A DNA stretch of 64,000 bases from Tepidiforma bonchosmolovskayae. Lineage in GTDB: Bacteria > Chloroflexota > Dehalococcoidia > Tepidiformales > Tepidiformaceae. Positions 1 through 64,000 of the stretch are shown piece by piece. A program made the translations under genes and the position numbers. Numbering within the stretch: position 1 is the stretch's first letter; each line of letters opens with the position of its first letter. The stretch is from assembly GCF_008838325.1 (NCBI RefSeq), contig NZ_CP042829.1, positions 1,612,001-1,676,000 of the forward strand, in the 5' to 3' direction. The notes beneath the pieces are model-generated. The model was given only the letters and a program-made list of their open reading frames with translations. It was not told where the DNA came from and did no database searches.

Positions 1-1
1 C

Positions 2-529
2 TGGATCTACCCCATCACCCACGCCCGCTGGTTCGAACTCTTCACCAACCCGGTCGTCGGCCTCGTCCTCTTCGCCGCCGTGCCCGTCATCTGGTACATC
101 ACCCCGCTCTTCGAGCGCTCGTTCACGAACGACTGGCTCCACTTCGGCGGCTACGCCCTCTTCCTCTTCGCCGGCATCCACTACTGGTGGCCCATCGTCG
201 GCGGCAATCCCACCCACTGGAACCTCCCCCACCCCGTCCGCCTCTTCTACCTCTTCGCCCTCGTCCCCATCCACGCCTTCCTCGGCTCCCTTTTCTACGA
301 ACCCTCCCGCGTCCTTTACGAAGAGCTCGCCGCGCAGCCGCGCCTCTGGGGCCCGAGTCCGCTCCTCGACCAGCAGATCGGTGGCGCCATCATGTTCCTC
401 GCCGGCGAGGCCCTCGGCCTCATCGCGACCATCGCTGCCGCTGCCGCCTGGGCCCGCGCCGACGAACGGGAAGCGAAGCGCGCCGATGCCCGCCTCGCGC
501 GCGAAAAGGCCCGCGCCTCCGCTCCCTAG
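2..529 (+). CDS. CtaG-like cytochrome c oxidase assembly membrane protein, C-terminal part
   Basis: The reading frame is already open at the left edge, so the N-terminus is missing. What remains is a hydrophobic protein with several transmembrane helices and His residues in or near membrane segments (HYWWP, and an internal His-Ala-Phe). A DQQxGGxxMF-type motif before the last helix and a charged, Arg/Lys-rich C-terminal tail complete it. This pattern fits the caa3_CtaG family (DUF1404-like), integral membrane proteins linked to copper delivery and assembly of caa3-type terminal oxidases. Family assignment is from motif recognition; no oxidase genes are in view. Its stop overlaps that of queE by a few bases in a convergent arrangement. 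Confidence 0.7.
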   Translation, partial: WIYPITHARWFELFTNPVVGLVLFAAVPVIWYITPLFERSFTNDWLHFGGYALFLFAGIHYWWPIVGGNPTHWNLPHPVRLFYLFALVPIHAFLGSLFYEPSRVLYEELAAQPRLWGPSPLLDQQIGGAIMFLAGEALGLIATIAAAAAWARADEREAKRADARLAREKARASAP

Positions 530-1236
530 ACGCCCCGCCGGTCGCCCCAGAGCAGGATGTGCAGCCGCGTGCTGAAGCGGTACCCCTCCCGCGCGCACGC
601 TTCGGCCAGCCATTGCCCGCGCTCGTTCAGCACCGCCGCCGAAGTGCCCTCCGGCATGAGCACTACCCGCTCCGGCGGGATGCCGCCCGCCGCACAAACC
701 GCCCGCACCTCCTCGAAGTCCCCCGGCTCTGCCACGACGAACTTGAACCACGCCCGGCCGGTCGCCCCGAACTCCCGCAGCACCCCCGGCACAATCCGCC
801 GCAGCCCCGCGTTCCCCGAATGCGCCAGCTTCGGCGAAACGTTGAACTGGTCGATCAGCTCCGCCAGCGGCCCCGGGCCCACGGTCCCGTTAGTCTCGAC
901 CTCAAACCGGTACCCCTCGTCCCGCAGCGCCTCGACCAGCGGCACCAGCTGGCGCCGCTGCAGGAGCGGCTCCCCGCCGGTGATGACCACGTTCCGCGGC
1001 GGCAGCGCCTGCACCGCCGCCGCAGCCTCCTCCGCCGTCATCGCCATCGTCGAAGCGGCCCGGTCGAACCGCTCCCAGTCCCACGTGTAGGCCGTATCGC
1101 ACCAGCGGCAGCGGAGGTTGCACATCGCCAGCCGCACGAACGTGCTCGGCACGCCCATCGAAACCCCTTCGCCCTGGACGGAAGCGAAGATTTCGGGCCG
1201 CCCGTCCGCCATCCGCGCAACAATCAGCTGCTCCAT
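526..1236 (-). CDS. queE: 7-carboxy-7-deazaguanine synthase (radical SAM)
   Basis: A 236-residue protein matching QueE, which rearranges 6-carboxytetrahydropterin to 7-carboxy-7-deazaguanine in queuosine/7-deazapurine synthesis. The N-terminal 'FxSxQGEG' segment is followed by the radical-SAM triad C-x3-C-x2-C (CNLRCRWC, about residues 38-45). A 'TGGEPLLQ' SAM-binding motif and a family-typical 'NVSPKLAHSG' segment lie further on. The chosen ATG at 1236 overlaps the queC stop (TGATG), implying translational coupling in a queC-queE operon. The same frame stays open upstream through the heptamer array, but that extension is an artefact. queD and queF are not in this window. Confidence 0.93.
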   Translation of the reverse strand: MEQLIVARMADGRPEIFASVQGEGVSMGVPSTFVRLAMCNLRCRWCDTAYTWDWERFDRAASTMAMTAEEAAAAVQALPPRNVVITGGEPLLQRRQLVPLVEALRDEGYRFEVETNGTVGPGPLAELIDQFNVSPKLAHSGNAGLRRIVPGVLREFGATGRAWFKFVVAEPGDFEEVRAVCAAGGIPPERVVLMPEGTSAAVLNERGQWLAEACAREGYRFSTRLHILLWGDRRGV

Positions 1237-1979
1237 CAGCCCGCCTCGAGCGCAGGGTCCCGGGCGTCGGCGGCCGCGAACCCCGCAGCCCGCAGCCGGC
1301 AGGCATCGCAGCTCCCGCACGGCCGCTCGCCGCCCGCGTAGCAGCTCCACGTCAGGCCGAGCGGCGCGCCCAGCTCCAGCCCGTACCGCACAATCTCCGC
1401 CTTCGACATCCGGATGATCGGCGCCTCGATCCGCACCGGCACGCCGTAGGCCGACCCCACCTTGCTCCCCAGCCGGATCACCTCCTCCATCGCCCGGTAG
1501 AACTCCGGCCGGCAATCCGGGTAGCCCGAGTAGTCGATCGCGTTCGCCCCGACGTAGATCACGCCCTCGAGGGCCGCCGGGTCGGCGCCGCCGCCTTCGA
1601 TTCGGTCGAGCAGCCAGCTCTCCAGCGCAGCCGCCGCCAGTGTCACGAAGAACGTGTTCCGCAGCGGCACGTACGTGATCGGCACCTCGGCCGCCATCAC
1701 CTCCTCCGGGCGGTCCGCCGGGACCGCGAAGGCGCTGCTGGTAAGGGCCGAATGGGCCGCCAGCCGCGCATAGAATGCGGCGTCCGCCTCCACGAGCGGG
1801 ATGCCGAGAGCGGCCGCCACCGCCCGCGCCGCCGCCAGCTCCCGCACATGCCGCTGCCCGTAGGCGATGCTCAACGCCCGCACCTCGCCCCCCGCCCGGA
1901 CCGCATGCGCCGCCACGGTCGTCGAGTCCAGCCCGCCCGAGAGCAGCACCACCCCGAGCCGCGCCCGTTCGTTCGCCAT
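1236..1979 (-). CDS. queC: 7-cyano-7-deazaguanine synthase
   Basis: A 247-residue QueC, the ATP-dependent enzyme converting 7-carboxy-7-deazaguanine to preQ0. The PP-loop motif SGGLDSTT is at about residues 14-21. Near the C-terminus a Cys cluster (CYAG...CGSCDAC) supplies the structural zinc ligands. The product of downstream queE is its substrate, and the two genes overlap by one base. The ATG at 1979 is chosen because the PP-loop sits at the usual distance from it. A -10-like TAGGCT lies eight bases upstream, so the message may be leaderless. Longer upstream reading is only the heptamer repeat translated. Confidence 0.93.
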   Translation of the reverse strand: MANERARLGVVLLSGGLDSTTVAAHAVRAGGEVRALSIAYGQRHVRELAAARAVAAALGIPLVEADAAFYARLAAHSALTSSAFAVPADRPEEVMAAEVPITYVPLRNTFFVTLAAAALESWLLDRIEGGGADPAALEGVIYVGANAIDYSGYPDCRPEFYRAMEEVIRLGSKVGSAYGVPVRIEAPIIRMSKAEIVRYGLELGAPLGLTWSCYAGGERPCGSCDACRLRAAGFAAADARDPALEAG

Positions 1980-1987
1980 ATATCCCG

Positions 1988-1993
1988 AGCCTA
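1988..1993 (-). promoter_or_regulatory. queC: Putative -10 box of queC (leaderless-type)
   Basis: TAGGCT on the minus strand, 8 nt before the queC ATG. It follows the TANNNT pattern seen before many starts in this window. No good -35 hexamer is visible; the 36-copy heptamer array begins about 27 bp further upstream. Confidence 0.4.
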
Positions 1994-2019
1994 CCACCGT
2001 CGCGCCGGATGAGGGACGC

Positions 2020-2271
2020 GCTCCCTGCTCCCCGCTCCCCGCTCCCTGCTCCCCGCTCCCTGCTCCCCGTTCCCTGCTCCCCGCTCCCCGCTCCCCGCTC
2101 CCCGCTCCCTGCTCCCTGCTCCCTGCTCCCTGCTCCCCGCTCCCCGCTCCCCGCTCCCTGCTCCCCGCTCCCCGCTCCCTGCTCCCTGCTCCCTGCTCCC
2201 TGCTCCCTGCTCCCTGCTCCCTGCTCCCTGCTCCCTGCTCCCTGCTCCCCGCTCCCTGCTCCCCGCTCCCT
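2020..2271. repeat. 36-copy heptamer array, unit GCTCCCY
   Basis: Thirty-six uninterrupted 7-bp units, GCTCCCT or GCTCCCC with one GTTCCCT variant, fill most of the 375-bp gap between the divergent queC and Rrf2 genes. The minus strand reads GGGAGCR, so every four units meet the G3-N(1-7) rule for a G-quadruplex. Because 7 is not a multiple of 3, each frame stays open and gives false proteins. Shorter arrays of the same unit occur at 9300 and 26802. The remainder of this intergenic stretch holds the queC -10 box, a possible Rrf2 operator and the Rrf2 ribosome-binding site. Confidence 0.97.
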
Positions 2272-2320
2272 CCTCCCTTGCACTCCGTGCCCTCACCCCG
2301 TACCATTGTTGAGCGATTCA

Positions 2321-2336
2321 CTCGACTTTTGACGAG
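2321..2336. promoter_or_regulatory. Candidate operator upstream of the Rrf2 gene
   Basis: An imperfect palindrome, CTCGAC-TTTT-GACGAG (5 of 6 arm bases pair), lies 18 bp before the Rrf2 ATG in an otherwise AT-richer patch after the heptamer array. Rrf2-family regulators commonly autoregulate through such sites. This is a position-based guess; the site does not match a consensus I can name. Confidence 0.25.
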
Positions 2337-2354
2337 AGGAAGCCCACCGGCCCC

Positions 2355-2788
2355 ATGCGTGTCTCCACCCGCGGCGATTACGGCCTCCGCGCCCTCATCG
2401 AGCTCGCCGCCAACTACGGCGGCGGCCCACTCCAGTCGTCCGAAATCGCCCTCCGCCGCCACATCCCCGAGCAGTACCTCGACCAGCTCCTCGCCACGCT
2501 CCGCAAGGCCGGCTTCATCCGCAGCGTCCGCGGGCCATCCGGCGGCCACGAACTCGTCCGCCCGCCCGACCAGATCACCGTCAAAGAGGTCATCGAGGCC
2601 CTCGAAGGCTCCCTCTCCCCCGTCGCGTGGCTCGATGAGCCCCCCGAAATGACCGACCACCCTCACCAGTGCGGCCAGCGCGAAATCTGGGAGCGCATCC
2701 GCAAAGCCACTGAGGAGATCCTCGCCTCCTACACCGTCGCCGACCTGCTCGAACGCGAGCCCACAGCTGTCGCCGGGAGATGGGTGAT

Positions 2789-2792
<4 letters not shown>
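2355..2792 (+). CDS. Rrf2-family transcriptional regulator (CymR-like context)
   Basis: A 145-residue Rrf2 protein. The family-typical start '[14 protein letters not shown]' leads into a winged helix containing '[31 protein letters not shown]'-type elements (residues about 35-70). The C-terminal half is a dimerisation helix. Only one Cys is visible in the region where IscR carries three Fe-S ligands, so an IscR-type cluster is unlikely. The next gene, cysK, overlaps it by 4 bp and further cysteine genes follow. A CymR-like role is therefore the best guess: sensing cysteine status, perhaps through contact with cysteine synthase. That function is inferred from context only. Confidence 0.88.
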
Positions 2793-3724
<932 letters not shown>

Positions 3725-3810
3725 CCCCCAGCCGCCGCCCGCGCCCACGCGCAGGGAGAGTTGCAATGTGCAACGATAATTCAGCCGACCGCAGCCGAAG
3801 GAGGACCCCC

Positions 3811-4917
3811 GTGTCAGTTAACGTTTACATCCCCACGCCGTTCCGCCACCTCGTCGGCAACCGCGCGAACGTGCGTGCCACCGGCGTCACCGTCCGCGAC
3901 ATCATCGACGACCTCGACCGCCAGTACCCCGGCTTCCGCGCCCAGCTCGTCGATAGCTCCGGCAGGCGCGCCCGCCACATCAACATCTACGTCAACCAGG
4001 TCGAAATCGAAAACCTCGCCGACGAAGCCACCGAACTCCACGAAGGCGATGAGGTCGCCGTCATCCCCGCCCTCGCCGGCGGCGCCCCCACGGTCCTCAC
4101 TCCCGAGATGGTCGAACGGTACAGCCGCCACATCATCATGCCCCAGGTCGGCAGCGCCGGTCAGCGCAAAATCATCGAGTCCCGGGTCCTCATCATCGGC
4201 GCCGGCGGCCTCGGCTCCCCCGTCGCCCTCTACCTCGCCCTCGCCGGCGTCGGCACCATCGGCATCGTCGACTTCGACGTCGTCGACCGCTCCAATCTCC
4301 AGCGCCAGATCCTCCACCAGACCGACGACATCGGGAAGCCGAAGGTCCAGTCGGCCCGCGAAACCCTCCTCGCCCACAACCCGAACATCGAGGTTGTCAC
4401 CCACGAAACGCCGATCACCAGCGACAACGCCATGGAGATCATCAGCCAGTACGACATCGTGGTGAACGGCGCCGACAACTTCGCCACCCGCTACCTCGTC
4501 AACGATGCCTGCTACCTGCTGAAGAAGCCGCTCGTCGACGGCTCCATCCTCATGTTCGACGGGCAGGCCACCACCTACCTGCCCGGCAAAGGCTGCTACC
4601 GCTGCCTCTACCCCGCGCCGCCGCCGCCCGGTATGGTCCCCAGCTGCGCCGAAGCCGGCGTCCTCGGCGCCATGTGCGCCACTATCGGCAGCATCCAGGC
4701 CACCGAGGTGCTCAAGCTCATCCTCGAAATCGGCGAACCCCTCGTGAACCGCCTCCTCCTCTACGATGCCCTCACCCTCGAGTTCCGCATCGTCAAAATC
4801 CGCCGCGACCCCAACTGCCCGCTCTGCGGCGACAACCCCACCATCCACGAGCTGATCGACTACGAAGCCTTCTGCGGTGCGCCCATCCCCCACGCCGCCG
4901 CGCCGTTCGGCGGCTAG
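3811..4917 (+). CDS. CysO/MoaD-like carrier domain fused to MoeB/ThiF-type E1 enzyme
   Basis: A 368-residue fusion. Residues 1 to about 92 are a beta-grasp sulfur-carrier domain very like CysO, ending in 'PALAGG'. From about residue 100 there is an E1-like adenylyltransferase: 'RYSRHIIMPQVG', the nucleotide loop 'IIGAGGLGSP', the Asp/Arg region 'DFDVVDRSNLQRQ', and zinc cysteines C-Y-R-C near residue 265 with CPLCGD near the end. E1 proteins of this class adenylate the carrier C-terminal Gly before sulfur transfer, but here the di-glycine is internal. The GTG at 3811 is chosen because AAGGAGG sits 6 nt upstream. An in-frame ATG at 3766 would add 15 residues. No rhodanese domain is seen. Confidence 0.9.
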   Translation: MSVNVYIPTPFRHLVGNRANVRATGVTVRDIIDDLDRQYPGFRAQLVDSSGRRARHINIYVNQVEIENLADEATELHEGDEVAVIPALAGGAPTVLTPEMVERYSRHIIMPQVGSAGQRKIIESRVLIIGAGGLGSPVALYLALAGVGTIGIVDFDVVDRSNLQRQILHQTDDIGKPKVQSARETLLAHNPNIEVVTHETPITSDNAMEIISQYDIVVNGADNFATRYLVNDACYLLKKPLVDGSILMFDGQATTYLPGKGCYRCLYPAPPPPGMVPSCAEAGVLGAMCATIGSIQATEVLKLILEIGEPLVNRLLLYDALTLEFRIVKIRRDPNCPLCGDNPTIHELIDYEAFCGAPIPHAAAPFGG

Positions 4918-4955
4918 CCCCGCAGCCCATCCCACCTCCCGGAGAACCACCCGAC

Positions 4956-5252
4956 ATGACCAGCACGGCCACGCCTACCGTCAGCGTCCGCCTCACTGCC
5001 GTCCTCCAGAAGCTCACCGGCGGCCAGAAAACCATCGAAGCCTCCGGCCGCACCGTCGCCGAAGTCTTCGACGACATCGAAGCCCGCTACCCCGGCTTCA
5101 AGGCGCAGGTGTACGGACCCGACGGCAAGCCCCACCGCTTCGTCAACATCTACCTCAACGACGAAGACATCCGCTACACCGGCGGCATCGATACCGCCCT
5201 CAAGGCCGGCGACGTCCTCGATATCCTCCCCGCGCTCGCCGGCGGGCAGTAA
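4956..5252 (+). CDS. cysO: Sulfur-carrier protein CysO-like (MoaD/ThiS family)
   Basis: A 98-residue beta-grasp protein strongly resembling mycobacterial CysO, with typical segments 'VRLTAVLQKLTGGQK', 'FVNIYLNDEDIRYTGG' and 'DILPALAGG'. In CysO the terminal Gly-Gly is converted to a thiocarboxylate that donates sulfur to O-phosphoserine on CysM. Here a glutamine follows the di-glycine before the stop (GGC-GGG-CAG-TAA). A peptidase, in other systems a JAMM/Mec+ metalloprotease, would have to remove it. None is encoded in this window. The gene lies between the E1 fusion and cysM with short gaps and has a GGAGAA ribosome-binding site. Confidence 0.9.
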   Translation: MTSTATPTVSVRLTAVLQKLTGGQKTIEASGRTVAEVFDDIEARYPGFKAQVYGPDGKPHRFVNIYLNDEDIRYTGGIDTALKAGDVLDILPALAGGQ

Positions 5253-5263
5253 TCCCAGCCCCG

Positions 5264-6208
5264 ATGGCCCTCTACCGCTCCGTCCTCGACCTCATCGGCA
5301 ACACCCCGCTCGTCGAGATGCAGAAGCTCTCGCCGCGGCCGGGCATCCACCTCTATGCCAAGCTCGAGGGCCAGAATCCCACCGGCTCCGTCAAGGACCG
5401 CATCGCCAAGTACATGATCGAAGCCGCCGAAGCGCGCGGCGAACTCAAGCCCGGCGATACCATCCTCGAGCCCACCTCCGGCAACACCGGCATCGGCCTC
5501 GCCATGATCGGCCGCGTCAAGGGCTACCGCGTCGTCTGCGTCATGCCCGAAAGCGTCAGCGAGGAGCGCACCTTCCTCCTCCGTGCCTACGGCGCGGAGA
5601 TTATCTATACCCCCGGCGAACTCGGCTCCAACGGCGCCATCGCAAAGGCGAAAGAGATCGTCGAGGCGAACCCCGGCAAGTACTACTTCCCCTACCAGTA
5701 CGGCAACGAAGCCAACCCCCGCGCTCACTACGAAACCACCGGGCCCGAAATCCTGCGCGACCTCCCCGAGGTCACCGTCTTCGTCGCCGGACTCGGCACC
5801 GGCGGCACCCTCACCGGCACCGGCCGCTTCCTCAAAGAGCACAAGCCCGGCGTCAAGGTCATCGCTGCCGCGCCCCACCCCGGTGACCTCGTCCAGGGCC
5901 TCCGCGCCCTCGAAGAGGGCTTCATTCCGCCCGTCTTCGACGAAACCGTCCTCGACGGAAAAATCGTCGTCGACAGCCGCTCCAGCTTCGCCATGGCCAA
6001 AGAGATCACCCAGAAGGAGGGCCTCTTCGTCGGCATCAGCTGCGGGGCCGTCGTGAAGGCCGCGCTCAAGGCGGCGGAGCGGCTCGAAGGCGAGCAGCAC
6101 ATCGTCTGCCTCCTCGCCGACGGCGGCTGGAAGTACCTCTCCTCCAACCTCTGGACCACCGACTGGGAAGACCTGCCCGAGGACATCGAGAGCAAAATCT
6201 GGTGGTGA
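5264..6208 (+). CDS. cysM: Cysteine synthase, CysM-type (probably CysO-dependent)
   Basis: A 314-residue fold-type II PLP enzyme. The PLP lysine is in 'NPTGSVKDR', followed by '[11 protein letters not shown]', the glycine loop 'GLGTGGTLTG' and a C-terminal 'LADGGWKYLS'. It ends in a family-typical aromatic tail 'ESKIWW'. The tail and the 'AAPHPGDLVQGLR' segment resemble mycobacterial CysM, which uses CysO-thiocarboxylate and O-phosphoserine rather than sulfide and O-acetylserine. Its position 11 bp after cysO supports this. The substrate choice is inference. No clear terminator is seen downstream before the next gene. Confidence 0.92.
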   Translation: MALYRSVLDLIGNTPLVEMQKLSPRPGIHLYAKLEGQNPTGSVKDRIAKYMIEAAEARGELKPGDTILEPTSGNTGIGLAMIGRVKGYRVVCVMPESVSEERTFLLRAYGAEIIYTPGELGSNGAIAKAKEIVEANPGKYYFPYQYGNEANPRAHYETTGPEILRDLPEVTVFVAGLGTGGTLTGTGRFLKEHKPGVKVIAAAPHPGDLVQGLRALEEGFIPPVFDETVLDGKIVVDSRSSFAMAKEITQKEGLFVGISCGAVVKAALKAAERLEGEQHIVCLLADGGWKYLSSNLWTTDWEDLPEDIESKIWW

Positions 6209-6364
6209 CACCTGCGGCCGCCCGCCGCGACATCCGGTGACGCGCCCCCCTGCGACACTCCTCACCCGGCTTCGCCTTCTAAAGGTGGGGGTCCATTACG
6301 GACCTCGTCTGCGAGCGCGTGTTATAGAATCGTGGGCCAACGGTCGCACGGTGGAGGGCCGTCG

Positions 6365-7684
6365 GTGAACTGCACGGTGTGTGGCTCGGCAAACGCTGAA
6401 GTCGCTCAGTATTGCTGGAAGTGCGGCCTTCCTCTTCCAGCTTCTGACCAGCTTCCAGGCTCTGACCAGCTGATGCCGACGATCTCTGACGAGGCGGAAC
6501 CGTCTCCAAATGTCGCAGTCACCTCGTCAGACGGCACGCCTGAGCGCGACGTTCCGCCATCTGAAAAACGCACGGAACGAACGCGGTCGTGGCGTCCCGT
6601 AGCCTCTAGTCCTGCTGAGGCCCGCGCCCGGACCTCAGCCTCGAAGCAGCACCGTCGCCGCGACCGGCCGCCGCGCGGCAGGCCTGCGCCTGCCGAAGAT
6701 CGCCCTCGAACCGAAGAGGCCCCGCACACCGATGCGAACCAGGGCGCCAGCCCGGGGCCGGTGAACCAGGGCTATGCCCCACATCCGGCTCCAGGTGCCT
6801 CTGCGACCGGGACCTCCCCGGCACCCGCCTGGTCGCCTCCTGCCGAAGATCGCCCCCGAACCGAAGAGGCCCCGCACACCGGTGCGAACCAGAGCGCCAG
6901 CCCGGGGCCGGTGAACCAGGGCTACGCCCCCCATCCGGCTCCCGGTGCTTCTGCGACCGGGACCTCCATGGCACCCGCCTGGTCCCCTCCTGCCCGCGGA
7001 GCGGCACCGTTTGGAGTTCCGCTCCTGGTTTCACATGACGGCTGGGTCTACCGGTCAGCGTCGGGATTGGCGACCGCCATCACCGTGCTTCTCGTGTTAC
7101 GGGTCATCTTGATGGGAATAAGCGCCATTCTCGGGCTGGCTGGGGCCGCGGCCGCCAACGGGTATGCCGTCGTCGGCTCGGTGCTGGTGTATTACCTGGC
7201 TATCTTGCTTGGCTACCCAGATTACATTCTACTCATCGTCTGGACCCGCCGGATAACCGGGAATCTTCGCCCGTTCCAGCCCGCGCTTGAACTGGGCACC
7301 GGATGGGCGGTCGGCAGCTGGTTCGTGCCGATTATCAACCTCTGGTTTCCGCTCCGCATTTGGAATCAGGCGTGGCGTGCGACTACCCCCACGATCGCAC
7401 CGCCTATCGGCTGGCAATGGAAGGGACTTCCCGTCCCCCCGACGCATATAATTGCATGGATAACGCCGTTCATTGCAGCAATTGTTTTGGCTTTAGGCTT
7501 GACATTACTTGAATCACCTGAAGACGAGATTAACGTAAATGTCGGAAACATATTTTTCATTTCGATCATGCTTGACACAGTTGCTAAGGCTGTTTTGATA
7601 CTTGTGGTTCGCAACCTCACCGCCCGCCAGGACGCCTACGCCCGGTACTGGGGTGCTCAGGTGGGCCCTCCCGCTGCTTCCTGA
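6365..7684 (+). CDS. Zinc-ribbon plus DUF4328-type membrane protein
   Basis: A 439-residue protein. The N-terminus is a zinc ribbon (CTVC...CWKC, residues 3-22). Residues 25 to about 215 are low-complexity Pro/Ala/Glu-rich linker containing a 50-residue tandem duplication. The C-terminal 220 residues are a multi-helix membrane domain with the DUF4328 signature 'GTGWAVGSWFVPIINLWFPLR'. The GTG at 6365 has GGAGGG 6 nt upstream. Function is unknown. The last third contains a conspicuous AT-rich patch (about 7440-7610). A shorter paralog follows directly at 7738, with near-identical membrane-domain motifs. Confidence 0.85.
   Translation: MNCTVCGSANAEVAQYCWKCGLPLPASDQLPGSDQLMPTISDEAEPSPNVAVTSSDGTPERDVPPSEKRTERTRSWRPVASSPAEARARTSASKQHRRRDRPPRGRPAPAEDRPRTEEAPHTDANQGASPGPVNQGYAPHPAPGASATGTSPAPAWSPPAEDRPRTEEAPHTGANQSASPGPVNQGYAPHPAPGASATGTSMAPAWSPPARGAAPFGVPLLVSHDGWVYRSASGLATAITVLLVLRVILMGISAILGLAGAAAANGYAVVGSVLVYYLAILLGYPDYILLIVWTRRITGNLRPFQPALELGTGWAVGSWFVPIINLWFPLRIWNQAWRATTPTIAPPIGWQWKGLPVPPTHIIAWITPFIAAIVLALGLTLLESPEDEINVNVGNIFFISIMLDTVAKAVLILVVRNLTARQDAYARYWGAQVGPPAAS
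6691..6990 (+). repeat. Two 150-bp in-frame tandem repeats
   Basis: The segment starting TGCCGAAGAT at 6691 is repeated at 6841 with only a few substitutions. It duplicates 50 residues of the disordered linker in the zinc-ribbon/DUF4328 protein without breaking the frame. High identity indicates a recent event. Confidence 0.95.
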
Positions 7685-7737
7685 TGCCGGCAGCCGCCCC
7701 CGCCGGGTACATTTGCCCCGAAAGGAGGAGTGCGCCC

Positions 7738-8631
7738 ATGTACTGCCCCCGCTGCGGCTCCTGGTCGGCCCAGGGCGCCGCCTTCTGCTGGAAGTGCGGC
7801 GGAGCACTGGCCCAGCAGCCCCCCGCTCCCGCGCCCGGCCCCGCTCCAGCTGGGCCCGCCCCTGCGACCCCAGGTGCGGCGCCCGTCGCTGGCCCGTGGC
7901 CGCAGCAGCCCCCGGCCTGGCCGCAAACCCCCTACGCCTCCTACCCGCCGCCCGCCGGGGCCCTGCCCGGGAACTGGTTCTACCTCTCCGCCTCCGGGCT
8001 TGCCACCGCCATCACCGTCTTTGCCGCAATCACCGCTGCGCTCTACGGCATCGGCGCCGCGCTCGGCCTTGCCGGCGCCCTCGCCGACGACTGGGAGACT
8101 CTGGACGTCTCCGGCGGGTTCATCGGCTTCGGCCTCCTCGCGCTCATCGTGCTCTTCATCCTGCTGATCGTCTGGACCCGCCGGATCACCGGGAACCTCC
8201 TCCCCTTCCAGCCAGTTCTCGAACTCGGCACCGGCTGGGCCGTCGGCAGCTGGTTCGTCCCGATCATCAGCTACTGGTTCCCGCTCCGCATCTGGAACCA
8301 GGCCTGGCGCGCCACCACCCCCACCATCGCGCCGTCCATCGGCTGGCAGTGGAAGGGCCTCCCCGTGCCGGTGACCCACATCCTCGCCTGGGTGACCTTC
8401 CACATCGGCGTTGTCGTCGCCTCCATCGGCGTCCCCACCGAGGACGATACCTCCACCGCCATCGGCTATGCCGGGTTTATCGGCGGCACGCTCGTTTCCG
8501 TCAGCCAGGTGCTCCTCATCATGGTCGTCCGCAACCTCACCGCCCGGCAGGATGCCTACGCCCGCCAGTACCTCCCGGCCGTTGCCCCCGCCATCCCGCC
8601 CGCCGCTCCGCCCTACGGCGCCGGCGGCTGA
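7738..8631 (+). CDS. Zinc-ribbon plus DUF4328-type membrane protein (paralog)
   Basis: A 297-residue paralog of the preceding gene. It has a zinc ribbon (CPRC...CWKC), a shorter Pro/Ala-rich linker to about residue 80, then a membrane domain with four or five helices. That domain carries 'IVWTRRITGNL', 'ELGTGWAVGSWFVPI' and 'GWQWKGLPVP', which are shared almost word for word with the upstream copy. AAGGAGG lies 9 nt before the ATG at 7738. Function is unknown; the pairing of a cytoplasmic zinc ribbon with DUF4328 is common in uncharacterised bacterial proteins. The two genes look like a tandem duplication that diverged mainly in the linker. Confidence 0.87.
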   Translation: MYCPRCGSWSAQGAAFCWKCGGALAQQPPAPAPGPAPAGPAPATPGAAPVAGPWPQQPPAWPQTPYASYPPPAGALPGNWFYLSASGLATAITVFAAITAALYGIGAALGLAGALADDWETLDVSGGFIGFGLLALIVLFILLIVWTRRITGNLLPFQPVLELGTGWAVGSWFVPIISYWFPLRIWNQAWRATTPTIAPSIGWQWKGLPVPVTHILAWVTFHIGVVVASIGVPTEDDTSTAIGYAGFIGGTLVSVSQVLLIMVVRNLTARQDAYARQYLPAVAPAIPPAAPPYGAGG

Positions 8632-8709
8632 CCGGACTGTTGGCTTCCCAGCCGGTCGGGGCCGGCACCGCTGCCGGCCCCGGTGTGCCCCGCGACCCCG
8701 GCCCGGCGG

Positions 8710-9255
8710 TTACCCGGCGCCGTCCTCCGTTGTCGCCGGGGCCTGCGCCCCGGCAGCCGCGCCCGCGGTCCGCTGCCCGAGTTCGCGGTCAAGGAAGAGG
8801 ATGCCCGTCCGGTCCTCGCCGACCATCCGCAGCCGCTCGAGGATCGTGCTCACCGTCGCCTCCTCCTCGGTCTGCTCGTTCACGAACCACTGCAGCAGCG
8901 GCAGCGACGCGTAATCCCGCTCCTCCAGCGCCTGCGCGTACAGGTCGTGAATCGCCTTCGTCACCCGCTGCTCGTGCTGCAGCGCCGCTTCGAACGCCCC
9001 GACCACCGTCTCTGGCGTCGGCGCCGGCTTATCGAGCGCAAGGAGCTCCAGCTTCCCGCCGCGGCTGAGCACGAAATCGATGAACTTCATCGCGTGCGTG
9101 TACTCCTCCGAAGACTGCAGCCGCATCCAGCGGCTGAAGCCCGGCAGGCTCCGCAGCTCGAAGTCCGCACCCATCTGCAGGTACACGAACGACGATTCGA
9201 ATTCCAGCTTGATCTGCGCGTTGTACGCGCGCGTCAGCGATTCCGAGAGCTGCAC
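8710..9255 (-). CDS. ftn: Ferritin (FtnA-like non-heme ferritin)
   Basis: A 181-residue four-helix ferritin storing iron as ferric mineral. Ferroxidase-site elements are visible: 'KLEFESSFVYLQM' in helix A (Glu), 'SSEEYTHAMKF' in helix B (E-x2-H) and 'QWFVNEQTEEEATV' in helix D. These are typical of bacterial FtnA/Ftn. The C-terminal 15 residues are Ala/Gly-rich and look disordered. I choose the GTG at 9255 because AGGAGG lies 5 nt upstream. A -10-like TAGACT (9296 to 9291) lies about 36 bp before it, and an 8-copy heptamer array begins 3 bp beyond that box, in the -35 region. Confidence 0.92.
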   Translation of the reverse strand: MQLSESLTRAYNAQIKLEFESSFVYLQMGADFELRSLPGFSRWMRLQSSEEYTHAMKFIDFVLSRGGKLELLALDKPAPTPETVVGAFEAALQHEQRVTKAIHDLYAQALEERDYASLPLLQWFVNEQTEEEATVSTILERLRMVGEDRTGILFLDRELGQRTAGAAAGAQAPATTEDGAG

Positions 9256-9299
9256 AACAACCTCCTGCGCCCCAGGGTGGAGCACCTTCCAGTCTACCC

Positions 9300-9355
9300 G
9301 CTCCCCGCTCCCCGCTCCCTGCTCCCTGCTCCCTGCTCCCCGCTCCCTGCTCCCC
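9300..9355. repeat. 8-copy GCTCCCY heptamer array
   Basis: Eight units of the same 7-mer as at 2020, in the same orientation, between the divergent ferritin and crotonase-like genes. It occupies the -35 position of the presumed ferritin promoter (-10 at 9296-9291) and ends 5 bp before the TACACT box of the plus-strand gene. Confidence 0.95.
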
Positions 9356-9360
9356 TCCCC

Positions 9361-9366
9361 TACACT
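9361..9366 (+). promoter_or_regulatory. Putative -10 box, leaderless-type
   Basis: TACACT six bases before the GTG start of the crotonase-like gene, with no ribosome-binding site between them. The upstream -35 region is the heptamer array. Confidence 0.4.
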
Positions 9367-9372
9367 TCTCCC

Positions 9373-10005
9373 GTGCCCCCCATCGCCCGGCTCCCCGTCC
9401 CCCCGCCCGGCGCCCCGCCCGGCTGGCTTGCCGATGTCCTCGACGCCCTCCCCGAGGACGCCCGCTGCCTCTTCGTCGACGCCGACGCCCTCGCCGACGC
9501 GCCTCCGCCCCCGCGCGCCGACCTCATCAGGCTTGTCCTCGGACGCGTCCCCGTCATCGCCTGGTTCGAACGGACCCTCGCCGGTCCCGCCCTCGATATC
9601 GCACTGGCCGCTGATATCCGCATCTGCGGCGCCGCCGCCGCGATGTCCGGCCCCTCCGGCTGGCCGGGACGCGTCCGCCTCCTTGCGTCGGCCGCCGCCG
9701 ATCGGCTCGCCCGCGGCGAAACCGTCGCCGCTCCCGACCTCTACGCCGCCGGCCTCGTCTCCGCGCTCCTCCCGCCCGGCGGCGCCGCAGCCGAAGCCGA
9801 CCGGCTCGCCGCGGTCATCGCCTCCCGCGGGCCCATCGCCCTCGAACTCGCAAAGGAAGCCGTCTGGCGCGGCCTCCCCCAGCCCATCGAACAGGCCTTG
9901 CGGTTCGAGACCGATTTGACCATGCTCCTCCAAACCACCAAAGATCGGGCAGAAGGCGTCCGCGCCTTCCTCGAAAAACGCCCGCCAGCCTTCACAGGTG
10001 AATGA
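9373..10005 (+). CDS. Degenerate crotonase-superfamily protein
   Basis: A 210-residue protein. The C-terminal third is typical of enoyl-CoA hydratases/isomerases: 'GPIALELAKEAVWRGL', 'ALRFETDLTMLLQTTKD', 'EGVRAFLEKRPPAFTG'. The central 'DIALAADIRICGAAAAM' matches the segment after the first oxyanion loop. However, the N-terminal beta-alpha unit is strongly shortened. The usual GG-x-x-E-L segment is replaced by 'AGPALDIAL', and no second catalytic Glu is recognisable. It may bind CoA esters without hydratase activity, or be decaying. The GTG at 9373 fits a leaderless start. A complete crotonase follows at 10522. Confidence 0.75.
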   Translation: MPPIARLPVPPPGAPPGWLADVLDALPEDARCLFVDADALADAPPPPRADLIRLVLGRVPVIAWFERTLAGPALDIALAADIRICGAAAAMSGPSGWPGRVRLLASAAADRLARGETVAAPDLYAAGLVSALLPPGGAAAEADRLAAVIASRGPIALELAKEAVWRGLPQPIEQALRFETDLTMLLQTTKDRAEGVRAFLEKRPPAFTGE

Positions 10006-10008
10006 CCG

Positions 10009-10260
10009 ATGATCGTGTTGCTCGACGAGCCCGAAGCCTGGTCCCTCATGATGCTCATCAGCGCCGTCGCGGTCGATAACGCCGACCTCTCCGACGAAGG
10101 CAAAGAGGCGATCCGCCGCTGGCGCTCCGAACGCGGCGAAGGCTCCCCCCTCCTCGCCGATCTCACCGAGGCGCTCAACCGCGCCCTCAACGCCCACCTC
10201 GACGCCCAGTTCACCCGCCGCGTCAAAAACCGCGGCTGGTACGAAACGGTGCGGAGGTAA
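10009..10260 (+). CDS. Small hypothetical protein (twin 1)
   Basis: An 83-residue, mostly helical, charged protein starting 3 bp after the crotonase-like gene. No signal peptide or membrane segment is visible. Its central part, 'NADLSDEGKEAIRRWRSE', aligns with 'EAGLSDRDRAMLKNWRSK' in the next gene, so the two look like tandem paralogs. I do not recognise the family. Tight packing (3 bp before, 5 bp after) suggests one operon with the flanking crotonases. Confidence 0.75.
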   Translation: MIVLLDEPEAWSLMMLISAVAVDNADLSDEGKEAIRRWRSERGEGSPLLADLTEALNRALNAHLDAQFTRRVKNRGWYETVRR

Positions 10261-10265
10261 CCTCC

Positions 10266-10508
10266 ATGGACATCAAATTCAACGAAGACGAGGTCAACGA
10301 GCTCCTCACCGTCATCGTCAACCGCATCGCCGACGAAGCCGGCCTCTCCGACCGCGACCGCGCCATGCTCAAGAACTGGCGCTCGAAGCAGATGCGTCCC
10401 GGCCGCGACGACATGATCGAGCTCGTCCAGAAGGTCAACGAAGACTTCGCCCAGCAGATGTCCCGCCGCCAGCGCAGCCAGATCCGCAAGCCCGACTGGC
10501 TCGAATGA
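10266..10508 (+). CDS. Small hypothetical protein (twin 2)
   Basis: An 80-residue soluble, helix-rich protein sharing the pattern 'LSD-x6-L-x2-WRS' and a following amphipathic helix with the preceding gene, then a basic tail ending 'KPDWLE'. Upstream GGAGG (in 'cggaggtaacctcc') provides a ribosome-binding site. Function unknown. Its position between two crotonase-family genes suggests a link with CoA-ester metabolism, but nothing in the sequence shows this. Confidence 0.75.
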   Translation: MDIKFNEDEVNELLTVIVNRIADEAGLSDRDRAMLKNWRSKQMRPGRDDMIELVQKVNEDFAQQMSRRQRSQIRKPDWLE

Positions 10509-10521
10509 TCCCCGCCCGCCC

Positions 10522-11202
10522 GTGACCGACCCGGTCCGCTTCGAAATCGACCCCCAAGGCGTCGCTACCATCACCCTCGACCGCCCCGAACGGCTCAACG
10601 CCATCAACCTCCGCATGCGCGACCTCCTCTGGGAGTACCTCGCCGCCGCCGACGCCATCCCCGAGGTCCGCGCCATCCTCTTCCGCGGCGAAGGCCGCTG
10701 CTTCAGCGCCGGCGCCGATATCTCCGAGTTCGGCACCGCGCCCTCCATCATGGCCGCACGCCGCGCCCGCCACGACCGCGATATCTGGTGGCAGCTCATC
10801 ACCCACCGCTGCGTCACCCTTGCCCGCATGCACGGCTACTGCTACGGCGCCGGGCTCGAACTGCCGCTCTTCTGCGACCTCCGCATCGCCGGCACCGATG
10901 CCCGCCTCGCCCTCCCCGAGGTATCCCTCGCCTACATCCCCTCCGCCGGCGGCACCCAGATGCTCCCACGCATCGCCCCGCCCGGCGTGGCCGCCCACCT
11001 CATCCTCACCGGCGAGCCGATCGACGCCGAAACCGCCCTCCGCTGGGGCATCGTTGACCGCGTCGTGCCGCCCGACGGCCTCGATGCCGCCGTTGAAGCC
11101 GCCCTCGCCGCGGCCCTCGCCGACCCGGCCGCTGCCCGCGCCCGCCGCCTCCGCCTCCTCGGCGTCGCCGACACCTCGGAAGCCGGCCCGCCGCTACCCT
11201 AG
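10522..11202 (+). CDS. Enoyl-CoA hydratase/isomerase family protein
   Basis: A 226-residue crotonase. Visible features: 'TLDRPERLNAIN' at the N-terminus; the oxyanion-hole loop 'GRCFSAGADISEF' (about residues 58-70); the second oxyanion element and first catalytic Glu position in 'GYCYGAGLEL'; and 'LPEVSLAYIPSAGGTQ' carrying the second Glu. These are the classic hydratase elements, so it is probably catalytically competent. The C-terminal domain is shorter than in typical 255-260-residue hydratases and ends soon after a charged helix. It starts with GTG 13 bp after the twin small proteins. The substrate is unknown. Confidence 0.88.
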   Translation: MTDPVRFEIDPQGVATITLDRPERLNAINLRMRDLLWEYLAAADAIPEVRAILFRGEGRCFSAGADISEFGTAPSIMAARRARHDRDIWWQLITHRCVTLARMHGYCYGAGLELPLFCDLRIAGTDARLALPEVSLAYIPSAGGTQMLPRIAPPGVAAHLILTGEPIDAETALRWGIVDRVVPPDGLDAAVEAALAAALADPAAARARRLRLLGVADTSEAGPPLP

Positions 11203-11206
11203 AACC

Positions 11207-11788
11207 ATGACCGAGCACGACGACCTCCCCTCGCCGCGTCCGCCGGTCCTCCTCGGGTGCGTCACGGCCCTCGCCGCGCTCGTCTTCCTCTTCGGCATCG
11301 GCTCCTGCCTCGTCGTCTACTGGGAATCCGGCGCCGATACCGGCAAAGTCCGCCTCGAACTCGCCGAAGCGTACGGCCGCGGCACCGTCCAGTTCGTCGG
11401 CGACCACAACCTCTACATCGCCCGGCTCGCCGATGGCGCCTTCCTCGCCCTCGCCGACCTCGACGCTGCCAACCGCGCCAACCCCGCCCGCCGCTGCCGC
11501 GTCTACCCCATCCCCCGCACCGACCCGGCTCTCACCGTCCTCCTCGACCGGTATCGCGGCCGCCTCAGCGCTGCAGCCCGCGGCTCTACCCTCATCTTCC
11601 GCGAGGACTGCAACGGCGCTCTCTACGACTTCACCGGCATCCGCCTCGACGCCGACGGCCCCAACCTCGACCGCTACCCCACGTCCATCGATACCGACGG
11701 ATACCTCGTCGTCGATACCAGCCGGCGGACCTGTACCGCACGCAGCGGCTCCGCCGAGGCGGTCGAACGCCCCTGCGCCGGCCCGTGA
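11207..11788 (+). CDS. Membrane-anchored Rieske-like protein lacking cluster ligands
   Basis: A 193-residue protein with one N-terminal transmembrane helix (about residues 14-37) and a soluble domain outside. The soluble part follows the layout of a Rieske domain: a ligand-box-1-like Cys (RRCRVYP), a box-2-like 'CNGALYDFTG', then 'GPNLDRYPTSIDTDGYLVVDTS' elements resembling the end of QcrA-type proteins. Both boxes lack the His and second Cys needed for a [2Fe-2S] cluster. It looks like a redox-dead descendant. A TACCCT box 6 nt before the ATG suggests a leaderless message. Assignment is by pattern only. Confidence 0.55.
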   Translation: MTEHDDLPSPRPPVLLGCVTALAALVFLFGIGSCLVVYWESGADTGKVRLELAEAYGRGTVQFVGDHNLYIARLADGAFLALADLDAANRANPARRCRVYPIPRTDPALTVLLDRYRGRLSAAARGSTLIFREDCNGALYDFTGIRLDADGPNLDRYPTSIDTDGYLVVDTSRRTCTARSGSAEAVERPCAGP

Positions 11789-11871
11789 TGCCGGCGCCGG
11801 TCGCTGCACCCCTTCCCCTGATCGGGTAGGATTCCCGCACTTCGACGCATCCCCGCCGCCGGAGGCCGCCC

Positions 11872-12387
11872 ATGGACGCCTACCGCGCCATCATCACCAA
11901 ACGCGACACCCGCCACTTCCTCCCGGACCCCATCCCGCCGGACGTGCTGACGCGCATCCTCCAGGCCGGGCGCATGGCCGGCAGCTCGAAGAACAGCCAG
12001 CCCGTCCGCATGGTCGTCGTGCAGGACCCCGAACGCCGCGCCGCCCTCGCCGCCTGCGGCGACTACGCCGAACACCTCAAGGCCGCGCCCCTCGCCATCG
12101 CCGTCGTCCTGCTCCCCGGCGGCGGCCCGTTCGATGCCGGCCGTGCCGCCCAGAACCTCATGGTCGCCGCCTGGGCCTCCGGCATTACCAGCTGCCCCAT
12201 CGCCATGCACCGCCAGGAGTGCGCCCGCGAGGTCCTCGGCATCCCCCCCGACCACACCATCGCCACCGTCCTCGCCATGGGCTACCCCGACCTCAAGCAC
12301 CCGCTCAGCCAGGGGCGCCAGCGGCTCCCCCTCGATGAACTCGTCTCCTGGGAGCGCTGGGGCGCTCACCGCCCCGAGGGCGGCTAA
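11872..12387 (+). CDS. Nitroreductase-family flavoprotein
   Basis: A 171-residue nitroreductase-like protein. The N-terminal 'AIITKRDTRHFLPDPIPPD' is the FMN-phosphate-binding 'RRSxRxF' region. It is followed by 'ILQAGRMAGSSKNSQPVRMVVV', the 'DAGRAAQNLMVAAWASGI' helix and a C-terminal 'ATVLAMGYPD'. These enzymes use FMN and NAD(P)H to reduce nitro compounds, quinones or related acceptors; the substrate cannot be told from sequence. GGAGG sits 10 nt before the ATG. The stop overlaps that of the convergent MBL gene by 4 bp. Confidence 0.88.
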   Translation: MDAYRAIITKRDTRHFLPDPIPPDVLTRILQAGRMAGSSKNSQPVRMVVVQDPERRAALAACGDYAEHLKAAPLAIAVVLLPGGGPFDAGRAAQNLMVAAWASGITSCPIAMHRQECAREVLGIPPDHTIATVLAMGYPDLKHPLSQGRQRLPLDELVSWERWGAHRPEGG

Positions 12388-13211
12388 ACCGAGAGGCTCA
12401 GCCCGTCGCTCGCAATCACCACCGGTCCGCCGTAGTACGCCGCCGCCGTATCCAGCAGCTCGTCGGCCCGCTCGCCGGGATTCAGGTGCGTCAGCACCAG
12501 CAGCTTCGCTCCCGCCTCCTTCGCGACCCGCGCCACATACGCGACTTCCGCGTGCGTCTGCTCGAACGCCCGCCGGACCGCTGCCGCCCGGCGTTCGTCG
12601 AACGCCGCCGTCCACCGCGCCAGTCCCGCCAGGGAGTAACACTCGTGGATGAGCGCTGCCGCGCCCTCCGCCAGGGGCACCATCACCTCCGCTGCCTCCG
12701 TCGTGTCGCCGCTGTAGACCACCGCCTTTCCCTCTGCCTCGAACCGCCGCGCCTCGCACACCAGGTTCGGCGCGTGCGGCACCTGCTCGGTCCGCACCAC
12801 GAACGGCCCCGCCTCCCGGGTATCGCCCGGCGCAACTTCCACGACCGGCACCTCGAGCGGTTCGCCCCATCCCCGGCCCGGCATGCCCGTCACCAGCGCC
12901 GCCGCCCCGACCGCCTGCCGCGCGTACGCCGCAGTCCCCGGCGGACCCTGGATTTCCAGCGGCAGCCGCCCGTACGGAAACGTCATCGCCTGCACGAACG
13001 TCGCCAGCCCGAGCACGTGGTCCGGGTGCAGGTGGCTCAGGAAGATCCGGCTGATGCTCGCCGGCGAAATCCCTGCCATCACCAGCCGGTCGTAGGCCCG
13101 CGGCCCGCAGTCGAGCAGCACCGTTTCGCCCCCGCCCGTCAGCAGAATCGACGACCCCGCCCGGTGCGGCGTATCGGTCCCTGCCCCGCTGCCGAGGAAC
13201 TGGATGCGCAC
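12384..13211 (-). CDS. MBL-fold hydrolase, ribonuclease Z-like
   Basis: A 275-residue metallo-beta-lactamase-fold protein. The N-terminus 'IQFLGSGAGTDTPHRAGSS' and the metal motif 'LSHLHPDHVLGL' (H-x-H-x-D-H, about residue 65) match the RNase Z/ElaC-like branch. Later ligands are in 'YSGDTT' (Asp) and 'LTHLNP' (His). The long tRNA-binding exosite arm of true RNase Z is not obvious, so it may be a general phosphodiesterase. GTG at 13211 is chosen. TAGGCT lies 7 nt upstream and no ribosome-binding site is seen, consistent with a leaderless start. Confidence 0.85.
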   Translation of the reverse strand: MRIQFLGSGAGTDTPHRAGSSILLTGGGETVLLDCGPRAYDRLVMAGISPASISRIFLSHLHPDHVLGLATFVQAMTFPYGRLPLEIQGPPGTAAYARQAVGAAALVTGMPGRGWGEPLEVPVVEVAPGDTREAGPFVVRTEQVPHAPNLVCEARRFEAEGKAVVYSGDTTEAAEVMVPLAEGAAALIHECYSLAGLARWTAAFDERRAAAVRRAFEQTHAEVAYVARVAKEAGAKLLVLTHLNPGERADELLDTAAAYYGGPVVIASDGLSLSV

Positions 13212-13297
13212 GCCCAACAGCCTACCAGCCCCCGCGATCGTGACAACCGGCCCCCAGGCGCGGTACCGTTCGCCCGGAATCCCGCCAGGAGGCACGT

Positions 13298-13771
13298 GTG
13301 TCCACCCAGGACTGGTATCTCTTCGGTCATCTGCTCGGCGTCTTCTTCCTCCTTGCCGCCACCGGGCTCACCACCGGCGCGGCCATTGCCGCCGGGCGCG
13401 CCACCGCCGCCAACACCGTCGTCACCCTGCTCGACCTCCAGCTCCGCTCCGAGCGGATCGTCACCTCCATCGGCGTCATCCTCGCCGTCGTCTTTGGCTC
13501 GCTCCTCGTCGACGAAGCCGGCTACTCCTTCGGCGATGCCTGGATCTCAACCGCCTACACCCTCATCATCATCGCCCTCGCCCTCGACCACGGCGTCTAC
13601 CTGCGCAGGGTCAAAGCCGCCCGCGAGGTGGCCGTCTCCCTCGGCAACGGCCCCGTCACCGTCGAACTCCGCGACAAACTGAACGACGGCATCGCCCGCC
13701 TGGTCGGCATCGTCCTCGTCCTCATCTGGCTCGTCTTCCTCTGGCTCATGATCGCGAAGCCCGGCGCCTGA
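13298..13771 (+). CDS. DUF2269-like integral membrane protein
   Basis: A 157-residue protein with four predicted transmembrane helices. It begins 'WYLFGHLLGVFFLLAATGLT' and carries a His in the first helix, as in DUF2269 membrane proteins of unknown function. The short loops are charged. The GTG at 13298 follows AGGAGG at a suitable distance. It stands alone between the divergent MBL gene and a convergent glycosyltransferase operon. Confidence 0.75.
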   Translation: MSTQDWYLFGHLLGVFFLLAATGLTTGAAIAAGRATAANTVVTLLDLQLRSERIVTSIGVILAVVFGSLLVDEAGYSFGDAWISTAYTLIIIALALDHGVYLRRVKAAREVAVSLGNGPVTVELRDKLNDGIARLVGIVLVLIWLVFLWLMIAKPGA

Positions 13772-13906
13772 CCCGCCGCCGCGATATCCGGCCCGCGCGT
13801 CCGCGCCCGGCGCCGACAGCCCGGAGCTGCGGTTTTCCCGGCCCCCTGCCCGCTGGCATCCGGCCCGGCCTCCCGGCTTCGCGGTGCGCACCCTCCGACG
13901 GCGCAC

Positions 13907-14869
13907 TCAATCCCGCGGCAGCCGCCGCCCCAGCAGCCCCGACGGCGACGGCTCTGGCTGCCCCTCCGCGTACATCAGGTGCCCCGCAAGCAGCGCCGCC
14001 TTGTCGATGACCGTCAGCGCCCCGTACCCCGCCGACCACGGCAGCCGCGGGGCCCGCTGAAGCAATCCCGCGGCGAAAACTGCAGTCCCGGCCAGGGCCC
14101 GGGCCGCGGCCTGTCTCCCGGGCAGCTGCTCGATGAACGTCGTGGTCCGGTGCACGAGCTGCAGATGGCCCCCGTGCCAGCGGACTGCACGCTCCTCGCA
14201 CATCAGCCGCTGGGCGCCCCACCCGTGACAGACCTGCTTTGCTGCGAACACCCGCAGGTCGGCATCGTGGTCGTGGTCGACCCGCATCCTGGGCGCGTAC
14301 CCCACCCGGAAGCCGAAAAGCTCCGCCTGGAGCCCGAACTCCGTGTCGCTGACCCGGCGGAACCGCTCGTTGAACGCCAGCCGTTCGAAGACGGCCCTCC
14401 GCACCGCGAGGTTGCGCGTGTCCACCTCCGTGGGGTCGCCGCGCCGGAGCCGCCGGAACCGTTTCTCGTACCTTGCCTGCAGCAGCCGCTGGACCCTGTC
14501 GCCGCGCGCAGCCCCTGAGTACCCCTGGACGAGGTCGAAGCCGCTGTCCAGCAGGTCGAGCCCCGCCTCGAACCAGCCCGCGTGCACCGTGCAGTCGGCG
14601 TCCGTGAAAAAGATGACGTCTCCGTCTGCCGCGGCCGCGCCGATATTCCGCGCCCGGTATACTCCCGGCTCCGGCTCCTGGAGCAGGACGTCGTAGCCGG
14701 AGGCCTCCTCTGCCAGCCAGCGCCGGAACTCCTCGCTCGAACCGTTGTCGACCACGATAACCTGCACGTCGAGCCCCGCCGGCGCGGCCTCCCGGATTGA
14801 CGCCAGGCAGGCGGCGACGCGCGGGTCGTCCTTCACCGGTACGACCACGGAGACCCGTCGCGGCGTCAC
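13907..14869 (-). CDS. Family 2 glycosyltransferase
   Basis: A 320-residue GT-A fold glycosyltransferase. Visible elements are the N-terminal 'VSVVVPVKDD', 'IVVDNGSSEE', the acceptor-side 'PGVYRARNIGAAAADGD' and the nucleotide-sugar metal motif 'FFTDADCTV' (DAD, about residue 90). The C-terminal region has hydrophobic stretches that may contact the membrane. GTG start overlaps the stop of the upstream oxidoreductase (GTGA). With the oxidoreductase and phosphodiesterase it forms a three-gene operon, most plausibly for a surface glycan or a modified sugar. The donor and acceptor are unknown. Confidence 0.9.
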   Translation of the reverse strand: MTPRRVSVVVPVKDDPRVAACLASIREAAPAGLDVQVIVVDNGSSEEFRRWLAEEASGYDVLLQEPEPGVYRARNIGAAAADGDVIFFTDADCTVHAGWFEAGLDLLDSGFDLVQGYSGAARGDRVQRLLQARYEKRFRRLRRGDPTEVDTRNLAVRRAVFERLAFNERFRRVSDTEFGLQAELFGFRVGYAPRMRVDHDHDADLRVFAAKQVCHGWGAQRLMCEERAVRWHGGHLQLVHRTTTFIEQLPGRQAAARALAGTAVFAAGLLQRAPRLPWSAGYGALTVIDKAALLAGHLMYAEGQPEPSPSGLLGRRLPRD

Positions 14870-15735
14870 ACGCGCATGCCCCCTGCCGGGCGCTCCACCG
14901 CCTCAAGAATGGCTGCATGCCGCTGCACGGCTGCCCGGCCGGCGAGGAGGTCATCGCTTTCGGCCGTCCCGCGAAGCTGCGCTGCCCACGCCCGCAACAC
15001 GCGGGCCGCACCGTCGATGTCTTCCCGCCGACGGAATCGCCCCGGGACCGGCAGCCGTGGAGGCCGCCGCACGAGCACGCGCCCGTCACCCCGCAGCTCC
15101 TCCCGGTACCGCTGCCCATAGGCCACCCGCCAGCCGAAGGTCCGTCCGTCGGCCAGCTCGAACACCCCCTCCAGCCGGTCCTTGTCGCCGCGAACGTCCC
15201 GTACGTCACGAATCTCGGACCCGGTCAGCCATTCTGCGAGGTCGATGGCGTGCGGCAGCAGGTCATGCACGAGCCGCGGCTGGTCGACCGCACCCCAGCC
15301 TGCGGGGTCCGTCTCGAGCACGAACGACCACGTCGGCGCCGTGGCACCTTTCGCGCGGCGGTAGCCCTCCCAGCCCCGCCGCGTGTATGCCGCGGCGAAC
15401 TGTCCGCCCTCCGGCCACCGGTCAACCTCCCCTGCCGCAAGCGCCGCCGGCTTTTCGGTCAGCACGGCGAGCCCGGCCGCGAGCCCTGCCTCGACCTGTG
15501 TCGCATGGGCTGAAGGGGGGCTCAGCACCAGCAGTCCGTCAAGCGGCGCAGCGGCCAGCATCGCCTCCACCGATGGCCAGCGGCGCACCCCCGGCAGAGC
15601 GACAGGCCGCGGGTCGGCCAGGGCCGCAACCTCCATCCCCGGGACCCGCGCGAGCGCCGGGCCGTACAGCCGTTCGAACGCCCGCCCGGCCCCCGCAAGC
15701 CCGATTCGGAGGGGACGCAGCCCGGCGACTTCCAT
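14866..15735 (-). CDS. Gfo/Idh/MocA-family oxidoreductase
   Basis: A 289-residue NAD(P)-dependent oxidoreductase. The Rossmann motif 'IGLAGAGRAFERLYG' is at the N-terminus, followed by 'VEAMLAAAPLDGLLVLSPPSAHATQVEAGLAAGLAVLTEKPAAL' features in which the EKP triplet (about residue 95) is the family hallmark. A C-terminal sheet domain follows ('DLLPHAIDLAEWL'). Enzymes of this family oxidise or reduce sugars and cyclitols. ATG at 15735 directly follows the upstream stop. The order phosphodiesterase, oxidoreductase, glycosyltransferase points to sugar modification feeding a glycan. Confidence 0.88.
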   Translation of the reverse strand: MEVAGLRPLRIGLAGAGRAFERLYGPALARVPGMEVAALADPRPVALPGVRRWPSVEAMLAAAPLDGLLVLSPPSAHATQVEAGLAAGLAVLTEKPAALAAGEVDRWPEGGQFAAAYTRRGWEGYRRAKGATAPTWSFVLETDPAGWGAVDQPRLVHDLLPHAIDLAEWLTGSEIRDVRDVRGDKDRLEGVFELADGRTFGWRVAYGQRYREELRGDGRVLVRRPPRLPVPGRFRRREDIDGAARVLRAWAAQLRGTAESDDLLAGRAAVQRHAAILEAVERPAGGMRV

Positions 15736-15736
15736 C

Positions 15737-17224
15737 TCAAACCACCGGCGCGAAGGCCCGCCCTTCGAACCCACCCGGGGGCGCCAGCCCGAGCAGTGCG
15801 TACGACGTCGGGGCGAAGTCGCGGGCGTCGACCTCGCCCGCGGGCTGCAGCGGCACCCCGGCCGCCGGGCGGATGAAGCAGAACCCCCGCCCGGTGTGGA
15901 TGCCGTTCCGCCGCTCCTGCATCGGGTTCACGATGCGTCGGCCTGCCGGGTCTGTTGCTTCCAGCACACGGGCAAGCTCCCGGTTGCTGACGAGCAGCCC
16001 GTCGGGAAGGTAATCCGCCCGCGGTCCCGGGAACCGTTCGGCAATCCGCAGCAGCCCGCTGAAGACCGGCAGGCCCTCCGGGCTCCGGAACGGCAGCGCG
16101 GCCTCCTCCAGCCGTGTCAGCCATGCATCTGCGTCCTCCCGGTTCACGACCCCTGCCGCCTCGCGGCCGGCGATGCTGACCCGGGCTGCGAAGTCGGCGT
16201 CGTGGCTGACCGGAAAGACAGGGTCGGCGCCCGGGTGCGCGCCGCGGCCGTCGAGTGCGCCCTGCCGTGCCGCCCGTATGCCTGGCGGCAGCCGCTCCCA
16301 GACGAACCGGTGGACCGGGTCGGGCACCAGGTCGCGCACACGCCGGAGCAGGTCCGGCCTCGCCAACGCCGAAGCCAGGTCACGCCCCAGCGCAATCGCC
16401 AGCACCTGTCGCCCCAGCACGCTGTAGTCGACCTGGTGCTGCATGCCGTGCAGCGCGAAAAGCGCCACGGTCGTCCCCTCCCCCGCGGCGGCCAGCACGC
16501 GCGGCCATGCTTCGTCCAGCGGCTGCAAGACCTCCGCGATGAGGTCGAGGTTGGTTTTTCCCGCGACGACCTCCCGTTCCTCCGCGAGGTAGTGCCCCGC
16601 TTTGTGCGTTTCGCCGAACAGGACCACCACCAGGTCACACTGCCGATCCCCCGCCAGCTGCTCCAGCAGCCGGGCCCGCATCGCGACACCCTTCGAAAGT
16701 TTCTCGGCCATCCTGAGCAGGTCGCGCGGCGAGTGCGGCTCCACCGTGTCGAGGGAGAGAGGATGCGCGCCCCAGGCACGTCGGAGCTGCGGCAGCGCGT
16801 CGTCCGGCCAGCTCTCCGGGGCGACCTCGTCGTGGGTACCCCAACCGGAGATCTGCTGGACAAGCGGGTGCCGGGCCAGCGGCGCATACGGGACGTCAAC
16901 CACTGCGACCCGTTTCCCCGCCTCCGCCAGTCCCTGCCAGAATGGCTGATAGTCAAACGCCGGATGGGAGCTCCGGACGAATCGCATCTCCTCCGGCAGC
17001 CACTGCAGCCACCAGTACCGCCCGTGGTGCCCCGGCCCCATGGCCGACGCAAAGGTGGGCCAGATCGAGCCGTGAAGAGTGTCTCCGTCTGAGCGGACCG
17101 GCAGTTCGTGGGCTCCCGAGCAAAACGCCGCCAGGTTCGGCAGGCGGCCCTCCGCGATGAGGCGCCTGAGCCACGCGACCTCCATCGCGTCCAATGCGAC
17201 GAGCAGCAGCCTTCGCCTCGACAC
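15737..17224 (-). CDS. Alkaline-phosphatase-superfamily phosphodiesterase
   Basis: A 495-residue type I phosphodiesterase/nucleotide pyrophosphatase-like protein. The N-terminal 'LLLVALDAMEVAWLRRLIAEGRLPNL' supplies the first metal Asp. 'SIWPTFASAMGPGHHGRYWW' carries the nucleophile Thr region. 'FGETHKAGHYL' and 'ALHGMQHQVDY' correspond to the second metal-ligand set, and 'GIHTGRGFCF' to the last His. There is no signal peptide. The GTG at 17224 has AAGGAG 5 nt upstream. It heads the minus-strand glycan-type operon. The substrate (phospholipid head group, nucleotide sugar or other) cannot be told from sequence. Confidence 0.85.
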   Translation of the reverse strand: MSRRRLLLVALDAMEVAWLRRLIAEGRLPNLAAFCSGAHELPVRSDGDTLHGSIWPTFASAMGPGHHGRYWWLQWLPEEMRFVRSSHPAFDYQPFWQGLAEAGKRVAVVDVPYAPLARHPLVQQISGWGTHDEVAPESWPDDALPQLRRAWGAHPLSLDTVEPHSPRDLLRMAEKLSKGVAMRARLLEQLAGDRQCDLVVVLFGETHKAGHYLAEEREVVAGKTNLDLIAEVLQPLDEAWPRVLAAAGEGTTVALFALHGMQHQVDYSVLGRQVLAIALGRDLASALARPDLLRRVRDLVPDPVHRFVWERLPPGIRAARQGALDGRGAHPGADPVFPVSHDADFAARVSIAGREAAGVVNREDADAWLTRLEEAALPFRSPEGLPVFSGLLRIAERFPGPRADYLPDGLLVSNRELARVLEATDPAGRRIVNPMQERRNGIHTGRGFCFIRPAAGVPLQPAGEVDARDFAPTSYALLGLAPPGGFEGRAFAPVV

Positions 17225-17263
17225 GGGGGCTCCTTGCGGCAGCAGCCCTGCCGCAGCCCGAGC

Positions 17264-18472
17264 CTACACCGCCAGCGGGTTCTCCGCGATCGCCACCAGG
17301 TGCGGGCTCACCTGCGGCAGCCGGTCAATCCCCACCTCGTCGAGCACGCCGATGTAGTCGTGCAGCTGCTTCTCCCGCAGCTTCCCCAGCCGCTCGATCC
17401 CCGCCTGGATTCGCTCCATGTCCCCCGCAAAGAGCAGCGCCAGCGCCTCCCGCTCCGCATGGCTGTACCGCAGCTCGATGCTCAGCGCCGCCTCGGCCCG
17501 GCCCAGCCAGAACCGCACGTTCTCCCGCCCGCGCGGGTGGTGCTGGACGTACCACAGCAGATGCCGCTTGCCGTACTCCAGGTGCCGCCGCGAATCCCGC
17601 GCCAGCAGCGAGAACAGCTTCCGCTCCACCTCTGTCTTCGCGAAGTCGCCGTACGCCTCGAACAGCGTCAGCTCGTACGACTTGTAGACCACATCCACCG
17701 CCGTAATCATCTCAGTGAACTTCAGCGCCCCGTACCACGCCCGGTAGAGCGCCCCCAGCGGCGCCTGCCCGAGCCCGCCGCCGTTCGCCAGCGCCCGCTT
17801 CCGGAGCGCCTCCACCTTGTGCCCGGCGTCGTAAATCTGCGTCCCGAGGAACAGCTTCACATCGTGGAAGCCGTAGCTGATCGGCTCCAGCCACTTCGCG
17901 AGGATCTTCTGCTCCACCAGCCCGTGCCCGCTGTAGAGCGTGGCCAGCTGGCACACCGCCTTCTCGATCTCGGCCGGCAGCTCCGCCAGCCCTTCGTTCC
18001 AGTCCAGCTCCGTCGCCGGCGCCCACCGGTCGCGGATCGCGTCCTCGTACAGCTCGTCGACGCCCTCCGCCCAGACCTCGACCTTGTCGTAGATGTAGTA
18101 GCTCCCGGGCGCGTAGTTGTCCGGCGATGGGTGCGCGCCCCGCGGCGTGTCGTTCTCGTACGGCCAGTGGTCCGGCACCTGCCCGTACGTCCCGATATTG
18201 ATGTCCTTCAGCAGCAGCCCGCGCTCGCTCGGCTTCGCCCGCACGCCGCGCTCCGAACGGGTCCGGATGAGGTTGAACGTCAGGTTCGGCACCCGCTCCG
18301 GGTCCCGATCGACCAGGTCGAGGAACCCGCGCACCCGCTCCTCGGGAATGCGCATCATGGCGATGTTCGCCACCGTCACGTCCTTCAGCGGGGACGCCTC
18401 GATGCGGGCGATCGTCTCTTCGCTCCAGCCCAGTTCGCGGGCGCGGGTCTTCGTCGCGGTGCTCAGCTGCAT
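17264..18472 (-). CDS. R2-like ferritin-fold protein that has lost most diiron ligands
   Basis: A 402-residue homologue of the next upstream gene (18528). The shared core includes 'KLFLGTQI-x5-x-RKRAL-NGGG', 'FTEM', 'LTLF' and 'R-x-HLEYG' elements. Ungapped alignment with the neighbour shows that R2-type ligands are replaced: helix C Glu by Ala216 and His by Lys219, helix E Glu by Lys264, helix F Glu by Ser294. His297 remains, and Glu187 may replace the helix B Glu. It therefore probably cannot hold a normal diiron site and may act as a structural partner, as yeast Rnr4 does for Rnr2. The N-terminal 100 residues are unique to it. GGAAGG precedes the ATG at 18472. Confidence 0.85.
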   Translation of the reverse strand: MQLSTATKTRARELGWSEETIARIEASPLKDVTVANIAMMRIPEERVRGFLDLVDRDPERVPNLTFNLIRTRSERGVRAKPSERGLLLKDINIGTYGQVPDHWPYENDTPRGAHPSPDNYAPGSYYIYDKVEVWAEGVDELYEDAIRDRWAPATELDWNEGLAELPAEIEKAVCQLATLYSGHGLVEQKILAKWLEPISYGFHDVKLFLGTQIYDAGHKVEALRKRALANGGGLGQAPLGALYRAWYGALKFTEMITAVDVVYKSYELTLFEAYGDFAKTEVERKLFSLLARDSRRHLEYGKRHLLWYVQHHPRGRENVRFWLGRAEAALSIELRYSHAEREALALLFAGDMERIQAGIERLGKLREKQLHDYIGVLDEVGIDRLPQVSPHLVAIAENPLAV

Positions 18473-18527
18473 CGTTCCATCCTTCCGGGAGCTGCGTGGT
18501 TCAGCGGTGCGGTCCGGGAGCCGCCCG

Positions 18528-19583
18528 TCAGTTGACCGGGTCGAGGAATTCGCGCAGGCCCGGCGCCATCCGTTCGCGCCGGTCGCCCAACCCAATCACT
18601 TCGAGCCGGTGCATGTACTCGTTCACCTGCCGCTTCCGCATCAGCAGGAGCTTGGCGAACCCCTCGTCGATGTGTTCGATGCCCCCGCCGGCAAGGATCG
18701 CCAGCGCTTCGCCGGTCGTCGGGTTCGTCGTCAGGCTCGCCTGCTGGCTCTGCGCCAGGGCCCCCTCCTGGATGTCCAGGTAGTGGTGCATCTCTTCCTT
18801 CCGCCACGGTTCGGTGTCCATCACGTACTTCATGTGCGTGACCCCGAACGCCAGGTGGCGGCTCTCGTCCTGCGCCGCAAGCCGGAAAATCTTCTTCTCC
18901 GCCTCGTTCTGCGCAATCAGCTCGCCCATCCGGAACAGCGTCTGGACGAACCCCTCGCCCACCAGGTGCAGCAGGGCCGTCATCTCGGTGAAGTCATCCA
19001 CCGAGAGCAGGTTGATCGCGCCGAACCCGGCATCCACCATCCCGCCGCCGTTCACCAGCGCACGCTTCCGGAACACATCGAGGTGCCGGCTCTCATCCAT
19101 AATCTGCGTGCCCAGGAACAGCTGCGACTCGAAGTGGTCCGGGTGCACCTGCTCCATGAACCGCCCCGGCAGGTCGCCCGCGATGAACTCCACCTGCGTC
19201 AGGAACGTGCACAGCGTGCACATCGCCCATTCGAGGTCATCCGGCAGCGGCTGAATCGTCTCCCACGGGATATCCACTGCGCTCGACCACTGCCGCTGGT
19301 TCGCCTCTTCGTAGAGCAGCATCGCGCTTTCCGACCAGACGTCCGCCTTCGAACGGTACTGGCGCGCGTGCCGCGGCGACCGCGGGTCGGCGACGGCGCC
19401 CCGCGGCTTGAAGACCGGCGCCCCCGCTTCGTCGAGGTCGACGACCCCGTACCGCGTGAGCGTGTTGATCTGCTCGAGCGTGAGCCCCCGGCGGCTCGCC
19501 TGGAGCCGCGCGCCGGTCTCGGTGTCGAGGTTCAGCCAGTCGAAGTTCAGCCCGGGAACGTCCACAAATGCAGGCGACGTCAT
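18528..19583 (-). CDS. R2-like diiron/ferritin-fold oxidase, complete ligand set
   Basis: A 351-residue ferritin-like protein of ribonucleotide-reductase-R2 type. Expected metal ligands are all visible: Glu132 (helix B), Glu164 and His167 ('DESRH', helix C), Glu210 (helix E), Glu240 and His243 (second 'DESRH', helix F). The position of the R2 radical tyrosine, four residues after the helix C His, is Phe171, as in class Ic R2. No NrdA is nearby. A non-canonical R2, R2-like ligand-binding oxidase or N-oxygenase-type role is therefore possible. It is the first gene of a pair with the ligand-poor homologue. Start ATG 19583, GGAGG 8 nt upstream. Confidence 0.87.
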   Translation of the reverse strand: MTSPAFVDVPGLNFDWLNLDTETGARLQASRRGLTLEQINTLTRYGVVDLDEAGAPVFKPRGAVADPRSPRHARQYRSKADVWSESAMLLYEEANQRQWSSAVDIPWETIQPLPDDLEWAMCTLCTFLTQVEFIAGDLPGRFMEQVHPDHFESQLFLGTQIMDESRHLDVFRKRALVNGGGMVDAGFGAINLLSVDDFTEMTALLHLVGEGFVQTLFRMGELIAQNEAEKKIFRLAAQDESRHLAFGVTHMKYVMDTEPWRKEEMHHYLDIQEGALAQSQQASLTTNPTTGEALAILAGGGIEHIDEGFAKLLLMRKRQVNEYMHRLEVIGLGDRRERMAPGLREFLDPVN

Positions 19584-19613
19584 CGGGGCACCTCCAGCAC
19601 TCTTGATTGGCGC

Positions 19614-19619
19614 AGTATA
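19614..19619 (-). promoter_or_regulatory. Putative -10 box for the R2-like gene pair
   Basis: TATACT on the minus strand, about 30 bp before the ATG at 19583, close to consensus. The best -35 candidate (TTGCAG) is 20 bp upstream, which is long, so the -35 element is uncertain. Confidence 0.45.
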
Positions 19620-19683
19620 TCGCACGGATAGATCGTTCGCTGCAAGCGAAATCTTCCCCGGCCCCCGCCCCGGCGCCCCCGTC

Positions 19684-19711
19684 TTGGCAGCCGCAGCCGT
19701 TCTGCTATCCT
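19684..19711 (+). promoter_or_regulatory. Putative promoter of the leuA leader
   Basis: TTGGCA (19684-19689), a 16-bp spacer and TATCCT (19706-19711). The predicted transcription start falls at or next to the ATG of a 22-codon ORF at 19720, so the leader peptide would be translated from a leaderless message. Confidence 0.5.
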
Positions 19712-19719
19712 TACGTTCG

Positions 19720-19788
19720 ATGCGCCATTCCGACGCACTGCTTCGCGAGGTCGTGAACGCCCCGGACTCACCGGGGCGCGTCCTTTAG
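19720..19788 (+). promoter_or_regulatory. Candidate leuA leader peptide and attenuator
   Basis: A 22-residue ORF (MRHSDALLREVVNAPDSPGRVL) with adjacent Leu-Leu and Val-Val codons. Two of its three Leu codons are CTT, which is uncommon in the surrounding genes. Its second half overlaps a strong hairpin (8-bp stem 19758-19765 / 19771-19778, loop ACTCA) followed by CGTCCTTTAG. A second GC stem lies at 19829-19844. This is the layout of amino-acid attenuation ahead of leuA. The hairpin-CGTCCTTT ending also recalls T-box leaders, but no clear T-box sequence is present. The rest of the 387-bp gap upstream of leuA shows nothing else I can name. Confidence 0.45.
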
Positions 19789-19970
19789 CGCCGCGCCGGC
19801 GGACCGCGGCCCCCTGGGCGACTCGCACGGCCGGCAGCCCGGCCTTCGCCCTCTCCTCTGGCCCTCCCTCACCGCTCCGTCGAAACTCTTCATAAGAATT
19901 TCGTACGAATCATCCCGGCGCCGGCTGCCCCGGCCGCCCGTCCAACCATCCCCGCAGGAGTACCGTCCCA

Positions 19971-21521
19971 ATGCCCGAAAAGATTTACATCTTCGATACC
20001 ACCCTCCGTGACGGCGAACAGTCCGCAGGCGTCGCCTTCACGCCCGGCGAAAAGCTCGAAATCGCCCGTCAGCTCGAAAAGCTCGGCGTCGACATCATTG
20101 AAGCCGGCTTCCCCTGCTCCACGCCCGGCGACCTCGAAGCCGTCCGCACCATCGCCCGCGAGGTCCGCACGCCGACCATCTGCGCCCTCGCCCGCGCCGT
20201 CCCGGCCGACATCGACACCGCCTGGGAGGCCGTCAAAGAAGCCTCCGAGCCCCGCATCCACGTCTTTATCAACTCCAGCGACATCCAAATGGCCCACCAG
20301 CTCCGCAAGGACCGCGAGCAGGTGCTCATCCAGGCCGAGGAGATGGTGAAGCACGCCGCCCGCTACACCAGCAACGTCGAATTCAGCCCGATGGACGCCA
20401 CCCGGGCCGACCCCCACTTCATCTTCGAAATCGTCCGCCGCTGCATCGATGCCGGCGCCACCACCATCAACATCCCCGACTCCGTCGGCTACGCCATCCC
20501 CGAAGAGCTCGGCGCCTTCTTCCGCGCACTCTTCGAAAACGTCCCGAATATCCACAAGGCCCGCGTCTCCTTCCACGGCCAGAACGACCTCGGCCTCTGC
20601 ACCGCCAACACCCTCACCGCCATCCAGAACGGCGCCCGCCAGGTCGAGGTCACCATCAACGGTATCGGCGAGCGCGCCGGCAATACCTCGCTCGAGGAAG
20701 TCGTCATGGCCATCAAGACCCGCAGCGACTTCCTCCCCTTCTACACCGACATCAACACCCGCGAGATCTACCGCACCTCCAAGCTCGTCGAGCGCTACTC
20801 CGGCATGCCCGTCCAGTGGAACAAGGCGATCGTCGGCAAGAACGCCTTCCGCCACGGCTCCGGCATCCACCAGGACGGCATCCTCAAGCTCCGCGAAACC
20901 TGGGAAATCATGGACCCCGCCGAAATCGGCATCCCCCAGGGCACCCAGCTCGTCCTCGGCAAGCTCTCCGGCCGCCACGCCTTCAAGGAGCACATGGTCG
21001 AACTCGGCTACGAACTGACCGACGAAGAGCTCAACCGCGTCTTCGCCGCCTTCAAAGAGCTCGCCGATAAGAAAATCGAAGTCGACGACCGCGACCTCGA
21101 GGCGCTCGTCAACGAAAACGTCCGCGCCATGGACACCGCCGGCTGGCGGCTCGACCTCGTCCAGGTGTCCGCGGGTGACCACGCGACCCCCACCGCCACC
21201 CTCCGCCTCGTCGACCCCGACGGCAACATCCGGGTCGACGCCGCCGTCGGCACGGGCCCGGTCGATGCCGTCTACCGCGCCATGAACCGGATCACCGGCC
21301 TCGCCCCGCGCCTCACCGAGTTCTCCGTCAAGAGCGTGACCGAAGGCATCGACGCCCAGGGCGAAGTCACCATTCGCATTGAAGACGACAAGGGCCGCAC
21401 CTACACCGGCCGCGCCGCCGATACCGACATCATCGTCGCCAGCGCCCGGGCCTACATGAACGCCCTCAACCGGATGCTCGCCGTCCAGGCGCGCAACGCC
21501 GAGGTCCGCGCCAACCCGTAG
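19971..21521 (+). CDS. leuA: 2-isopropylmalate synthase
   Basis: A 516-residue LeuA, condensing acetyl-CoA with 2-oxoisovalerate in the first committed step of leucine synthesis. The DRE-TIM barrel start '[14 protein letters not shown]' gives the metal Asp and catalytic Arg. '[10 protein letters not shown]' and the '[16 protein letters not shown]' region carry the metal His and acetyl-CoA contacts. The 'HGSGIHQDG' motif follows near residue 300. Residues about 380-516 form the regulatory domain for leucine feedback. Length is typical of the short bacterial form. No other leu genes adjoin it. A candidate attenuator lies upstream. Confidence 0.93.
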
Positions 21522-21571
21522 CCCGCCCATCGCCCCGTACGCACCCGCCCGGGAGGGTAGAATCTCCGGCC

Positions 21572-22828
21572 ATGCCGGAGTCCTCCCGGGCGCCCCGCTT
21601 TTATGGCTGGGTCGTGGTCGGCGCCGTCTTCGGCGTCCTCTTCGTCGCCTTCGGCGCCGCCTACTCCTTCGCAGCCTTCTTCAACGCCCTCCGCGACGAC
21701 TTCGGCGCCACCCGCGGCGATATTTCCCTCGTCTTCGCCCTGGCGGGCTTCCTCTACTTCGGCCTCGGGTCCGTCACCGGCCTCCTCGCCGACCGGCTCG
21801 GGCCCCGTCAAGTCATCGCCGCCGGCGTCCTCTGCATCGCCGCGGGCATGGCCGCCGCAGCGCTCGCCCGCGAGGTCTGGCAGGTCTACCTCACCTACTC
21901 CCTCGGCGTGGGGGTCGGCGTTGGGCTGTCCTACGTCCCGGCTGTCGGTGTCGTCCAGCGCTGGTTCATCCGCCGGCGCGGCATGGCCTCCGGCTTCGCC
22001 GTGGCCGGCATCGGCGCCGGAACCCTTGTCATGCCCCTCGTCGCCGCAATCGCCATCGAGACCCTCGGCTGGCGGCCTGCATTCGTCCTCCTCGCGGCCG
22101 TCGCGCTCGCCATCGGCATCCCCTCCGTCCTCGCCATCGTCCCCACCCCCGCCGACCGCGGCCTCTACCCCGACGGCGACCGCGTGCCGCCGCCGGTGGT
22201 CGGCCCGGCCGGCGGCCCCACCGTCGCCCAGGTGCTCCGCACCCGCGCCTTCTGGCTCATGTTCGGCGCCGGCCTCTCCACCAGCCTCGGCATCTTCATC
22301 CCCTTCGCCCACCTCACCCCCTACGCCCGCGACCACGGCTACTCCGATGCCTTCGGCGCCCTCCTCGTCGGCTTCATCGGCATCGGCTCAATCGCCGGCC
22401 GCCTGGTCCTCGGCGGCTCCGCCGACCGCCTCGGCCGCCGCCGCTCCCTCGCCGGGACGTTCACGGCCATGGGCGTCTGCCTCGCCTGGTGGCTCGTCGC
22501 CACCCAGGCCTGGGCCCTGGTCATCTTCGCCCTCGCCTTCGGCGCCTCCTACGGCGGGTTCGTCGCCCTGATGCCGGCCCTCGCCGCCGACTACTTTGCC
22601 GGACGCCGCTTCTCCACGGTCCTCGGCCTCATCTACACGAGCGCCGCCGTCGGCGCGCTCGTCGGCCCCACCCTTGCCGGCGCCCTCTACGATGCCCGCG
22701 AAAGCTACGCCCTCCCCATCACCCTCGGCATCGTCCTCAACGGCGTCGCCGTCGCCTGCATGGCCCTCCTCCGCGACCCCGCCCCCGCCGGCCGCCCGGC
22801 GCCCTCGGCCGCGCCCGCAGCACACTAG
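21572..22828 (+). CDS. MFS transporter
   Basis: A 418-residue major-facilitator protein with 12 predicted helices. The cytoplasmic loop 2-3 motif 'GLLADRLGPRQV' and its repeat 'GGSADRLGRRRS' in loop 8-9 are clear. The overall pattern, starting 'RFYGWVVVGAVFGVLFVAFG', resembles the monocarboxylate/oxalate-formate antiporter branch. The substrate is not evident. TAGAAT lies 8 nt before the ATG with no well-placed ribosome-binding site, suggesting a leaderless transcript. Confidence 0.88.
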   Translation: MPESSRAPRFYGWVVVGAVFGVLFVAFGAAYSFAAFFNALRDDFGATRGDISLVFALAGFLYFGLGSVTGLLADRLGPRQVIAAGVLCIAAGMAAAALAREVWQVYLTYSLGVGVGVGLSYVPAVGVVQRWFIRRRGMASGFAVAGIGAGTLVMPLVAAIAIETLGWRPAFVLLAAVALAIGIPSVLAIVPTPADRGLYPDGDRVPPPVVGPAGGPTVAQVLRTRAFWLMFGAGLSTSLGIFIPFAHLTPYARDHGYSDAFGALLVGFIGIGSIAGRLVLGGSADRLGRRRSLAGTFTAMGVCLAWWLVATQAWALVIFALAFGASYGGFVALMPALAADYFAGRRFSTVLGLIYTSAAVGALVGPTLAGALYDARESYALPITLGIVLNGVAVACMALLRDPAPAGRPAPSAAPAAH

Positions 22829-22852
22829 CCCCCGCGGCGCCACAATGGGCCT

Positions 22853-23434
22853 GTGAAACGGTTCGCTAGCCTCGCCGCGCTCAGCCTCCTGGCCCTCGCG
22901 CTCCTCTCCGCCTGCGGCCTCAAAGACAAGTCCTACGCCACCTCGCCCTCGCTCCGCGCGCTCATCGGCACCACCACCGGCAACGTCGCCTTCCGTCCTC
23001 CCGAACCCCCGCCCGCGCCCGTCGAACCCCCGGCCGGCTGGGAAGTCACCTTCGCCCTCGCCAGCTTCTCCCACCTGGAGAACGACCAGCCGAGCATGCA
23101 GGTCGTCCTCCAGGTCCGCACCCACCCCGGCGCCGGCTTCGAACTCTGGCTCCTCGACGAAGCCGGCCAGGTGGTCGCCCGCTGGTCCGCCGGCGCGACC
23201 ACCAGCTACGTCGGCACCGTCTGCTTCCAGCTCGAACTCGCCCGCGATGGCGAAGCCGTCCCCCTCGGCTCCGGCGAACACCGCGCCATCGTCGCCTTCC
23301 GCGAATTCGGCGGCCAGGTCATGGCCGCCCGCGAAACCCGCGTCACCGGCAACGTGCCCCGGCTCGAAGGTGCGGTCCCGGCGCCGAACAGTCCCGTCTA
23401 CCGCGAAGCCCTTGCCTGCCCGAAGGGTTCCTGA
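22853..23434 (+). CDS. Putative lipoprotein, function unknown
   Basis: A 193-residue protein with a lipoprotein signal: a basic start, a hydrophobic run of Leu/Ala and the lipobox LLSAC (Cys about residue 21). A Pro-rich linker (about 48-62) leads to a beta-rich domain with 'VQVRTHPGAGFELWLLDEAGQVV'-type strands. No family recognised. It starts with GTG 6 nt after a CACAAT box, so it may be transcribed leaderless from within the gap after the MFS gene. Confidence 0.75.
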   Translation: MKRFASLAALSLLALALLSACGLKDKSYATSPSLRALIGTTTGNVAFRPPEPPPAPVEPPAGWEVTFALASFSHLENDQPSMQVVLQVRTHPGAGFELWLLDEAGQVVARWSAGATTSYVGTVCFQLELARDGEAVPLGSGEHRAIVAFREFGGQVMAARETRVTGNVPRLEGAVPAPNSPVYREALACPKGS

Positions 23435-23438
23435 ATCG

Positions 23439-23831
23439 CTACGGCCGCCGCCACGCCAGCCACTGCGCCGCCGCCAGCAGCAGGCACGCATTCGCCGCTG
23501 CCGGGGCGAGCCACCGACCCTCCGCCGTAAAAACGCCCCACGCGAGCAGCGCCGCCGCCCACAGCGCAGCGCCGAGGATAGCGTGCCCTGCGGCCAGCCA
23601 CGGCAGCCAGCCGATGCGCCGCTCCCACGCGAGCACGCCCAGGGCCGCCGCTCCCGCCGCCAGCACCCCGCCCGCTGCCCACGCCGCCCACCGCGGGAGA
23701 TCGAACCAGCCCGAAAGTTCGCCCCCGAGCAGGAGCCAGGCCGCTGCAGCCGCGGCCATAAAGAGCGCATCGGCCCAGAGCACCAGCACGGCCGGCGAAC
23801 GGAACGGAAGCAGGTGGTTGCGCTTCCTCAC
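23439..23831 (-). CDS. Hypothetical four-helix membrane protein
   Basis: A 130-residue protein rich in Ala, Leu and Trp, with four predicted membrane helices and short Arg-rich loops. The N-terminus is basic (RKRNH), predicting a cytoplasmic start. No family recognised. It begins with GTG 6 nt downstream of a TACGCT box, another leaderless-type arrangement. It is convergent with the lipoprotein gene, 4 bp apart. Confidence 0.65.
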   Translation of the reverse strand: MRKRNHLLPFRSPAVLVLWADALFMAAAAAAWLLLGGELSGWFDLPRWAAWAAGGVLAAGAAALGVLAWERRIGWLPWLAAGHAILGAALWAAALLAWGVFTAEGRWLAPAAANACLLLAAAQWLAWRRP

Positions 23832-23876
23832 ATCCCGAGCGTAGCACGGGTCCCGCCTCCGCCCGGCATGCGCCGG

Positions 23877-24986
23877 TCACAGCAGCACCAGGTTATCCCG
23901 GTGCACCACTTCCTCCCCATAGCTGTAGCCCAGCACCTCCGCAATCCGGTCCGACCGCACCCCGCGGATCCGCTCCAGCTCCTCCGAAGAGTAGTTCACG
24001 AGCCCGGCTGCCACCCGGTTCCCCTCCAGGTCGCGCACCTCCACCGAGTCCCCCCGCTGGAAGCTCCCCGAGACCGCGGCCACGCCCGCCGGCAGCAGGC
24101 TCCGCCCCCGCGCGCGCAGCGCCTCCGCTGCCCCGGCATCGACCGTAATCCACCCGCCCCTCGTGATATTTCCGAGGATCCACCGCTTCCGGCTCTCCAG
24201 CCGGTCCCCCGGCGCCGGGAAGTACGTCCCCGTGGTTTCGCCCCGCGCCGCCGCAATGAGCGCCTCCGGCTCCCGCCCCGAGCAGATCACCACATCAACC
24301 CCGGCCTGCGTGGCGATATGCGCCGCCCGCAGCTTCGTCGCCATCCCGCCCGTGCCCGGGCCGTGCGCTCCGCCGCCCAGCGCCTCCACCCGCGCATCGA
24401 TCCGCTCCACCCGCCGGATCAGCTGCGCGCCCGGGTTCGTCCGCGGGTCCGAATCGTACAGGCCGGCGACGTCCGTCAGGATCACGAGCAGGTCCGCATC
24501 GATCAGGTTCGCCACGTACGCCGAGAGACTGTCGTTCTCCCCGATCCGCGTCGCCAGCACCTCGTCGAGCGCCACCGCGTCGTTCTCGTTGATGATGGGC
24601 ACCGTCCCCGCATCCAGCAGGTCGCGCAGCGTGTTCCGCGCATTCAGGTAGGCGAGCCGGTCCGAAAGGTCGCGGCGCGTGAGCAGCACCTGCGCCACCA
24701 CCGTATCGTGCCAGTCGAACAGCTCGTCCCAGCTCTGCATCAGGTGGCTCTGCCCCACCGAGGCGATCGCCTGCCGGCTCAGCGCCCGCACCGTCTCGCC
24801 CCGCCCCCGCAGCCGGTGCCGCCCCGCCGCCTGCGCCCCCGATGAGACCACCGCAACCTGGCAGCCCGCCTGCCGAAGGCGCACTACCTGCCCCACCAGG
24901 CGCGACATCGCCTCCAGGTCGAGCCGGTCCGACCCCGCCGTCAGCAGGCTCGTCCCGAATTTCGCCACAATCCGCCGGTAACGCAC
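23877..24986 (-). CDS. proB: Glutamate 5-kinase
   Basis: A 369-residue ProB, phosphorylating glutamate in the first step of proline synthesis. The amino-acid kinase domain has 'RIVAKFGTSLL', 'VAVVSSGAQAAG', 'PIINENDAVALDE', 'GENDSLSAYVANLIDADLLVILTDVAGLY' and 'GTGGMATKLRAA' in the normal order. The C-terminal 100 residues are a PUA domain ('GWITVDAGAAEALRARGRSLLPAG', 'GDSVEV'). Length equals the E. coli-type enzyme. It starts with GTG. proA is not in the window. Confidence 0.93.
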   Translation of the reverse strand: MRYRRIVAKFGTSLLTAGSDRLDLEAMSRLVGQVVRLRQAGCQVAVVSSGAQAAGRHRLRGRGETVRALSRQAIASVGQSHLMQSWDELFDWHDTVVAQVLLTRRDLSDRLAYLNARNTLRDLLDAGTVPIINENDAVALDEVLATRIGENDSLSAYVANLIDADLLVILTDVAGLYDSDPRTNPGAQLIRRVERIDARVEALGGGAHGPGTGGMATKLRAAHIATQAGVDVVICSGREPEALIAAARGETTGTYFPAPGDRLESRKRWILGNITRGGWITVDAGAAEALRARGRSLLPAGVAAVSGSFQRGDSVEVRDLEGNRVAAGLVNYSSEELERIRGVRSDRIAEVLGYSYGEEVVHRDNLVLL

Positions 24987-25029
24987 GCCACAAGTAGACC
25001 GCGCCCCGCGCGAACGCGAAAGCGCCGCC

Positions 25030-26259
25030 TCAGGCCGTCCGCGGCGCCTCCCGCCGCAGCCCGGGCTGGAGCGCCATCGCCCCGGCGACCGCGGCCAGCG
25101 TTGCCCAGGCCATCACCGGGAACACCGTTTCCATGCTCGTCGCCTGGGCCGCCGCACCCACCGGGAACGCCGCCAGCATCGCCAGCCCCATCGCGAGCGG
25201 GAACAGCCCCATCACCCTCCCGCGCATCGCCTCCTCCACCCGCTGCTGCGTAATCGTCGACGACGACACCATCGTCGTCACCAGCATGAACCCGAGCCCG
25301 AAGTTCGCCAGCGCCGTCAGCGGCACCAGCCGCGAATACGCGAAGACCAGCGCGCACAGCCCGAACCCGGCGCCCCCGGCCCAGAGCGTCAGCCCCCGGC
25401 CCGGCAGGTCGTTCCGCTTCCAGTAGAAGAGGGATGCCGCCATCGTGCCCAGTCCCCACGTCATCGCCATGAACCCGAACTGCGTCTCCGAGAGGCCCAG
25501 CACATTCCGCATCCATGAAGGGCCGAGCGACGCCGGCCCCGGCATCCCGAGCAGCTGAATCGCCAGCACCAGCACGATGACGGCGAAGATCGTCGGCTCG
25601 GCCCGGGTGTACCGCAGCCCCTCCAACACGTTTCGCACCACCCCCGCGCCGGCGGCCCCCTGCCCGCGTGAACGGAACCGCAGCGCGAACAGGAGCGGCA
25701 GCACGCCCGCCCACGCCAGCAGCGTCATCGCGTACACCTGCCCGGCCTCCAGCCGCCCGTTGAGGAAGCCCACCAGCGGCAGCGCCAGCGGAAAGGTCAC
25801 CTGCTGCGCCACCATCTGCAGCGCAATCGCCGAAGGAACGGCTGCCATCCCCACGATCGCCGGCGTCGCCGCCTGCCGTGCCGGCTGGTCGACCGCCATG
25901 TTCGCCGCCGCCGCGAACGTCAGCGCCAGCAGCACCGCCACGTTCGCCGCCCCGAACGGCTCCGCCAGCATCAGCCCTGCGATCGCCCCGTTGATCGCCA
26001 GCGCCGCCATCTGTGTCGCAATCAGCAGCCGCCGCCGCTCCATCCGGTCCGCCAGCGCACCGCCGACCAGCCCGAACAGGATCATCGCCGAGCCGCGCGA
26101 CGCCCCCAGCAGCCCAATGAACAGCACCTCACGCTCCGGGTACCGCTCCTGCACCCAGAACACCTGCGTCAGGAACTGCATCGGCATCACAAAGCTGACG
26201 AGCACCGACCCCGCGAACAGCAGCCGGAAATCCCGCGACTCGAGGGCGTTCGCCGACAT
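25030..26259 (-). CDS. MFS transporter (DHA3-like)
   Basis: A 409-residue major-facilitator protein with about 12 helices. Loop motif 'GGALADRMERRRLLIATQ' and the mid-protein 'DQPARQAATPAIVG' segment are typical of the DHA3/EntS-like branch, often exporters of siderophores or drugs. Its organisation resembles the transporter at 43974, suggesting distant paralogy. ATG at 26259 has TAGAGT 7 nt upstream and no ribosome-binding site, fitting a leaderless start. Substrate unknown. Confidence 0.87.
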   Translation of the reverse strand: MSANALESRDFRLLFAGSVLVSFVMPMQFLTQVFWVQERYPEREVLFIGLLGASRGSAMILFGLVGGALADRMERRRLLIATQMAALAINGAIAGLMLAEPFGAANVAVLLALTFAAAANMAVDQPARQAATPAIVGMAAVPSAIALQMVAQQVTFPLALPLVGFLNGRLEAGQVYAMTLLAWAGVLPLLFALRFRSRGQGAAGAGVVRNVLEGLRYTRAEPTIFAVIVLVLAIQLLGMPGPASLGPSWMRNVLGLSETQFGFMAMTWGLGTMAASLFYWKRNDLPGRGLTLWAGGAGFGLCALVFAYSRLVPLTALANFGLGFMLVTTMVSSSTITQQRVEEAMRGRVMGLFPLAMGLAMLAAFPVGAAAQATSMETVFPVMAWATLAAVAGAMALQPGLRREAPRTA

Positions 26260-26279
26260 CGGGCGAACTCTACGCCCTG

Positions 26280-26777
26280 TTAACCATCCGGCGAGCCGGC
26301 CTCCCCTTTCCGCCCGAACCGCTCCAGCTCCCGCTCGAGGTTCAGCGGCCGCGTCACCGCGTCCCGGTCGTAGGGGCCCCACTCCTCCCGCGGCACCAGC
26401 CACATCACCTCGAACTCGTTGCCGTCCGGGTCCTGCCCGTACAGCGACTTCGTCGCCCCATGGTCCGACTGCCCCGTCAGCGCGCCCAGCTCCGCCAATA
26501 CCTGCCGCATCTCCGCCAGCTCTTCGATCGTGTCCACCTGCCACGCGAGGTGGTACAGCCCCACCGCCTGCCCGGTGAATGGACCCGGCGCCCCCTCGCC
26601 CAGCGCAAACAGCCCGAGGTCGTGGTGGTTGTCCGAGCCCGCCGCCCGCAGGAAGACGGCCCGGCCGCCCATGTTCGCAATCACCTCGAACCCGAACGCG
26701 CGCTGATAGAACGCCGCCGCCCGCTCCGCATCGCGGACGAATAGCACCGCATGATTCAATCGCCGCACCCGCGCCAT
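26280..26777 (-). CDS. VOC-family (glyoxalase/dioxygenase) protein
   Basis: A 165-residue vicinal-oxygen-chelate protein of two beta-alpha-beta3 modules. Expected metal ligands are seen: His in 'LNHAVLFV', His in 'LYHLAWQV' and Glu in 'GNEFEVMW', which follows 'YGQDPDG'. That last pattern is typical of catechol-dioxygenase-like and fosfomycin-resistance-like members; the substrate is unknown. 'AAAFYQRAFGFEV' is the standard helix. A GGGGG run precedes the ATG. The 5-copy heptamer array lies 25 bp upstream. Confidence 0.88.
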   Translation of the reverse strand: MARVRRLNHAVLFVRDAERAAAFYQRAFGFEVIANMGGRAVFLRAAGSDNHHDLGLFALGEGAPGPFTGQAVGLYHLAWQVDTIEELAEMRQVLAELGALTGQSDHGATKSLYGQDPDGNEFEVMWLVPREEWGPYDRDAVTRPLNLERELERFGRKGEAGSPDG

Positions 26778-26801
26778 ACCGGTCCCCCTTTCAGTCGTCC
26801 T

Positions 26802-26836
26802 GCTCCCAGCTCCCCGCTCCCCGCTCCCTGCTCCCT
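26802..26836. repeat. 5-copy GCTCCCY-type heptamer array
   Basis: Five units (the first is GCTCCCA) of the same heptamer found at 2020 and 9300, in the same orientation. It lies in the short gap upstream of the VOC gene and runs into the stop codon of the acyl-CoA dehydrogenase gene. Confidence 0.9.
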
Positions 26837-28013
26837 ACCCGCGCGGCAGGCCCAGTCCGCGCTGCGCGATGATGTTCTTCTGGATTTCGCTCGTGCCGCC
26901 GCCGATCGGGCCGGAGACCGACAGCAGGTAGCTCGTCAGCACCCGCCCCCGCAGCTGCGCCCACTTCGAACCTGGCTGCAGCGCCCCGTACGGCCCGAGG
27001 AGGTTCACCCCGGCGTTGGCCACCTCGATGCCGAGCATCGCCATCCACACCTTCCCGATGCTCGCCTCGTAGTTCGGTACCTCCCCCTTCGCCTGCAGCC
27101 ACGCCGTCCGGAACGCCACCAGCCGCCCCACCTCCGCCTTGATGGCAAGGTCCGCCAGCTTCAGCCGCACCTCCGGCTTGTCCCATGGCCGGCCGCCCGG
27201 GTGCCGCTCCTTCGCCCACCGGATCAGGTCGTGAACCGTCCGCCGCGCCCCTGAGATCGCGGCGATGTTCGACCGCTCGAAGTCGAGCGTCGTCGTCGCC
27301 ACGTACCAGCCGTTATTCTCACCACCCAGCAGGTCGCGCGCCGGCACCCGCACGTCCTCGAAGAACACCTGGTTGAAGTCGTGCCGATAGGCGATGTTGT
27401 CGATGCCCTGCACCGTAATCCCCGGCGACTTCATATCCACGATGAACGCGCTGATCCCCTTGTGCTTCGGCTGGTCCGGGTCCGTCCGAGCCAGGAGCAG
27501 CATCCGGTCCGCCACGTGCCCGTTCGAGGTCCAGATCTTCTGCCCGTTGATGACGTACTCGTCCCCGTCGCGCACGGCCCGCGTCTGCATGCTCGCCAGG
27601 TCCGAGCCGCTCCCCGGCTCGCTGAAGCCCTGGCAGTACCACTCCTCCCCCGAGGCCATCTTCGGAAGGTACCGCGCCTTCTGCTCCTCCGTCCCGTGCA
27701 CCAGCATCGTCGGGCCCGTAATCCCGATCGTGAACAGCCGCCCGCCCGAGGGCGCACGGTGGTAGGCCAGCTCCTCGTTCAGGATGAACTGCTCAATCGC
27801 CGTCTTCCCCATCCCGCCGTACTTCTCGGGCCACGCAGGGGCAAACCAGCGCCGCGCCCCGAGCTTCTTCGTGAACTCCCGCGCGAACGCAATCTGCTCT
27901 TCGTTATCGAAAAAGTCGTCGTCGCCCTCGAACTCCGGCGGCAGCTCAGCCTTGAGAAACGCCCGCAGCTCCTGCCGCCAGGCCTCGGTCTCGGGGGGTA
28001 GCCGGAACTCCAT
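26835..28013 (-). CDS. Acyl-CoA dehydrogenase
   Basis: A 392-residue FAD enzyme oxidising acyl-CoA at the alpha-beta bond. The FAD/substrate motifs 'CQGFSEPGSGSDLASMQTRAV' and 'YVINGQKIWTSNGHVADRMLLL' are present, and the C-terminal 'VSGPIGGGTSEIQKNIIAQRGLGLPR' is the standard FAD-contact end. The catalytic Glu position of classic medium-chain enzymes is not obvious; the sequence resembles the 'isobutyryl/steroid-type' FadE branch. Start ATG at 28013. Its stop lies inside the heptamer repeat. Confidence 0.9.
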   Translation of the reverse strand: MEFRLPPETEAWRQELRAFLKAELPPEFEGDDDFFDNEEQIAFAREFTKKLGARRWFAPAWPEKYGGMGKTAIEQFILNEELAYHRAPSGGRLFTIGITGPTMLVHGTEEQKARYLPKMASGEEWYCQGFSEPGSGSDLASMQTRAVRDGDEYVINGQKIWTSNGHVADRMLLLARTDPDQPKHKGISAFIVDMKSPGITVQGIDNIAYRHDFNQVFFEDVRVPARDLLGGENNGWYVATTTLDFERSNIAAISGARRTVHDLIRWAKERHPGGRPWDKPEVRLKLADLAIKAEVGRLVAFRTAWLQAKGEVPNYEASIGKVWMAMLGIEVANAGVNLLGPYGALQPGSKWAQLRGRVLTSYLLSVSGPIGGGTSEIQKNIIAQRGLGLPRG

Positions 28014-28240
28014 CGTCTCCTCCTGCGCGTGTGCGGCCCGCTCCTGCAATCCCGCAGTGTACCCCACGCCCGGCCGAGCGGCCCCGGCGTTGCCAGCCCC
28101 GCGCCCTCCGTTCCCCTTCCTGCCGCGATTTCCACCGGCTGCCACCCTGGATCCCCTTTGCCGTGGACGCAGCGGGTCGAAATTGGAAACGAGAAGGGAT
28201 CGCCGCATCCCCGTGGTCGGCCGCCTCCCTGATCGCACTT

Positions 28241-28264
28241 CCCAAACACGCCCCCAGGTTTGGG
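28241..28264 (+). promoter_or_regulatory. Hairpin just upstream of the HAMP-protein start
   Basis: CCCAAAC (28241-28247) pairs with GTTTGGG (28258-28264) around a 10-nt loop, ending 5 bp before an in-frame ATG and 17 bp before the preferred ATG at 28282. It could be a protein-binding site or affect translation. No clear promoter is visible in the 268-bp gap, which otherwise shows an imperfect inverted repeat around 28148-28202. Confidence 0.3.
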
Positions 28265-28281
28265 GTCCGATGGAGAGCACG

Positions 28282-29511
28282 ATGCGTCGTCACCTGCCCG
28301 GCCTTGCGCCCATCACCAACATGAAAATCGCCAACAAGCTCGGCCTTATCGTCGCGGTCATGGCGATCCCCATCGTCGCCCTGCTCGTGGTCCAGTTCTT
28401 CGCCCAGCGCGCGACCCAGGAGCAGGCCGCCCGCGAGCGCGACGGCCTCGAATACGTCTCCACCGTCATCCCCTTCCTTCGCGAGGTCCAGCTCCACCGC
28501 GGCCTCGTGCTCCGCGTCCTCGCCGGCGACGCCAACTCCGTCGAGACGATGAACCAGTCGGCCCGCGCCGCAGAGAACGCCCTTGCGGCGATCAATGAGA
28601 TGGACGCCCGCTACGGCAGCAGCTTCGGCACCCGCGACCTCGTCGCCTTCCTCAACCGGGAGTGGGCCAACGTCAAGAATTCCACCAGCAGCCCCGAAAC
28701 CGCCAACGCCGCCCACACCCGCCTCATCCAGGACGGCATCTTCCCCCTCCTCTCCACCGTCGCGGTCCGGTCCGAACTGGTCCTCGACCCCGACCTCGAT
28801 ACCCGCAACGTCATCATCGCGCTCACCGAATCGCTGCCCCGCCTGACGGAAGCGCTCTCCCTCATCCGCGCCGCTGGCACCGAAACGCTCATCACCCGCG
28901 CCAACCTCTCCCCGACCGACCAGCAGAAGATGTTCCTCGCAGCCCAGCTCGCCATCGCCGGCGAGCACGCCGCTGCCCTCGATCGCCAGCTCCAGGCCGC
29001 CATCAGCGACAACGAGAGGTTTGCCGCCACGCTCGACCCGGCCGTCCGCCGCGCCGCTACCACCCGGAGCACCTTCTTCGACATGACCCGCAGCCAGGTG
29101 CTCGTCACCGGCAACCTTTCCGGCACGGCCGCCGAAGGCTTCTTCTACATGGGCGGCAGCTCCATCGACACCTCCAACCAGCTCCTCGCGGCCGCCCAGG
29201 AAACCCTCAACGCCGCCTTCGACCAGCGCGCCGCCGATGCCCGCCAGCAGTTCTACCTCTCCGGCGGAGCCGCCCTCGCCGGCGTCGCCCTCGCACTTCT
29301 CCTCGCCATCGTCATCTCCCTGAGCATCTCGAGGCCGGTCCGCCACCTCGCCGAAGTCGCCGACCGCATCAGCCTCGGCGAGCTCGACGCCCGTATCGAT
29401 GTCGAATCTGACAACGAAATCGGCCGCCTCGCTGAGTCGCTCCGCCGCATGCAGACCAGCCTCCGCGCCGCCATCGAACGGCTGCGGCAGCGCCGCCAGC
29501 AGGCTGCCTGA
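28282..29511 (+). CDS. HAMP-domain membrane receptor without output domain
   Basis: A 409-residue protein. TM helix 1 (about residues 22-42) is followed by a roughly 270-residue extracytoplasmic helical sensor region with a nitrate-sensor-like start ('EYVSTVIPFLREVQLHRGLVLRVLAGD'). TM helix 2 (about 325-350) leads into a HAMP domain ('SRPVRHLAEVADRISLGELDARIDVESDNEIGRLAESLRRMQ') and the protein then ends. There is no kinase, cyclase or methyl-accepting domain. Downstream roadblock and PATAN genes lie within 35 bp of each other and probably receive the signal. GGAGAG 4 nt before the ATG at 28282 supports the start; ATG 28270 is possible. Confidence 0.85.
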   Translation: MRRHLPGLAPITNMKIANKLGLIVAVMAIPIVALLVVQFFAQRATQEQAARERDGLEYVSTVIPFLREVQLHRGLVLRVLAGDANSVETMNQSARAAENALAAINEMDARYGSSFGTRDLVAFLNREWANVKNSTSSPETANAAHTRLIQDGIFPLLSTVAVRSELVLDPDLDTRNVIIALTESLPRLTEALSLIRAAGTETLITRANLSPTDQQKMFLAAQLAIAGEHAAALDRQLQAAISDNERFAATLDPAVRRAATTRSTFFDMTRSQVLVTGNLSGTAAEGFFYMGGSSIDTSNQLLAAAQETLNAAFDQRAADARQQFYLSGGAALAGVALALLLAIVISLSISRPVRHLAEVADRISLGELDARIDVESDNEIGRLAESLRRMQTSLRAAIERLRQRRQQAA

Positions 29512-29546
29512 GGCCCCCGGGCCAGCCCACAGGAGGAGAGCAGGAG

Positions 29547-29951
29547 ATGCAGCCCGCCGAGTCGATGAGCCGCGAACTCGCCAGCCGTATCGCCAGTGCG
29601 GTGCGCAACCTGGAGGGCGTCCGCTCGGTCACCATCTGCGGCCCCGAGGGCCAGCCCCTCGCCGCCGTCAACGAGCCCGACCCGGCCCGCGCTGCCGCCC
29701 TCGCCAGCTTTCTTGCCCTCCGCGCCGAGGCCCTTCCCACCGACGGAGACCTCCGCGGCATGGGCAAGAAACTCGCCGGCAGCCGCTTCCTCCACGCCGC
29801 CATCACCGGCGGGCCCATCGAGGCCGCCCTGCTGCCCCTCCAGGGCGCCGTCCTTTGCATCACCCACGCGCCTGGCCGCGGCCAGGCGATCGCCGCCGGC
29901 CTCCAGCCCATCGTCCGCCGGTTTGGCGCCACCCCGCCCGCGAGGAGTTGA
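29547..29951 (+). CDS. Roadblock/LC7-like protein
   Basis: A 134-residue protein with the alpha-beta-beta-alpha-beta3 pattern of roadblock/LC7 domains: 'ASRIASAVRNLEGVRSVTICGPEGQPLAAVN' and later 'ALLPLQGAVLCITHAPG'. Family members such as MglB regulate Ras-like GTPases as homodimers. No such GTPase is encoded in the window. A strong ribosome-binding site (AGGAGGAG, then CAGGAG) precedes the ATG. It lies 35 bp after the HAMP receptor and 5 bp before the PATAN gene. Sequence similarity is weak, so the fold call is moderate. Confidence 0.65.
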   Translation: MQPAESMSRELASRIASAVRNLEGVRSVTICGPEGQPLAAVNEPDPARAAALASFLALRAEALPTDGDLRGMGKKLAGSRFLHAAITGGPIEAALLPLQGAVLCITHAPGRGQAIAAGLQPIVRRFGATPPARS

Positions 29952-29956
29952 CCCCC

Positions 29957-30976
29957 ATGATGTTCCCCAAGGATCGCACCCTCTACGCCAGCCTCAACAC
30001 CTCCTTCACCGCCTTCGACGCCCTCGTCGAGGATTGCCGGGGCCGCCGGCTCACCGGCTACATCGAGGTCGCCTTCCCCGGCTGGACCGGCACCCTCATC
30101 TTCTCCGAAGGCGAAATCCTCAACGGCGTCGTCGAGGCCGGCACCGGCCGCATCACCGGCCCCTCAGCCATCCGCGCCATCGCCGAGCGCGCCCCACAGA
30201 AGGACGGCACCATCACGGTCTCCACCGCCTTCCCTGATGTCGTCCTCCTCGTCCATCGCCTGATGGAGAGCCGCCCCCTCTACAAAGACCTCACCAGCGC
30301 CTTCACCAGCCTCGACCGCCTCATCGCCAAGCTCCGCACCGACGCCGTCACCGGGTACGTCGAAGTCCAGGTCACCGGCGACGCCGGCGTCGGCGTCATC
30401 TACCTCCAGGATGGCGAGCCGATCGAGTCCGTCTTCGCGGCCCCGCGCGTGCCCATGATGTCGGGGCAGGATGCCCTCAACGCCATCGTCGCGGCCGTCA
30501 ACGCCGCCGGCGGCACCTTCAACGTCTTCATCGAAGCAAACGCCCCGGCCGCCCTCGGCCTCCCGCGCCAGGCGCCCCAGGCCGAATCCTACCGCCAGGA
30601 CCTCCTCGCCTTCTGGGCCGAAGTCCTCCAGCGCGTCGAACAGTACGTCGACGGCGTCTCCAAACCCGGCCGCTTCGCCCTCGCCTTCCGCGAGGTCCTC
30701 GTCAACCGGGCCGCCACCTATCCGTTCCTCGACCCCTTCGCCGCCGAATTCTCGTACACCAACGGCACCATCGAGTTCCACGGCCCCCTGCCCGACGATT
30801 TCAGCAAAGCCATCGGAGACTGCCTCGGCGACACCATCGCCCGCCTCGCCTTCCAGCTCAAGCGCGCCGACCTCGAAACCCGCATCCGCGCAGCCCTCGA
30901 AGGCGTCAGCGACCGCCACGCAGCCGTCGTCGACCGGTTCGGCCTCCGCGAAGAATTCCAGGAGTTCGTTGCCTGA
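29957..30976 (+). CDS. Tandem PATAN/DUF4388-like protein
   Basis: A 339-residue protein. Two related N-terminal modules (about residues 10-105 and 112-200) share the patterns 'RLTGYIEVAFPGWTGTLIFSEGEILNGV' and 'AVTGYVEVQVTGDAGVGVIYLQDGEPIESV', typical of PATAN (DUF4388) domains found in two-component and gliding-motility regulators. A third, mostly helical domain (about 215-335) has 'LLAFWAEVLQRVEQYVDG'. It resembles the C-terminal region of the PATAN gene at 31490 in position only. No enzyme motif. It probably works as an adaptor between receptor and roadblock proteins; that is inference. Confidence 0.72.
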   Translation: MMFPKDRTLYASLNTSFTAFDALVEDCRGRRLTGYIEVAFPGWTGTLIFSEGEILNGVVEAGTGRITGPSAIRAIAERAPQKDGTITVSTAFPDVVLLVHRLMESRPLYKDLTSAFTSLDRLIAKLRTDAVTGYVEVQVTGDAGVGVIYLQDGEPIESVFAAPRVPMMSGQDALNAIVAAVNAAGGTFNVFIEANAPAALGLPRQAPQAESYRQDLLAFWAEVLQRVEQYVDGVSKPGRFALAFREVLVNRAATYPFLDPFAAEFSYTNGTIEFHGPLPDDFSKAIGDCLGDTIARLAFQLKRADLETRIRAALEGVSDRHAAVVDRFGLREEFQEFVA

Positions 30977-31000
30977 CACGCACCGTCAGGGGGTGCAGCC

Positions 31001-31450
31001 ATGGAGCGCGAAATCGAGCAACTTACCCGGCTCCCCGCCGTCGAAGGCGCCTTCCTCTGCGACAACCGCGGCGATGTCATCGTGAGCTCCGACCCGGCCG
31101 TCCTCGCCACCGTCACCATGAACACCATCGGCCGCGAAATCGGCCGCGCGTTCGTCGCGCTCCAGGCCGCCGGCTTCCCCGCCAGCCGCATCGACCTCAC
31201 CTACGATTCCTGGCGCCTCCTGGCCCAGGACCTCGGCGATGCTGTCCTCTTCGTCGTCGCCCAGCCGGCGGTCGATATGGCCATGGTCCGCCTCACCGCC
31301 GATGTCGTGGTCGCTGCCTGGCAGAAGGACCCGGCCGCCCGCAAGCGCCTCGAAAAACACCGCTCCGAACGCGCCCAGCTCGTCAACCGGACCGCCCTCG
31401 ACCCCGGTTCCTGGCTCACCTGGAACGTCATCGCCCAGCGCGGCAGCTAG
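31001..31450 (+). CDS. Roadblock/LC7-like protein (second copy)
   Basis: A 149-residue protein with the fold pattern of roadblock/LC7: 'LTRLPAVEGAFLCDNRGDVIVSS', a helix ('GREIGRAFVALQAAG') and 'IDLTYDSWRLLAQDLGDAVLFVVAQP' strands. A further 50-residue C-terminal extension includes a charged helix. It is divergent from the roadblock protein at 29547. GGGGGTG provides a ribosome-binding site 24 bp after the PATAN gene. Operon membership suggests the two roadblock proteins may form a heterodimer. Confidence 0.62.
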   Translation: MEREIEQLTRLPAVEGAFLCDNRGDVIVSSDPAVLATVTMNTIGREIGRAFVALQAAGFPASRIDLTYDSWRLLAQDLGDAVLFVVAQPAVDMAMVRLTADVVVAAWQKDPAARKRLEKHRSERAQLVNRTALDPGSWLTWNVIAQRGS

Positions 31451-31489
31451 CGCCGCGCCACTCGCACCCTCGCCCCAGGGAGGACCCCA

Positions 31490-32293
31490 ATGCCCGAAGG
31501 ACTCACCGGCAGCCTCGCCCAGCTCCCCCTCATCGACCTCCTGAAGATGCTCGCCGCCGGCGGCCAGTCCGGCCGCCTCGAACTCTCCTCCGGCCTCGAC
31601 CTCGGCGACCTCTACCTCCACCGCGGCCAGGTCGTCCACGCCGAGGCATCCGGCGACTGGGGCGAGGCCGCCTTCGCCCGCCTCGTCACCTGGCCCAACG
31701 GCCAGTTCCGCTTCATCCCCGGTGAAGAACCCCCCGAGCGCTCCATCGCCAAACCGCTCGACCAGCTCCTCGCCGAAGCTGCGCGCGTCGCGTCCGAGCG
31801 GGAGGCCATCCGCCGGGTCGTCCCCTCCATGGACATCGTCCCCCGCCTCGCCCGGAAGGCACCCCGTCCCCAGCTGACCATCGACGCCGCCGACTGGGAG
31901 CTCATCGCCCTCCTCGACGGCGCCAGGACCGCCTCCGCGCTCGCCGCCGAACTCGGCCTCGACGACTTCGAAGTCATGCGCCGCATCTACCGCCTCAAAC
32001 TCGCCGGCCTCGTCGAGTTCGAAAAACCCCAGCAGCTCGCACCGGCGGCCCGCGCCCTCGCCGGCCCCGCTTTCTTTCAGGCGCTGCATACGGCCGTCGC
32101 TGCCACCGTCGGCCCGCTCGCCGAGATCATCATCGATGACTGCCTCGACGCCATGGGCCACACCCGGCAGGACTTCCCCCGCGACGGCATCGCCCGCCTC
32201 GCCGAGGCCATCAGCAACGAAATCACCGACCCCGAGAAACGCGTCAGGTTCCAGCAGACGATGCTCGCGCTCATCCGCGGCCAGGCCGCTTAG
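31490..32293 (+). CDS. PATAN (DUF4388) protein with winged-helix-like middle
   Basis: A 267-residue protein. The N-terminal PATAN/DUF4388 module 'GSLAQLPLIDLLKMLAAGGQSGRLELSSG...GDLYLHRGQVVHAEASG' (residues 5-80) is clear. Residues about 125-180 ('DWELIALLDGARTASALAAELGLDDFEVMRRIYRLKLAGLVE') look like a winged helix of the type that follows PATAN in Chloroflexota and Deinococcota proteins. The C-terminal helical domain ends 'PEKRVRFQQTMLALIRG'. GGGAGG precedes the ATG. It is the last gene of the receptor operon and overlaps the convergent sigma factor by 4 bp. Confidence 0.8.
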   Translation: MPEGLTGSLAQLPLIDLLKMLAAGGQSGRLELSSGLDLGDLYLHRGQVVHAEASGDWGEAAFARLVTWPNGQFRFIPGEEPPERSIAKPLDQLLAEAARVASEREAIRRVVPSMDIVPRLARKAPRPQLTIDAADWELIALLDGARTASALAAELGLDDFEVMRRIYRLKLAGLVEFEKPQQLAPAARALAGPAFFQALHTAVAATVGPLAEIIIDDCLDAMGHTRQDFPRDGIARLAEAISNEITDPEKRVRFQQTMLALIRGQAA

Positions 32294-32910
32294 CGCCGCC
32301 CGCCGAGGTCGCCCAGCAGTTCGCGCAGCTTCCGGAGGGCCCGCGTCTGGCGGGCTTTCACCGCGTCCACGGTTGTCGCCATCGCCTCCGCCGTCTCCGC
32401 CAGCGACAGCCCGTGCAGGAACCGCAGCGTCACCACCTCAGCGTCGGCGCGGGGCAGGCTCGCCACCGCCTTCGCGAGCGCCAGCTGCTCGGCGTGCCCC
32501 TCCAGCCCCTCGTCCGGCCCGTCGAACGCCTCAAGCGCCACCACCGGCGGCGCCCGGAACAGCCGCCGGCGGTGCTCCGTCACCACGTGCCGCGCAATCC
32601 CGAACAGCCACGCCCGCGCCGGCAGCCCCCGGTCCTGGAGGTGCTCCGCGCTCCGCCACGCCTGTTCGAACACCAGCGAGGCGAGCTCCTCCGCGTCGCT
32701 CGCCGAGGGCACCCGTGAGTACGCGTACCGGTAGATTGCCGGCATCTCCCGCTCAAAGAGCTCCCTCCACGCCGCCGGGTCACGCCGCCGCAGCCGCTCG
32801 ATGAACTCCGGCTCCGCACCCGCCTCCGTCGCGGCGGGCGGCTCGGCGCTGCCGTACTCCGCCGCCAGCGCCAGGGCCAGGGCCCCGATCGGCCACGCGA
32901 GGACCGCCAC
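32290..32910 (-). CDS. ECF-type RNA polymerase sigma factor
   Basis: A 206-residue group 4 sigma factor. Region 2 is seen in 'DPAAWRELFEREMPAIYRYAYSRV...DAEELASLVFEQAWRSAEHLQDRGLPARAWLFGIARHVVTEHRRR' (about residues 45-125). Region 4 is seen in 'LPRADAEVVTLRFLHGLSLAETAEAMATTVDAVKARQTRALRKLRELL' (about 150-200). The first 30 residues form an unusual hydrophobic Ala/Leu-rich stretch before region 2; the true start may be internal. GTG at 32910 overlaps the stop of the upstream gene (TAGTG), so it is coupled to its presumed anti-sigma partner. Confidence 0.9.
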   Translation of the reverse strand: MAVLAWPIGALALALAAEYGSAEPPAATEAGAEPEFIERLRRRDPAAWRELFEREMPAIYRYAYSRVPSASDAEELASLVFEQAWRSAEHLQDRGLPARAWLFGIARHVVTEHRRRLFRAPPVVALEAFDGPDEGLEGHAEQLALAKAVASLPRADAEVVTLRFLHGLSLAETAEAMATTVDAVKARQTRALRKLRELLGDLGGRR

Positions 32911-33800
32911 TACCGGTCCTCCTCGGGCCTGGAATCGTTGCCCTCCTTCTCTTCCTCGTGCTTCTCGTCCTTGTCCTTCTCACCCTCCTTTTTGCCGTCC
33001 TCGTCGTCTGGCTTCTCCGTCGGGGTCGGGGTTGCAGTCGGCGGCGGCGTAGGGGTTCCAGTCGGCGGCGGCGTAGGGGTTGCAGTCGGCGGCGGCAGGC
33101 TGATGCCTCCGGGGCTGGTCGGCGTCGCAGTCGCTGACGGCGTCGCGGTCGCTGTCGGTGTCCCCGCCCCCGCGGAAGGGGAAGCCGCCGGCGGGCTGCC
33201 TGCCCCTGGCGCGGGCGTCGCCCCGGCCTGGGTCGGGCTTCCCGGTGGCGCCGCGGCGGTGCCCGCCGCATCGGGTGCCGCGCTCCCCGGGGCCGCCGTC
33301 CCGGGCGGTTCCGGCGTGCTTGCAGGCGTTGGGTCGGCCTCAGCGGTCGCGCCCGTGGTGCCGGGTGGAGTGCTCACCGGGAGTTCCGCCCCGCCGATGC
33401 CCCGGCCCGGGTCGAGGTTCCGCACCGCGTTCACCGCAAACTCGCCCGCTGCCCGCAGCGCCCCGGCGGTATCCACGCCGGCCGCCTGGGCGCCGCCCGC
33501 AGCCGCCGCCAGCAGGACCGCGCCCGCCGCCAGCCGCTGGACGAGCGGCCGGCGCTCGCTCCCCAGCCCGAGCCAGCCGAGCAGCCACGTCCGCCAGCTC
33601 CGCCCCTCGCCCTCCACATACGCCGAAAACCGCGCGCGCATCCGCGCCGACGCTGCAGCGTCGGGCCCCGGCACCCGGAGCCCTGCGACCCCGCGCGCAA
33701 TGCGCGCCAGCGCCGCCGCCTCCGGGCTGGCCCCGACGCCGGCAAGCGCCGCCTCGACCTCCTCGGCCAGCCGCACCGCCTCGTCCATCCTTCGCTGCAT
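32910..33800 (-). CDS. Single-pass membrane protein, probable anti-sigma partner
   Basis: A 296-residue protein upstream of and overlapping the ECF sigma gene. Residues 1 to about 75 are helical and could hold sigma. A single TM helix lies at about residues 95-120 ('LAAGAVLLAAAAGGAQAAG'). The outside part is a long Pro/Thr/Ala/Gly-rich stalk with 8-residue PPPTATPT repeats, ending in about 35 highly charged Asp/Glu/Lys residues. No zinc HxxxCxxC anti-sigma motif is visible. A DUF5667-like N-terminus is possible. The role is inferred from gene order. Confidence 0.65.
   Translation of the reverse strand: MQRRMDEAVRLAEEVEAALAGVGASPEAAALARIARGVAGLRVPGPDAAASARMRARFSAYVEGEGRSWRTWLLGWLGLGSERRPLVQRLAAGAVLLAAAAGGAQAAGVDTAGALRAAGEFAVNAVRNLDPGRGIGGAELPVSTPPGTTGATAEADPTPASTPEPPGTAAPGSAAPDAAGTAAAPPGSPTQAGATPAPGAGSPPAASPSAGAGTPTATATPSATATPTSPGGISLPPPTATPTPPPTGTPTPPPTATPTPTEKPDDEDGKKEGEKDKDEKHEEEKEGNDSRPEEDR
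33037..33100 (-). repeat. 24-bp coding minisatellite in the anti-sigma-like gene
   Basis: Two full 24-bp units (33037-33060, 33061-33084) and a partial third encode the repeated PPPTATPT/PPPTGTPT octapeptide of the extracytoplasmic stalk. Unit-length changes would keep the frame and alter stalk length. Confidence 0.85.
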
Positions 33801-33901
33801 CCTCAAGCTCTCCCCGCGGGCCGGACGCCGGCCCGCATGGTACATCGGTGCCGGCGCGCGAAAAGTGTCACTGCAGCCGCTGGTTGTGCCACACTTGCCC
33901 C

Positions 33902-34342
33902 ATGCCAGGCTATTCCATCATCGTCGGCCGCTTCGAACGCGAGCCCTCAACCGCCGGCCGCATCGCGGCCTTCATCATCCGCTGGCTGGTCACCGCCGCC
34001 GCCGTCTGGGTCGCCGCCGCCCTGGTCCCCGGCATCCGCCTCGAAGGCCTCGGCAGCACACTCGCCGTCGCCCTCATCCTCGGCCTCCTCAACGCCTACC
34101 TGAAGCCGCTCCTCGTCATCAGCGCGCTCCCCGGCATCGTCCTCTCGCTCGGCTTCCTCCTTGTCCTCATCAACACGGCCCTCCTCGCGCTCACCGCCTG
34201 GATCGCCGGCAAGTTTGATGGCATCACCTTCGCGATAGACGGCTTCTGGAGCGCCTTCTTCGGGGCCATCATCATCTCCCTCACCAGCTTCCTCCTCACC
34301 CGCTTCATCAACCCCGGCCGCATCGCCCGCCGCTTCGACTGA
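33902..34342 (+). CDS. Phage-holin-4_2-type (PF04020-like) membrane protein
   Basis: A 146-residue protein with four predicted helices and the family pattern 'ALVPGIRLEGLGSTLAVALILGLLNAYLKPLLVI...LPGIVLSLGFLLVLINTALLALTAWI'. Despite its name, the family is a widespread chromosomal membrane protein of unknown function. A 15-residue polar N-terminus precedes helix 1. CACACT lies 6 nt before the ATG at 33902 without a ribosome-binding site, so the start may be leaderless. Confidence 0.85.
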   Translation: MPGYSIIVGRFEREPSTAGRIAAFIIRWLVTAAAVWVAAALVPGIRLEGLGSTLAVALILGLLNAYLKPLLVISALPGIVLSLGFLLVLINTALLALTAWIAGKFDGITFAIDGFWSAFFGAIIISLTSFLLTRFINPGRIARRFD

Positions 34343-34439
34343 CCACCCGTCCCCCCGGTCCTTTGCCTCCCGTGAACCATCTGCGTAGGATGGCCTCGCC
34401 GCCGACCCGCCGGGCGGCGAGCACCCACGGGACCACGCC

Positions 34440-35480
34440 ATGCGCATCATCGACGGCATCTACCAGCTGCTCACCCCCTTCCCACAGTTCACCATCGAGG
34501 ACGCCAAAGCCCTCCGCCGCGAGCTCCAGGAGCACCCCCGCGTCACCAAAGGCCTCCCCTACGTCCTTCCCTACCTCATCAAGGACGGCGGCGACGTCGT
34601 CCTTGTCGATTGCGGCTGGAACACCGATTCCGCCTACCGCGCCCTCGAGGAGGGCATGCGCGAGCATGGCTCCCACCCGGCCGAAATCCAGCGGCTCATC
34701 ATCACCCACATCCACCCCGACCACTACGGCATGGCCGGCCGCCTCAAGCAGCTCTCCTCCTGCGATGTCACCGTCCACGAAAAGGACGCCGAGGTCATCG
34801 CCACCCGCTACTTCGCCCCGCGCGCCCTCACCGAAGAGATGCAGCGATTCATGGAGATGAACGGCGTCCCGCCATCCTCCACCCCGCAGATGTCCCAGGG
34901 CTCCATCGGCATGCTCGGAAACGTCGCCGCTGTACCGCCCGACACCGAAGTCAAAGGCGGCGAGGCCTTCAAAGTCGGCGATTTCGACTTCGAAGTCATC
35001 TGGACGCCCGGCCATTCCCCCGGCCATATCTGCCTCTACGAACCCAATCGCAAAATCCTCCTCACCGGCGACCACATCCTTCCCACCATCACTCCAAACG
35101 TCTCCATCCACGCCCAGACCCATGGCAGCCCGCTCGGCGACTACATGCGCTCCCTTGAAGCCCTCGTCGACCTCGATGTCCGGCTGGTCCTCCCGGCCCA
35201 CGAATTCGAAATTACCGACCTGAAAAAGCGCATTCGCGAAATCAGAGACCACCACGAACTCCGCCTCGAGGAGATGCTCGCCTGCGTCGACCGCGGCGGC
35301 TCCACCGCCTGGGAGGTCGCCGGCCGCGTCAAGTGGGCCACCGGCAGGCTCGAAGACTTCGAGCCCTGGATGCAGCGCGCCGCCGTCGGCGAGACCCTCG
35401 CCCACCTCGAATACCTCTTCGAACTGGGCCTCCTCGCCAAGGTGATGCGCGGGAAGAAGCTCTACTGGCTCCCCGTCTGA
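34440..35480 (+). CDS. MBL-fold hydrolase (LACTB2/glyoxalase II-like)
   Basis: A 346-residue metallo-beta-lactamase-fold protein. 'VVLVDCGWNT' precedes the metal motif 'ITHIHPDHYGMAGRL' (H-x-H-x-D-H, about residues 95-100). Later ligands are in 'TPGHSPGHICLY' and 'LTGDHILP'. A C-terminal winged-helix-like tail (about residues 265-346) matches the LACTB2-type branch. The substrate is unknown. TAGGAT lies about 50 bp upstream, giving a normal leader. Confidence 0.87.
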   Translation: MRIIDGIYQLLTPFPQFTIEDAKALRRELQEHPRVTKGLPYVLPYLIKDGGDVVLVDCGWNTDSAYRALEEGMREHGSHPAEIQRLIITHIHPDHYGMAGRLKQLSSCDVTVHEKDAEVIATRYFAPRALTEEMQRFMEMNGVPPSSTPQMSQGSIGMLGNVAAVPPDTEVKGGEAFKVGDFDFEVIWTPGHSPGHICLYEPNRKILLTGDHILPTITPNVSIHAQTHGSPLGDYMRSLEALVDLDVRLVLPAHEFEITDLKKRIREIRDHHELRLEEMLACVDRGGSTAWEVAGRVKWATGRLEDFEPWMQRAAVGETLAHLEYLFELGLLAKVMRGKKLYWLPV

Positions 35481-35493
35481 CCCGCCCGCGGGG

Positions 35494-35946
35494 TCACTCG
35501 TCCGGCTCCTCCGGCCCGTGCGCCCGGCCGCTCAGCTCCTCCGGCTCGAGCCGCCAGCCCACCACGCCCCGCTCCCCGAACCGCGCCTCCAGCGCGGCCA
35601 GCGCCCATGCCGGGGCATCGGCCAGCCGCCGGTAGAACAGGCCCGCGAACTCCCCGAACTCCAGCGGGTCGGCCACCTCCACCCACCGCCCGTGCCCCGA
35701 GACCGACGCCCACTCCCACGGCCCGGTTGTTGCCGTGCTGTCCACCTGGAATGCTACCCGGTCGTTCGCTCGCGCCATCTCCACCTTCCGGCCCGGCGTC
35801 GTCAGCCCGCAGAAGGCGCCGTCCCGCCAGGCATAGAACATCGGCACCAGGAAGTGCCCGTCCTGCCCGAAAAAGGCCACGCGGATGACCCGCTCCTTCT
35901 CGAGCACCAGCAGCACCTCGTCCGGCGTCAGCGCCCGCGTACCCAT
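35494..35946 (-). CDS. Pyridoxamine 5'-phosphate oxidase-like protein
   Basis: A 150-residue split-barrel flavin-binding protein. 'LTPDEVLLVLEKERVIRVAFFGQDGHFLVPMFYAWRDGAFCG' and 'GRKVEMARANDRVAFQVD' are typical of the PPOX-like family, many of which bind FMN, F420 or heme. It is too short to be PdxH. A GGAG run precedes the ATG. It lies 28 bp downstream of the beta-lactamase-like gene on the same strand. The reaction is unknown. Confidence 0.83.
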   Translation of the reverse strand: MGTRALTPDEVLLVLEKERVIRVAFFGQDGHFLVPMFYAWRDGAFCGLTTPGRKVEMARANDRVAFQVDSTATTGPWEWASVSGHGRWVEVADPLEFGEFAGLFYRRLADAPAWALAALEARFGERGVVGWRLEPEELSGRAHGPEEPDE

Positions 35947-35973
35947 CGGCGAAGCTCCGCTCCCCGGCGCCCC

Positions 35974-37143
35974 TCAGCGGTTGAGGCCCAGCTCCGTGCG
36001 GATCAGCTCGCAGATCTCGAAGGTCGGCCCCTCGGCCTGCAGCGTCGTCTGCATCTTGTTGATCGTCACCGCAACAGCCAGCCCAACCTCCGGGTCCGCA
36101 AACGCAATCGAGCCGCCGGCGCCCGGGTGCCCGAACGCTGCCTTCCGCGGCCCCATCGCACCGTGCTGGCCCATCAGCACGCCCCCGTTGAAGAAGCCGA
36201 TGCTCTTCACCATCGGCATCACCAGCACCCGGTCCGGCGCCTCCGTCTGGATCGCGCTCATCAGCCCGATCCGCTCCTTCGAAACCAGCCGCACGCCGTC
36301 CACCACGCCGCCGTTCGCCAGCGCCGCATACATCTTCGCCAGCGCCCGCGCCGTGAAATGCCCGTTCGCCGCCGGCAGACACGCCCGCCGGACCCGCATG
36401 TCGTTAAAGTTCCAGCCGAGGTTTGGCGGCATCGCCTTGAAGAAATCATGGTCCGGCGGAAGCTGGAACATCGCCGCCCGCGTCTGCGCCTGCTGGCCCT
36501 CCCGGGCAGCCTGCTCCTGCGCTGTCTGGAGCGTCGCCAGCCGCTCCTCCACGCCCTCCGGGATGCCGATGTACATCTCTCCCTCGAGCCCAAGCGGCCG
36601 CACAATCTCCTCCTCCAGCACCTGCTGGATGTGCCGCCCGTCCGCGTACTGGATAATCCCGCCCGCAATCCAGCTGAACGTAATCGCGTGGTAGCCCGTC
36701 TCCGTGCCCGGCTCCCACGCCGGTTCCCCTTCCGCGATGTACCGAAGCCCGTTCTCCCACTCCAGCAGCGGCGCCGCCGCGGGGTCCATCGGCATCGCGT
36801 GCAGCCCCGCGTGGTGGCTCATCGCCTGCGCCACCGTCACCCGCGCCTTCCCCTTCTGGCCGAACTCCTCCCAGTAGCGCGCCACCGGCTGCTCGTACTC
36901 GATGATCCCCCGGTCCGCGAGGATGTGGAGCGCCGTCGCCGCCACGCCCTTCGTCGTCGAAAAGCTGCTGAAGAGCGTGTCCGGGCCCACCGGCCGCGGG
37001 TCGTTCGGGCCCATCTGGCCGGCCCACGTATCCACAATCTTCTCCCCGCCAAGGTACGCGCAGACCTGCGTCCCCAGCTGCGTGCCCCGCGCAATCTGGT
37101 CGAGCAGCAGCGCATGGACCTTCTCGTTCAATTCATCGTTCAT
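35974..37143 (-). CDS. Serine beta-lactamase-like hydrolase/esterase
   Basis: A 389-residue class C beta-lactamase-family protein. The nucleophile motif S-x-x-K is in 'FSSFSTTKGVAATAL' (about residues 61-64). The Tyr of the second motif is probably in 'ETGYHAITFSWIAGG'. The C-terminal 'FGHPGAGGSIAFADP' corresponds to the third motif (HPG in place of KTG), as in EstB-type esterases. No signal peptide, so a cytoplasmic esterase or peptidase is more likely than antibiotic resistance. GGAGACCGGG precedes the ATG. Confidence 0.88.
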   Translation of the reverse strand: MNDELNEKVHALLLDQIARGTQLGTQVCAYLGGEKIVDTWAGQMGPNDPRPVGPDTLFSSFSTTKGVAATALHILADRGIIEYEQPVARYWEEFGQKGKARVTVAQAMSHHAGLHAMPMDPAAAPLLEWENGLRYIAEGEPAWEPGTETGYHAITFSWIAGGIIQYADGRHIQQVLEEEIVRPLGLEGEMYIGIPEGVEERLATLQTAQEQAAREGQQAQTRAAMFQLPPDHDFFKAMPPNLGWNFNDMRVRRACLPAANGHFTARALAKMYAALANGGVVDGVRLVSKERIGLMSAIQTEAPDRVLVMPMVKSIGFFNGGVLMGQHGAMGPRKAAFGHPGAGGSIAFADPEVGLAVAVTINKMQTTLQAEGPTFEICELIRTELGLNR

Positions 37144-37334
37144 CCCGGTCTCCAGCGGTAGTCCCTGCCGTGCACTCTACGCCGCGCGAACGCGCTTCGA
37201 AACTCCCGCCCCGCCGGCGCACCGCACGAAACGGAAAGTTTGCACATCGCCAACTTTCGCATTACGCGGGGCGCGCGACAATCTCCCCGGCGGCTCGCGC
37301 AGAGCAATCTACGCCGCCCGGCAGGAACAAGAAC

Positions 37335-38069
37335 ATGTACAGGCGCTTCATCCTCCTGGTCGCTGCAGGTCTTGCGGCCGGCATGCTCCTGGCAGCCTGC
37401 AGCGGCGACGACTCCGACTCCGGCAGCGGCACCGGTTCCGGCGGGTCCTCCGGCTCCGCGACCGAAACCGCCGGTTCGCCGGCCGCCTCGCCCGCCGCGA
37501 CCCGCGCCGGCTCGGCCTCCCCCACCGGCACGTCGGGCTCCTCCGGTGGCATCCCCGACGACCTCAAGAAGCTCGCCGCCGACGCCGCAAAGGCCACCTT
37601 CACCGCCACCTATGAACTCGCGCAGCCCGGAATGAAGGGCACCATGACCATCGCGCAGGATGGCAAGAACAGCCGCGTCGCCCTCAAATCTGCCGAAGGC
37701 GAGTTCATCATCATCAACACCGAGAAAGACACCTTCACCTGCTTCAAGATCGGCCAGACCGGCATCTGCCAGCGCCAGGCGCCCGACCCCTCGCTGACCG
37801 GCCTCGACCTCCGCGGCCGCCTCGATGACCTCGAAAAGGACGGCGGCAGCCTGAGCTACAAAAAGGTCGACGACCGCAAAGTCGCCGGTCTCGATTCCTC
37901 CTGCTGGAAGACCGGTGACGGCACCACCGAGGCGACCCTCTGCATCGCGAAGAAGGAAAAGGTCATGACCGTCCTGGAAGAAAAGTCGACCGGGATCTCC
38001 TTCACGCTCACCGACTACTCCGGCAAGGTCGACAGCAAGCTCTTCGAGCCGCCCTACCCGGTCCAGTAG
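37335..38069 (+). CDS. Putative lipoprotein, LppX/LolA-like exported protein
   Basis: A 244-residue lipoprotein: signal with lipobox MLLAAC (Cys about residue 22), a Ser/Gly/Thr-rich linker to about residue 75, then a domain with 'ATFTATYELAQPGMKGTMTIAQDGKNSRVAL' strands and four spaced Cys. The single large antiparallel-sheet impression recalls the LolA/LppX fold, but I cannot name a family with certainty. AGGAAC precedes the ATG at 37335. It is convergent with clpC across a strong hairpin. Confidence 0.75.
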   Translation: MYRRFILLVAAGLAAGMLLAACSGDDSDSGSGTGSGGSSGSATETAGSPAASPAATRAGSASPTGTSGSSGGIPDDLKKLAADAAKATFTATYELAQPGMKGTMTIAQDGKNSRVALKSAEGEFIIINTEKDTFTCFKIGQTGICQRQAPDPSLTGLDLRGRLDDLEKDGGSLSYKKVDDRKVAGLDSSCWKTGDGTTEATLCIAKKEKVMTVLEEKSTGISFTLTDYSGKVDSKLFEPPYPVQ

Positions 38070-38093
38070 TCCGTAACAGCCGGCCCGAACGCA

Positions 38094-38132
38094 AAGAAAA
38101 GGCGGGGCCTCCCGCACCCGGGAGACCCCGCC
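38094..38132 (-). terminator. Rho-independent terminator of the clpC operon
   Basis: GGCGGGG-C-CTCCCG (38101-38114) pairs with CGGGAG-A-CCCCGCC (38119-38132) around a 4-nt loop. On the minus strand the stem is followed by CCTTTTCTTT, so it terminates clpC. The hairpin may also stop the convergent lipoprotein transcript. Confidence 0.85.
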
Positions 38133-38160
38133 CGGCACCGCGCCCCCTCCGGCGCAGCGT

Positions 38161-40656
<2,496 letters not shown>

Positions 40657-40755
40657 CGTTCGCTACTCCTGTGACTCGCTCGAATGTCCAGGGGTTTGGG
40701 GCGCCGCTCGTTCGTGTTCCCTGGTCCCACGCCCGCCATGACCTGCGGCAGCGGA

Positions 40756-41136
40756 TTACGCGCCGCCGCCCTGGTACGGTGCCGGCAGCCGCGTCGCCCG
40801 GAGGCGGTTCAGCTCCGCCCGCGTCGCCTCCAGTTCCGCCTGCAGCCGCCGGATCTGCTCGTTCATCCGCAGGATGATGTCGACCCCCGCCAGGTTGACG
40901 CCCAGCTCATCGATGAGCCGCTGCGCCGTCCTGATCCGCTGGATGTCGGCATTCGAGTACATGCGGATGTTCCCTCCCGTCCGCTTCGGACGGATGAGCC
41001 CCACCTTCTCGTAGTACCGCAGCGTCTGCTGGTGCATGCCCACCAGCCGCGCGGCAATGGAGATGACGTACATCGGCTCGTCGTCATCGACATCCAGCGG
41101 GGCATTCCGGCCGTCCATGTCGTCGTACTGCGCCAT
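40756..41136 (-). CDS. hspR: MerR-family heat-shock repressor HspR
   Basis: A 126-residue MerR-type regulator: 'MYVISIAARLVGMHQQTLRYYEKVGLIRPKRTGGNIRMYSNADIQRIRTAQRLIDELGVNLAGVDIILRMNEQ' elements cover the winged helix and the HspR-specific 'GVNLAGVDIIL' (residues about 22-95), then a coiled coil. HspR represses dnaK/clp genes and needs DnaK as co-repressor in actinobacteria. It lies 16 bp after dnaJ and about 100 bp before clpC. I could not find a good HAIR palindrome in either flanking gap. Confidence 0.92.
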   Translation of the reverse strand: MAQYDDMDGRNAPLDVDDDEPMYVISIAARLVGMHQQTLRYYEKVGLIRPKRTGGNIRMYSNADIQRIRTAQRLIDELGVNLAGVDIILRMNEQIRRLQAELEATRAELNRLRATRLPAPYQGGGA

Positions 41137-41152
41137 CCGTCACCTCCTTTCC

Positions 41153-42166
41153 TCAGTGCCGGGCCGCTGCCCCGCGCAGCTCGCGGAGCGCCTCCCAGTG
41201 CTTCCGCTCCTCGGCCGTCAGGTGGTCCGGCAGCAGGACCCGCACCTTCACGTACAGGTCGCCCCGTTTGCCCGCCTGCCCGAGCACCGGCATCCCTTTC
41301 CCCGAAAGGCGGAACTGCCGCCCGTTCTGCGTCAGCTCCGGGATGCGCAGCGCCACCCGGCCGTCGATCGTCTGGACCATCACTTCGCCGCCGAGCACCG
41401 CATCGACCACCGGCACGTCGACCTCGGTCACCAGGTCGTCGCCCTTCCGTTCGAAGCGCGCATGCGGCAGCACGGTCACCAGCAGGTAGAGGTCGCCCGG
41501 CGCGCCATTGCCGATGCCGGGCCGGCCCTCGCCGGCAATCCGCACCCGCGACCCCGTCTTCACGCCCGGCGGAATCCGCACCTCCAGCCGCCGCACCTTC
41601 ATCGTCGTGCCCATGCCCTCGCAGGCGTGGCAGAGCGCACCCGCGATCTCGCCGGTGCCGCCGCAGGTCCGGCACACGTCCGGCGTCTGCAGATTCAGCG
41701 TCCGGGTCGTCCCGTGGAACGCCTCTTCGAGGGTGATCTCCACCGGTGTCTCGACATCCTGGCCGCGGCGGCTGCCGCCCATCCCGCGCGGCCCCCCGCG
41801 CTCCCGCCGGAACAGCGTCTCGAAAATCGAGCCGAAGTCCCCGAACGGGTCGCCGCCGCCGTTCTCGCGGCCGAACGGGCTCCCGCCGCGGGCGAAGGGG
41901 TTCCCCCCGCCCGGCCGCGCCCCCGCCGCCTCGAACTGGTCCGCCAGCTCCCACTGGTCGCCCCAGCGGTCGTACTTCTTCCGCTTCTCCGGGTCGGAAA
42001 GGACCTCGTACGCCTGGTTGATCTCCTTGAAGCGCGCCTCGGCCGCCTTGTCGCCCGGGTTCACGTCCGGGTGGTACTTGCGGGCGAGCTTCCGGTAGGC
42101 CGCCTTGATCTCCTTCTCGCTGGCCGTCCGGCTGACGCCAAGCACCTCGTAGAAGTCCTTTGCCAT
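41153..42166 (-). CDS. dnaJ: DnaJ/Hsp40 co-chaperone with reduced zinc domain
   Basis: A 337-residue DnaJ. J domain with '[10 protein letters not shown]' (HPD about residues 32-34), then a Gly/Phe-rich linker. The zinc region contains just two CxxCxGxG-like repeats (CRTCGGTG and CHACEGMG) instead of four, so at most one zinc centre. C-terminal peptide-binding domains follow ('[20 protein letters not shown]', '[17 protein letters not shown]'). This resembles a form between type I and type II J-proteins. Start ATG 42166; TATGCT sits 6 nt before it, so the mRNA is probably leaderless. Confidence 0.92.
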
Positions 42167-42172
42167 GCCCGT

Positions 42173-42202
42173 AGCATACCCCGGCCCCGGCGTCCTGCGC
42201 AA
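42173..42202 (-). promoter_or_regulatory. dnaJ: Putative dnaJ-hspR-clpC promoter
   Basis: On the minus strand: TTGCGC (42202-42197), 18-bp spacer, TATGCT (42178-42173), then six bases to the dnaJ ATG. Both hexamers are close to sigma-70-type consensus. The predicted start coincides with the ATG. Confidence 0.5.
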
Positions 42203-42242
42203 CCTCTTTGCCAAAATTCTTACAACGCCGTTATCAGACCTC

Positions 42243-42271
42243 TTGACAACACCTCGCGCCCTCGCCACAAT
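42243..42271 (+). promoter_or_regulatory. Putative hsp20 promoter
   Basis: A perfect -35 TTGACA (42243-42248), 17-bp spacer and CACAAT (42266-42271). It lies 35 bp before the Hsp20 ATG and back to back with the dnaJ promoter in the divergent heat-shock control region. Confidence 0.65.
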
Positions 42272-42306
42272 GAGGCCGAAACCACCACAGCCAGGGAGGT
42301 GCACCG

Positions 42307-42798
42307 ATGGCTAACGCACTCACTCGCTGGGACCCCGCCGCGGAAATCACCGCCATGCGGAACCTCATGGACCGCCTCTTCGAGCAGTCCTTCGGCCGCT
42401 TCCCGGCCTTCCGCAACGGCAGTGAAGACCTCGGCCCCATCACCCTCGCCCTCGACGTGATCGAGCAGCCCGATAGCTTCGTCATCAAGGCCGCCATCCC
42501 CGGCGTCGACCCCAAGGACGTCGACATCTCCGTCGAAGACGACGTCCTTACCATCAAGGGCGAGTTCAGCCACAAGGAAGAGGCCAACGAGGAGAACTAC
42601 CTCCGCCGCGAGATCCGCTACGGCAGCTTCCAGCGGCAGCTCCGTCTCCCGCCCACCGTCGACGCCGAGAAGGCCTCCGCTTCCTTCGAGCACGGCATGC
42701 TCCGCCTGGTGCTGCCGAAGAAGCCCGAAGCCCGCGCTCGCTCGATCAAGATCACCCCGCAGGGCGTCGTCGAAGGGCAGACGGTCTCCAACAGCTGA
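42307..42798 (+). CDS. Small heat-shock protein, Hsp20 family
   Basis: A 163-residue alpha-crystallin-type chaperone. The N-terminal '[23 protein letters not shown]' is followed by the alpha-crystallin domain (about residues 45-140) with '[29 protein letters not shown]', '[16 protein letters not shown]' and the terminal 'MLRLVLPKK'. A C-terminal IxI-like 'IKI' follows. It prevents aggregation of unfolded proteins. GGGAGG is 6-7 nt before the ATG. It is divergent from dnaJ-hspR-clpC, giving a compact heat-shock block. Confidence 0.94.
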
Positions 42799-42825
42799 CC
42801 GCCAGTCATTCGAGGGGAACCAGCA

Positions 42826-42866
42826 CAGCGGCCCCGGTCACCTGACCGGGGCCGCTGCTGTTTCTC
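42826..42866 (+). terminator. Rho-independent terminator of hsp20
   Basis: A perfect 15-bp inverted repeat, 42826-42840 with 42843-42857, followed by CTGTTTCT. It begins 27 bp after the hsp20 stop. Confidence 0.9.
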
Positions 42867-42892
42867 CCGCGCGGGAGCCTGCCCGCGCCAGG

Positions 42893-43177
42893 TCAGTCGC
42901 AGCCGCCGTCGTCGAACCGCTCGCCGCCCGTGATGTGGATCGCCGCGGCCCATGCCGCCAGCACCGCCCCGGCGCCCAGCACAAGCCCCGCCGGCAGGAG
43001 CAGCAGCGAGGCCCGCACCGCCCGCACTCCGGCAGCCCCCAGCGCCGCCGCCAGCCCCGCCAGCGCGGCCCCCCGCCACAGCAGCGGCGCCGGAGCCAGC
43101 GTCAGCAGCGGCAGGTCGCCGTGTCCGTGCGCCTCCGCCGGTTCGCCCGGCAGGCCGGCCGGTTCCTCAGCCGCCAT
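42893..43177 (-). CDS. Hypothetical two-helix membrane protein
   Basis: A 94-residue protein with a polar, Glu/Gly/His-containing N-terminal 35 residues, two Ala/Leu-rich membrane helices and a short acidic end with one Cys (DDGGCD). Unknown family. It starts with ATG inside the 3' end of the Trm112-like gene (11-bp overlap), so the two are probably co-expressed. Confidence 0.6.
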
Positions 43178-43355
43178 GCCGCTGGTCCGGCGGAAGCATG
43201 TTCGGAATGCCGTCCTCAATCGGGTAGCGCTCGCCACACGCCCTGCACACCAGCACCCCCGCCACGATCTCCCCCTCCCGCTCCTCGGCGTCGCGCAGTT
43301 CGAGCTCCCCCTTGCACAGGGGACAGCACAGGATCTCCAGTAGAACCGGTTCCAT
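43167..43355 (-). CDS. Trm112/UPF0434-family small zinc-binding protein
   Basis: A 62-residue protein of the Trm112-like family. '[16 protein letters not shown]' and '[21 protein letters not shown]' carry the paired cysteines that form one zinc site. Bacterial members are small and of unclear function; eukaryotic Trm112 activates methyltransferases. TAGGAT lies 8 nt before the ATG at 43355 with no ribosome-binding site, suggesting a leaderless start. Confidence 0.9.
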
Positions 43356-43428
43356 CGCCACCCATCCTACCGCGGCCTGCCCGTTCGCGCCTTGGCGTAT
43401 TCGCCCGCCGTCCGCCACCATACCCGCG

Positions 43429-43977
43429 GTGAACTGGCTCGACCTGCTCATCCTCGCCGTTCTCGCCTTCTCCACCTGGCGCGCCTACGCCAGCGGGTTC
43501 ATCCGCGAACTCGTCGTCCTCGTCTCCGTCATCCTCGCCATCCCAATCGCCGGCGCCCTCTACTCCCGCATGTTCCCGAAGGTCAATCCCATCTTCGATA
43601 ACGAGGATCTCTCCGCGGTCATCTCCTTCCTCTCCATCCTGGCCGGCGTCATCATCGGCGGAAACGTCCTCGCCCACCTCCTCAAGCGCACCGCCGAGAT
43701 GCTCAACCTCGGCGCGCTCGACCGCCTCGCCGGCGCCGCCTTCGGCTTCCTCAAAGCCGCCCTCGTCATCCAGGCCATCCTCATCGTCCTCGTCCGCTAC
43801 CCGAGCCCCGACGTCCGCAGCGAAATCGATAGCTCCCGCGCCGCCAAAGCCCTCCTCGACGCAGCGCCGCTCACCCTGGCCTTCCTCCCGAAGACCTTCG
43901 AAACCGGCGTCGAGCTCTTCCGCAACGCCGCCGACAGCATCGATGGCCCCGGCGCCGCGCCGACGCCCGCCCGGTGA
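43429..43977 (+). CDS. CvpA-family membrane protein
   Basis: A 182-residue CvpA-like protein with four predicted helices. '[36 protein letters not shown]' and '[25 protein letters not shown]' match the family pattern (D-x2-G-x2-FG-x3-G). CvpA was named for colicin V production and is tied to envelope homeostasis. GTG at 43429 is preceded by CATACC rather than a ribosome-binding site. It overlaps the following MFS gene by 4 bp (GTGA). Confidence 0.85.
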
Positions 43978-45230
43978 GCCACGACCCCCTCGCTGCCCTC
44001 CGGCAGCCGAACTTCGCCGCCTACGCCGCCGCCCGCCTCGTGAGCGCCGTCGCCATGACGATGCTCAACGCCACCATCCTCTACCACGTCTACCAGCTCA
44101 CCGGCTCCGCCTACCAGCTGGCGTTTATCGGTCTCGCCCGGTTCCTCCCCTCCCTTGGCCTCACCCTCGTCGGCGGCGCCGTCGCCGATGCCCGCAACCG
44201 CAAAGTCATCGTGATGGTCACCCTGGTTGTCCCCGCCCTCGCCTCGGCCGCCCTCTTCGCCGCCACCGCCGGCGATGCGGTCACCTCGCCGCTCATCTAC
44301 GCCCTTGTCCTGGCGGTCGCTGTCGCGGCCTCGTTCGAAGCCCCGGCCCGCCAGGCGCTCCTCCCCCAGGTGGTCACCCCGGAGGCCTTCCCAAACGCTA
44401 TCGTCGTCAGCTCCACCATCCAGTCGCTCGGCTTCGTGACCGGCCCCGCCGCGGCCGGCCTCTGCATTGCCGTTTCGGGCGTCGGCGCAGCGTACGCCGT
44501 CCACGCTGCCCTCGTCCTCGCCGCCGTCGGCATCACCGCCCTCCTCCGGCCCCGCCCCGTCCAGGGCCCGCGCCGGGCCGTCTCCCTCGCCGCCATCCGC
44601 GAAGGGCTGGAGTTCGTCTTCCGCCGCCAGCCGCTCATCGGCGCCATGACCCTCGACATGTTCGCCGTCATCTTCGGCGGTGCCCAGGCGCTCCTTCCCA
44701 TCTACGCAACCGACATCCTCCAGGTCGGCGGCCTCGGCTACGGCATCCTCTCCGCCTCCCTCGAAGCCGGCGCCCTCCTCATGTCGCTCCTGCTCATCAT
44801 CCTGCCCCCCGTCCGCCAGGCCGGCCGGGCCCTCCTCGTCGCCGTCGCTCTCTTCGGCCTCGGAACGATCGTGTTCGGCCTCTCCCGCAACTTCTACCTC
44901 TCCGTGGCGGTCTACGCCTGCATCGGCATGGCCGACCAGGTCTCCGTCGTCCTCCGCCAGACCATCATCCAGCTCGCAACCCCGGATGAACTCCGCGGCC
45001 GCGTCTCCAGCGTCAACATGCTCTTCATCGGCGCCTCCAACCAGCTCGGTGCAGTCGAATCGGGCCTCGTCGCCGGCCTCACCAGCGCCACATTCGCCGT
45101 CGTCTCCGGCGGCGCCGGCACGCTCGCGGTCGTCGCGTTCGTCGCAGCACGGCTGCCCGGCCTCCGCCGCTACCGGATCGAGCCCGAAGTCCGCGGCGAA
45201 GCCGTCACCTCGCAGGCCGCCGCCGGGTGA
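43974..45230 (+). CDS. MFS transporter (EntS/DHA3-like)
   Basis: A 418-residue 12-helix transporter. 'LRQPNFAAYAAARLVSAVAMTMLNATILYHVYQLTGSAYQLAFIGL' and 'GGAVADARNRKVI' (loop 2-3), plus 'SFEAPARQALLPQVV' in the centre and 'DELRGRVSSVNMLFIGASNQLGAVESGLVAG' near the end, are hallmarks of the enterobactin-exporter-like DHA3 group. The substrate is unknown. It is translationally coupled to the cvpA-like gene by a GTGA overlap. Confidence 0.9.
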   Translation: MSHDPLAALRQPNFAAYAAARLVSAVAMTMLNATILYHVYQLTGSAYQLAFIGLARFLPSLGLTLVGGAVADARNRKVIVMVTLVVPALASAALFAATAGDAVTSPLIYALVLAVAVAASFEAPARQALLPQVVTPEAFPNAIVVSSTIQSLGFVTGPAAAGLCIAVSGVGAAYAVHAALVLAAVGITALLRPRPVQGPRRAVSLAAIREGLEFVFRRQPLIGAMTLDMFAVIFGGAQALLPIYATDILQVGGLGYGILSASLEAGALLMSLLLIILPPVRQAGRALLVAVALFGLGTIVFGLSRNFYLSVAVYACIGMADQVSVVLRQTIIQLATPDELRGRVSSVNMLFIGASNQLGAVESGLVAGLTSATFAVVSGGAGTLAVVAFVAARLPGLRRYRIEPEVRGEAVTSQAAAG

Positions 45231-45274
45231 CCGTCCTTGCCGCACGCCCCGCGCCGCTCTGCCATACTGCAGGC

Positions 45275-45709
45275 GTGGACCCGGCCGCCGACGCCATCGC
45301 CCGCGAAATCGACGCCCTCCTCGACGCCTACGACCGCGAACTCGAGTACTTCGAGAGCACCGCCGCCCTCCTCATTCCCCTCATGCGCGACCTCCTCGCC
45401 GCGATCGATGCCGCCTTCGCCAGCCCGTCCGACCCGCAGGTCCTCGAAGGCGCCCGCAACGCCCGCGCCCGCTACGTCGAAGCCCTCCAGGGCCTGCAAC
45501 CCCTGCTCGACGACTGGCTGAAGGTGCGCGGCTCCAACTGGCGCGCCTGGGAGGCCGAGCCCGCCATGTCCGACCTCCAGTACGCCCGCCTGGAGCGCCT
45601 CTCCGCCCGCGAAACCGCCCTCGCCCTCGGCCGCGACGAGTTCGACCGCCTCCAGGATGCCGTCCGCAGCCGCCTCCTCCTCTTCGAAGAAGCGACCCGC
45701 GGCCGCTGA
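45275..45709 (+). CDS. Hypothetical helical protein
   Basis: A 144-residue soluble, all-alpha, acidic protein, with a 'AREIDALLDAYDRELEYFESTAALLIPLMRDLLAAIDAAF' start and further amphipathic helices. No family recognised. I prefer the GTG at 45275, six bases after a CATACT box, in keeping with other leaderless starts. An in-frame GTG at 45227 overlapping the MFS stop would add 16 unlikely residues. It is convergent with the TetR gene. Confidence 0.65.
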   Translation: MDPAADAIAREIDALLDAYDRELEYFESTAALLIPLMRDLLAAIDAAFASPSDPQVLEGARNARARYVEALQGLQPLLDDWLKVRGSNWRAWEAEPAMSDLQYARLERLSARETALALGRDEFDRLQDAVRSRLLLFEEATRGR

Positions 45710-46396
45710 CTACAGCTCCCCCAGCTCGATGACCGGCGGCAGCGGATGCGGCCCGTGCGGTTCGAACACCCGCGGCTCCGCCAGCACGCTGTTCAGCAGC
45801 ATCGGCGGCAGCTCCGCAAGGATATACTCGAACGTCAGCGGCCCGCCCGGGCGCCGCCAGCTGAAGTTGTTGTTCGTCGCGAACATCAGCGTGTAGGCCA
45901 CCAGCCGCGCGTCACGCGGAATGAACACCCCCTCGTTGATGCCCCACGTCACCACGTCCATCAGCGCGTGCTCGTAGTCCCGGTCCGCCTCCCGCACCCG
46001 TTCCCGCCCCTCCGGCGAAAGGTTCCGCGAGCGCCCCCCGACATAGCTCGCCCGCACGATCGTGTGGTGCTCGCCCATGATCAGCAGGTCCCGCAGCGCG
46101 TTGAACAGCGCCGCCTCCGGCCCCGGCGCACGCTCGATGATCGCCCGCAGCCGCCGCTCGGCCGTGCGCACCGCCTCCACCGCCACCTCCACCCAGAGGT
46201 CTTCCTTGCTCCGGAACTGGTAGTAGATCACTGCCCGGCTCGTGCCCAGCTTCGCCGCCACATCCTCGAGCGTCGCATCCGGCAGCCCCTTCTCCAGCAC
46301 CACCTCCGCCATCGCCCGCATGATCTCCCGCCGGCGGGCCTCCGCTCGCGCCGGGTCTTGCACCCGGTATCCTCGCAATCCAAACTCGTCGCCCAT
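45710..46396 (-). CDS. TetR-family transcriptional regulator
   Basis: A 228-residue TetR-type repressor. The N-terminal HTH is in 'RRREIMRAMAEVVLEKGLPDATLEDVAAKLGTSRAVIYYQFRSKEDLW' (about residues 22-70), with the typical 'IYYQF-x-SKEDL'. The ligand domain follows (about 75-228) and is not recognisable as a known subgroup. It is divergent from the peptide-type ABC operon, with a 353-bp control region between, so it may regulate that operon, itself or both. Confidence 0.9.
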   Translation of the reverse strand: MGDEFGLRGYRVQDPARAEARRREIMRAMAEVVLEKGLPDATLEDVAAKLGTSRAVIYYQFRSKEDLWVEVAVEAVRTAERRLRAIIERAPGPEAALFNALRDLLIMGEHHTIVRASYVGGRSRNLSPEGRERVREADRDYEHALMDVVTWGINEGVFIPRDARLVAYTLMFATNNNFSWRRPGGPLTFEYILAELPPMLLNSVLAEPRVFEPHGPHPLPPVIELGEL

Positions 46397-46435
46397 CGCG
46401 TCCCCGGCGTCACCCGCATTGTTGCACGGCGGCCA

Positions 46436-46464
46436 TTGACAACTCTACCACCCCCGCGATAGAT
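46436..46464 (+). promoter_or_regulatory. Putative promoter of the ABC-transporter operon
   Basis: A perfect TTGACA (46436-46441), 17-bp spacer and ATAGAT (46459-46464); an 18-bp spacer gives TAGATT. It would create a leader of about 280 nt before the ATG at 46750. Confidence 0.55.
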
Positions 46465-46541
46465 TGCACGCCTTCGGATAAACACACGCGTCTAATCTTT
46501 GCTGTCGGGTTGGGCGCGTGGTCCGAAGCGGGCCCGGGTGC

Positions 46542-46574
46542 GGTGTGCAGGCTTTGTAGGGGCGCCTGCACACC
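46542..46574 (+). promoter_or_regulatory. Perfect 11-bp inverted repeat in the ABC-operon leader
   Basis: GGTGTGCAGGC (46542-46552) and GCCTGCACACC (46564-46574) flank an 11-nt loop, about 75 bp after the promoter. It may be a TetR operator, an RNA hairpin for attenuation, or both. No T-run follows. The rest of the 46465-46749 leader holds a second, weaker inverted repeat and the ribosome-binding site. Confidence 0.5.
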
Positions 46575-46652
46575 CCCCGGAACACCCCGAACCACCCCCG
46601 GCGGGCGAGCGGACCGCAATCCCGCTCACCCCCAAACACGTACCGTTGGCAA

Positions 46653-46676
46653 ATAGGCGATATTGACGGCGCCTAT
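46653..46676 (+). promoter_or_regulatory. Second inverted repeat in the ABC-operon leader
   Basis: ATAGGC (46653-46658) and GCCTAT (46671-46676), 12 bp apart, in an AT-richer patch about 75 bp before the binding-protein start. A weak candidate regulatory site. Confidence 0.25.
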
Positions 46677-46749
46677 GAAGGGCAGTACAAGGCACGCATC
46701 TATGCCGGCCGACGCAGCCGGCGCCACGCACCCGGGGGGAAGGGACACC

Positions 46750-48447
46750 ATGCACCGCGACAACTACTGGACCAGGAAACTCCGCCGCCGCAGCTTCCTC
46801 GGCGGCACCGCCGCCGCTGGCCTCGGCGCCAGCGCATGGATCCTCGCCGGCTGCGGGGACGATGACGATTCCGGCGCCGGCAAACCGACGCCGACACCCG
46901 CCGGCGTCCGCCCCGGCACCCCGACCCAGCCCACGCCCACGACCCCGGGCGAGGTCGTCAAGAAGGGCGGCACCTACAGGCTCCGCCAGGGCGCCATCTT
47001 CGCCACCATCAACCCCTACGGCGGCCTCGATAGCGGCCTCCTCTGGGGCTTCACCATCTTCGACCACCTCTGGTACACCCCGCTCGATACCGGCATCCGC
47101 GAAAACTTCCTCGCCACCAGCATCGAGCAGCCGGATCCGCTCCACTTCACGGTCAAAATCGGCGAGGCCTACTTCCACAACAAACCCCCTGTCAACGGCC
47201 GCCGCGTCAAAGCCCAGGACGTCGCCGCCTCCTACATGGCCGCCCGCCAGCAAACCCGCATCTCCAACTCCTCCTGGTGGACCCAGGTCCTCGATAACGT
47301 CGTCGCCGTCGACGACTCCACCATCAACTTCACCCTGAAGCAGGTCGACGCCTGGACCTTCTCCTCCACCAACGGCGGCAGCCCCATCGGCTCCTCCATC
47401 CTCCCCGAGGAGATCGCCAAGGACCCCTCCTTCATGGATAAGGACCTCATCGGCAGCGGCCGATTCGAGTTTGTCAGCCACGAGAACGGCGCCAACTTCA
47501 AGCTCAAGCGCTTCGAAAAGTGGCGCGTCCCCGGTGAGCCCTACCTCGCAGCCCAGGAGTACCGCCTCATCCAGGAGCAGGCTGCCGCCCTCGCCGCCTT
47601 CTCCGCCGAAGAAATCCACACCGTTGCCCTTAACAACAAGCTTGAGCGCGAAGACCTCGTGAAAAAGCACGGCGACAAAATCGTCATCGACGCCGAGGAC
47701 TCCCGCTCCGTCTGGACCGTCCTCCCCCGCGGCGATGGCCAGTGGGCCGACCCCCGCGTCATCCAGGCCATCTCCATGGCCATCGACCGCAAGGAGCTCA
47801 TCAACCTCATGAACTTCGGCGAGGGCAAGATCAGCGGCCCCGTGCCCCCGGCCTTCGGCGAAGCACTCCCCGAGGCCGACCTCATGGCCACCTGGGGCAA
47901 GCACGACCCCGCCGAGGCGAAGAAGCTCCTCGCCGCAACCGCTTTCAATACCGCCAAAGAGTACGAGCTCAAGTACATCACCCCCGGCGACCGCAACCAG
48001 CAGTTCGCCCAGATCATCCGCTCCCAGCTCGAAAAGAACCTCGGCCTCAAAATCAAGCTCGTCGGCGAAGACCTCGGCCGCTGGCTCCAGCAGTCCCTCT
48101 ACGGCTCCCAGTACGACGGCTTCATGGTGTACGCCAGCCTCGCCTACGACGACCCCAGCTCCTACATCGGCGGCTACGCGAAGCAGATCGGCGGCCGCCC
48201 CAACTGGGCCGGCTACAGCAACGACGAGATGGACGAGCTCGTCAAGAAACAGAAGACCATCCTCGACGACGCCCAGCGCAAGGCCGCCGTCCAGGACATC
48301 CAGCGCAAGGCCTGGGAACGGGGCGCACCCTTCATCCCAACCTTCATCGCCATCTCGAACAGCGCCACCTGGAGCTACGTCAAAGGCCGGGTCGTCGGCC
48401 GCGGCAGCTACGGCCTCTTCAACGGGAAAATCTGGATCGACAAGTAG
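46750..48447 (+). CDS. ABC transporter substrate-binding lipoprotein, peptide/nickel family 5
   Basis: A 565-residue family 5 extracytoplasmic binding protein (DppA/OppA/NikA type). A Tat-like signal 'RKLRRRSFLGGTAAAGLGASAWILAGC' (about residues 10-37) ends in a lipobox Cys, then comes a Pro/Thr-rich linker. The mature domain has 'YRLRQGAIFATINPYGGLDS', 'IGSGRFEFVSHENGANFKLKR' and 'IQAISMAIDRKELI', typical of the family. The ligand is uncertain: peptide, opine or similar. GGGGGAAGGGA lies just before the ATG at 46750. First gene of a three-gene transporter operon. Confidence 0.92.
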   Translation: MHRDNYWTRKLRRRSFLGGTAAAGLGASAWILAGCGDDDDSGAGKPTPTPAGVRPGTPTQPTPTTPGEVVKKGGTYRLRQGAIFATINPYGGLDSGLLWGFTIFDHLWYTPLDTGIRENFLATSIEQPDPLHFTVKIGEAYFHNKPPVNGRRVKAQDVAASYMAARQQTRISNSSWWTQVLDNVVAVDDSTINFTLKQVDAWTFSSTNGGSPIGSSILPEEIAKDPSFMDKDLIGSGRFEFVSHENGANFKLKRFEKWRVPGEPYLAAQEYRLIQEQAAALAAFSAEEIHTVALNNKLEREDLVKKHGDKIVIDAEDSRSVWTVLPRGDGQWADPRVIQAISMAIDRKELINLMNFGEGKISGPVPPAFGEALPEADLMATWGKHDPAEAKKLLAATAFNTAKEYELKYITPGDRNQQFAQIIRSQLEKNLGLKIKLVGEDLGRWLQQSLYGSQYDGFMVYASLAYDDPSSYIGGYAKQIGGRPNWAGYSNDEMDELVKKQKTILDDAQRKAAVQDIQRKAWERGAPFIPTFIAISNSATWSYVKGRVVGRGSYGLFNGKIWIDK

Positions 48448-48456
48448 AGGAGCGGC

Positions 48457-49407
48457 ATGCGCCAGTACATCCTCCGGCGGCTCGCCTACGTGCCGCTCAT
48501 CATGGCGATCGTCTCCGTCCTCGCCTTCTTCACCCTCCGCATGCCCTGGGCCGTCGACCCGGTCACCCTCTACGTCAATCAGAACACCACCCTCGAGCAG
48601 GAGCAGGAGATCCGCCGCGAGCTCGGCCTCGATAAGCCCGCCGTCCAGCAATTCTTCATCTGGCTCGGACAGGTCGCCCGCGGCGACCTCGGCGAAACCT
48701 TCCGCTCCCGCCAGCCCGTCTGGCAGGAGATCGTCCGCCGGTTCCCGGTCAACTTCGAAATCCTGCTCCTCTCGATCTTCTTCTCTACCCTCTTCGGCGT
48801 CACCTTCGGCGTCATCACTGCCGTCAAGCAGAACTCCCCCATCGACTACGCCTTCCGCTTCCTTGCCGTCTTCGGCCAGTCGATCCCCGATTTCTTCCTC
48901 CTCATCCTCCTCATCGTCCTCCCCTCCATCTGGTGGAACTACTCCCCGCCCGTCGGCGGCCACATCCCCTTCACCCGCGACCCCCTCGAAAACCTGCGAC
49001 TCTACCTCCCGCCCACCATCCTGCTCGGCGTCGGTGGCGCCGCCGCCATGATGCGTCTCACCCGCTCCTCCCTCCTCGAGGTTTTCCGCCAGGACTACAT
49101 GCGCACGGCGCGCGCCAAGGGCCTGGGCGGCAGCGCCGTCGTCCTCCGCCACGGCCTCCGCAACGCCCTCATCCCGATCGTCACCCTCATCGGCGGCCAG
49201 GTCACCGCCCTCTTTTTCGGCTCCCTCATCCTCGAACAGGTCTTCTCCATCAACGGCCTCGGCCAGTTCTTCCTCGTCTCCTCCGTCACCGGCGACTTCC
49301 CGGTCATCCAAACCCTCGTCCTCTACACCGCCTTCGTCGTCATGGTCATGAACCTCCTCGTCGATATCTCCTACGCCCTCATCGACCCCCGCGTGAAGTA
49401 CACCTGA
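48457..49407 (+). CDS. ABC transporter permease, DppB-type
   Basis: A 316-residue inner-membrane permease with six predicted helices. The start 'YILRRLAYVPLIMAIVSVLAFFTLRM' and the 'RLTRSSLLEVFRQDYMRTARAKGLGGSAVVLRHGLRNALIPIVTLIG' EAA-type loop (about residues 195-245) that contacts the ATPase are hallmarks of DppB. It starts 9 bp after the binding-protein gene and overlaps dppC-like by a shared TGATG. Confidence 0.92.
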   Translation: MRQYILRRLAYVPLIMAIVSVLAFFTLRMPWAVDPVTLYVNQNTTLEQEQEIRRELGLDKPAVQQFFIWLGQVARGDLGETFRSRQPVWQEIVRRFPVNFEILLLSIFFSTLFGVTFGVITAVKQNSPIDYAFRFLAVFGQSIPDFFLLILLIVLPSIWWNYSPPVGGHIPFTRDPLENLRLYLPPTILLGVGGAAAMMRLTRSSLLEVFRQDYMRTARAKGLGGSAVVLRHGLRNALIPIVTLIGGQVTALFFGSLILEQVFSINGLGQFFLVSSVTGDFPVIQTLVLYTAFVVMVMNLLVDISYALIDPRVKYT

Positions 49408-50300
49408 TGGCTGCCACCACTGCCGCCGCCCCGCTCGATTTCGCCCCCGTCTACCGGCGCCCCGGCGTCCTCCGCCGCCTTGGCCGTACCGCCAGGCAGC
49501 ACCCGGCCGGCGTGTTCGGGTTCGTGGTGCTCGTCGTCTTCGTCCTCGCCGGCCTGTTCGGGCCCGCCCTCGCCCCTTACGACCCCAACGCCCTCAGCGT
49601 CGGACGCCCGCTCGAAGGCCCCTCCTGGCAGCACCCCTTCGGCCTCAACCAGAACGGCCAGGACATGCTCAGCCGCGTCATCGCCGGCGCCCGTGTCTCC
49701 CTCATCATCTCCTCCGCCGCCATCTTCATCGGCGCCGCCTCCGGCGCCTTCCTCGGCATCCTCGGCGGCTACTACGGCCGCTGGCTCGATTACCTCATCC
49801 AGCGTTCCGGCGAAGCCTTCGCCGCCTTCCCCTCCCTCGTCCTCTACTTCATGCTCCGCGCCGCCCTCGGGCCCGGCATCGAAGCCATCATCGCCGCCAT
49901 CGCCATCGGCGCCCTCTTCGGCGGCAACCGCGTGCTCCGCTCCGCCACCATCATCGAAGCCCGCCAGACCTACGTTGAAGCCGCCCGCGCCATCGGCTGC
50001 TCCGAATGGCGCATCTTCATCCGCCACGTCGTCCCCAATGTCCTCCCCCTCGTCATCGTCATCATGAGCGGCGCCCTCGGCGGCGCCATCCTCGCCGAAT
50101 CCGCCCTCTCCTTCCTCGGCCTCGGCCCCGACGTCGTCTCATGGGGACGCGACATGAGCGGCCAGAACCTCTCCATCGCCCGGACCGGCTACTGGCACGT
50201 CGTCGTCTTCCCCGGCATCGCCATCAGCCTCGTCGTCCTCGGCGCCAACCTCCTCGGCGACTCCCTCCGCGACATCTGGGACCCCCGCCTCCGCCGGTAG
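49407..50300 (+). CDS. ABC transporter permease, DppC-type
   Basis: A 297-residue permease with the N-terminal helix 'HPAGVFGFVVLVVFVLAGLFGPALAPYDP' and 'HPFGLNQNGQDMLSRVIAGARVSLIIS', typical of DppC. The EAA loop is 'ARQTYVEAARAIGCSEWRIFIRHVVPNVLPLVIV'. It ends the operon: no DppD/DppF ATPase genes follow, the next gene being on the other strand. The transporter must use an ATPase encoded elsewhere. Confidence 0.92.
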   Translation: MAATTAAAPLDFAPVYRRPGVLRRLGRTARQHPAGVFGFVVLVVFVLAGLFGPALAPYDPNALSVGRPLEGPSWQHPFGLNQNGQDMLSRVIAGARVSLIISSAAIFIGAASGAFLGILGGYYGRWLDYLIQRSGEAFAAFPSLVLYFMLRAALGPGIEAIIAAIAIGALFGGNRVLRSATIIEARQTYVEAARAIGCSEWRIFIRHVVPNVLPLVIVIMSGALGGAILAESALSFLGLGPDVVSWGRDMSGQNLSIARTGYWHVVVFPGIAISLVVLGANLLGDSLRDIWDPRLRR

Positions 50301-50308
50301 AAGCGCAG

Positions 50309-50704
50309 CTACCGCGCCTGCGCCCGCGCGAACTCCCCCTCCCGCCACGCCCGCAGCGTCAGCAGCAGCGCGCTCACCAGCGCGACCAGCACCGGCGCCA
50401 GCACGAACGTCCACGTCCCGAACGACCGGTCGTTCGTCGCCCAGAGGGCCCCCAGTGTCAGCCCCATCCCGATGATCGTCCCGAGGGTGTACGTCAGCCG
50501 CGCCTCCCGGCCCTCCCGGTAGCGCATCCCGCCCGCCCAGAGCGCAATCGCCGGGAAGCCCGTCGCCAGCAGGTAGATCAGCACCACCGCGATGCCGAAC
50601 AGCCACGCCCAGCCGAGCGCCCCGGCGACCACGTGCAGCGCGAACGCCGCTGCAAACGCCAGCCCCGTCGCCCCAATCCCCAGGACCGGCTTCGTCCACG
50701 ACAT
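50309..50704 (-). CDS. Hypothetical four-helix membrane protein
   Basis: A 131-residue protein with four predicted membrane helices, a short N-terminus and a basic C-terminal tail rich in Arg/Ala. I recognise no family. TATCCT lies 7 nt before the ATG without a ribosome-binding site (leaderless type). It lies downstream of rsmE on the same strand, 32 bp away. Confidence 0.7.
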   Translation of the reverse strand: MSWTKPVLGIGATGLAFAAAFALHVVAGALGWAWLFGIAVVLIYLLATGFPAIALWAGGMRYREGREARLTYTLGTIIGMGLTLGALWATNDRSFGTWTFVLAPVLVALVSALLLTLRAWREGEFARAQAR

Positions 50705-50736
50705 CGTCCCGAGGATACCACCCGGCCGCGCCGCCC

Positions 50737-51456
50737 TCAGCAGGCCAGCGAACGCACCAGCACCACCCCGGCCACGGCAGCCGTCTCCGCCCGCAGCACG
50801 TACGGGCCCGCCCGCGCGAAGAGCGCCCCCTTCGCCCGCAGCAGCGCCAGCTCCCCCGGCGAAAAGCCGCCCTCAGGCCCGCACACCACCGCCAGCCGCC
50901 CCCGTCCCGGCAGAAGCGGCCCCAGCGCCGCCAGCCGCAGCCCGTCCCGGTCGAGCGCCACCAGCGTCCCGCGGAACGCCCCCAGCAGCCCATCCAGCCC
51001 GGCCGCCGGTTCGATGACCGGAACGTACAGCCGCCCGCACTGCTCGCTCGCCTCGACGGCGATCCGCTCCCACCGCTCCCGCCTCCCGTCCGAGGGCGCT
51101 TCGCCCCGCTGCCCGAACGCCGTCGCCACCGGCCGGATGATGTCGGCGCCCGCCTCTGTGCACTTCTCCACCGCCCACTCAAACCGCTGAGCCCGGATGA
51201 GCGGCACCCACGCCTCGACCACCGGCTCGGGCGGCGGCTCCTGCCGCACCACCCCGAGCACCTCCACCGCAACCCGGCCCCTGGCCGTCTCCCGCACCTC
51301 CGCCTGCCACTCCCGCCCCTCGCCCGCGAACAGCCGCACCTCCTCGCCGGGCCGGACGCGCAGCACGGCGGCCAGCCGGTTCGCCGCCTCGCCCTCCAGC
51401 AGCAGCCGGCCCGGCCCAAGCTTCCCCCGCACAAACAGCCGCGGCACGTGTCCCAT
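50737..51456 (-). CDS. rsmE: 16S rRNA (uracil-1498-N3)-methyltransferase
   Basis: A 239-residue SPOUT-fold methyltransferase. The N-terminal PUA-like domain ('RLFVRGKLGPGRLLLEGEAANRLAAVLRVRPGEEVRLF') is followed by 'AQRFEWAVEKCTEAGADIIRPV', 'ERWERIAVEASEQCGR' and the knotted SAM site 'VCGPEGGFSPGEL' with 'VLRAETAAVAGV' at the end. RsmE methylates U1498 in the 30S decoding region. TAGGCT lies 9 nt before the ATG at 51456. Confidence 0.93.
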   Translation of the reverse strand: MGHVPRLFVRGKLGPGRLLLEGEAANRLAAVLRVRPGEEVRLFAGEGREWQAEVRETARGRVAVEVLGVVRQEPPPEPVVEAWVPLIRAQRFEWAVEKCTEAGADIIRPVATAFGQRGEAPSDGRRERWERIAVEASEQCGRLYVPVIEPAAGLDGLLGAFRGTLVALDRDGLRLAALGPLLPGRGRLAVVCGPEGGFSPGELALLRAKGALFARAGPYVLRAETAAVAGVVLVRSLAC

Positions 51457-51557
51457 CGTCCCCGTAGCCTACCGCGCATTGCTGCCCCAGTGCCCGTTTG
51501 CCATACTGGCCGTCGGTCCTTTTTCGAAACGGACACGCCCCTGCTTGCGAGGTTCCC

Positions 51558-52577
51558 ATGCCAAGGCGCCTGGCCGTCGGTGTCGGATTCACCGGCAGCC
51601 CCGAACAAAACAGCCACACCATCGAGAAAATCAAGGTCGCCGAAGAAGTCGGCGTCGAAGCCGTCTTCACGGCCGAGACCTGGGGCCGCGACCAGTTCTC
51701 CCTCCTCACCCAGATCGCTCTCAATACCAGCAAAATCAAACTCGGCACCGGCATCGCCCCGGTCTACGGCCGCTCCCCCGCCGTCCTCGCCATGACCTTC
51801 GCCACCCTCGATGAGCTCTCCGGCGGCCGCGTCATCATCGGCCTCGGCACCTCCGGCTCCCGCGTCATCGAACACTGGCACGGCGAAAAATTCTCGAAGC
51901 CAATCCGCCGCACGAAAGAGTATGTCGAGATCATCAACATGATCATCGGCGGCGAAAAGCTCTTCTACGACGGCGAAATCTTCAAACTCCAGCGCGGCTT
52001 CAAACTCCTCTTCGAACCGCCCCGCAAGCACATCCCCATCTACGTCGCCTCCATCTCCCCCAAGAGCATGGAGTCCCTCGCCACCTGCGCCGACGGCTGG
52101 ATGCCCATCTACTGGCCCAAGTCGAAATACCGCGAGGCGAAGGAGTTCATCAGCCGCGCAGCCGTCGCCGCCGGCCGCCCGGCCGATGCCGTCGAGTGCG
52201 TCGCCCAGCTCACTGTCGTCATCAACCCCGACATCGAAAAGGCGAAGGTCCAGGCCGCCGGCCCCATCTCCTGGTACGTCACCAACATGGGCGACTTCTA
52301 CCACGAAATGCTCGCCCGCAACGGCTTCGCCGAAGAGGTCGCAGCCATGCGCAAGGCCGCCGAGACGAGCAAGCCCATGCCGTTCGGCACCACGCCCGAA
52401 ATCATGGCCGCCATGGGCGACCGCATGCTCGAAGAGACCGCCGTCTACGGCGACCTCGAAACGGTCGCCGCCGGCATCGAAGAGCGCCGCCAGCTCGGTG
52501 TTGACCTTCCCGTCATCACCATGCCCCAGGGCAGCCTCAACGAGGTCGAGCGGATCCTCGGCACGCTCGTCGCCTGA
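51558..52577 (+). CDS. LLM-class (F420-type) flavin-dependent oxidoreductase
   Basis: A 339-residue luciferase-like TIM-barrel protein. 'AEEVGVEAVFTAETWGRDQFSLLTQIALNTSKIKLGTGIAPVYGRSPAVLAMTFATLDELSGGRVIIGLGTSG' is the classic F420/FMN-binding first half (residues about 30-105). 'PIRRTKEYVEIINMI' and 'PIYVASISPKSMESLATCADGWMP' follow. F420 use is likely by family but not certain. The natural substrate is unknown. Start ATG 51558. A strong terminator follows. Confidence 0.9.
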   Translation: MPRRLAVGVGFTGSPEQNSHTIEKIKVAEEVGVEAVFTAETWGRDQFSLLTQIALNTSKIKLGTGIAPVYGRSPAVLAMTFATLDELSGGRVIIGLGTSGSRVIEHWHGEKFSKPIRRTKEYVEIINMIIGGEKLFYDGEIFKLQRGFKLLFEPPRKHIPIYVASISPKSMESLATCADGWMPIYWPKSKYREAKEFISRAAVAAGRPADAVECVAQLTVVINPDIEKAKVQAAGPISWYVTNMGDFYHEMLARNGFAEEVAAMRKAAETSKPMPFGTTPEIMAAMGDRMLEETAVYGDLETVAAGIEERRQLGVDLPVITMPQGSLNEVERILGTLVA

Positions 52578-52601
52578 GGCCCGAACCGGACCGCACCGCT
52601 T

Positions 52602-52634
52602 CGGGGGAGGGCAGCGGCCCTCCCCCGTTCCGTT
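52602..52634 (+). terminator. Rho-independent terminator of the LLM oxidoreductase gene
   Basis: A perfect 11-bp stem (CGGGGGAGGGC 52602-52612 with 52617-52627), AGCG loop, then TTCCGTTAT. It lies 25 bp after the stop and 14 bp before the convergent otsB stop, so it may serve both directions. Confidence 0.85.
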
Positions 52635-52640
52635 ATCTGC

Positions 52641-53429
52641 CTACACCCCGAGCGCCCGCGCCAGGGTCTCCAGCGCCTCCAGCGCCTCGGCTGGCGAGTT
52701 TACCACCAGGTCCGCCAGCTCCACGATCCGCGGCGGCGTCTCCCTGCCCCCCGCCACCCCCACCAGCAGCACGTGCAGCCCATCCTTCCGCGAGGCCTCC
52801 AGCGCAGACTCGAACATCGCCACGTCCGTCGCATCGTCCCCCAGCACCAGCAGCGACTTCGCCCGGTACCGCCGGATCAGCGCCGTGAGCGCGACCCCCT
52901 TCCCCGCATTCGCGTTCGGCAGCACCTCGAGCACCATCTTCCCCTCGCGCAGCCGGAGCCCCTCGGGCAGCGTCGCAAGCGCACGCCGCAGCGGCCCCTC
53001 GAGATCCGGCGCCTTCCGGAAGTGGAACGCCGTCGAGACCGCCTTCCGCTCGATGTGGAGGAACGAGCTCGGCACCGCCGTGATCACCTGCTGCTCCACC
53101 TGCTCGAGGGCTGCGCTCAGCGCCACCCGGTTCACCCCGGGAATCAGCGGGTCATCGAACGACGCCTCCAGCCCGTGGCTGCCCACCACGTCCACCCCCT
53201 CCACGGGCACCATCCGCCGCGCCGTGTTCAGGTCCCGCCCCGTGATGACGGCCACCTTCGCCTTCTGCGCAATCCGGTCGAGCACTGCCAGCGTCCCCGG
53301 CGGAACCCGCGCTTCCGACGCATTCGCCACGATCGGCGCCAGCGTCCCGTCCAGGTCCGATGCCACCAGCAGCGGCCCCCGGGCCGCCGCCAGCGCCTTG
53401 ATCCGTTCGATCGCCTCGATCGTCAGCAT
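52641..53429 (-). CDS. otsB: Trehalose-6-phosphate phosphatase
   Basis: A 262-residue HAD-superfamily phosphatase. Catalytic 'LLVASDLDGTLAPIV' (DLDGT, about residue 27) is followed by 'VAVITGRDL', 'VGSHGLEASF' and the Lys/'GKGVALTALIRRY', 'LLVLGDDATDVAMFE' metal motif. All are features of OtsB, which releases trehalose from trehalose-6-phosphate. It overlaps the end of otsA by 7 bp, and GGAGGGG precedes the ATG. Here otsB is read upstream of otsA on the minus strand in coordinate terms but follows it in transcription. Confidence 0.92.
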   Translation of the reverse strand: MLTIEAIERIKALAAARGPLLVASDLDGTLAPIVANASEARVPPGTLAVLDRIAQKAKVAVITGRDLNTARRMVPVEGVDVVGSHGLEASFDDPLIPGVNRVALSAALEQVEQQVITAVPSSFLHIERKAVSTAFHFRKAPDLEGPLRRALATLPEGLRLREGKMVLEVLPNANAGKGVALTALIRRYRAKSLLVLGDDATDVAMFESALEASRKDGLHVLLVGVAGGRETPPRIVELADLVVNSPAEALEALETLARALGV

Positions 53430-54892
53430 TTCCCCTCCAGGTCCGCGAGGAACCGCTCGCCCCACGATTTCGCGTCATGCTCCCGAACCTTCGCAATGAA
53501 AGCATCGCTCACCCGTGCCGGCCGCCCCTCCAGCCCCTCAACCAGCCCCTCCAGCAGCGACCCCTGGTCCAGCGGGTCCACCGCCCGCAGCCCCTCACGC
53601 CCGTCACCGCCGTACACCTTCGCAACGCCTGCATCGACCCCCGCCAGCACCACCGCCCGCTCCTCCGCCGGCCGGAGCGACTGCGCAATCGCCGCCTGCA
53701 GCGGCACCAGGTTCATCCCGTCCGCCAGCGACGACGTGAACACCACATCCGCATCGCGCTGGAGCGCGACCACGTCGTCCCAGCCGACGCTCGCCCGCAC
53801 CTGCGTGAACGGGCATCCCACCCAGTAGGCAGCCTCCCGCGCCCGCGCGGCCTCCCGCTCGATCGCCGCCTCCAGTGCGCCGTACACCTCCACCCCTTCG
53901 CGCGTCGGCGACGCAATCCCGATGTACGCGAACCGGTGCCCCCGCCGGTACGCCTCCGCAATCGCCCGCAGCCGCTCCGGGATCCCCTTCGTGAAATCGC
54001 CCCGTTCGAGCCCCACCACGACCGGCAGCCCCAGCTCCCGTGCCAGCCGCACCCGCGTCACCGGCCGGGCCCGCCGCGCCGCCGTCAGCACCTCCTCCGG
54101 GTCGATCCCCACCGGGTACGCCCCCAGCCGCACCAGCCGCCCCCCGGCCTCCACCCCGCCCGGCGCCGGGCGCGCGCCGCACAGCTCGCCTGCAGCCTCG
54201 ATGAACCGCTCCACATCGCCCGGCGTCTGGAAGCCCGCGAGGTCGGCGCCGAGCATGCCCGCCACGATCGCCCGCAGCCGCTCCCGCGCCTCCCCTTCGA
54301 GGTACGGCCGGATGACCGCCATCGACGGGAACGGGATGTGCAGGAAAAACCCGATCGGCCCCCGGTAGCCGCGCTCCCGCAGCATCGCCGGCACAAGCGC
54401 CAGCTGGTAGTCGTGCACCCAGCAGCTCTGCTCGCCGTCCTCTTCGCATGCCGCCGCCGCGAACGCCCGGTTCACGGCCACGAACGACTGCCAGCCCGCC
54501 TCCGACGGCGGGTGCGGCTCCGGGTAGTACGGCGTCGCCTTCGGCAGGTCGACCCGCACCAGGTGGAAGAGCGGCCACGTGAAACTGTTCGCCACCTCGC
54601 CGTAGTGCCCCTGCCACGTCGACGAGCCGAAAAACAGCCGCCGGTGCCGCAGCGGGCCGCGCGGCGTCTCCAGGATCTCGTACCCCCGCTCGTCGACCCA
54701 CTCCCGGTCGAATCGGCCCATCCCGGCGCCGATCCACGTCGTCCCCGTCCGCCCGTCCCACGGCGCGATCACCGGCCGGACCGCCGCCAGGAGCCCGCCG
54801 CTCGCCGCCGCCGAGGGCGAATCGGCCCACCGCGGCGCCTCGTGGTCGAGGAACGCACGGTTCGCAAGAATCAGCTGGGCGCGGGCAGTCAT
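53423..54892 (-). CDS. otsA: Trehalose-6-phosphate synthase
   Basis: A 489-residue GT20 glycosyltransferase joining UDP/ADP-glucose and glucose-6-phosphate. Visible: 'FFGSSTWQGHYGEVANSFTWPLFH', 'VNRAFAAAACEEDGEQSCWVHDYQLALVPAMLRE', 'IGFFLHIPFPS', 'VGLERGDFTKGIPERLRA' (Arg/Lys phosphate site) and 'VVFTSSLADGMNLVPLQ' (donor Glu replaced by Ala-Asp context typical of the DGMNLV motif). With otsB it forms an otsA-otsB operon for the compatible solute trehalose, useful in heat and desiccation stress. Start ATG 54892. Confidence 0.92.
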   Translation of the reverse strand: MTARAQLILANRAFLDHEAPRWADSPSAAASGGLLAAVRPVIAPWDGRTGTTWIGAGMGRFDREWVDERGYEILETPRGPLRHRRLFFGSSTWQGHYGEVANSFTWPLFHLVRVDLPKATPYYPEPHPPSEAGWQSFVAVNRAFAAAACEEDGEQSCWVHDYQLALVPAMLRERGYRGPIGFFLHIPFPSMAVIRPYLEGEARERLRAIVAGMLGADLAGFQTPGDVERFIEAAGELCGARPAPGGVEAGGRLVRLGAYPVGIDPEEVLTAARRARPVTRVRLARELGLPVVVGLERGDFTKGIPERLRAIAEAYRRGHRFAYIGIASPTREGVEVYGALEAAIEREAARAREAAYWVGCPFTQVRASVGWDDVVALQRDADVVFTSSLADGMNLVPLQAAIAQSLRPAEERAVVLAGVDAGVAKVYGGDGREGLRAVDPLDQGSLLEGLVEGLEGRPARVSDAFIAKVREHDAKSWGERFLADLEGKC

Positions 54893-54970
54893 TGCTCCAG
54901 TAGGCACGATCCCGCCGCCGGCGATCAACCCCCGGGTCCGTCACCCGGGGCCGGGGCCTCTGCGGGCCCC

Positions 54971-55849
54971 TCAGCCGAGCAGCGCACTCGCCGTCCCCAC
55001 GATCGTCTTCGTGCCGTCGTCCTTCTCCGTCCAGACGTCGAGGTGGGCCCGGCGCCGCCGGCCCTCCGGCGTGACTGCCCGAACCACGCCGCGCGCCGTC
55101 ACCGCCTCCCCGCCCCAGAGCACGTTCACCAGGTTCAGCGACATCCGCCCGCCGGCCAGCCACCCCAGCCCGAACCGGTTCGTCAGCATCTCCGAAATGA
55201 ACACCGTGCTCAGCGTTCCCTGCACGACCACATCCGGGAACCCGAGCTTCCGCGCCTCCTCCGGGTCGTTGTGGTAGTTCCGCTTCGGCCCGCTGAACGC
55301 CATGCACAGCTCCAGGTCGGCCACCTTCCGCACCGGCTCCAGCACCTCCAGCGGCTCCCCGGCCGGCTCATCCGGGCGCGTACTCCGCCGCGCGCCCTGG
55401 TCGCGCCCGACCACCTCCTGCCCTTCCGGCACGTCCAGCAGGAACGACTGGTGGCACCGCCCCCGCGCCACCATCACGTCCTCCCCGTTGAACACGCAGA
55501 ACTCCAGCACCACCACATCCCGGTCCTTGCGGATGTACCGGTCCACGATCATCCCGTGCGTCCACAGCCGCGTGCCCACCGGCACCGCCCGGAACAGCTC
55601 CCACTCCTGCCGGATGTGCAGGTTCCCGTACAGCTTCGGCAGGTACCAGTCGCGCAGCCGGAAGGCGTACTGCTCGCTGTGCAGCAGCAGTGCCGGCGCC
55701 AGCGGCCCGCCCAGCGGCGACGGCCCCGTGTACCACGGGTTCGCGTCCCGTGTCGCTTCGATGTACCGCGCGATCATCTCCGCGTCGGCGAGGTACTCGT
55801 GCCGCCCGAGGTACTTCCCGACGTAGCTGTCGTCATCCCATTCGGCCAT
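54971..55849 (-). CDS. Double-hotdog MaoC/FAS1-like dehydratase
   Basis: A 292-residue protein of two hotdog halves. The N-terminal half resembles FAS1-type dehydratase ('RYIEATRDANPWYTG', 'LHSEQYAFRLRDWYLPKLYG', 'VGTRLWTHGMIVDRYIRKDRDVVVLEF'). The C-terminal half has 'AFSGPKRNYHNDPEEARKLGFPDVVVQGTLSTVFISEML', a MaoC-like active-site segment with Asn/His. Such proteins hydrate or dehydrate acyl-CoA or acyl-ACP. The substrate is unknown. A GGAGGGATG-rich ribosome-binding site precedes the ATG. Confidence 0.82.
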   Translation of the reverse strand: MAEWDDDSYVGKYLGRHEYLADAEMIARYIEATRDANPWYTGPSPLGGPLAPALLLHSEQYAFRLRDWYLPKLYGNLHIRQEWELFRAVPVGTRLWTHGMIVDRYIRKDRDVVVLEFCVFNGEDVMVARGRCHQSFLLDVPEGQEVVGRDQGARRSTRPDEPAGEPLEVLEPVRKVADLELCMAFSGPKRNYHNDPEEARKLGFPDVVVQGTLSTVFISEMLTNRFGLGWLAGGRMSLNLVNVLWGGEAVTARGVVRAVTPEGRRRRAHLDVWTEKDDGTKTIVGTASALLG

Positions 55850-55897
55850 CGCGCATCCCTCCGCCCGCGCACCCTACCACCGACCCCGCCCCGGCCG

Positions 55898-56131
55898 TCA
55901 ACCGCCCGCCGTCGGCTCCTTGCCGTCCGGCTCCCGGGGGCCCTTCCTCTGCCACCAGGCGGCAGCCTGGTGCCGGCTCTGCACGCCCAGCTTCGCCAGG
56001 ATGCGGCTCACGTGCGTCTTCACCGTCTCCGACGAAATGCCGAGCAGGGCCGCGACCTCCGCGTTGGTCCGGCCCTCTGCGACCAGTCCGAGCACTTCTC
56101 GCTCACGCGGAGAAAGCCTGCAGCCCGCCAT
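55898..56131 (-). CDS. Stand-alone LuxR/GerE-type HTH protein
   Basis: A 77-residue protein that is little more than a LuxR-type helix-turn-helix: 'LSPREREVLGLVAEGRTNAEVAALLGISSETVKTHVSRILAKLGVQSRHQAA' (residues about 6-58), then a short polar tail. There is no receiver or ligand-binding domain. The frame upstream gives no recognisable continuation. GerE-like single-domain regulators of this size exist. The target is unknown; two exported proteins are encoded just upstream on the same strand. Confidence 0.85.
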   Translation of the reverse strand: MAGCRLSPREREVLGLVAEGRTNAEVAALLGISSETVKTHVSRILAKLGVQSRHQAAAWWQRKGPREPDGKEPTAGG

Positions 56132-56218
56132 CGCCGCCGCCCCGGCCTGGCTCGCCCCGGGCCGGCAGGGAGCTCACGCCCGCCCGCCGGCCCGCTCGAA
56201 TCGCTCCCGCCCGAGGCG

Positions 56219-56878
56219 TCACTGCCGCGCCGCCGCCTGGCAGGCTGCGACATCGCTCGCCGGCGCGCCCGTCCCCACCGCCTCCGCCATCTGCCGCAGG
56301 TCCATGCCGGGCCGGGTCGGATACCCCTTCGCTGCCAGGCACTCGGCCATCCGGTCCCAGCCTGCCTGGTTCGCGGCGTAGGCCGGTCCCGCCTGCCATG
56401 CCTCGAGCACCGGGCTGAACAGCCGCTCGACGCAAGCGAGGTGCGCCGCGCCGACACGGTCCAGCGCCTCCTTCGATGCCGAGGACGCGCCGCCGAACCC
56501 GATCGCCCCGTCCGGGTCGGTGAAGGTCGCTGGCCCGATGGTGACTCCGCCAACCTCCGCAGCGGCCGCCCTCGTGCACGCATCCGCAGCAGCGAACGCG
56601 CCCGCCACCTCGTCCCGCGTCACGACCCCGTCGGCGAGAATCGCCAGCACCGTCGCATCGGCCGAGGCGCGCAGCCGTTCGAGCAGCGCCGCCGGCACCT
56701 CCCGCGCCGCGGCATTGGGGGCGTCACCGCTCGCCCCGGGTTCCGCCGGTGCGGCGGCGCCCTGCGAAGGGGTGCCCGCTTCGGCCGAGCCAGCCGCTGC
56801 CCGCCACGCTGCAAACCCGGCGGCAGCAAGCACGGCTGCCACCAGGACGCTCGCGCCGACCATCGTTCGTTGCATCAT
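56219..56878 (-). CDS. Exported/membrane-anchored hypothetical protein
   Basis: A 219-residue protein with an N-terminal signal anchor (about residues 7-28, 'VGASVLVAAVLAAAGFAAW'), an Ala/Gly/Pro-rich linker to about residue 60 and a helical domain with three or four Cys (two in 'ACTRAAA' and 'ACVERLF', others near the end). No family recognised. Two adjacent ATGs; 56878 is preferred because AGGAGG lies 6 nt before it. It follows a secreted Trp-rich protein gene by 61 bp, suggesting co-expression. Confidence 0.65.
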   Translation of the reverse strand: MMQRTMVGASVLVAAVLAAAGFAAWRAAAGSAEAGTPSQGAAAPAEPGASGDAPNAAAREVPAALLERLRASADATVLAILADGVVTRDEVAGAFAAADACTRAAAAEVGGVTIGPATFTDPDGAIGFGGASSASKEALDRVGAAHLACVERLFSPVLEAWQAGPAYAANQAGWDRMAECLAAKGYPTRPGMDLRQMAEAVGTGAPASDVAACQAAARQ

Positions 56879-56939
56879 CGTGTTCCTCCTGCTACTGAGG
56901 CGTTCCTGCTGCGCGCCGGCCGCGCGCCGCGCCGTCGGC

Positions 56940-57329
56940 TCACGGCTCCTCTGTGCCGCCCCATTGGGAATACCCCCAGCCCGCGACATAGACCTGGTGC
57001 GTGCCCACCAGCAAGGTCGCCGGTGACCCTCCGTACTGAATCCAGTTCACGCCCCAGGCGCTGTATTGCAGCAGCGTATCCTGCCACGCCTGGCCGTCGT
57101 ACCACTGCAGGCGCACGACCGCGCGATCCACACAGCCCGAAGGCCCGTCAGTCCGGGCCCACCCGACGGTCGGCGCGCTGAACCACGTCGAACCCCACCA
57201 TGTGCAGGCGGGCCATCCGTCGCTCCAGAAGCCCGTCCCGGCGCGCGCCACTCGCGGTTCATCGTTCGCCAGGAGCAGCCCGCCGGCAAGGGCAACACAC
57301 GCGGCCAGCAGCGCCGCCACCCGGGGCAT
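56940..57329 (-). CDS. Secreted Trp-rich small protein
   Basis: A 129-residue protein with a cleavable-looking signal peptide (residues 1 to about 25-30) and a compact mature domain. That domain has about nine Trp and a possible disulfide pair (ACTWWG and SGCVDR), with 'RLQWYDGQAWQ' and a terminal 'YVAGWGYSQWGG'. It vaguely recalls small secreted beta-sandwich or bacteriocin-like proteins, but I do not recognise a family. GGAGGTGAGG precedes the ATG. No immunity or export genes adjoin it. Confidence 0.65.
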   Translation of the reverse strand: MPRVAALLAACVALAGGLLLANDEPRVARAGTGFWSDGWPACTWWGSTWFSAPTVGWARTDGPSGCVDRAVVRLQWYDGQAWQDTLLQYSAWGVNWIQYGGSPATLLVGTHQVYVAGWGYSQWGGTEEP

Positions 57330-57441
57330 CGAACCTCACCTCCTTCCGGGGCGACCCTACCCTACACGCCTCGCACGGCCGGCGGTATCCCCCATCGGGG
57401 GATACGGTGGACGAAAGATTCGTCGTCTTGGAAAGATTCGG

Positions 57442-60150
57442 TTAAGCCCCGAGCGCCCGCAGCCGCTCCTCGAGCCCGGCCGCCCGCTCCCGCGTCTCCG
57501 CTGCCGTCGCCTCCATCCCCTGGACCACGTGCTGCGGGGCCTTCGCCCGGAACGCCGGGTTCGCCAGCTGCTTCTCCAGCCGTTCGAGGTGCGCGCGCGC
57601 CTCCGCCAGCTCCTTCTCCAGCCGCGCCCGCTCGGCGGCAACGTCCACCTGCGGAAGCGCCACCGCGACCTCGGTATCCGCCACCCGGCCGAATCCCCAC
57701 TCGCCCTCCGGCAGCGGCTCCTCCGGCCCCAGCACCGTCAGCTCCACGCGCGAGGTGAAGTTCGTCGCCGCCGCGGTCTCCCGCAGCGCCGCCGCATAGC
57801 TCTCCGCCCGCACCACCACCCGAGGACGCGCGCCCGCTTCCAGCCGCTTCTCCGCCCGGATGTTCCGGATCGTCCGGTTCACCTCGATGACGTGCGCCAT
57901 CGCGGCCTCCGCCGCGTCGTCACCCCAGTTCCCGCCGCTCTTCGGGTACCACGCGACGATCAGCTGCGGTGCCATCTCGTCGTCGACGTGCCCGCGCAGC
58001 GCCTGCCACAGCTCCTCCGTCACAAACGGCATGAACGGGTGCAGCAGCCGCAGCCCATGGTCGAGCACGTGCACCAGCACCTTCAGCGGCCGCTCGTCCC
58101 CCGCCTGCAGCCGCGGCTTCACCATCTCGATGTACCAGTCGCAGAACTCGCCCCAGAGGAAGTCCTCGATCTGCCGCGCACACTCGCCGAGCTGGTACGC
58201 CCGCAACAGCGAATCCACATCCCGCTCCAGCCGCTCCAGCCGCGACAGGATCCACCGGTCCTCCAGCGCCAGCGTCTCCCGGTCCAGCGGATGCGGCCGC
58301 TTCAGCTTCCGCTCGCCCACCCGCATCAATACGAAGCGCGCCGAGTTCCACAGCTTGTTCGCGAAGTTCCGCGCCGCCGCCATCCGCTCGTCGCTGTACC
58401 GCTGGTCCTGCCCCAGCGTCGCACCGGTCACAATCGCGAACCGGAACGCATCCGCACCGTACGTCTTCGCCGCCACCAGCGGGTCCACCACGTTCCCGCG
58501 CGACTTCGTCATCTTCTCGCCGTGCTGGTCCCGGATCAGCCCGTGGAACAGCACCGTCCGGAACGGCACCGCCTTCTCCGGCCCCCGGTGCCGCATGTTG
58601 TAGAGACCGAACATGATCATCCGGGCGCACCAGAAGAACATGATGTCGTAGCCCATCTGCATGTCGGTCGTCGGGTAGAAGTACCGCAGGTCCTCGGTGT
58701 CATCCGGCCAGCCGAGGTCCGCATGCGGCGCCAGCGCCGAGCTGAACCACGTATCCAGCACGTCCTCGTCCTGCCGCAGCGCTCCGCCGCACTCCGGACA
58801 GGCATCCGGGTCCTCCACCTGGCAGATGGTGTGGCCGTTCTCGCAGTACCACACCGGGATCTGGTGCCCCCACCAGAGCTGCCGGCTGATGCACCAGTCC
58901 CGGATGTTCTCCATCCAGTTCAGGTACACCTTCTCGAACCGCTGCGGCACCATCCGGATCCGCCCGTCCTTCACCGCCGCAATCGCGTCGCCCGCCAGCG
59001 AGTGCCCCGGCTCATACTCCTTCGTCACCGCCACGAACCACTGCTCGCTCGGCAGCGGCTGCACCACCGTCTTGCACCGGCTGCAGTGCCCCACGCTGTG
59101 GGTGTAGTCCTCCACATGGTCGAGGAACCCCTCATCCTCGAGGTCCCGCAGGATCGCGGCCCGCGCCTCCTCGACCGTCATCCCGTTGTACGGCCCGGCC
59201 TCCTCGTTCATCCGCCCCTTCAGGTCGATCGCCACCACCACCGGCAGGTCGTGCCGCTGCCCGATCTCCCAGTCGTTCGGGTCGTGCCCCGGCGTCACCT
59301 TCACGGCCCCGGTCCCGAACTCCATCTTCACGTGCTCATCTGCCACCACCGGGATCTCCCGCCCGATGATCGGCAGGAGCAGCATCCGCCCGATCTTCTC
59401 CTCGTACCGCTCATCCGCCGGGTTCACCGCCACTCCCGTGTCGCCAACCATCGTCTCCGGCCGCGTCGTCGCCACCACGACATAATCCGGAAGCGGCATC
59501 CCGCCTTCGCCCACAATTGGGTAGCGGATGTAGTACAGCTTCGACGCCACTTCGAGGTAATCGACTTCGAGGTCGCTCAGCGCCGTCTCGCACCGCGGGC
59601 ACCAGTTGATCATCCGCAGCCCGCGGTAGATCAGCCCGTCCCGGTACAGGTTCACGAAGGTCGTCCGCACCGCCTTGACGATCTGCGGGTCGAGCGTGAA
59701 CACGTCCCGCGTCCAGTCGGCGCTCGCCCCCAGCTTCCGGTGCTGGTCGGCGATCCGGCTCCGGTACTTCCGCACCCACTCCCAGGTTCGCTCGATGAAC
59801 CGCTCCCGCCCCAGGTCGTGGCGGGTCAGCCCCTCCTTCGCCAGCTCCTTCTCGATGACGTTCTGCGTCGCAATCCCTGCGTGGTCCTCGCCCGGCAGCC
59901 AGAGCGTCGGGTCGCCCTGCATCCGGTGCCACCGCACCAGCGCATCCGTAATCGCGTCCTCCAGCCCGTGCCCCAGGTGCAGCTCCCCGGTCACGTTCGG
60001 CGGCGGCATGATGATGCAGTACGGCTCCCGGTTCGGGTCGATCCGCGGCTGAAAGTAGCCCGCCTCCTCCCACATCCGGTAAATCCGCTCTTCGACGTTC
60101 GCCGGCTCGTAAGCAGGTGGCAGGACGGGACCCGGCGTCTGTGTCGTCAT
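57442..60150 (-). CDS. valS: Valyl-tRNA synthetase
   Basis: A 902-residue class I aminoacyl-tRNA synthetase. Signature 'PPPNVTGELHLGHGLEDAITDALVRWHRMQG' holds the HIGH-type HLGH, and KMSKS is 'EKMTKSRGN'. The CP1 editing domain carries 'TTRPETMVGDTGVAVNP'. Zinc cysteines are in 'WCPRC' and 'CENGH...CPECGG'. The C-terminal coiled coil (about residues 835-900, 'ERARLEKELAEARAHLERLEKQL') is characteristic of ValRS. It charges tRNA-Val. A TACACT -10-like box lies about 60 bp upstream; no T-box is seen. Confidence 0.96.
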   Translation of the reverse strand: MTTQTPGPVLPPAYEPANVEERIYRMWEEAGYFQPRIDPNREPYCIIMPPPNVTGELHLGHGLEDAITDALVRWHRMQGDPTLWLPGEDHAGIATQNVIEKELAKEGLTRHDLGRERFIERTWEWVRKYRSRIADQHRKLGASADWTRDVFTLDPQIVKAVRTTFVNLYRDGLIYRGLRMINWCPRCETALSDLEVDYLEVASKLYYIRYPIVGEGGMPLPDYVVVATTRPETMVGDTGVAVNPADERYEEKIGRMLLLPIIGREIPVVADEHVKMEFGTGAVKVTPGHDPNDWEIGQRHDLPVVVAIDLKGRMNEEAGPYNGMTVEEARAAILRDLEDEGFLDHVEDYTHSVGHCSRCKTVVQPLPSEQWFVAVTKEYEPGHSLAGDAIAAVKDGRIRMVPQRFEKVYLNWMENIRDWCISRQLWWGHQIPVWYCENGHTICQVEDPDACPECGGALRQDEDVLDTWFSSALAPHADLGWPDDTEDLRYFYPTTDMQMGYDIMFFWCARMIMFGLYNMRHRGPEKAVPFRTVLFHGLIRDQHGEKMTKSRGNVVDPLVAAKTYGADAFRFAIVTGATLGQDQRYSDERMAAARNFANKLWNSARFVLMRVGERKLKRPHPLDRETLALEDRWILSRLERLERDVDSLLRAYQLGECARQIEDFLWGEFCDWYIEMVKPRLQAGDERPLKVLVHVLDHGLRLLHPFMPFVTEELWQALRGHVDDEMAPQLIVAWYPKSGGNWGDDAAEAAMAHVIEVNRTIRNIRAEKRLEAGARPRVVVRAESYAAALRETAAATNFTSRVELTVLGPEEPLPEGEWGFGRVADTEVAVALPQVDVAAERARLEKELAEARAHLERLEKQLANPAFRAKAPQHVVQGMEATAAETRERAAGLEERLRALGA

Positions 60151-60248
60151 CGAGGCATCCCTGGCGGCGAAACTGGGCGGCGCGGCTGCGCCCTGGCCCT
60201 CAAGTGTAGCAGGGCACCCGGTTCTGGCCCTCCCGCAGGCCCCGGCCC

Positions 60249-61142
60249 TCAGCCCGCCAGCGCCAGCCGCCGCTGCACCGGCCTCGCCGGGAGGGCCGCC
60301 CGTTCGCGCGGCGCCGCCGCCGGCCGCCAGGGCGTCACCTCGACCGCCGGCCCCGCGCCCGTCACCGCGATCGTCACCTCCGCGGCCCCGTCCAGCTCTC
60401 CCGCGAGCGGCCGAAGCAGGGCCGCCAGCTCGTGCCCGTGATGCAGCGGCGCCGGGGCGCGCAGCCGCCACCGCCGCACCCCCGTGCCGGTCTCCGCCGT
60501 CACCGCAAGCCCCCGGCAGCTCAGCCCCCATGCCGCCAGCAGCTGCCCCAGCCGCTCCGCCCCTGCCGCTGCCCGCGCCGCCGATACCCCGCCCGCGAGC
60601 CGCACCGCCAGCCCCTCCGCCCGGGGCAGCATCCCCCGTGCCCCGCGCGCCTCGCAGATGGCCAGGCACCGCCGGGCGGCCCGCGCCGCCGCCAGCCCTT
60701 CCTCCACCGTGTCCGCCACTGCCCCGCGCACGTCGAGCCCCAGCCACGCCCGCGCCAGCCCCAGCAGCGCCGTCCCCGCGGACCGTTCGTCCGCGAACCG
60801 GCCTTCCAGCCCCGCAAGGTCGACCGCCACGGCCTCCCGCGAAACCACCGCGACAGCGGGTGTCGCCTTCCTCCGCAACACTGCCGCCAGCCGCTCGAGC
60901 GCATCGAGCTCGGCGCCGGGCCGAGCCGGGGCCCAGGCCAGTGCCGGGCACCGGCTCCGCGCCTCCGCCAGGGTCATCCCCGGCTGGACGCCCGCCGCCG
61001 ACGCCTCGACTGATGGCACCGCCACCAGCGGCTCGCCCCCGAACTCCTGCACGGTCGCCGCCGGCCGTCCCCGCAGCCCCGGTTCCGCCCGCCGGGCCAG
61101 CTGCACCGAGAGCCGCGGCGCCGCCACAACCAGGATGCGCAT
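60249..61142 (-). CDS. imuB: ImuB-like, Y-family-polymerase-related protein (SOS-regulated)
   Basis: A 297-residue protein related to ImuB. It starts 'RILVVAAPRLSVQLARR', continues with 'VAVPSVEASAAGVQPGMTLAEARSRCPALAWAPARP' and carries 'VAVDLAGLEGRF', matching the palm/finger region of Y-family polymerases. The acidic catalytic residues of active DinB-type enzymes are not visible, as in ImuB, which acts as a scaffold for DnaE2 mutagenic repair. It is shorter than usual ImuB (about 500) and lacks the clamp-binding C-terminal part I would expect. imuA and dnaE2 are not adjacent. A LexA box lies in its promoter. Confidence 0.8.
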   Translation of the reverse strand: MRILVVAAPRLSVQLARRAEPGLRGRPAATVQEFGGEPLVAVPSVEASAAGVQPGMTLAEARSRCPALAWAPARPGAELDALERLAAVLRRKATPAVAVVSREAVAVDLAGLEGRFADERSAGTALLGLARAWLGLDVRGAVADTVEEGLAAARAARRCLAICEARGARGMLPRAEGLAVRLAGGVSAARAAAGAERLGQLLAAWGLSCRGLAVTAETGTGVRRWRLRAPAPLHHGHELAALLRPLAGELDGAAEVTIAVTGAGPAVEVTPWRPAAAPRERAALPARPVQRRLALAG

Positions 61143-61175
61143 CGCCAACCCCTTTCCGGCACCGAAGTTGACGGA

Positions 61176-61204
61176 AGAATAGAACAAACGTTCTGACTCT
61201 GCAA
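61176..61204 (-). promoter_or_regulatory. imuB: Promoter of the imuB-like gene
   Basis: On the minus strand TTGCAG (61204-61199), exactly 17 bp, then TATTCT (61181-61176). The predicted start gives a leader of about 25 nt. The spacer contains a LexA-type palindrome. Confidence 0.7.
61182..61193. promoter_or_regulatory. LexA (SOS) box
   Basis: GAACAAACGTTC, a GAAC-N4-GTTC palindrome as bound by Gram-positive-type LexA. It lies between the -35 and -10 of the imuB-like promoter, where LexA would block RNA polymerase until DNA damage. It is 69 bp before the divergent PEP-synthase-like start and could affect that gene too. Confidence 0.8.
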
Positions 61205-61261
61205 CCCGTTCACGCGGCGATCTTGCTGACCGTCCGGTCGCCACCGGCTACGATCCCCGCC

Positions 61262-63760
61262 ATGACCGTCCATCTCCCCCGGCTCCGCGACGCCGACCCC
61301 GCCAACCGCGCCCGTTACGGCGGCAAGGGCGCCAGCCTCGCCGCACTCGTTCGCGCCTCCTTCGATGTCCCCGACGGCTTCATCATCCCCGTCGATGTCG
61401 CCGCGCAGCTCCGCGGCGCCCCGGCCGGATGGCCCGCCGACCTCCGCCGCGAGCTCCTCGCTCGCCTCGCGGCCCTTTCCCCCGATTACGAGCCCGTCGC
61501 CGTCCGCTCCTCTGCCGCCGACGAAGACGGCGCCGCTGCCTCCTTCGCCGGCCAGCACGAGACGGTCCTCGGCGTCCGCGGCGGCGATGCCTTCCTCGAT
61601 GCCGTCGCCCGCTGCCTCGCGTCCGCCCACTCCGAATCCGCCCGCGCCTACCGCGAAGCCGCCGGCGCCGCCCCTGGAGCGCAGATGGCCGTCGTCGTCC
61701 AGCGCATGGTCCCCGCCGTCGCCGCCGGCGTCGCCTTCTCCATCGACCCCGTCACCGGCAACCGCGACCACGTCGTCGTCGAAGCCGTCCAGGGCCTCGG
61801 CGACGCCCTCGTCTCCGGCCAGGCCGAGGGCCAGCGGTACGTCATCCACCGGGGCTCCCTCGCCATCCTCGAACGGCCCGAAGGCCCTGCCGTCCTGTCC
61901 GATGCCCAGCTCGCCGCCATCGTCCGCGCCGCCCTCCGCGCCGAGGACCTCTTCGGCGCGCCGCAGGACATCGAGTTCGCCATCGACGACCGCGGCGCCC
62001 TCTGGCTCCTCCAGTCCCGCCCCATCACCACCGCAGCGGCGACCGCCCCGAAACCCGATGGCCTCGGCGGCTGGTACAACGAATTCGACACCCCCACCTC
62101 CGACGCCGACCTCTGGACCAGCGCCAACGTCCAGGAGATCCTCCCCGGCCTCCTGACCCCGCTCACCATCACCACCTTCAACGAGACGGTCCCCCGCGCC
62201 TACACCGAGGACTACCACGAACTCGGGCTCCTCGCCCGCGACGAGAACCCCATCTTCATGGGCTGCTTCTACAACCGCGCCTTCCTCAATATGGAGGCGA
62301 CCCGCCTCGTCGCCTCCCGCGTCCTCGGTTTCCGGGAAGGCGCCCTCGAGCAGCAGTACCTCGGCGGCCCCATCGAAGACGGCTGGCGGACGCCCCTCCC
62401 GCGCTTCACCACCTGGCGCCGCCGCCTCCTCACCGCGCCCCGCATGCTCCGCCTCATGGCCACGCTCGACAAACAGGCCGACCGCGCCGAGCGCGCTGTC
62501 TTCGATGCTGAACGGAAGGTCCGCGCCGTCGACCCCTACGCCCTCTCCTCTGCCGAACTCCAGCGCTACCGCGAGCGGATTCTCGATTTCGCGGCCCGCA
62601 TCTCGCGCGTCCATCTCCGCGTCACCGGCGTCGCCGGCGCCGGCTACGACAACGTCCTCGCGCTCGTCCGGCCCGTCCTCGGGGACGAAGCCGAAGGCCG
62701 CGTGCCTACCCTCTTCACCGGCCTGCCCGGCGTCGAAAGCGCCCGCATCAGCCTCGACCTCTGGGAGCTCTCCCGCGTCGCCATCGAGACCGGCATCGCC
62801 GGCCGCTTCCGCGAACCCGGCTTCGACCCCCGCGACCCCGCCCTTCCTGCCCCCTGGCAGCAGCGCTACACCGCCTTCATCGAGCGCCACGGCCACCGCG
62901 GCCTCCACGAAATGGAGGTCGCCGCGAAGACCTGGCGGTGGGACCCGGCCCCGGTCGTCGCGATGGTCGCCTCCTACCTCGATATCGACCCCGACCACGC
63001 GCCTCCTGCCGTCCTCGCCCGCCAGGAGGCCGAACGCCTCGCCCTCACCCGCGAAATCGACGCCCGCCTCGGGTTCGCGCAGCGCCGCATCTTTCGCTGG
63101 CTCCTGCCCCGCGCCCAGGGGTGGGTCGCCCTCCGCGAGCGCACCAAGTCCATCCTCGTGCGCGCCGCGCGCCTCGGCGATTGGCACCTCGCCGCCATCC
63201 AGGCCCGTCTCCTAGACCTCGGCGTCATCCGCGAGCCCGACGACATCTTCTTCCTCTCCCACGAAGAGCTCTCGAATGTCCTCGCAAACGGCCTCCGCGT
63301 CGACCTCTCCGCACGCGTCCTCGCCCGCCGCCGCGAGTACGAGCGCAACCGCCACGTCATCCTCCCCGAGCGGTTCCGCGGTCGCCCGGTCCCCCTGCCC
63401 CCCGCCGAAGCCGGCCATGCCGGCGATGTCCTGAAGGGCACGCCGGTCAGCCCCGGCCGCGTCACCGGGCGCGCCCGCGTCATCCTCGACCCCCAGGTCG
63501 ACGGCCCGCTCCAGCCCGGCGAAATCCTCGTCGCGCCCGTCACCGATGCCGGCTGGACGCCGCTCTTCGCGCTTGCCGCCGGCCTCGTCGTCGACATGGG
63601 GAGCGCCCTCAGCCACGGCAGCACCGTCGCCCGCGAGTACGGCCTCCCTGCCGTCGTCAACGTCCGCCAGGGCACCACCCGCATCCGCACCGGCGACCTC
63701 ATCGCCATCGACGGCATCGCCGGCACCGTCACCATCCTCGAAGAGCCGCCTGCCGCCTGA
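61262..63760 (+). CDS. PEP-synthase-family enzyme, rifampicin-phosphotransferase-like
   Basis: An 832-residue enzyme. Residues 1 to about 290 are the ATP-binding PPDK_N domain ('RYGGKGASLAALVRASFDVPDGFIIP', 'VAVRSSAADEDGAAASFAGQHETVLGV', 'IEFAIDDRGALWLLQSRPIT'). A long middle region of about 440 residues is typical of RPH-like rather than PpsA proteins. The C-terminal phosphohistidine domain (about 745-832) has 'GSALSHGSTVAREYGLPAVVNV' with the catalytic His. RPH moves the beta-phosphate of ATP to rifamycins through this His, but many homologues have other substrates. TACGAT lies 7 nt before the ATG. Confidence 0.85.
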   Translation: MTVHLPRLRDADPANRARYGGKGASLAALVRASFDVPDGFIIPVDVAAQLRGAPAGWPADLRRELLARLAALSPDYEPVAVRSSAADEDGAAASFAGQHETVLGVRGGDAFLDAVARCLASAHSESARAYREAAGAAPGAQMAVVVQRMVPAVAAGVAFSIDPVTGNRDHVVVEAVQGLGDALVSGQAEGQRYVIHRGSLAILERPEGPAVLSDAQLAAIVRAALRAEDLFGAPQDIEFAIDDRGALWLLQSRPITTAAATAPKPDGLGGWYNEFDTPTSDADLWTSANVQEILPGLLTPLTITTFNETVPRAYTEDYHELGLLARDENPIFMGCFYNRAFLNMEATRLVASRVLGFREGALEQQYLGGPIEDGWRTPLPRFTTWRRRLLTAPRMLRLMATLDKQADRAERAVFDAERKVRAVDPYALSSAELQRYRERILDFAARISRVHLRVTGVAGAGYDNVLALVRPVLGDEAEGRVPTLFTGLPGVESARISLDLWELSRVAIETGIAGRFREPGFDPRDPALPAPWQQRYTAFIERHGHRGLHEMEVAAKTWRWDPAPVVAMVASYLDIDPDHAPPAVLARQEAERLALTREIDARLGFAQRRIFRWLLPRAQGWVALRERTKSILVRAARLGDWHLAAIQARLLDLGVIREPDDIFFLSHEELSNVLANGLRVDLSARVLARRREYERNRHVILPERFRGRPVPLPPAEAGHAGDVLKGTPVSPGRVTGRARVILDPQVDGPLQPGEILVAPVTDAGWTPLFALAAGLVVDMGSALSHGSTVAREYGLPAVVNVRQGTTRIRTGDLIAIDGIAGTVTILEEPPAA

Positions 63761-63776
63761 CCAGCCCAGGGCGCCG

Positions 63777-64000
63777 CTACCGGAAGAGCGGCCGCACCCC
63801 GCACCGCCCGGTCACCGTATCGAAGCATGGGTCGGGGCCTGCGTACTTTCCCAGCAGCCGCAGGCCCGCGGCCTCCCGGGCATCCAGCAGCATGCGGAAC
63901 GCGGCGAGTTCCTCGTCAGTGAGGAGTTCGCCGCGCCAGATCTTCGCCACGCATTCCGCGCCGAACCGTTCGAACAGCGCCCGGTACATGCTCGCATTCT
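63777..64000 (-). CDS. Hypothetical protein, partial at the right edge
   Basis: The frame ends at 63777 and stays open to the window edge. An ATG at 63989 would give 70 residues, but the frame continues upstream without a stop, so the gene may be longer. The visible part is helical with three Cys ('AECVAKIWRGELLTDEELAAFRMLLDAREAAGLRLLGKYAG', then 'CFDTVTGRCG' near the end). No family recognised. Confidence 0.5.
   Translation of the reverse strand, partial: NASMYRALFERFGAECVAKIWRGELLTDEELAAFRMLLDAREAAGLRLLGKYAGPDPCFDTVTGRCGVRPLFR

Follow-up and report, generated by a model that had tools for sequence, protein, structure and literature searches.

The window analysed here, 64,000 nucleotides of Tepidiforma bonchosmolovskayae DNA, carries two adjacent minus-strand genes whose products resemble each other and the small subunit (R2) of ribonucleotide reductase, raising the question of what enzyme the pair encodes and what the second gene contributes to it. 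An initial annotation described one complete and one ligand-stripped diiron protein and proposed that they form a heteromeric R2-like oxidase. The first gene, designated A (18528..19583, minus strand), encodes 351 amino acids, and the second, designated B (17264..18472, minus strand), encodes 402; both frames are intact. The 55 bases separating the A stop from the B start (18473..18527, minus strand) are consistent with a single transcript. A co-directional gene for a type I phosphodiesterase-like protein begins 39 bases past B (15737..17224, minus strand) but is probably not a core component, as it adjoins the pair within the genus Tepidiforma only. The A and B proteins align over 339 residues with 33% identity (E = 2e-51; 34% in a MAFFT alignment), and the motifs LFLGTQI, RKRAL-NGGG, and FTEM, by which the two genes had originally been recognized as related, are present in both.

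The metal site distinguishes the two proteins. A possesses all six ligands, namely Glu132 (19188-19190), Glu164 (19092-19094), His167 (19083-19085), Glu210 (18954-18956), Glu240 (18864-18866), and His243 (18855-18857), and Phe171 (19071-19073) occupies the position of the R2 radical tyrosine (all codons on the minus strand), exactly as first listed. The corresponding residues of B are Gly184, Ala216, Lys219, Lys264, Ser294, and His297, of which His297 (His243 in A) is the one ligand of six that is kept, and Leu223 aligns with Phe171. Ala216, Lys219, Lys264, and Ser294 had been read correctly from the sequence; the replacement of Glu132 by Gly184 and the retention of His297 are additions to that list. 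His206 of A, four residues ahead of Glu210 (window 18954-18968, A residues 206-210), is invariant in A-type proteins, mixed in solo relatives, and unconserved in B; it is possibly an extra ligand or a proton donor.

The division into a complete and a stripped subunit extends across the homologues. In a joint alignment, the full E-E-H-E-E-H set is found in 65/65 A-type homologues and in seven solo relatives, whereas 61/61 B-type homologues keep two ligands at most; A-type genes that stand alone encode a full metal site in every case. Residues that are invariant in A without being ligands (L90, Y91, W99, W107, E118, D163, R172-K173-R174, N178, G179, D239, and R242) occur in 93-100% of B proteins. 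Since these scaffold and second-sphere residues are kept, the loss is confined to the metal site, and it is not a matter of chance. No alternative conserved set of Glu, Asp, or His residues is visible in the B family, at shifted positions or elsewhere, and the acidic residues that never vary in B (E170, D215, D293, and E327) align to positions in A that are acidic and not ligands. Some B proteins may bind metal in a lineage-specific manner.

The loss of most ligands, together with evolution about 1.6 times faster than that of A, could be taken to mean that B is a decaying pseudogene. There is next to no chance of this, as pairwise dN/dS values for B are 0.15-0.28 (0.05-0.08 for A), and for a second pair in the same genome they are 0.18 for B and 0.01 for A. 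The B frames are intact over about 50 rows of the tree, the protein has invariant residues, and its predicted fold is a confident one. Pseudogene status was rejected on the pattern of selection: B is a maintained protein under purifying selection.

The predicted structures indicate the family to which the proteins belong. The A model has a pLDDT of 71 overall and about 85 over the core (good for residues 84-350, below 50 for residues 1-83), and the B model has a pLDDT of 88. Structural alignment (VIA-align) matches A to VlmB and protein 60 (Z 23), cADO (Z 22), R2lox (Z 21), and the MMOH alpha subunit (Z 20). B matches VlmB (Z 22.3, 255 residues), cADO, MMOH alpha, and MMOH beta (Z 20.7, 304 residues, rmsd 4.3). 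A has the four-helix core with E, ExxH, E, and ExxH that characterizes the ferritin-like (R2-type) diiron superfamily, and B has the fold without the ligands. On these models both proteins belong to this superfamily, and the Z values do not pick a reaction. B additionally has a predicted N-terminal domain of four short helices (approximately residues 1-60; 18293..18472, minus strand; pLDDT >90) that has no counterpart in A and no Pfam match; a similar-looking extension is seen in two solo genes (L122/L123).

The R2 fold, the presence of Phe171 at the radical-tyrosine position, and the precedent of yeast Rnr2/Rnr4 would be compatible with A being a ribonucleotide reductase small subunit, perhaps of the class Ic type (Phe for the radical Tyr), and B being an Rnr4-like helper. 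However, the only reductase large-subunit gene in this genome, which is a single contig of 2.75 Mb, encodes the class II B12-dependent NrdJ (TIGR02504, 1.9e-214), an enzyme that needs no R2, and no class I large subunit (NrdA/NrdE) was found in the genome. Genome-wide, no Pfam R2 match was obtained at E <= 0.1, and the score of A against Ribonuc_red_sm (E 0.012, 15.5 bits) is far below the cut-off of 33.6. With class II NrdJ as the only large subunit and no R2 match in Pfam, an R2 role for A was rejected; this explanation is largely refuted and very improbable. The genes were thus rightly called R2-like with no NrdA beside them, in the sense that their fold matches are of the R2 type and they are not part of a ribonucleotide reductase.

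Comparison with the R2, R2lox, AurF, and monooxygenase families, proposed in the initial annotation, gave profile matches of A to solved structures of R2lox (3e-5) and of a VlmB homologue (2.6e-4), and no family cut-off was reached. The best score against the NCBIfam R2lox models is 34.3 bits (cut-off 194). The A helix 198-218 contains no tyrosine, and therefore the Val-Tyr cross-link of R2lox cannot form; Ala135 is invariant at +3 from Glu132. Membership in R2lox was rejected for the lack of the cross-link tyrosine and the low NCBIfam score. Neither A nor B matches the Phenol_Hydrox or PaaA_PaaC Pfam families at E <= 1, or the AurF family; three solo relatives (L125, L135, and L136) score 16.7-19.9 bits against AurF (cut-off 29.6). 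These Pfam results leave room for remote kinship with the PaaA/PaaC, MMO, and AurF families. At the gene level, the pair has the arrangement of a bacterial multicomponent monooxygenase, with a ligand-bearing alpha and a ligand-free paralogous beta encoded together. Neither a reductase nor a coupling protein was seen in the Pfam scan of the genes around the pair or among the genes conserved around its relatives, in keeping with the earlier statement that no reductase lies beside it.

The pair is conserved among related genomes. Both gene types are present in 35/38 genomes of the order, and a second pair, A2/B2, is found in the same genome about 0.5 Mb away with its order unchanged (L033:9361-11698, which is G000:C1:2154360-2156697). 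B2 has its own pattern of loss, with A, L, H, D, R, and M at the six ligand positions. Among 400 genomes drawn from the Chloroflexota, A-type matches occur in 19, of which 16 are strong. Only one remote ferritin-like match, with 23.5% identity, was found on plasmids. In nearly all loci A and B are adjacent in a constant order, which is kept across several families. Variants on this arrangement include one Chloroflexi genome with the order A-A-B-C (L024:6477-11174), in which two complete A genes precede one B; C is a small linked gene considered below. In another genome, the A gene of the second pair is spread across three reading frames, through decay or sequencing error, and its B has an open frame (L127:6620-9175, G022).

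In the tree, pair-type B proteins form one clade (50 rows, support 100/100) and A proteins another (47 rows, support 96/95), with the solo complete relatives outside both; an extra B-like sequence (L138) sits on a long branch outside the two clades, its placement unsure. By these sequences, B arose through a single ancient duplication of A and has been co-inherited with A since. The A and B subtrees mirror one another, and the A/B distances correlate with r = 0.92 over 36 pairs, a value reached by 0/5000 permutations, shared species history inflating such a correlation. A check of row names for this correlation matched 95/105 rows, the remainder most likely having been missed through trimmed alignment columns. 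The possibility, raised at the outset, that only one of the two genes might ever be present in homologues is not borne out, as every surveyed genome with a B also has an A. Complete A-type genes can stand without an adjoining B (L122-L125 and L134). Only B is therefore the dependent member. The proposal of a heteromeric R2-like oxidase thus stands as to the complete and stripped pair, the R2-like fold, and the co-inheritance of B with A, with the correction that complete A-type genes are also found alone.

The solo genes bear on a further explanation, that A is homodimeric and B is a separate homodimer with a different function (as a regulator, in metal loading, or in folding), co-inherited with A yet outside the catalytic complex. 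R2 and R2lox are as a rule homodimers, B carries its extra N-terminal helical domain, and in three genomes (G306, G320, and G380) one B lies beside C and apart from any A, all of which would suit such an arrangement. Against it, the scaffold residues of A are near 100% in B, the distances of the two proteins correlate as described, and the order and adjacency of the pair are preserved across several families. A separate role for B is thus unlikely, and a heteromeric body made of A and B is the reading pursued here. In the three genomes concerned the A genes are elsewhere in each genome; B and C are adjacent without a neighbouring A at L147:7396-9815 (G306) and likewise side by side on one contig in the other two.

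There is no conserved neighbourhood around the pair, with the exception of C. The phosphodiesterase, Gfo/Idh oxidoreductase, and glycosyltransferase genes past B are retained within Tepidiforma only. C encodes an SCP2-like protein of about 145 amino acids and, like the second pair, lies outside the window, elsewhere in the genome; it is a component newly recognized here. The window's genome has a single unlinked copy (G000:C1:1471556-1471978, minus strand; L186:9545-9976) and two A-B pairs. C is present in 34/38 genomes of the order, mostly unlinked and then in weakly conserved context, but in about ten divergent loci it lies directly downstream of the pair or of a solo A. It follows B in L024, L126, L138, L139, L143, L144, L147, and L153 and a solo A in L122-L125. 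The occurrence of A-type genes alone with C suggests that in some lineages A may do without B; one genome (G341) has a solo A and an unlinked C. In three distant lineages, a small Zn-ribbon gene is located between B and C (L126:6170-6487, L139:4267-4659, and L153:6059-6361; Pfam Zn_ribbon_8 in L139). Among the 400 Chloroflexota genomes, a strong C match (E 7e-39 or better) is found in exactly the 16 genomes with a strong A and in 0/384 others; the 16 come from 7 families and are phylogenetically non-independent, and no probability is attached to the co-occurrence.

C matches no Pfam or NCBIfam family, SCP2 included. Its profile retrieves short proteins (L204-L207) at about 1e-7 to 1e-6 per genome that do belong to Pfam SCP2 (1e-14 to 7e-10), and the two that were tested match the solved SCP2 structures 2cx7 and 1wfr. 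Direct matches of C to 2cx7 and 1wfr are weak (E 0.4). By these sequence matches, C is SCP2-like over its first 90 or so residues, with a divergent C-terminal half. Other genes accompany the solo loci. L122-L124 have the order PAS-LuxR regulator, solo A, C, and 2x[4Fe-4S] ferredoxin; this ferredoxin gene adjoins C in solo loci only and none was seen beside A-B pairs. An aldehyde dehydrogenase gene follows at L125, and the distant solos L135, L136, and L140 adjoin acyl-CoA dehydrogenase genes. The simplest guess from these neighbours is that a hydrophobic or acyl-type substrate is oxidized with electrons from a ferredoxin. In Tepidiforma, the operon lacks C, and neither a reductase nor a ferredoxin gene was found next to the pair.

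A and B therefore probably form a heteromeric O2-dependent non-heme diiron oxygenase in which A is catalytic, B is a metal-less structural or regulatory partner, C is likely a substrate or product carrier, and a ferredoxin is the electron donor. B would have been retained in this partner role after the duplication of A and the loss of its metal ligands. In the proposed cycle, C would load a hydrophobic substrate and the A/B body would bind either C or the released substrate. A ferredoxin, whose gene would be unlinked in Tepidiforma and adjacent in some relatives, would reduce the diiron site of A. O2 would then be activated at A, the sole diiron site, and the substrate oxidized. By analogy with PaaC and MMOH beta, B would give structure and perhaps a docking surface. 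The most likely task of C is to bind hydrophobic substrate or product and deliver this compound to the A/B body. Instead of hydroxylating or epoxidizing its substrate, an enzyme of the same heteromeric architecture might desaturate it, deformylate an aldehyde, or act as an N-oxygenase. The top fold matches of A are to VlmB (an azoxy synthase), protein 60 (with aldehyde-deformylating activity), and cADO, and the aldehyde and acyl-CoA dehydrogenase genes near solo loci point the same way; however, VlmB, cADO, R2lox, and MMOH lie within 1-3 Z units of one another, too close to separate these reactions, and the neighbours vary by lineage. Such other chemistry is somewhat unlikely, and oxygenation is the favoured reaction for the A/B body.

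The three-part system of A, B, and C is real and conserved; its two large members conform to the known architecture of an active and a metal-less diiron subunit and lie outside every named family tested. More tentatively, and at somewhat short of an even chance, they may represent an undescribed class of oxygenase in aerobic Chloroflexota, in which a ferredoxin supplies a heteromeric diiron body, an SCP2-type protein is its dedicated lipid carrier, and the hydrophobic substrate comes from the membrane or resembles CoA or a quinone. No paper naming the A-B pair was found in the open-licence literature searched. The pair joins the multicomponent monooxygenases and PaaA/PaaC as an example of a diiron enzyme retaining a metal-less duplicate as a partner, and because complete solo relatives survive, the step from a single gene to a pair is open to direct examination. 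Operons and co-occurrence now tie C, a protein family previously without a name or a link, to A and B. Members of the genus Tepidiforma are in culture and are strict aerobes (PMC10284905), so that the question is accessible to experiment.

Several known systems resemble the pair in part. R2lox proteins are the closest solved relatives of A by profile and match its fold strongly, but they have the Val-Tyr cross-link and are homodimers, whereas here a degenerate paralogue is co-inherited. VlmB/protein 60 and cADO come closest to A and B in fold (Z 22-23) at an identity of only about 12-18%; they are single-subunit enzymes and are not known to have a paralogous partner or an SCP2-like protein. 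Yeast Rnr2/Rnr4 is a heterodimer of an active and a ligand-degenerate R2, unlike A/B in that A/B is not a ribonucleotide reductase. MMOH and the phenol/toluene monooxygenases likewise combine an alpha subunit bearing E-E-H-E-E-H with a metal-less beta subunit on the same scaffold, an arrangement known here from the genes, but there is no Phenol_Hydrox match and no gamma subunit, MmoB-type coupling protein, or flavin reductase beside the pair. Of the precedents originally suggested, the alpha/beta arrangement of these monooxygenases fits; PaaA/PaaC of 1,2-phenylacetyl-CoA epoxidase, which is not among them, is a closer precedent than Rnr2/Rnr4 (PMC4498308). PaaA/PaaC is a dimer of heterodimers in which a catalytic ferritin-like diiron subunit is joined by a structural one that shares its fold, PaaA being insoluble without PaaC (PMC4498308), and both systems have a further small component (PaaB there, C here). 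They differ in that PaaA and PaaC are 17% identical (34% for A and B), no PaaA_PaaC Pfam match is obtained, a PaaE-type reductase is not beside the pair, and C is SCP2-like rather than PaaB-like. For C, which reaches no Pfam SCP2 score, the functional analogy is with UbiJ/UbiT of ubiquinone biosynthesis, in which an SCP2-domain carrier serves hydroxylases acting on a lipid (PMC6747719).
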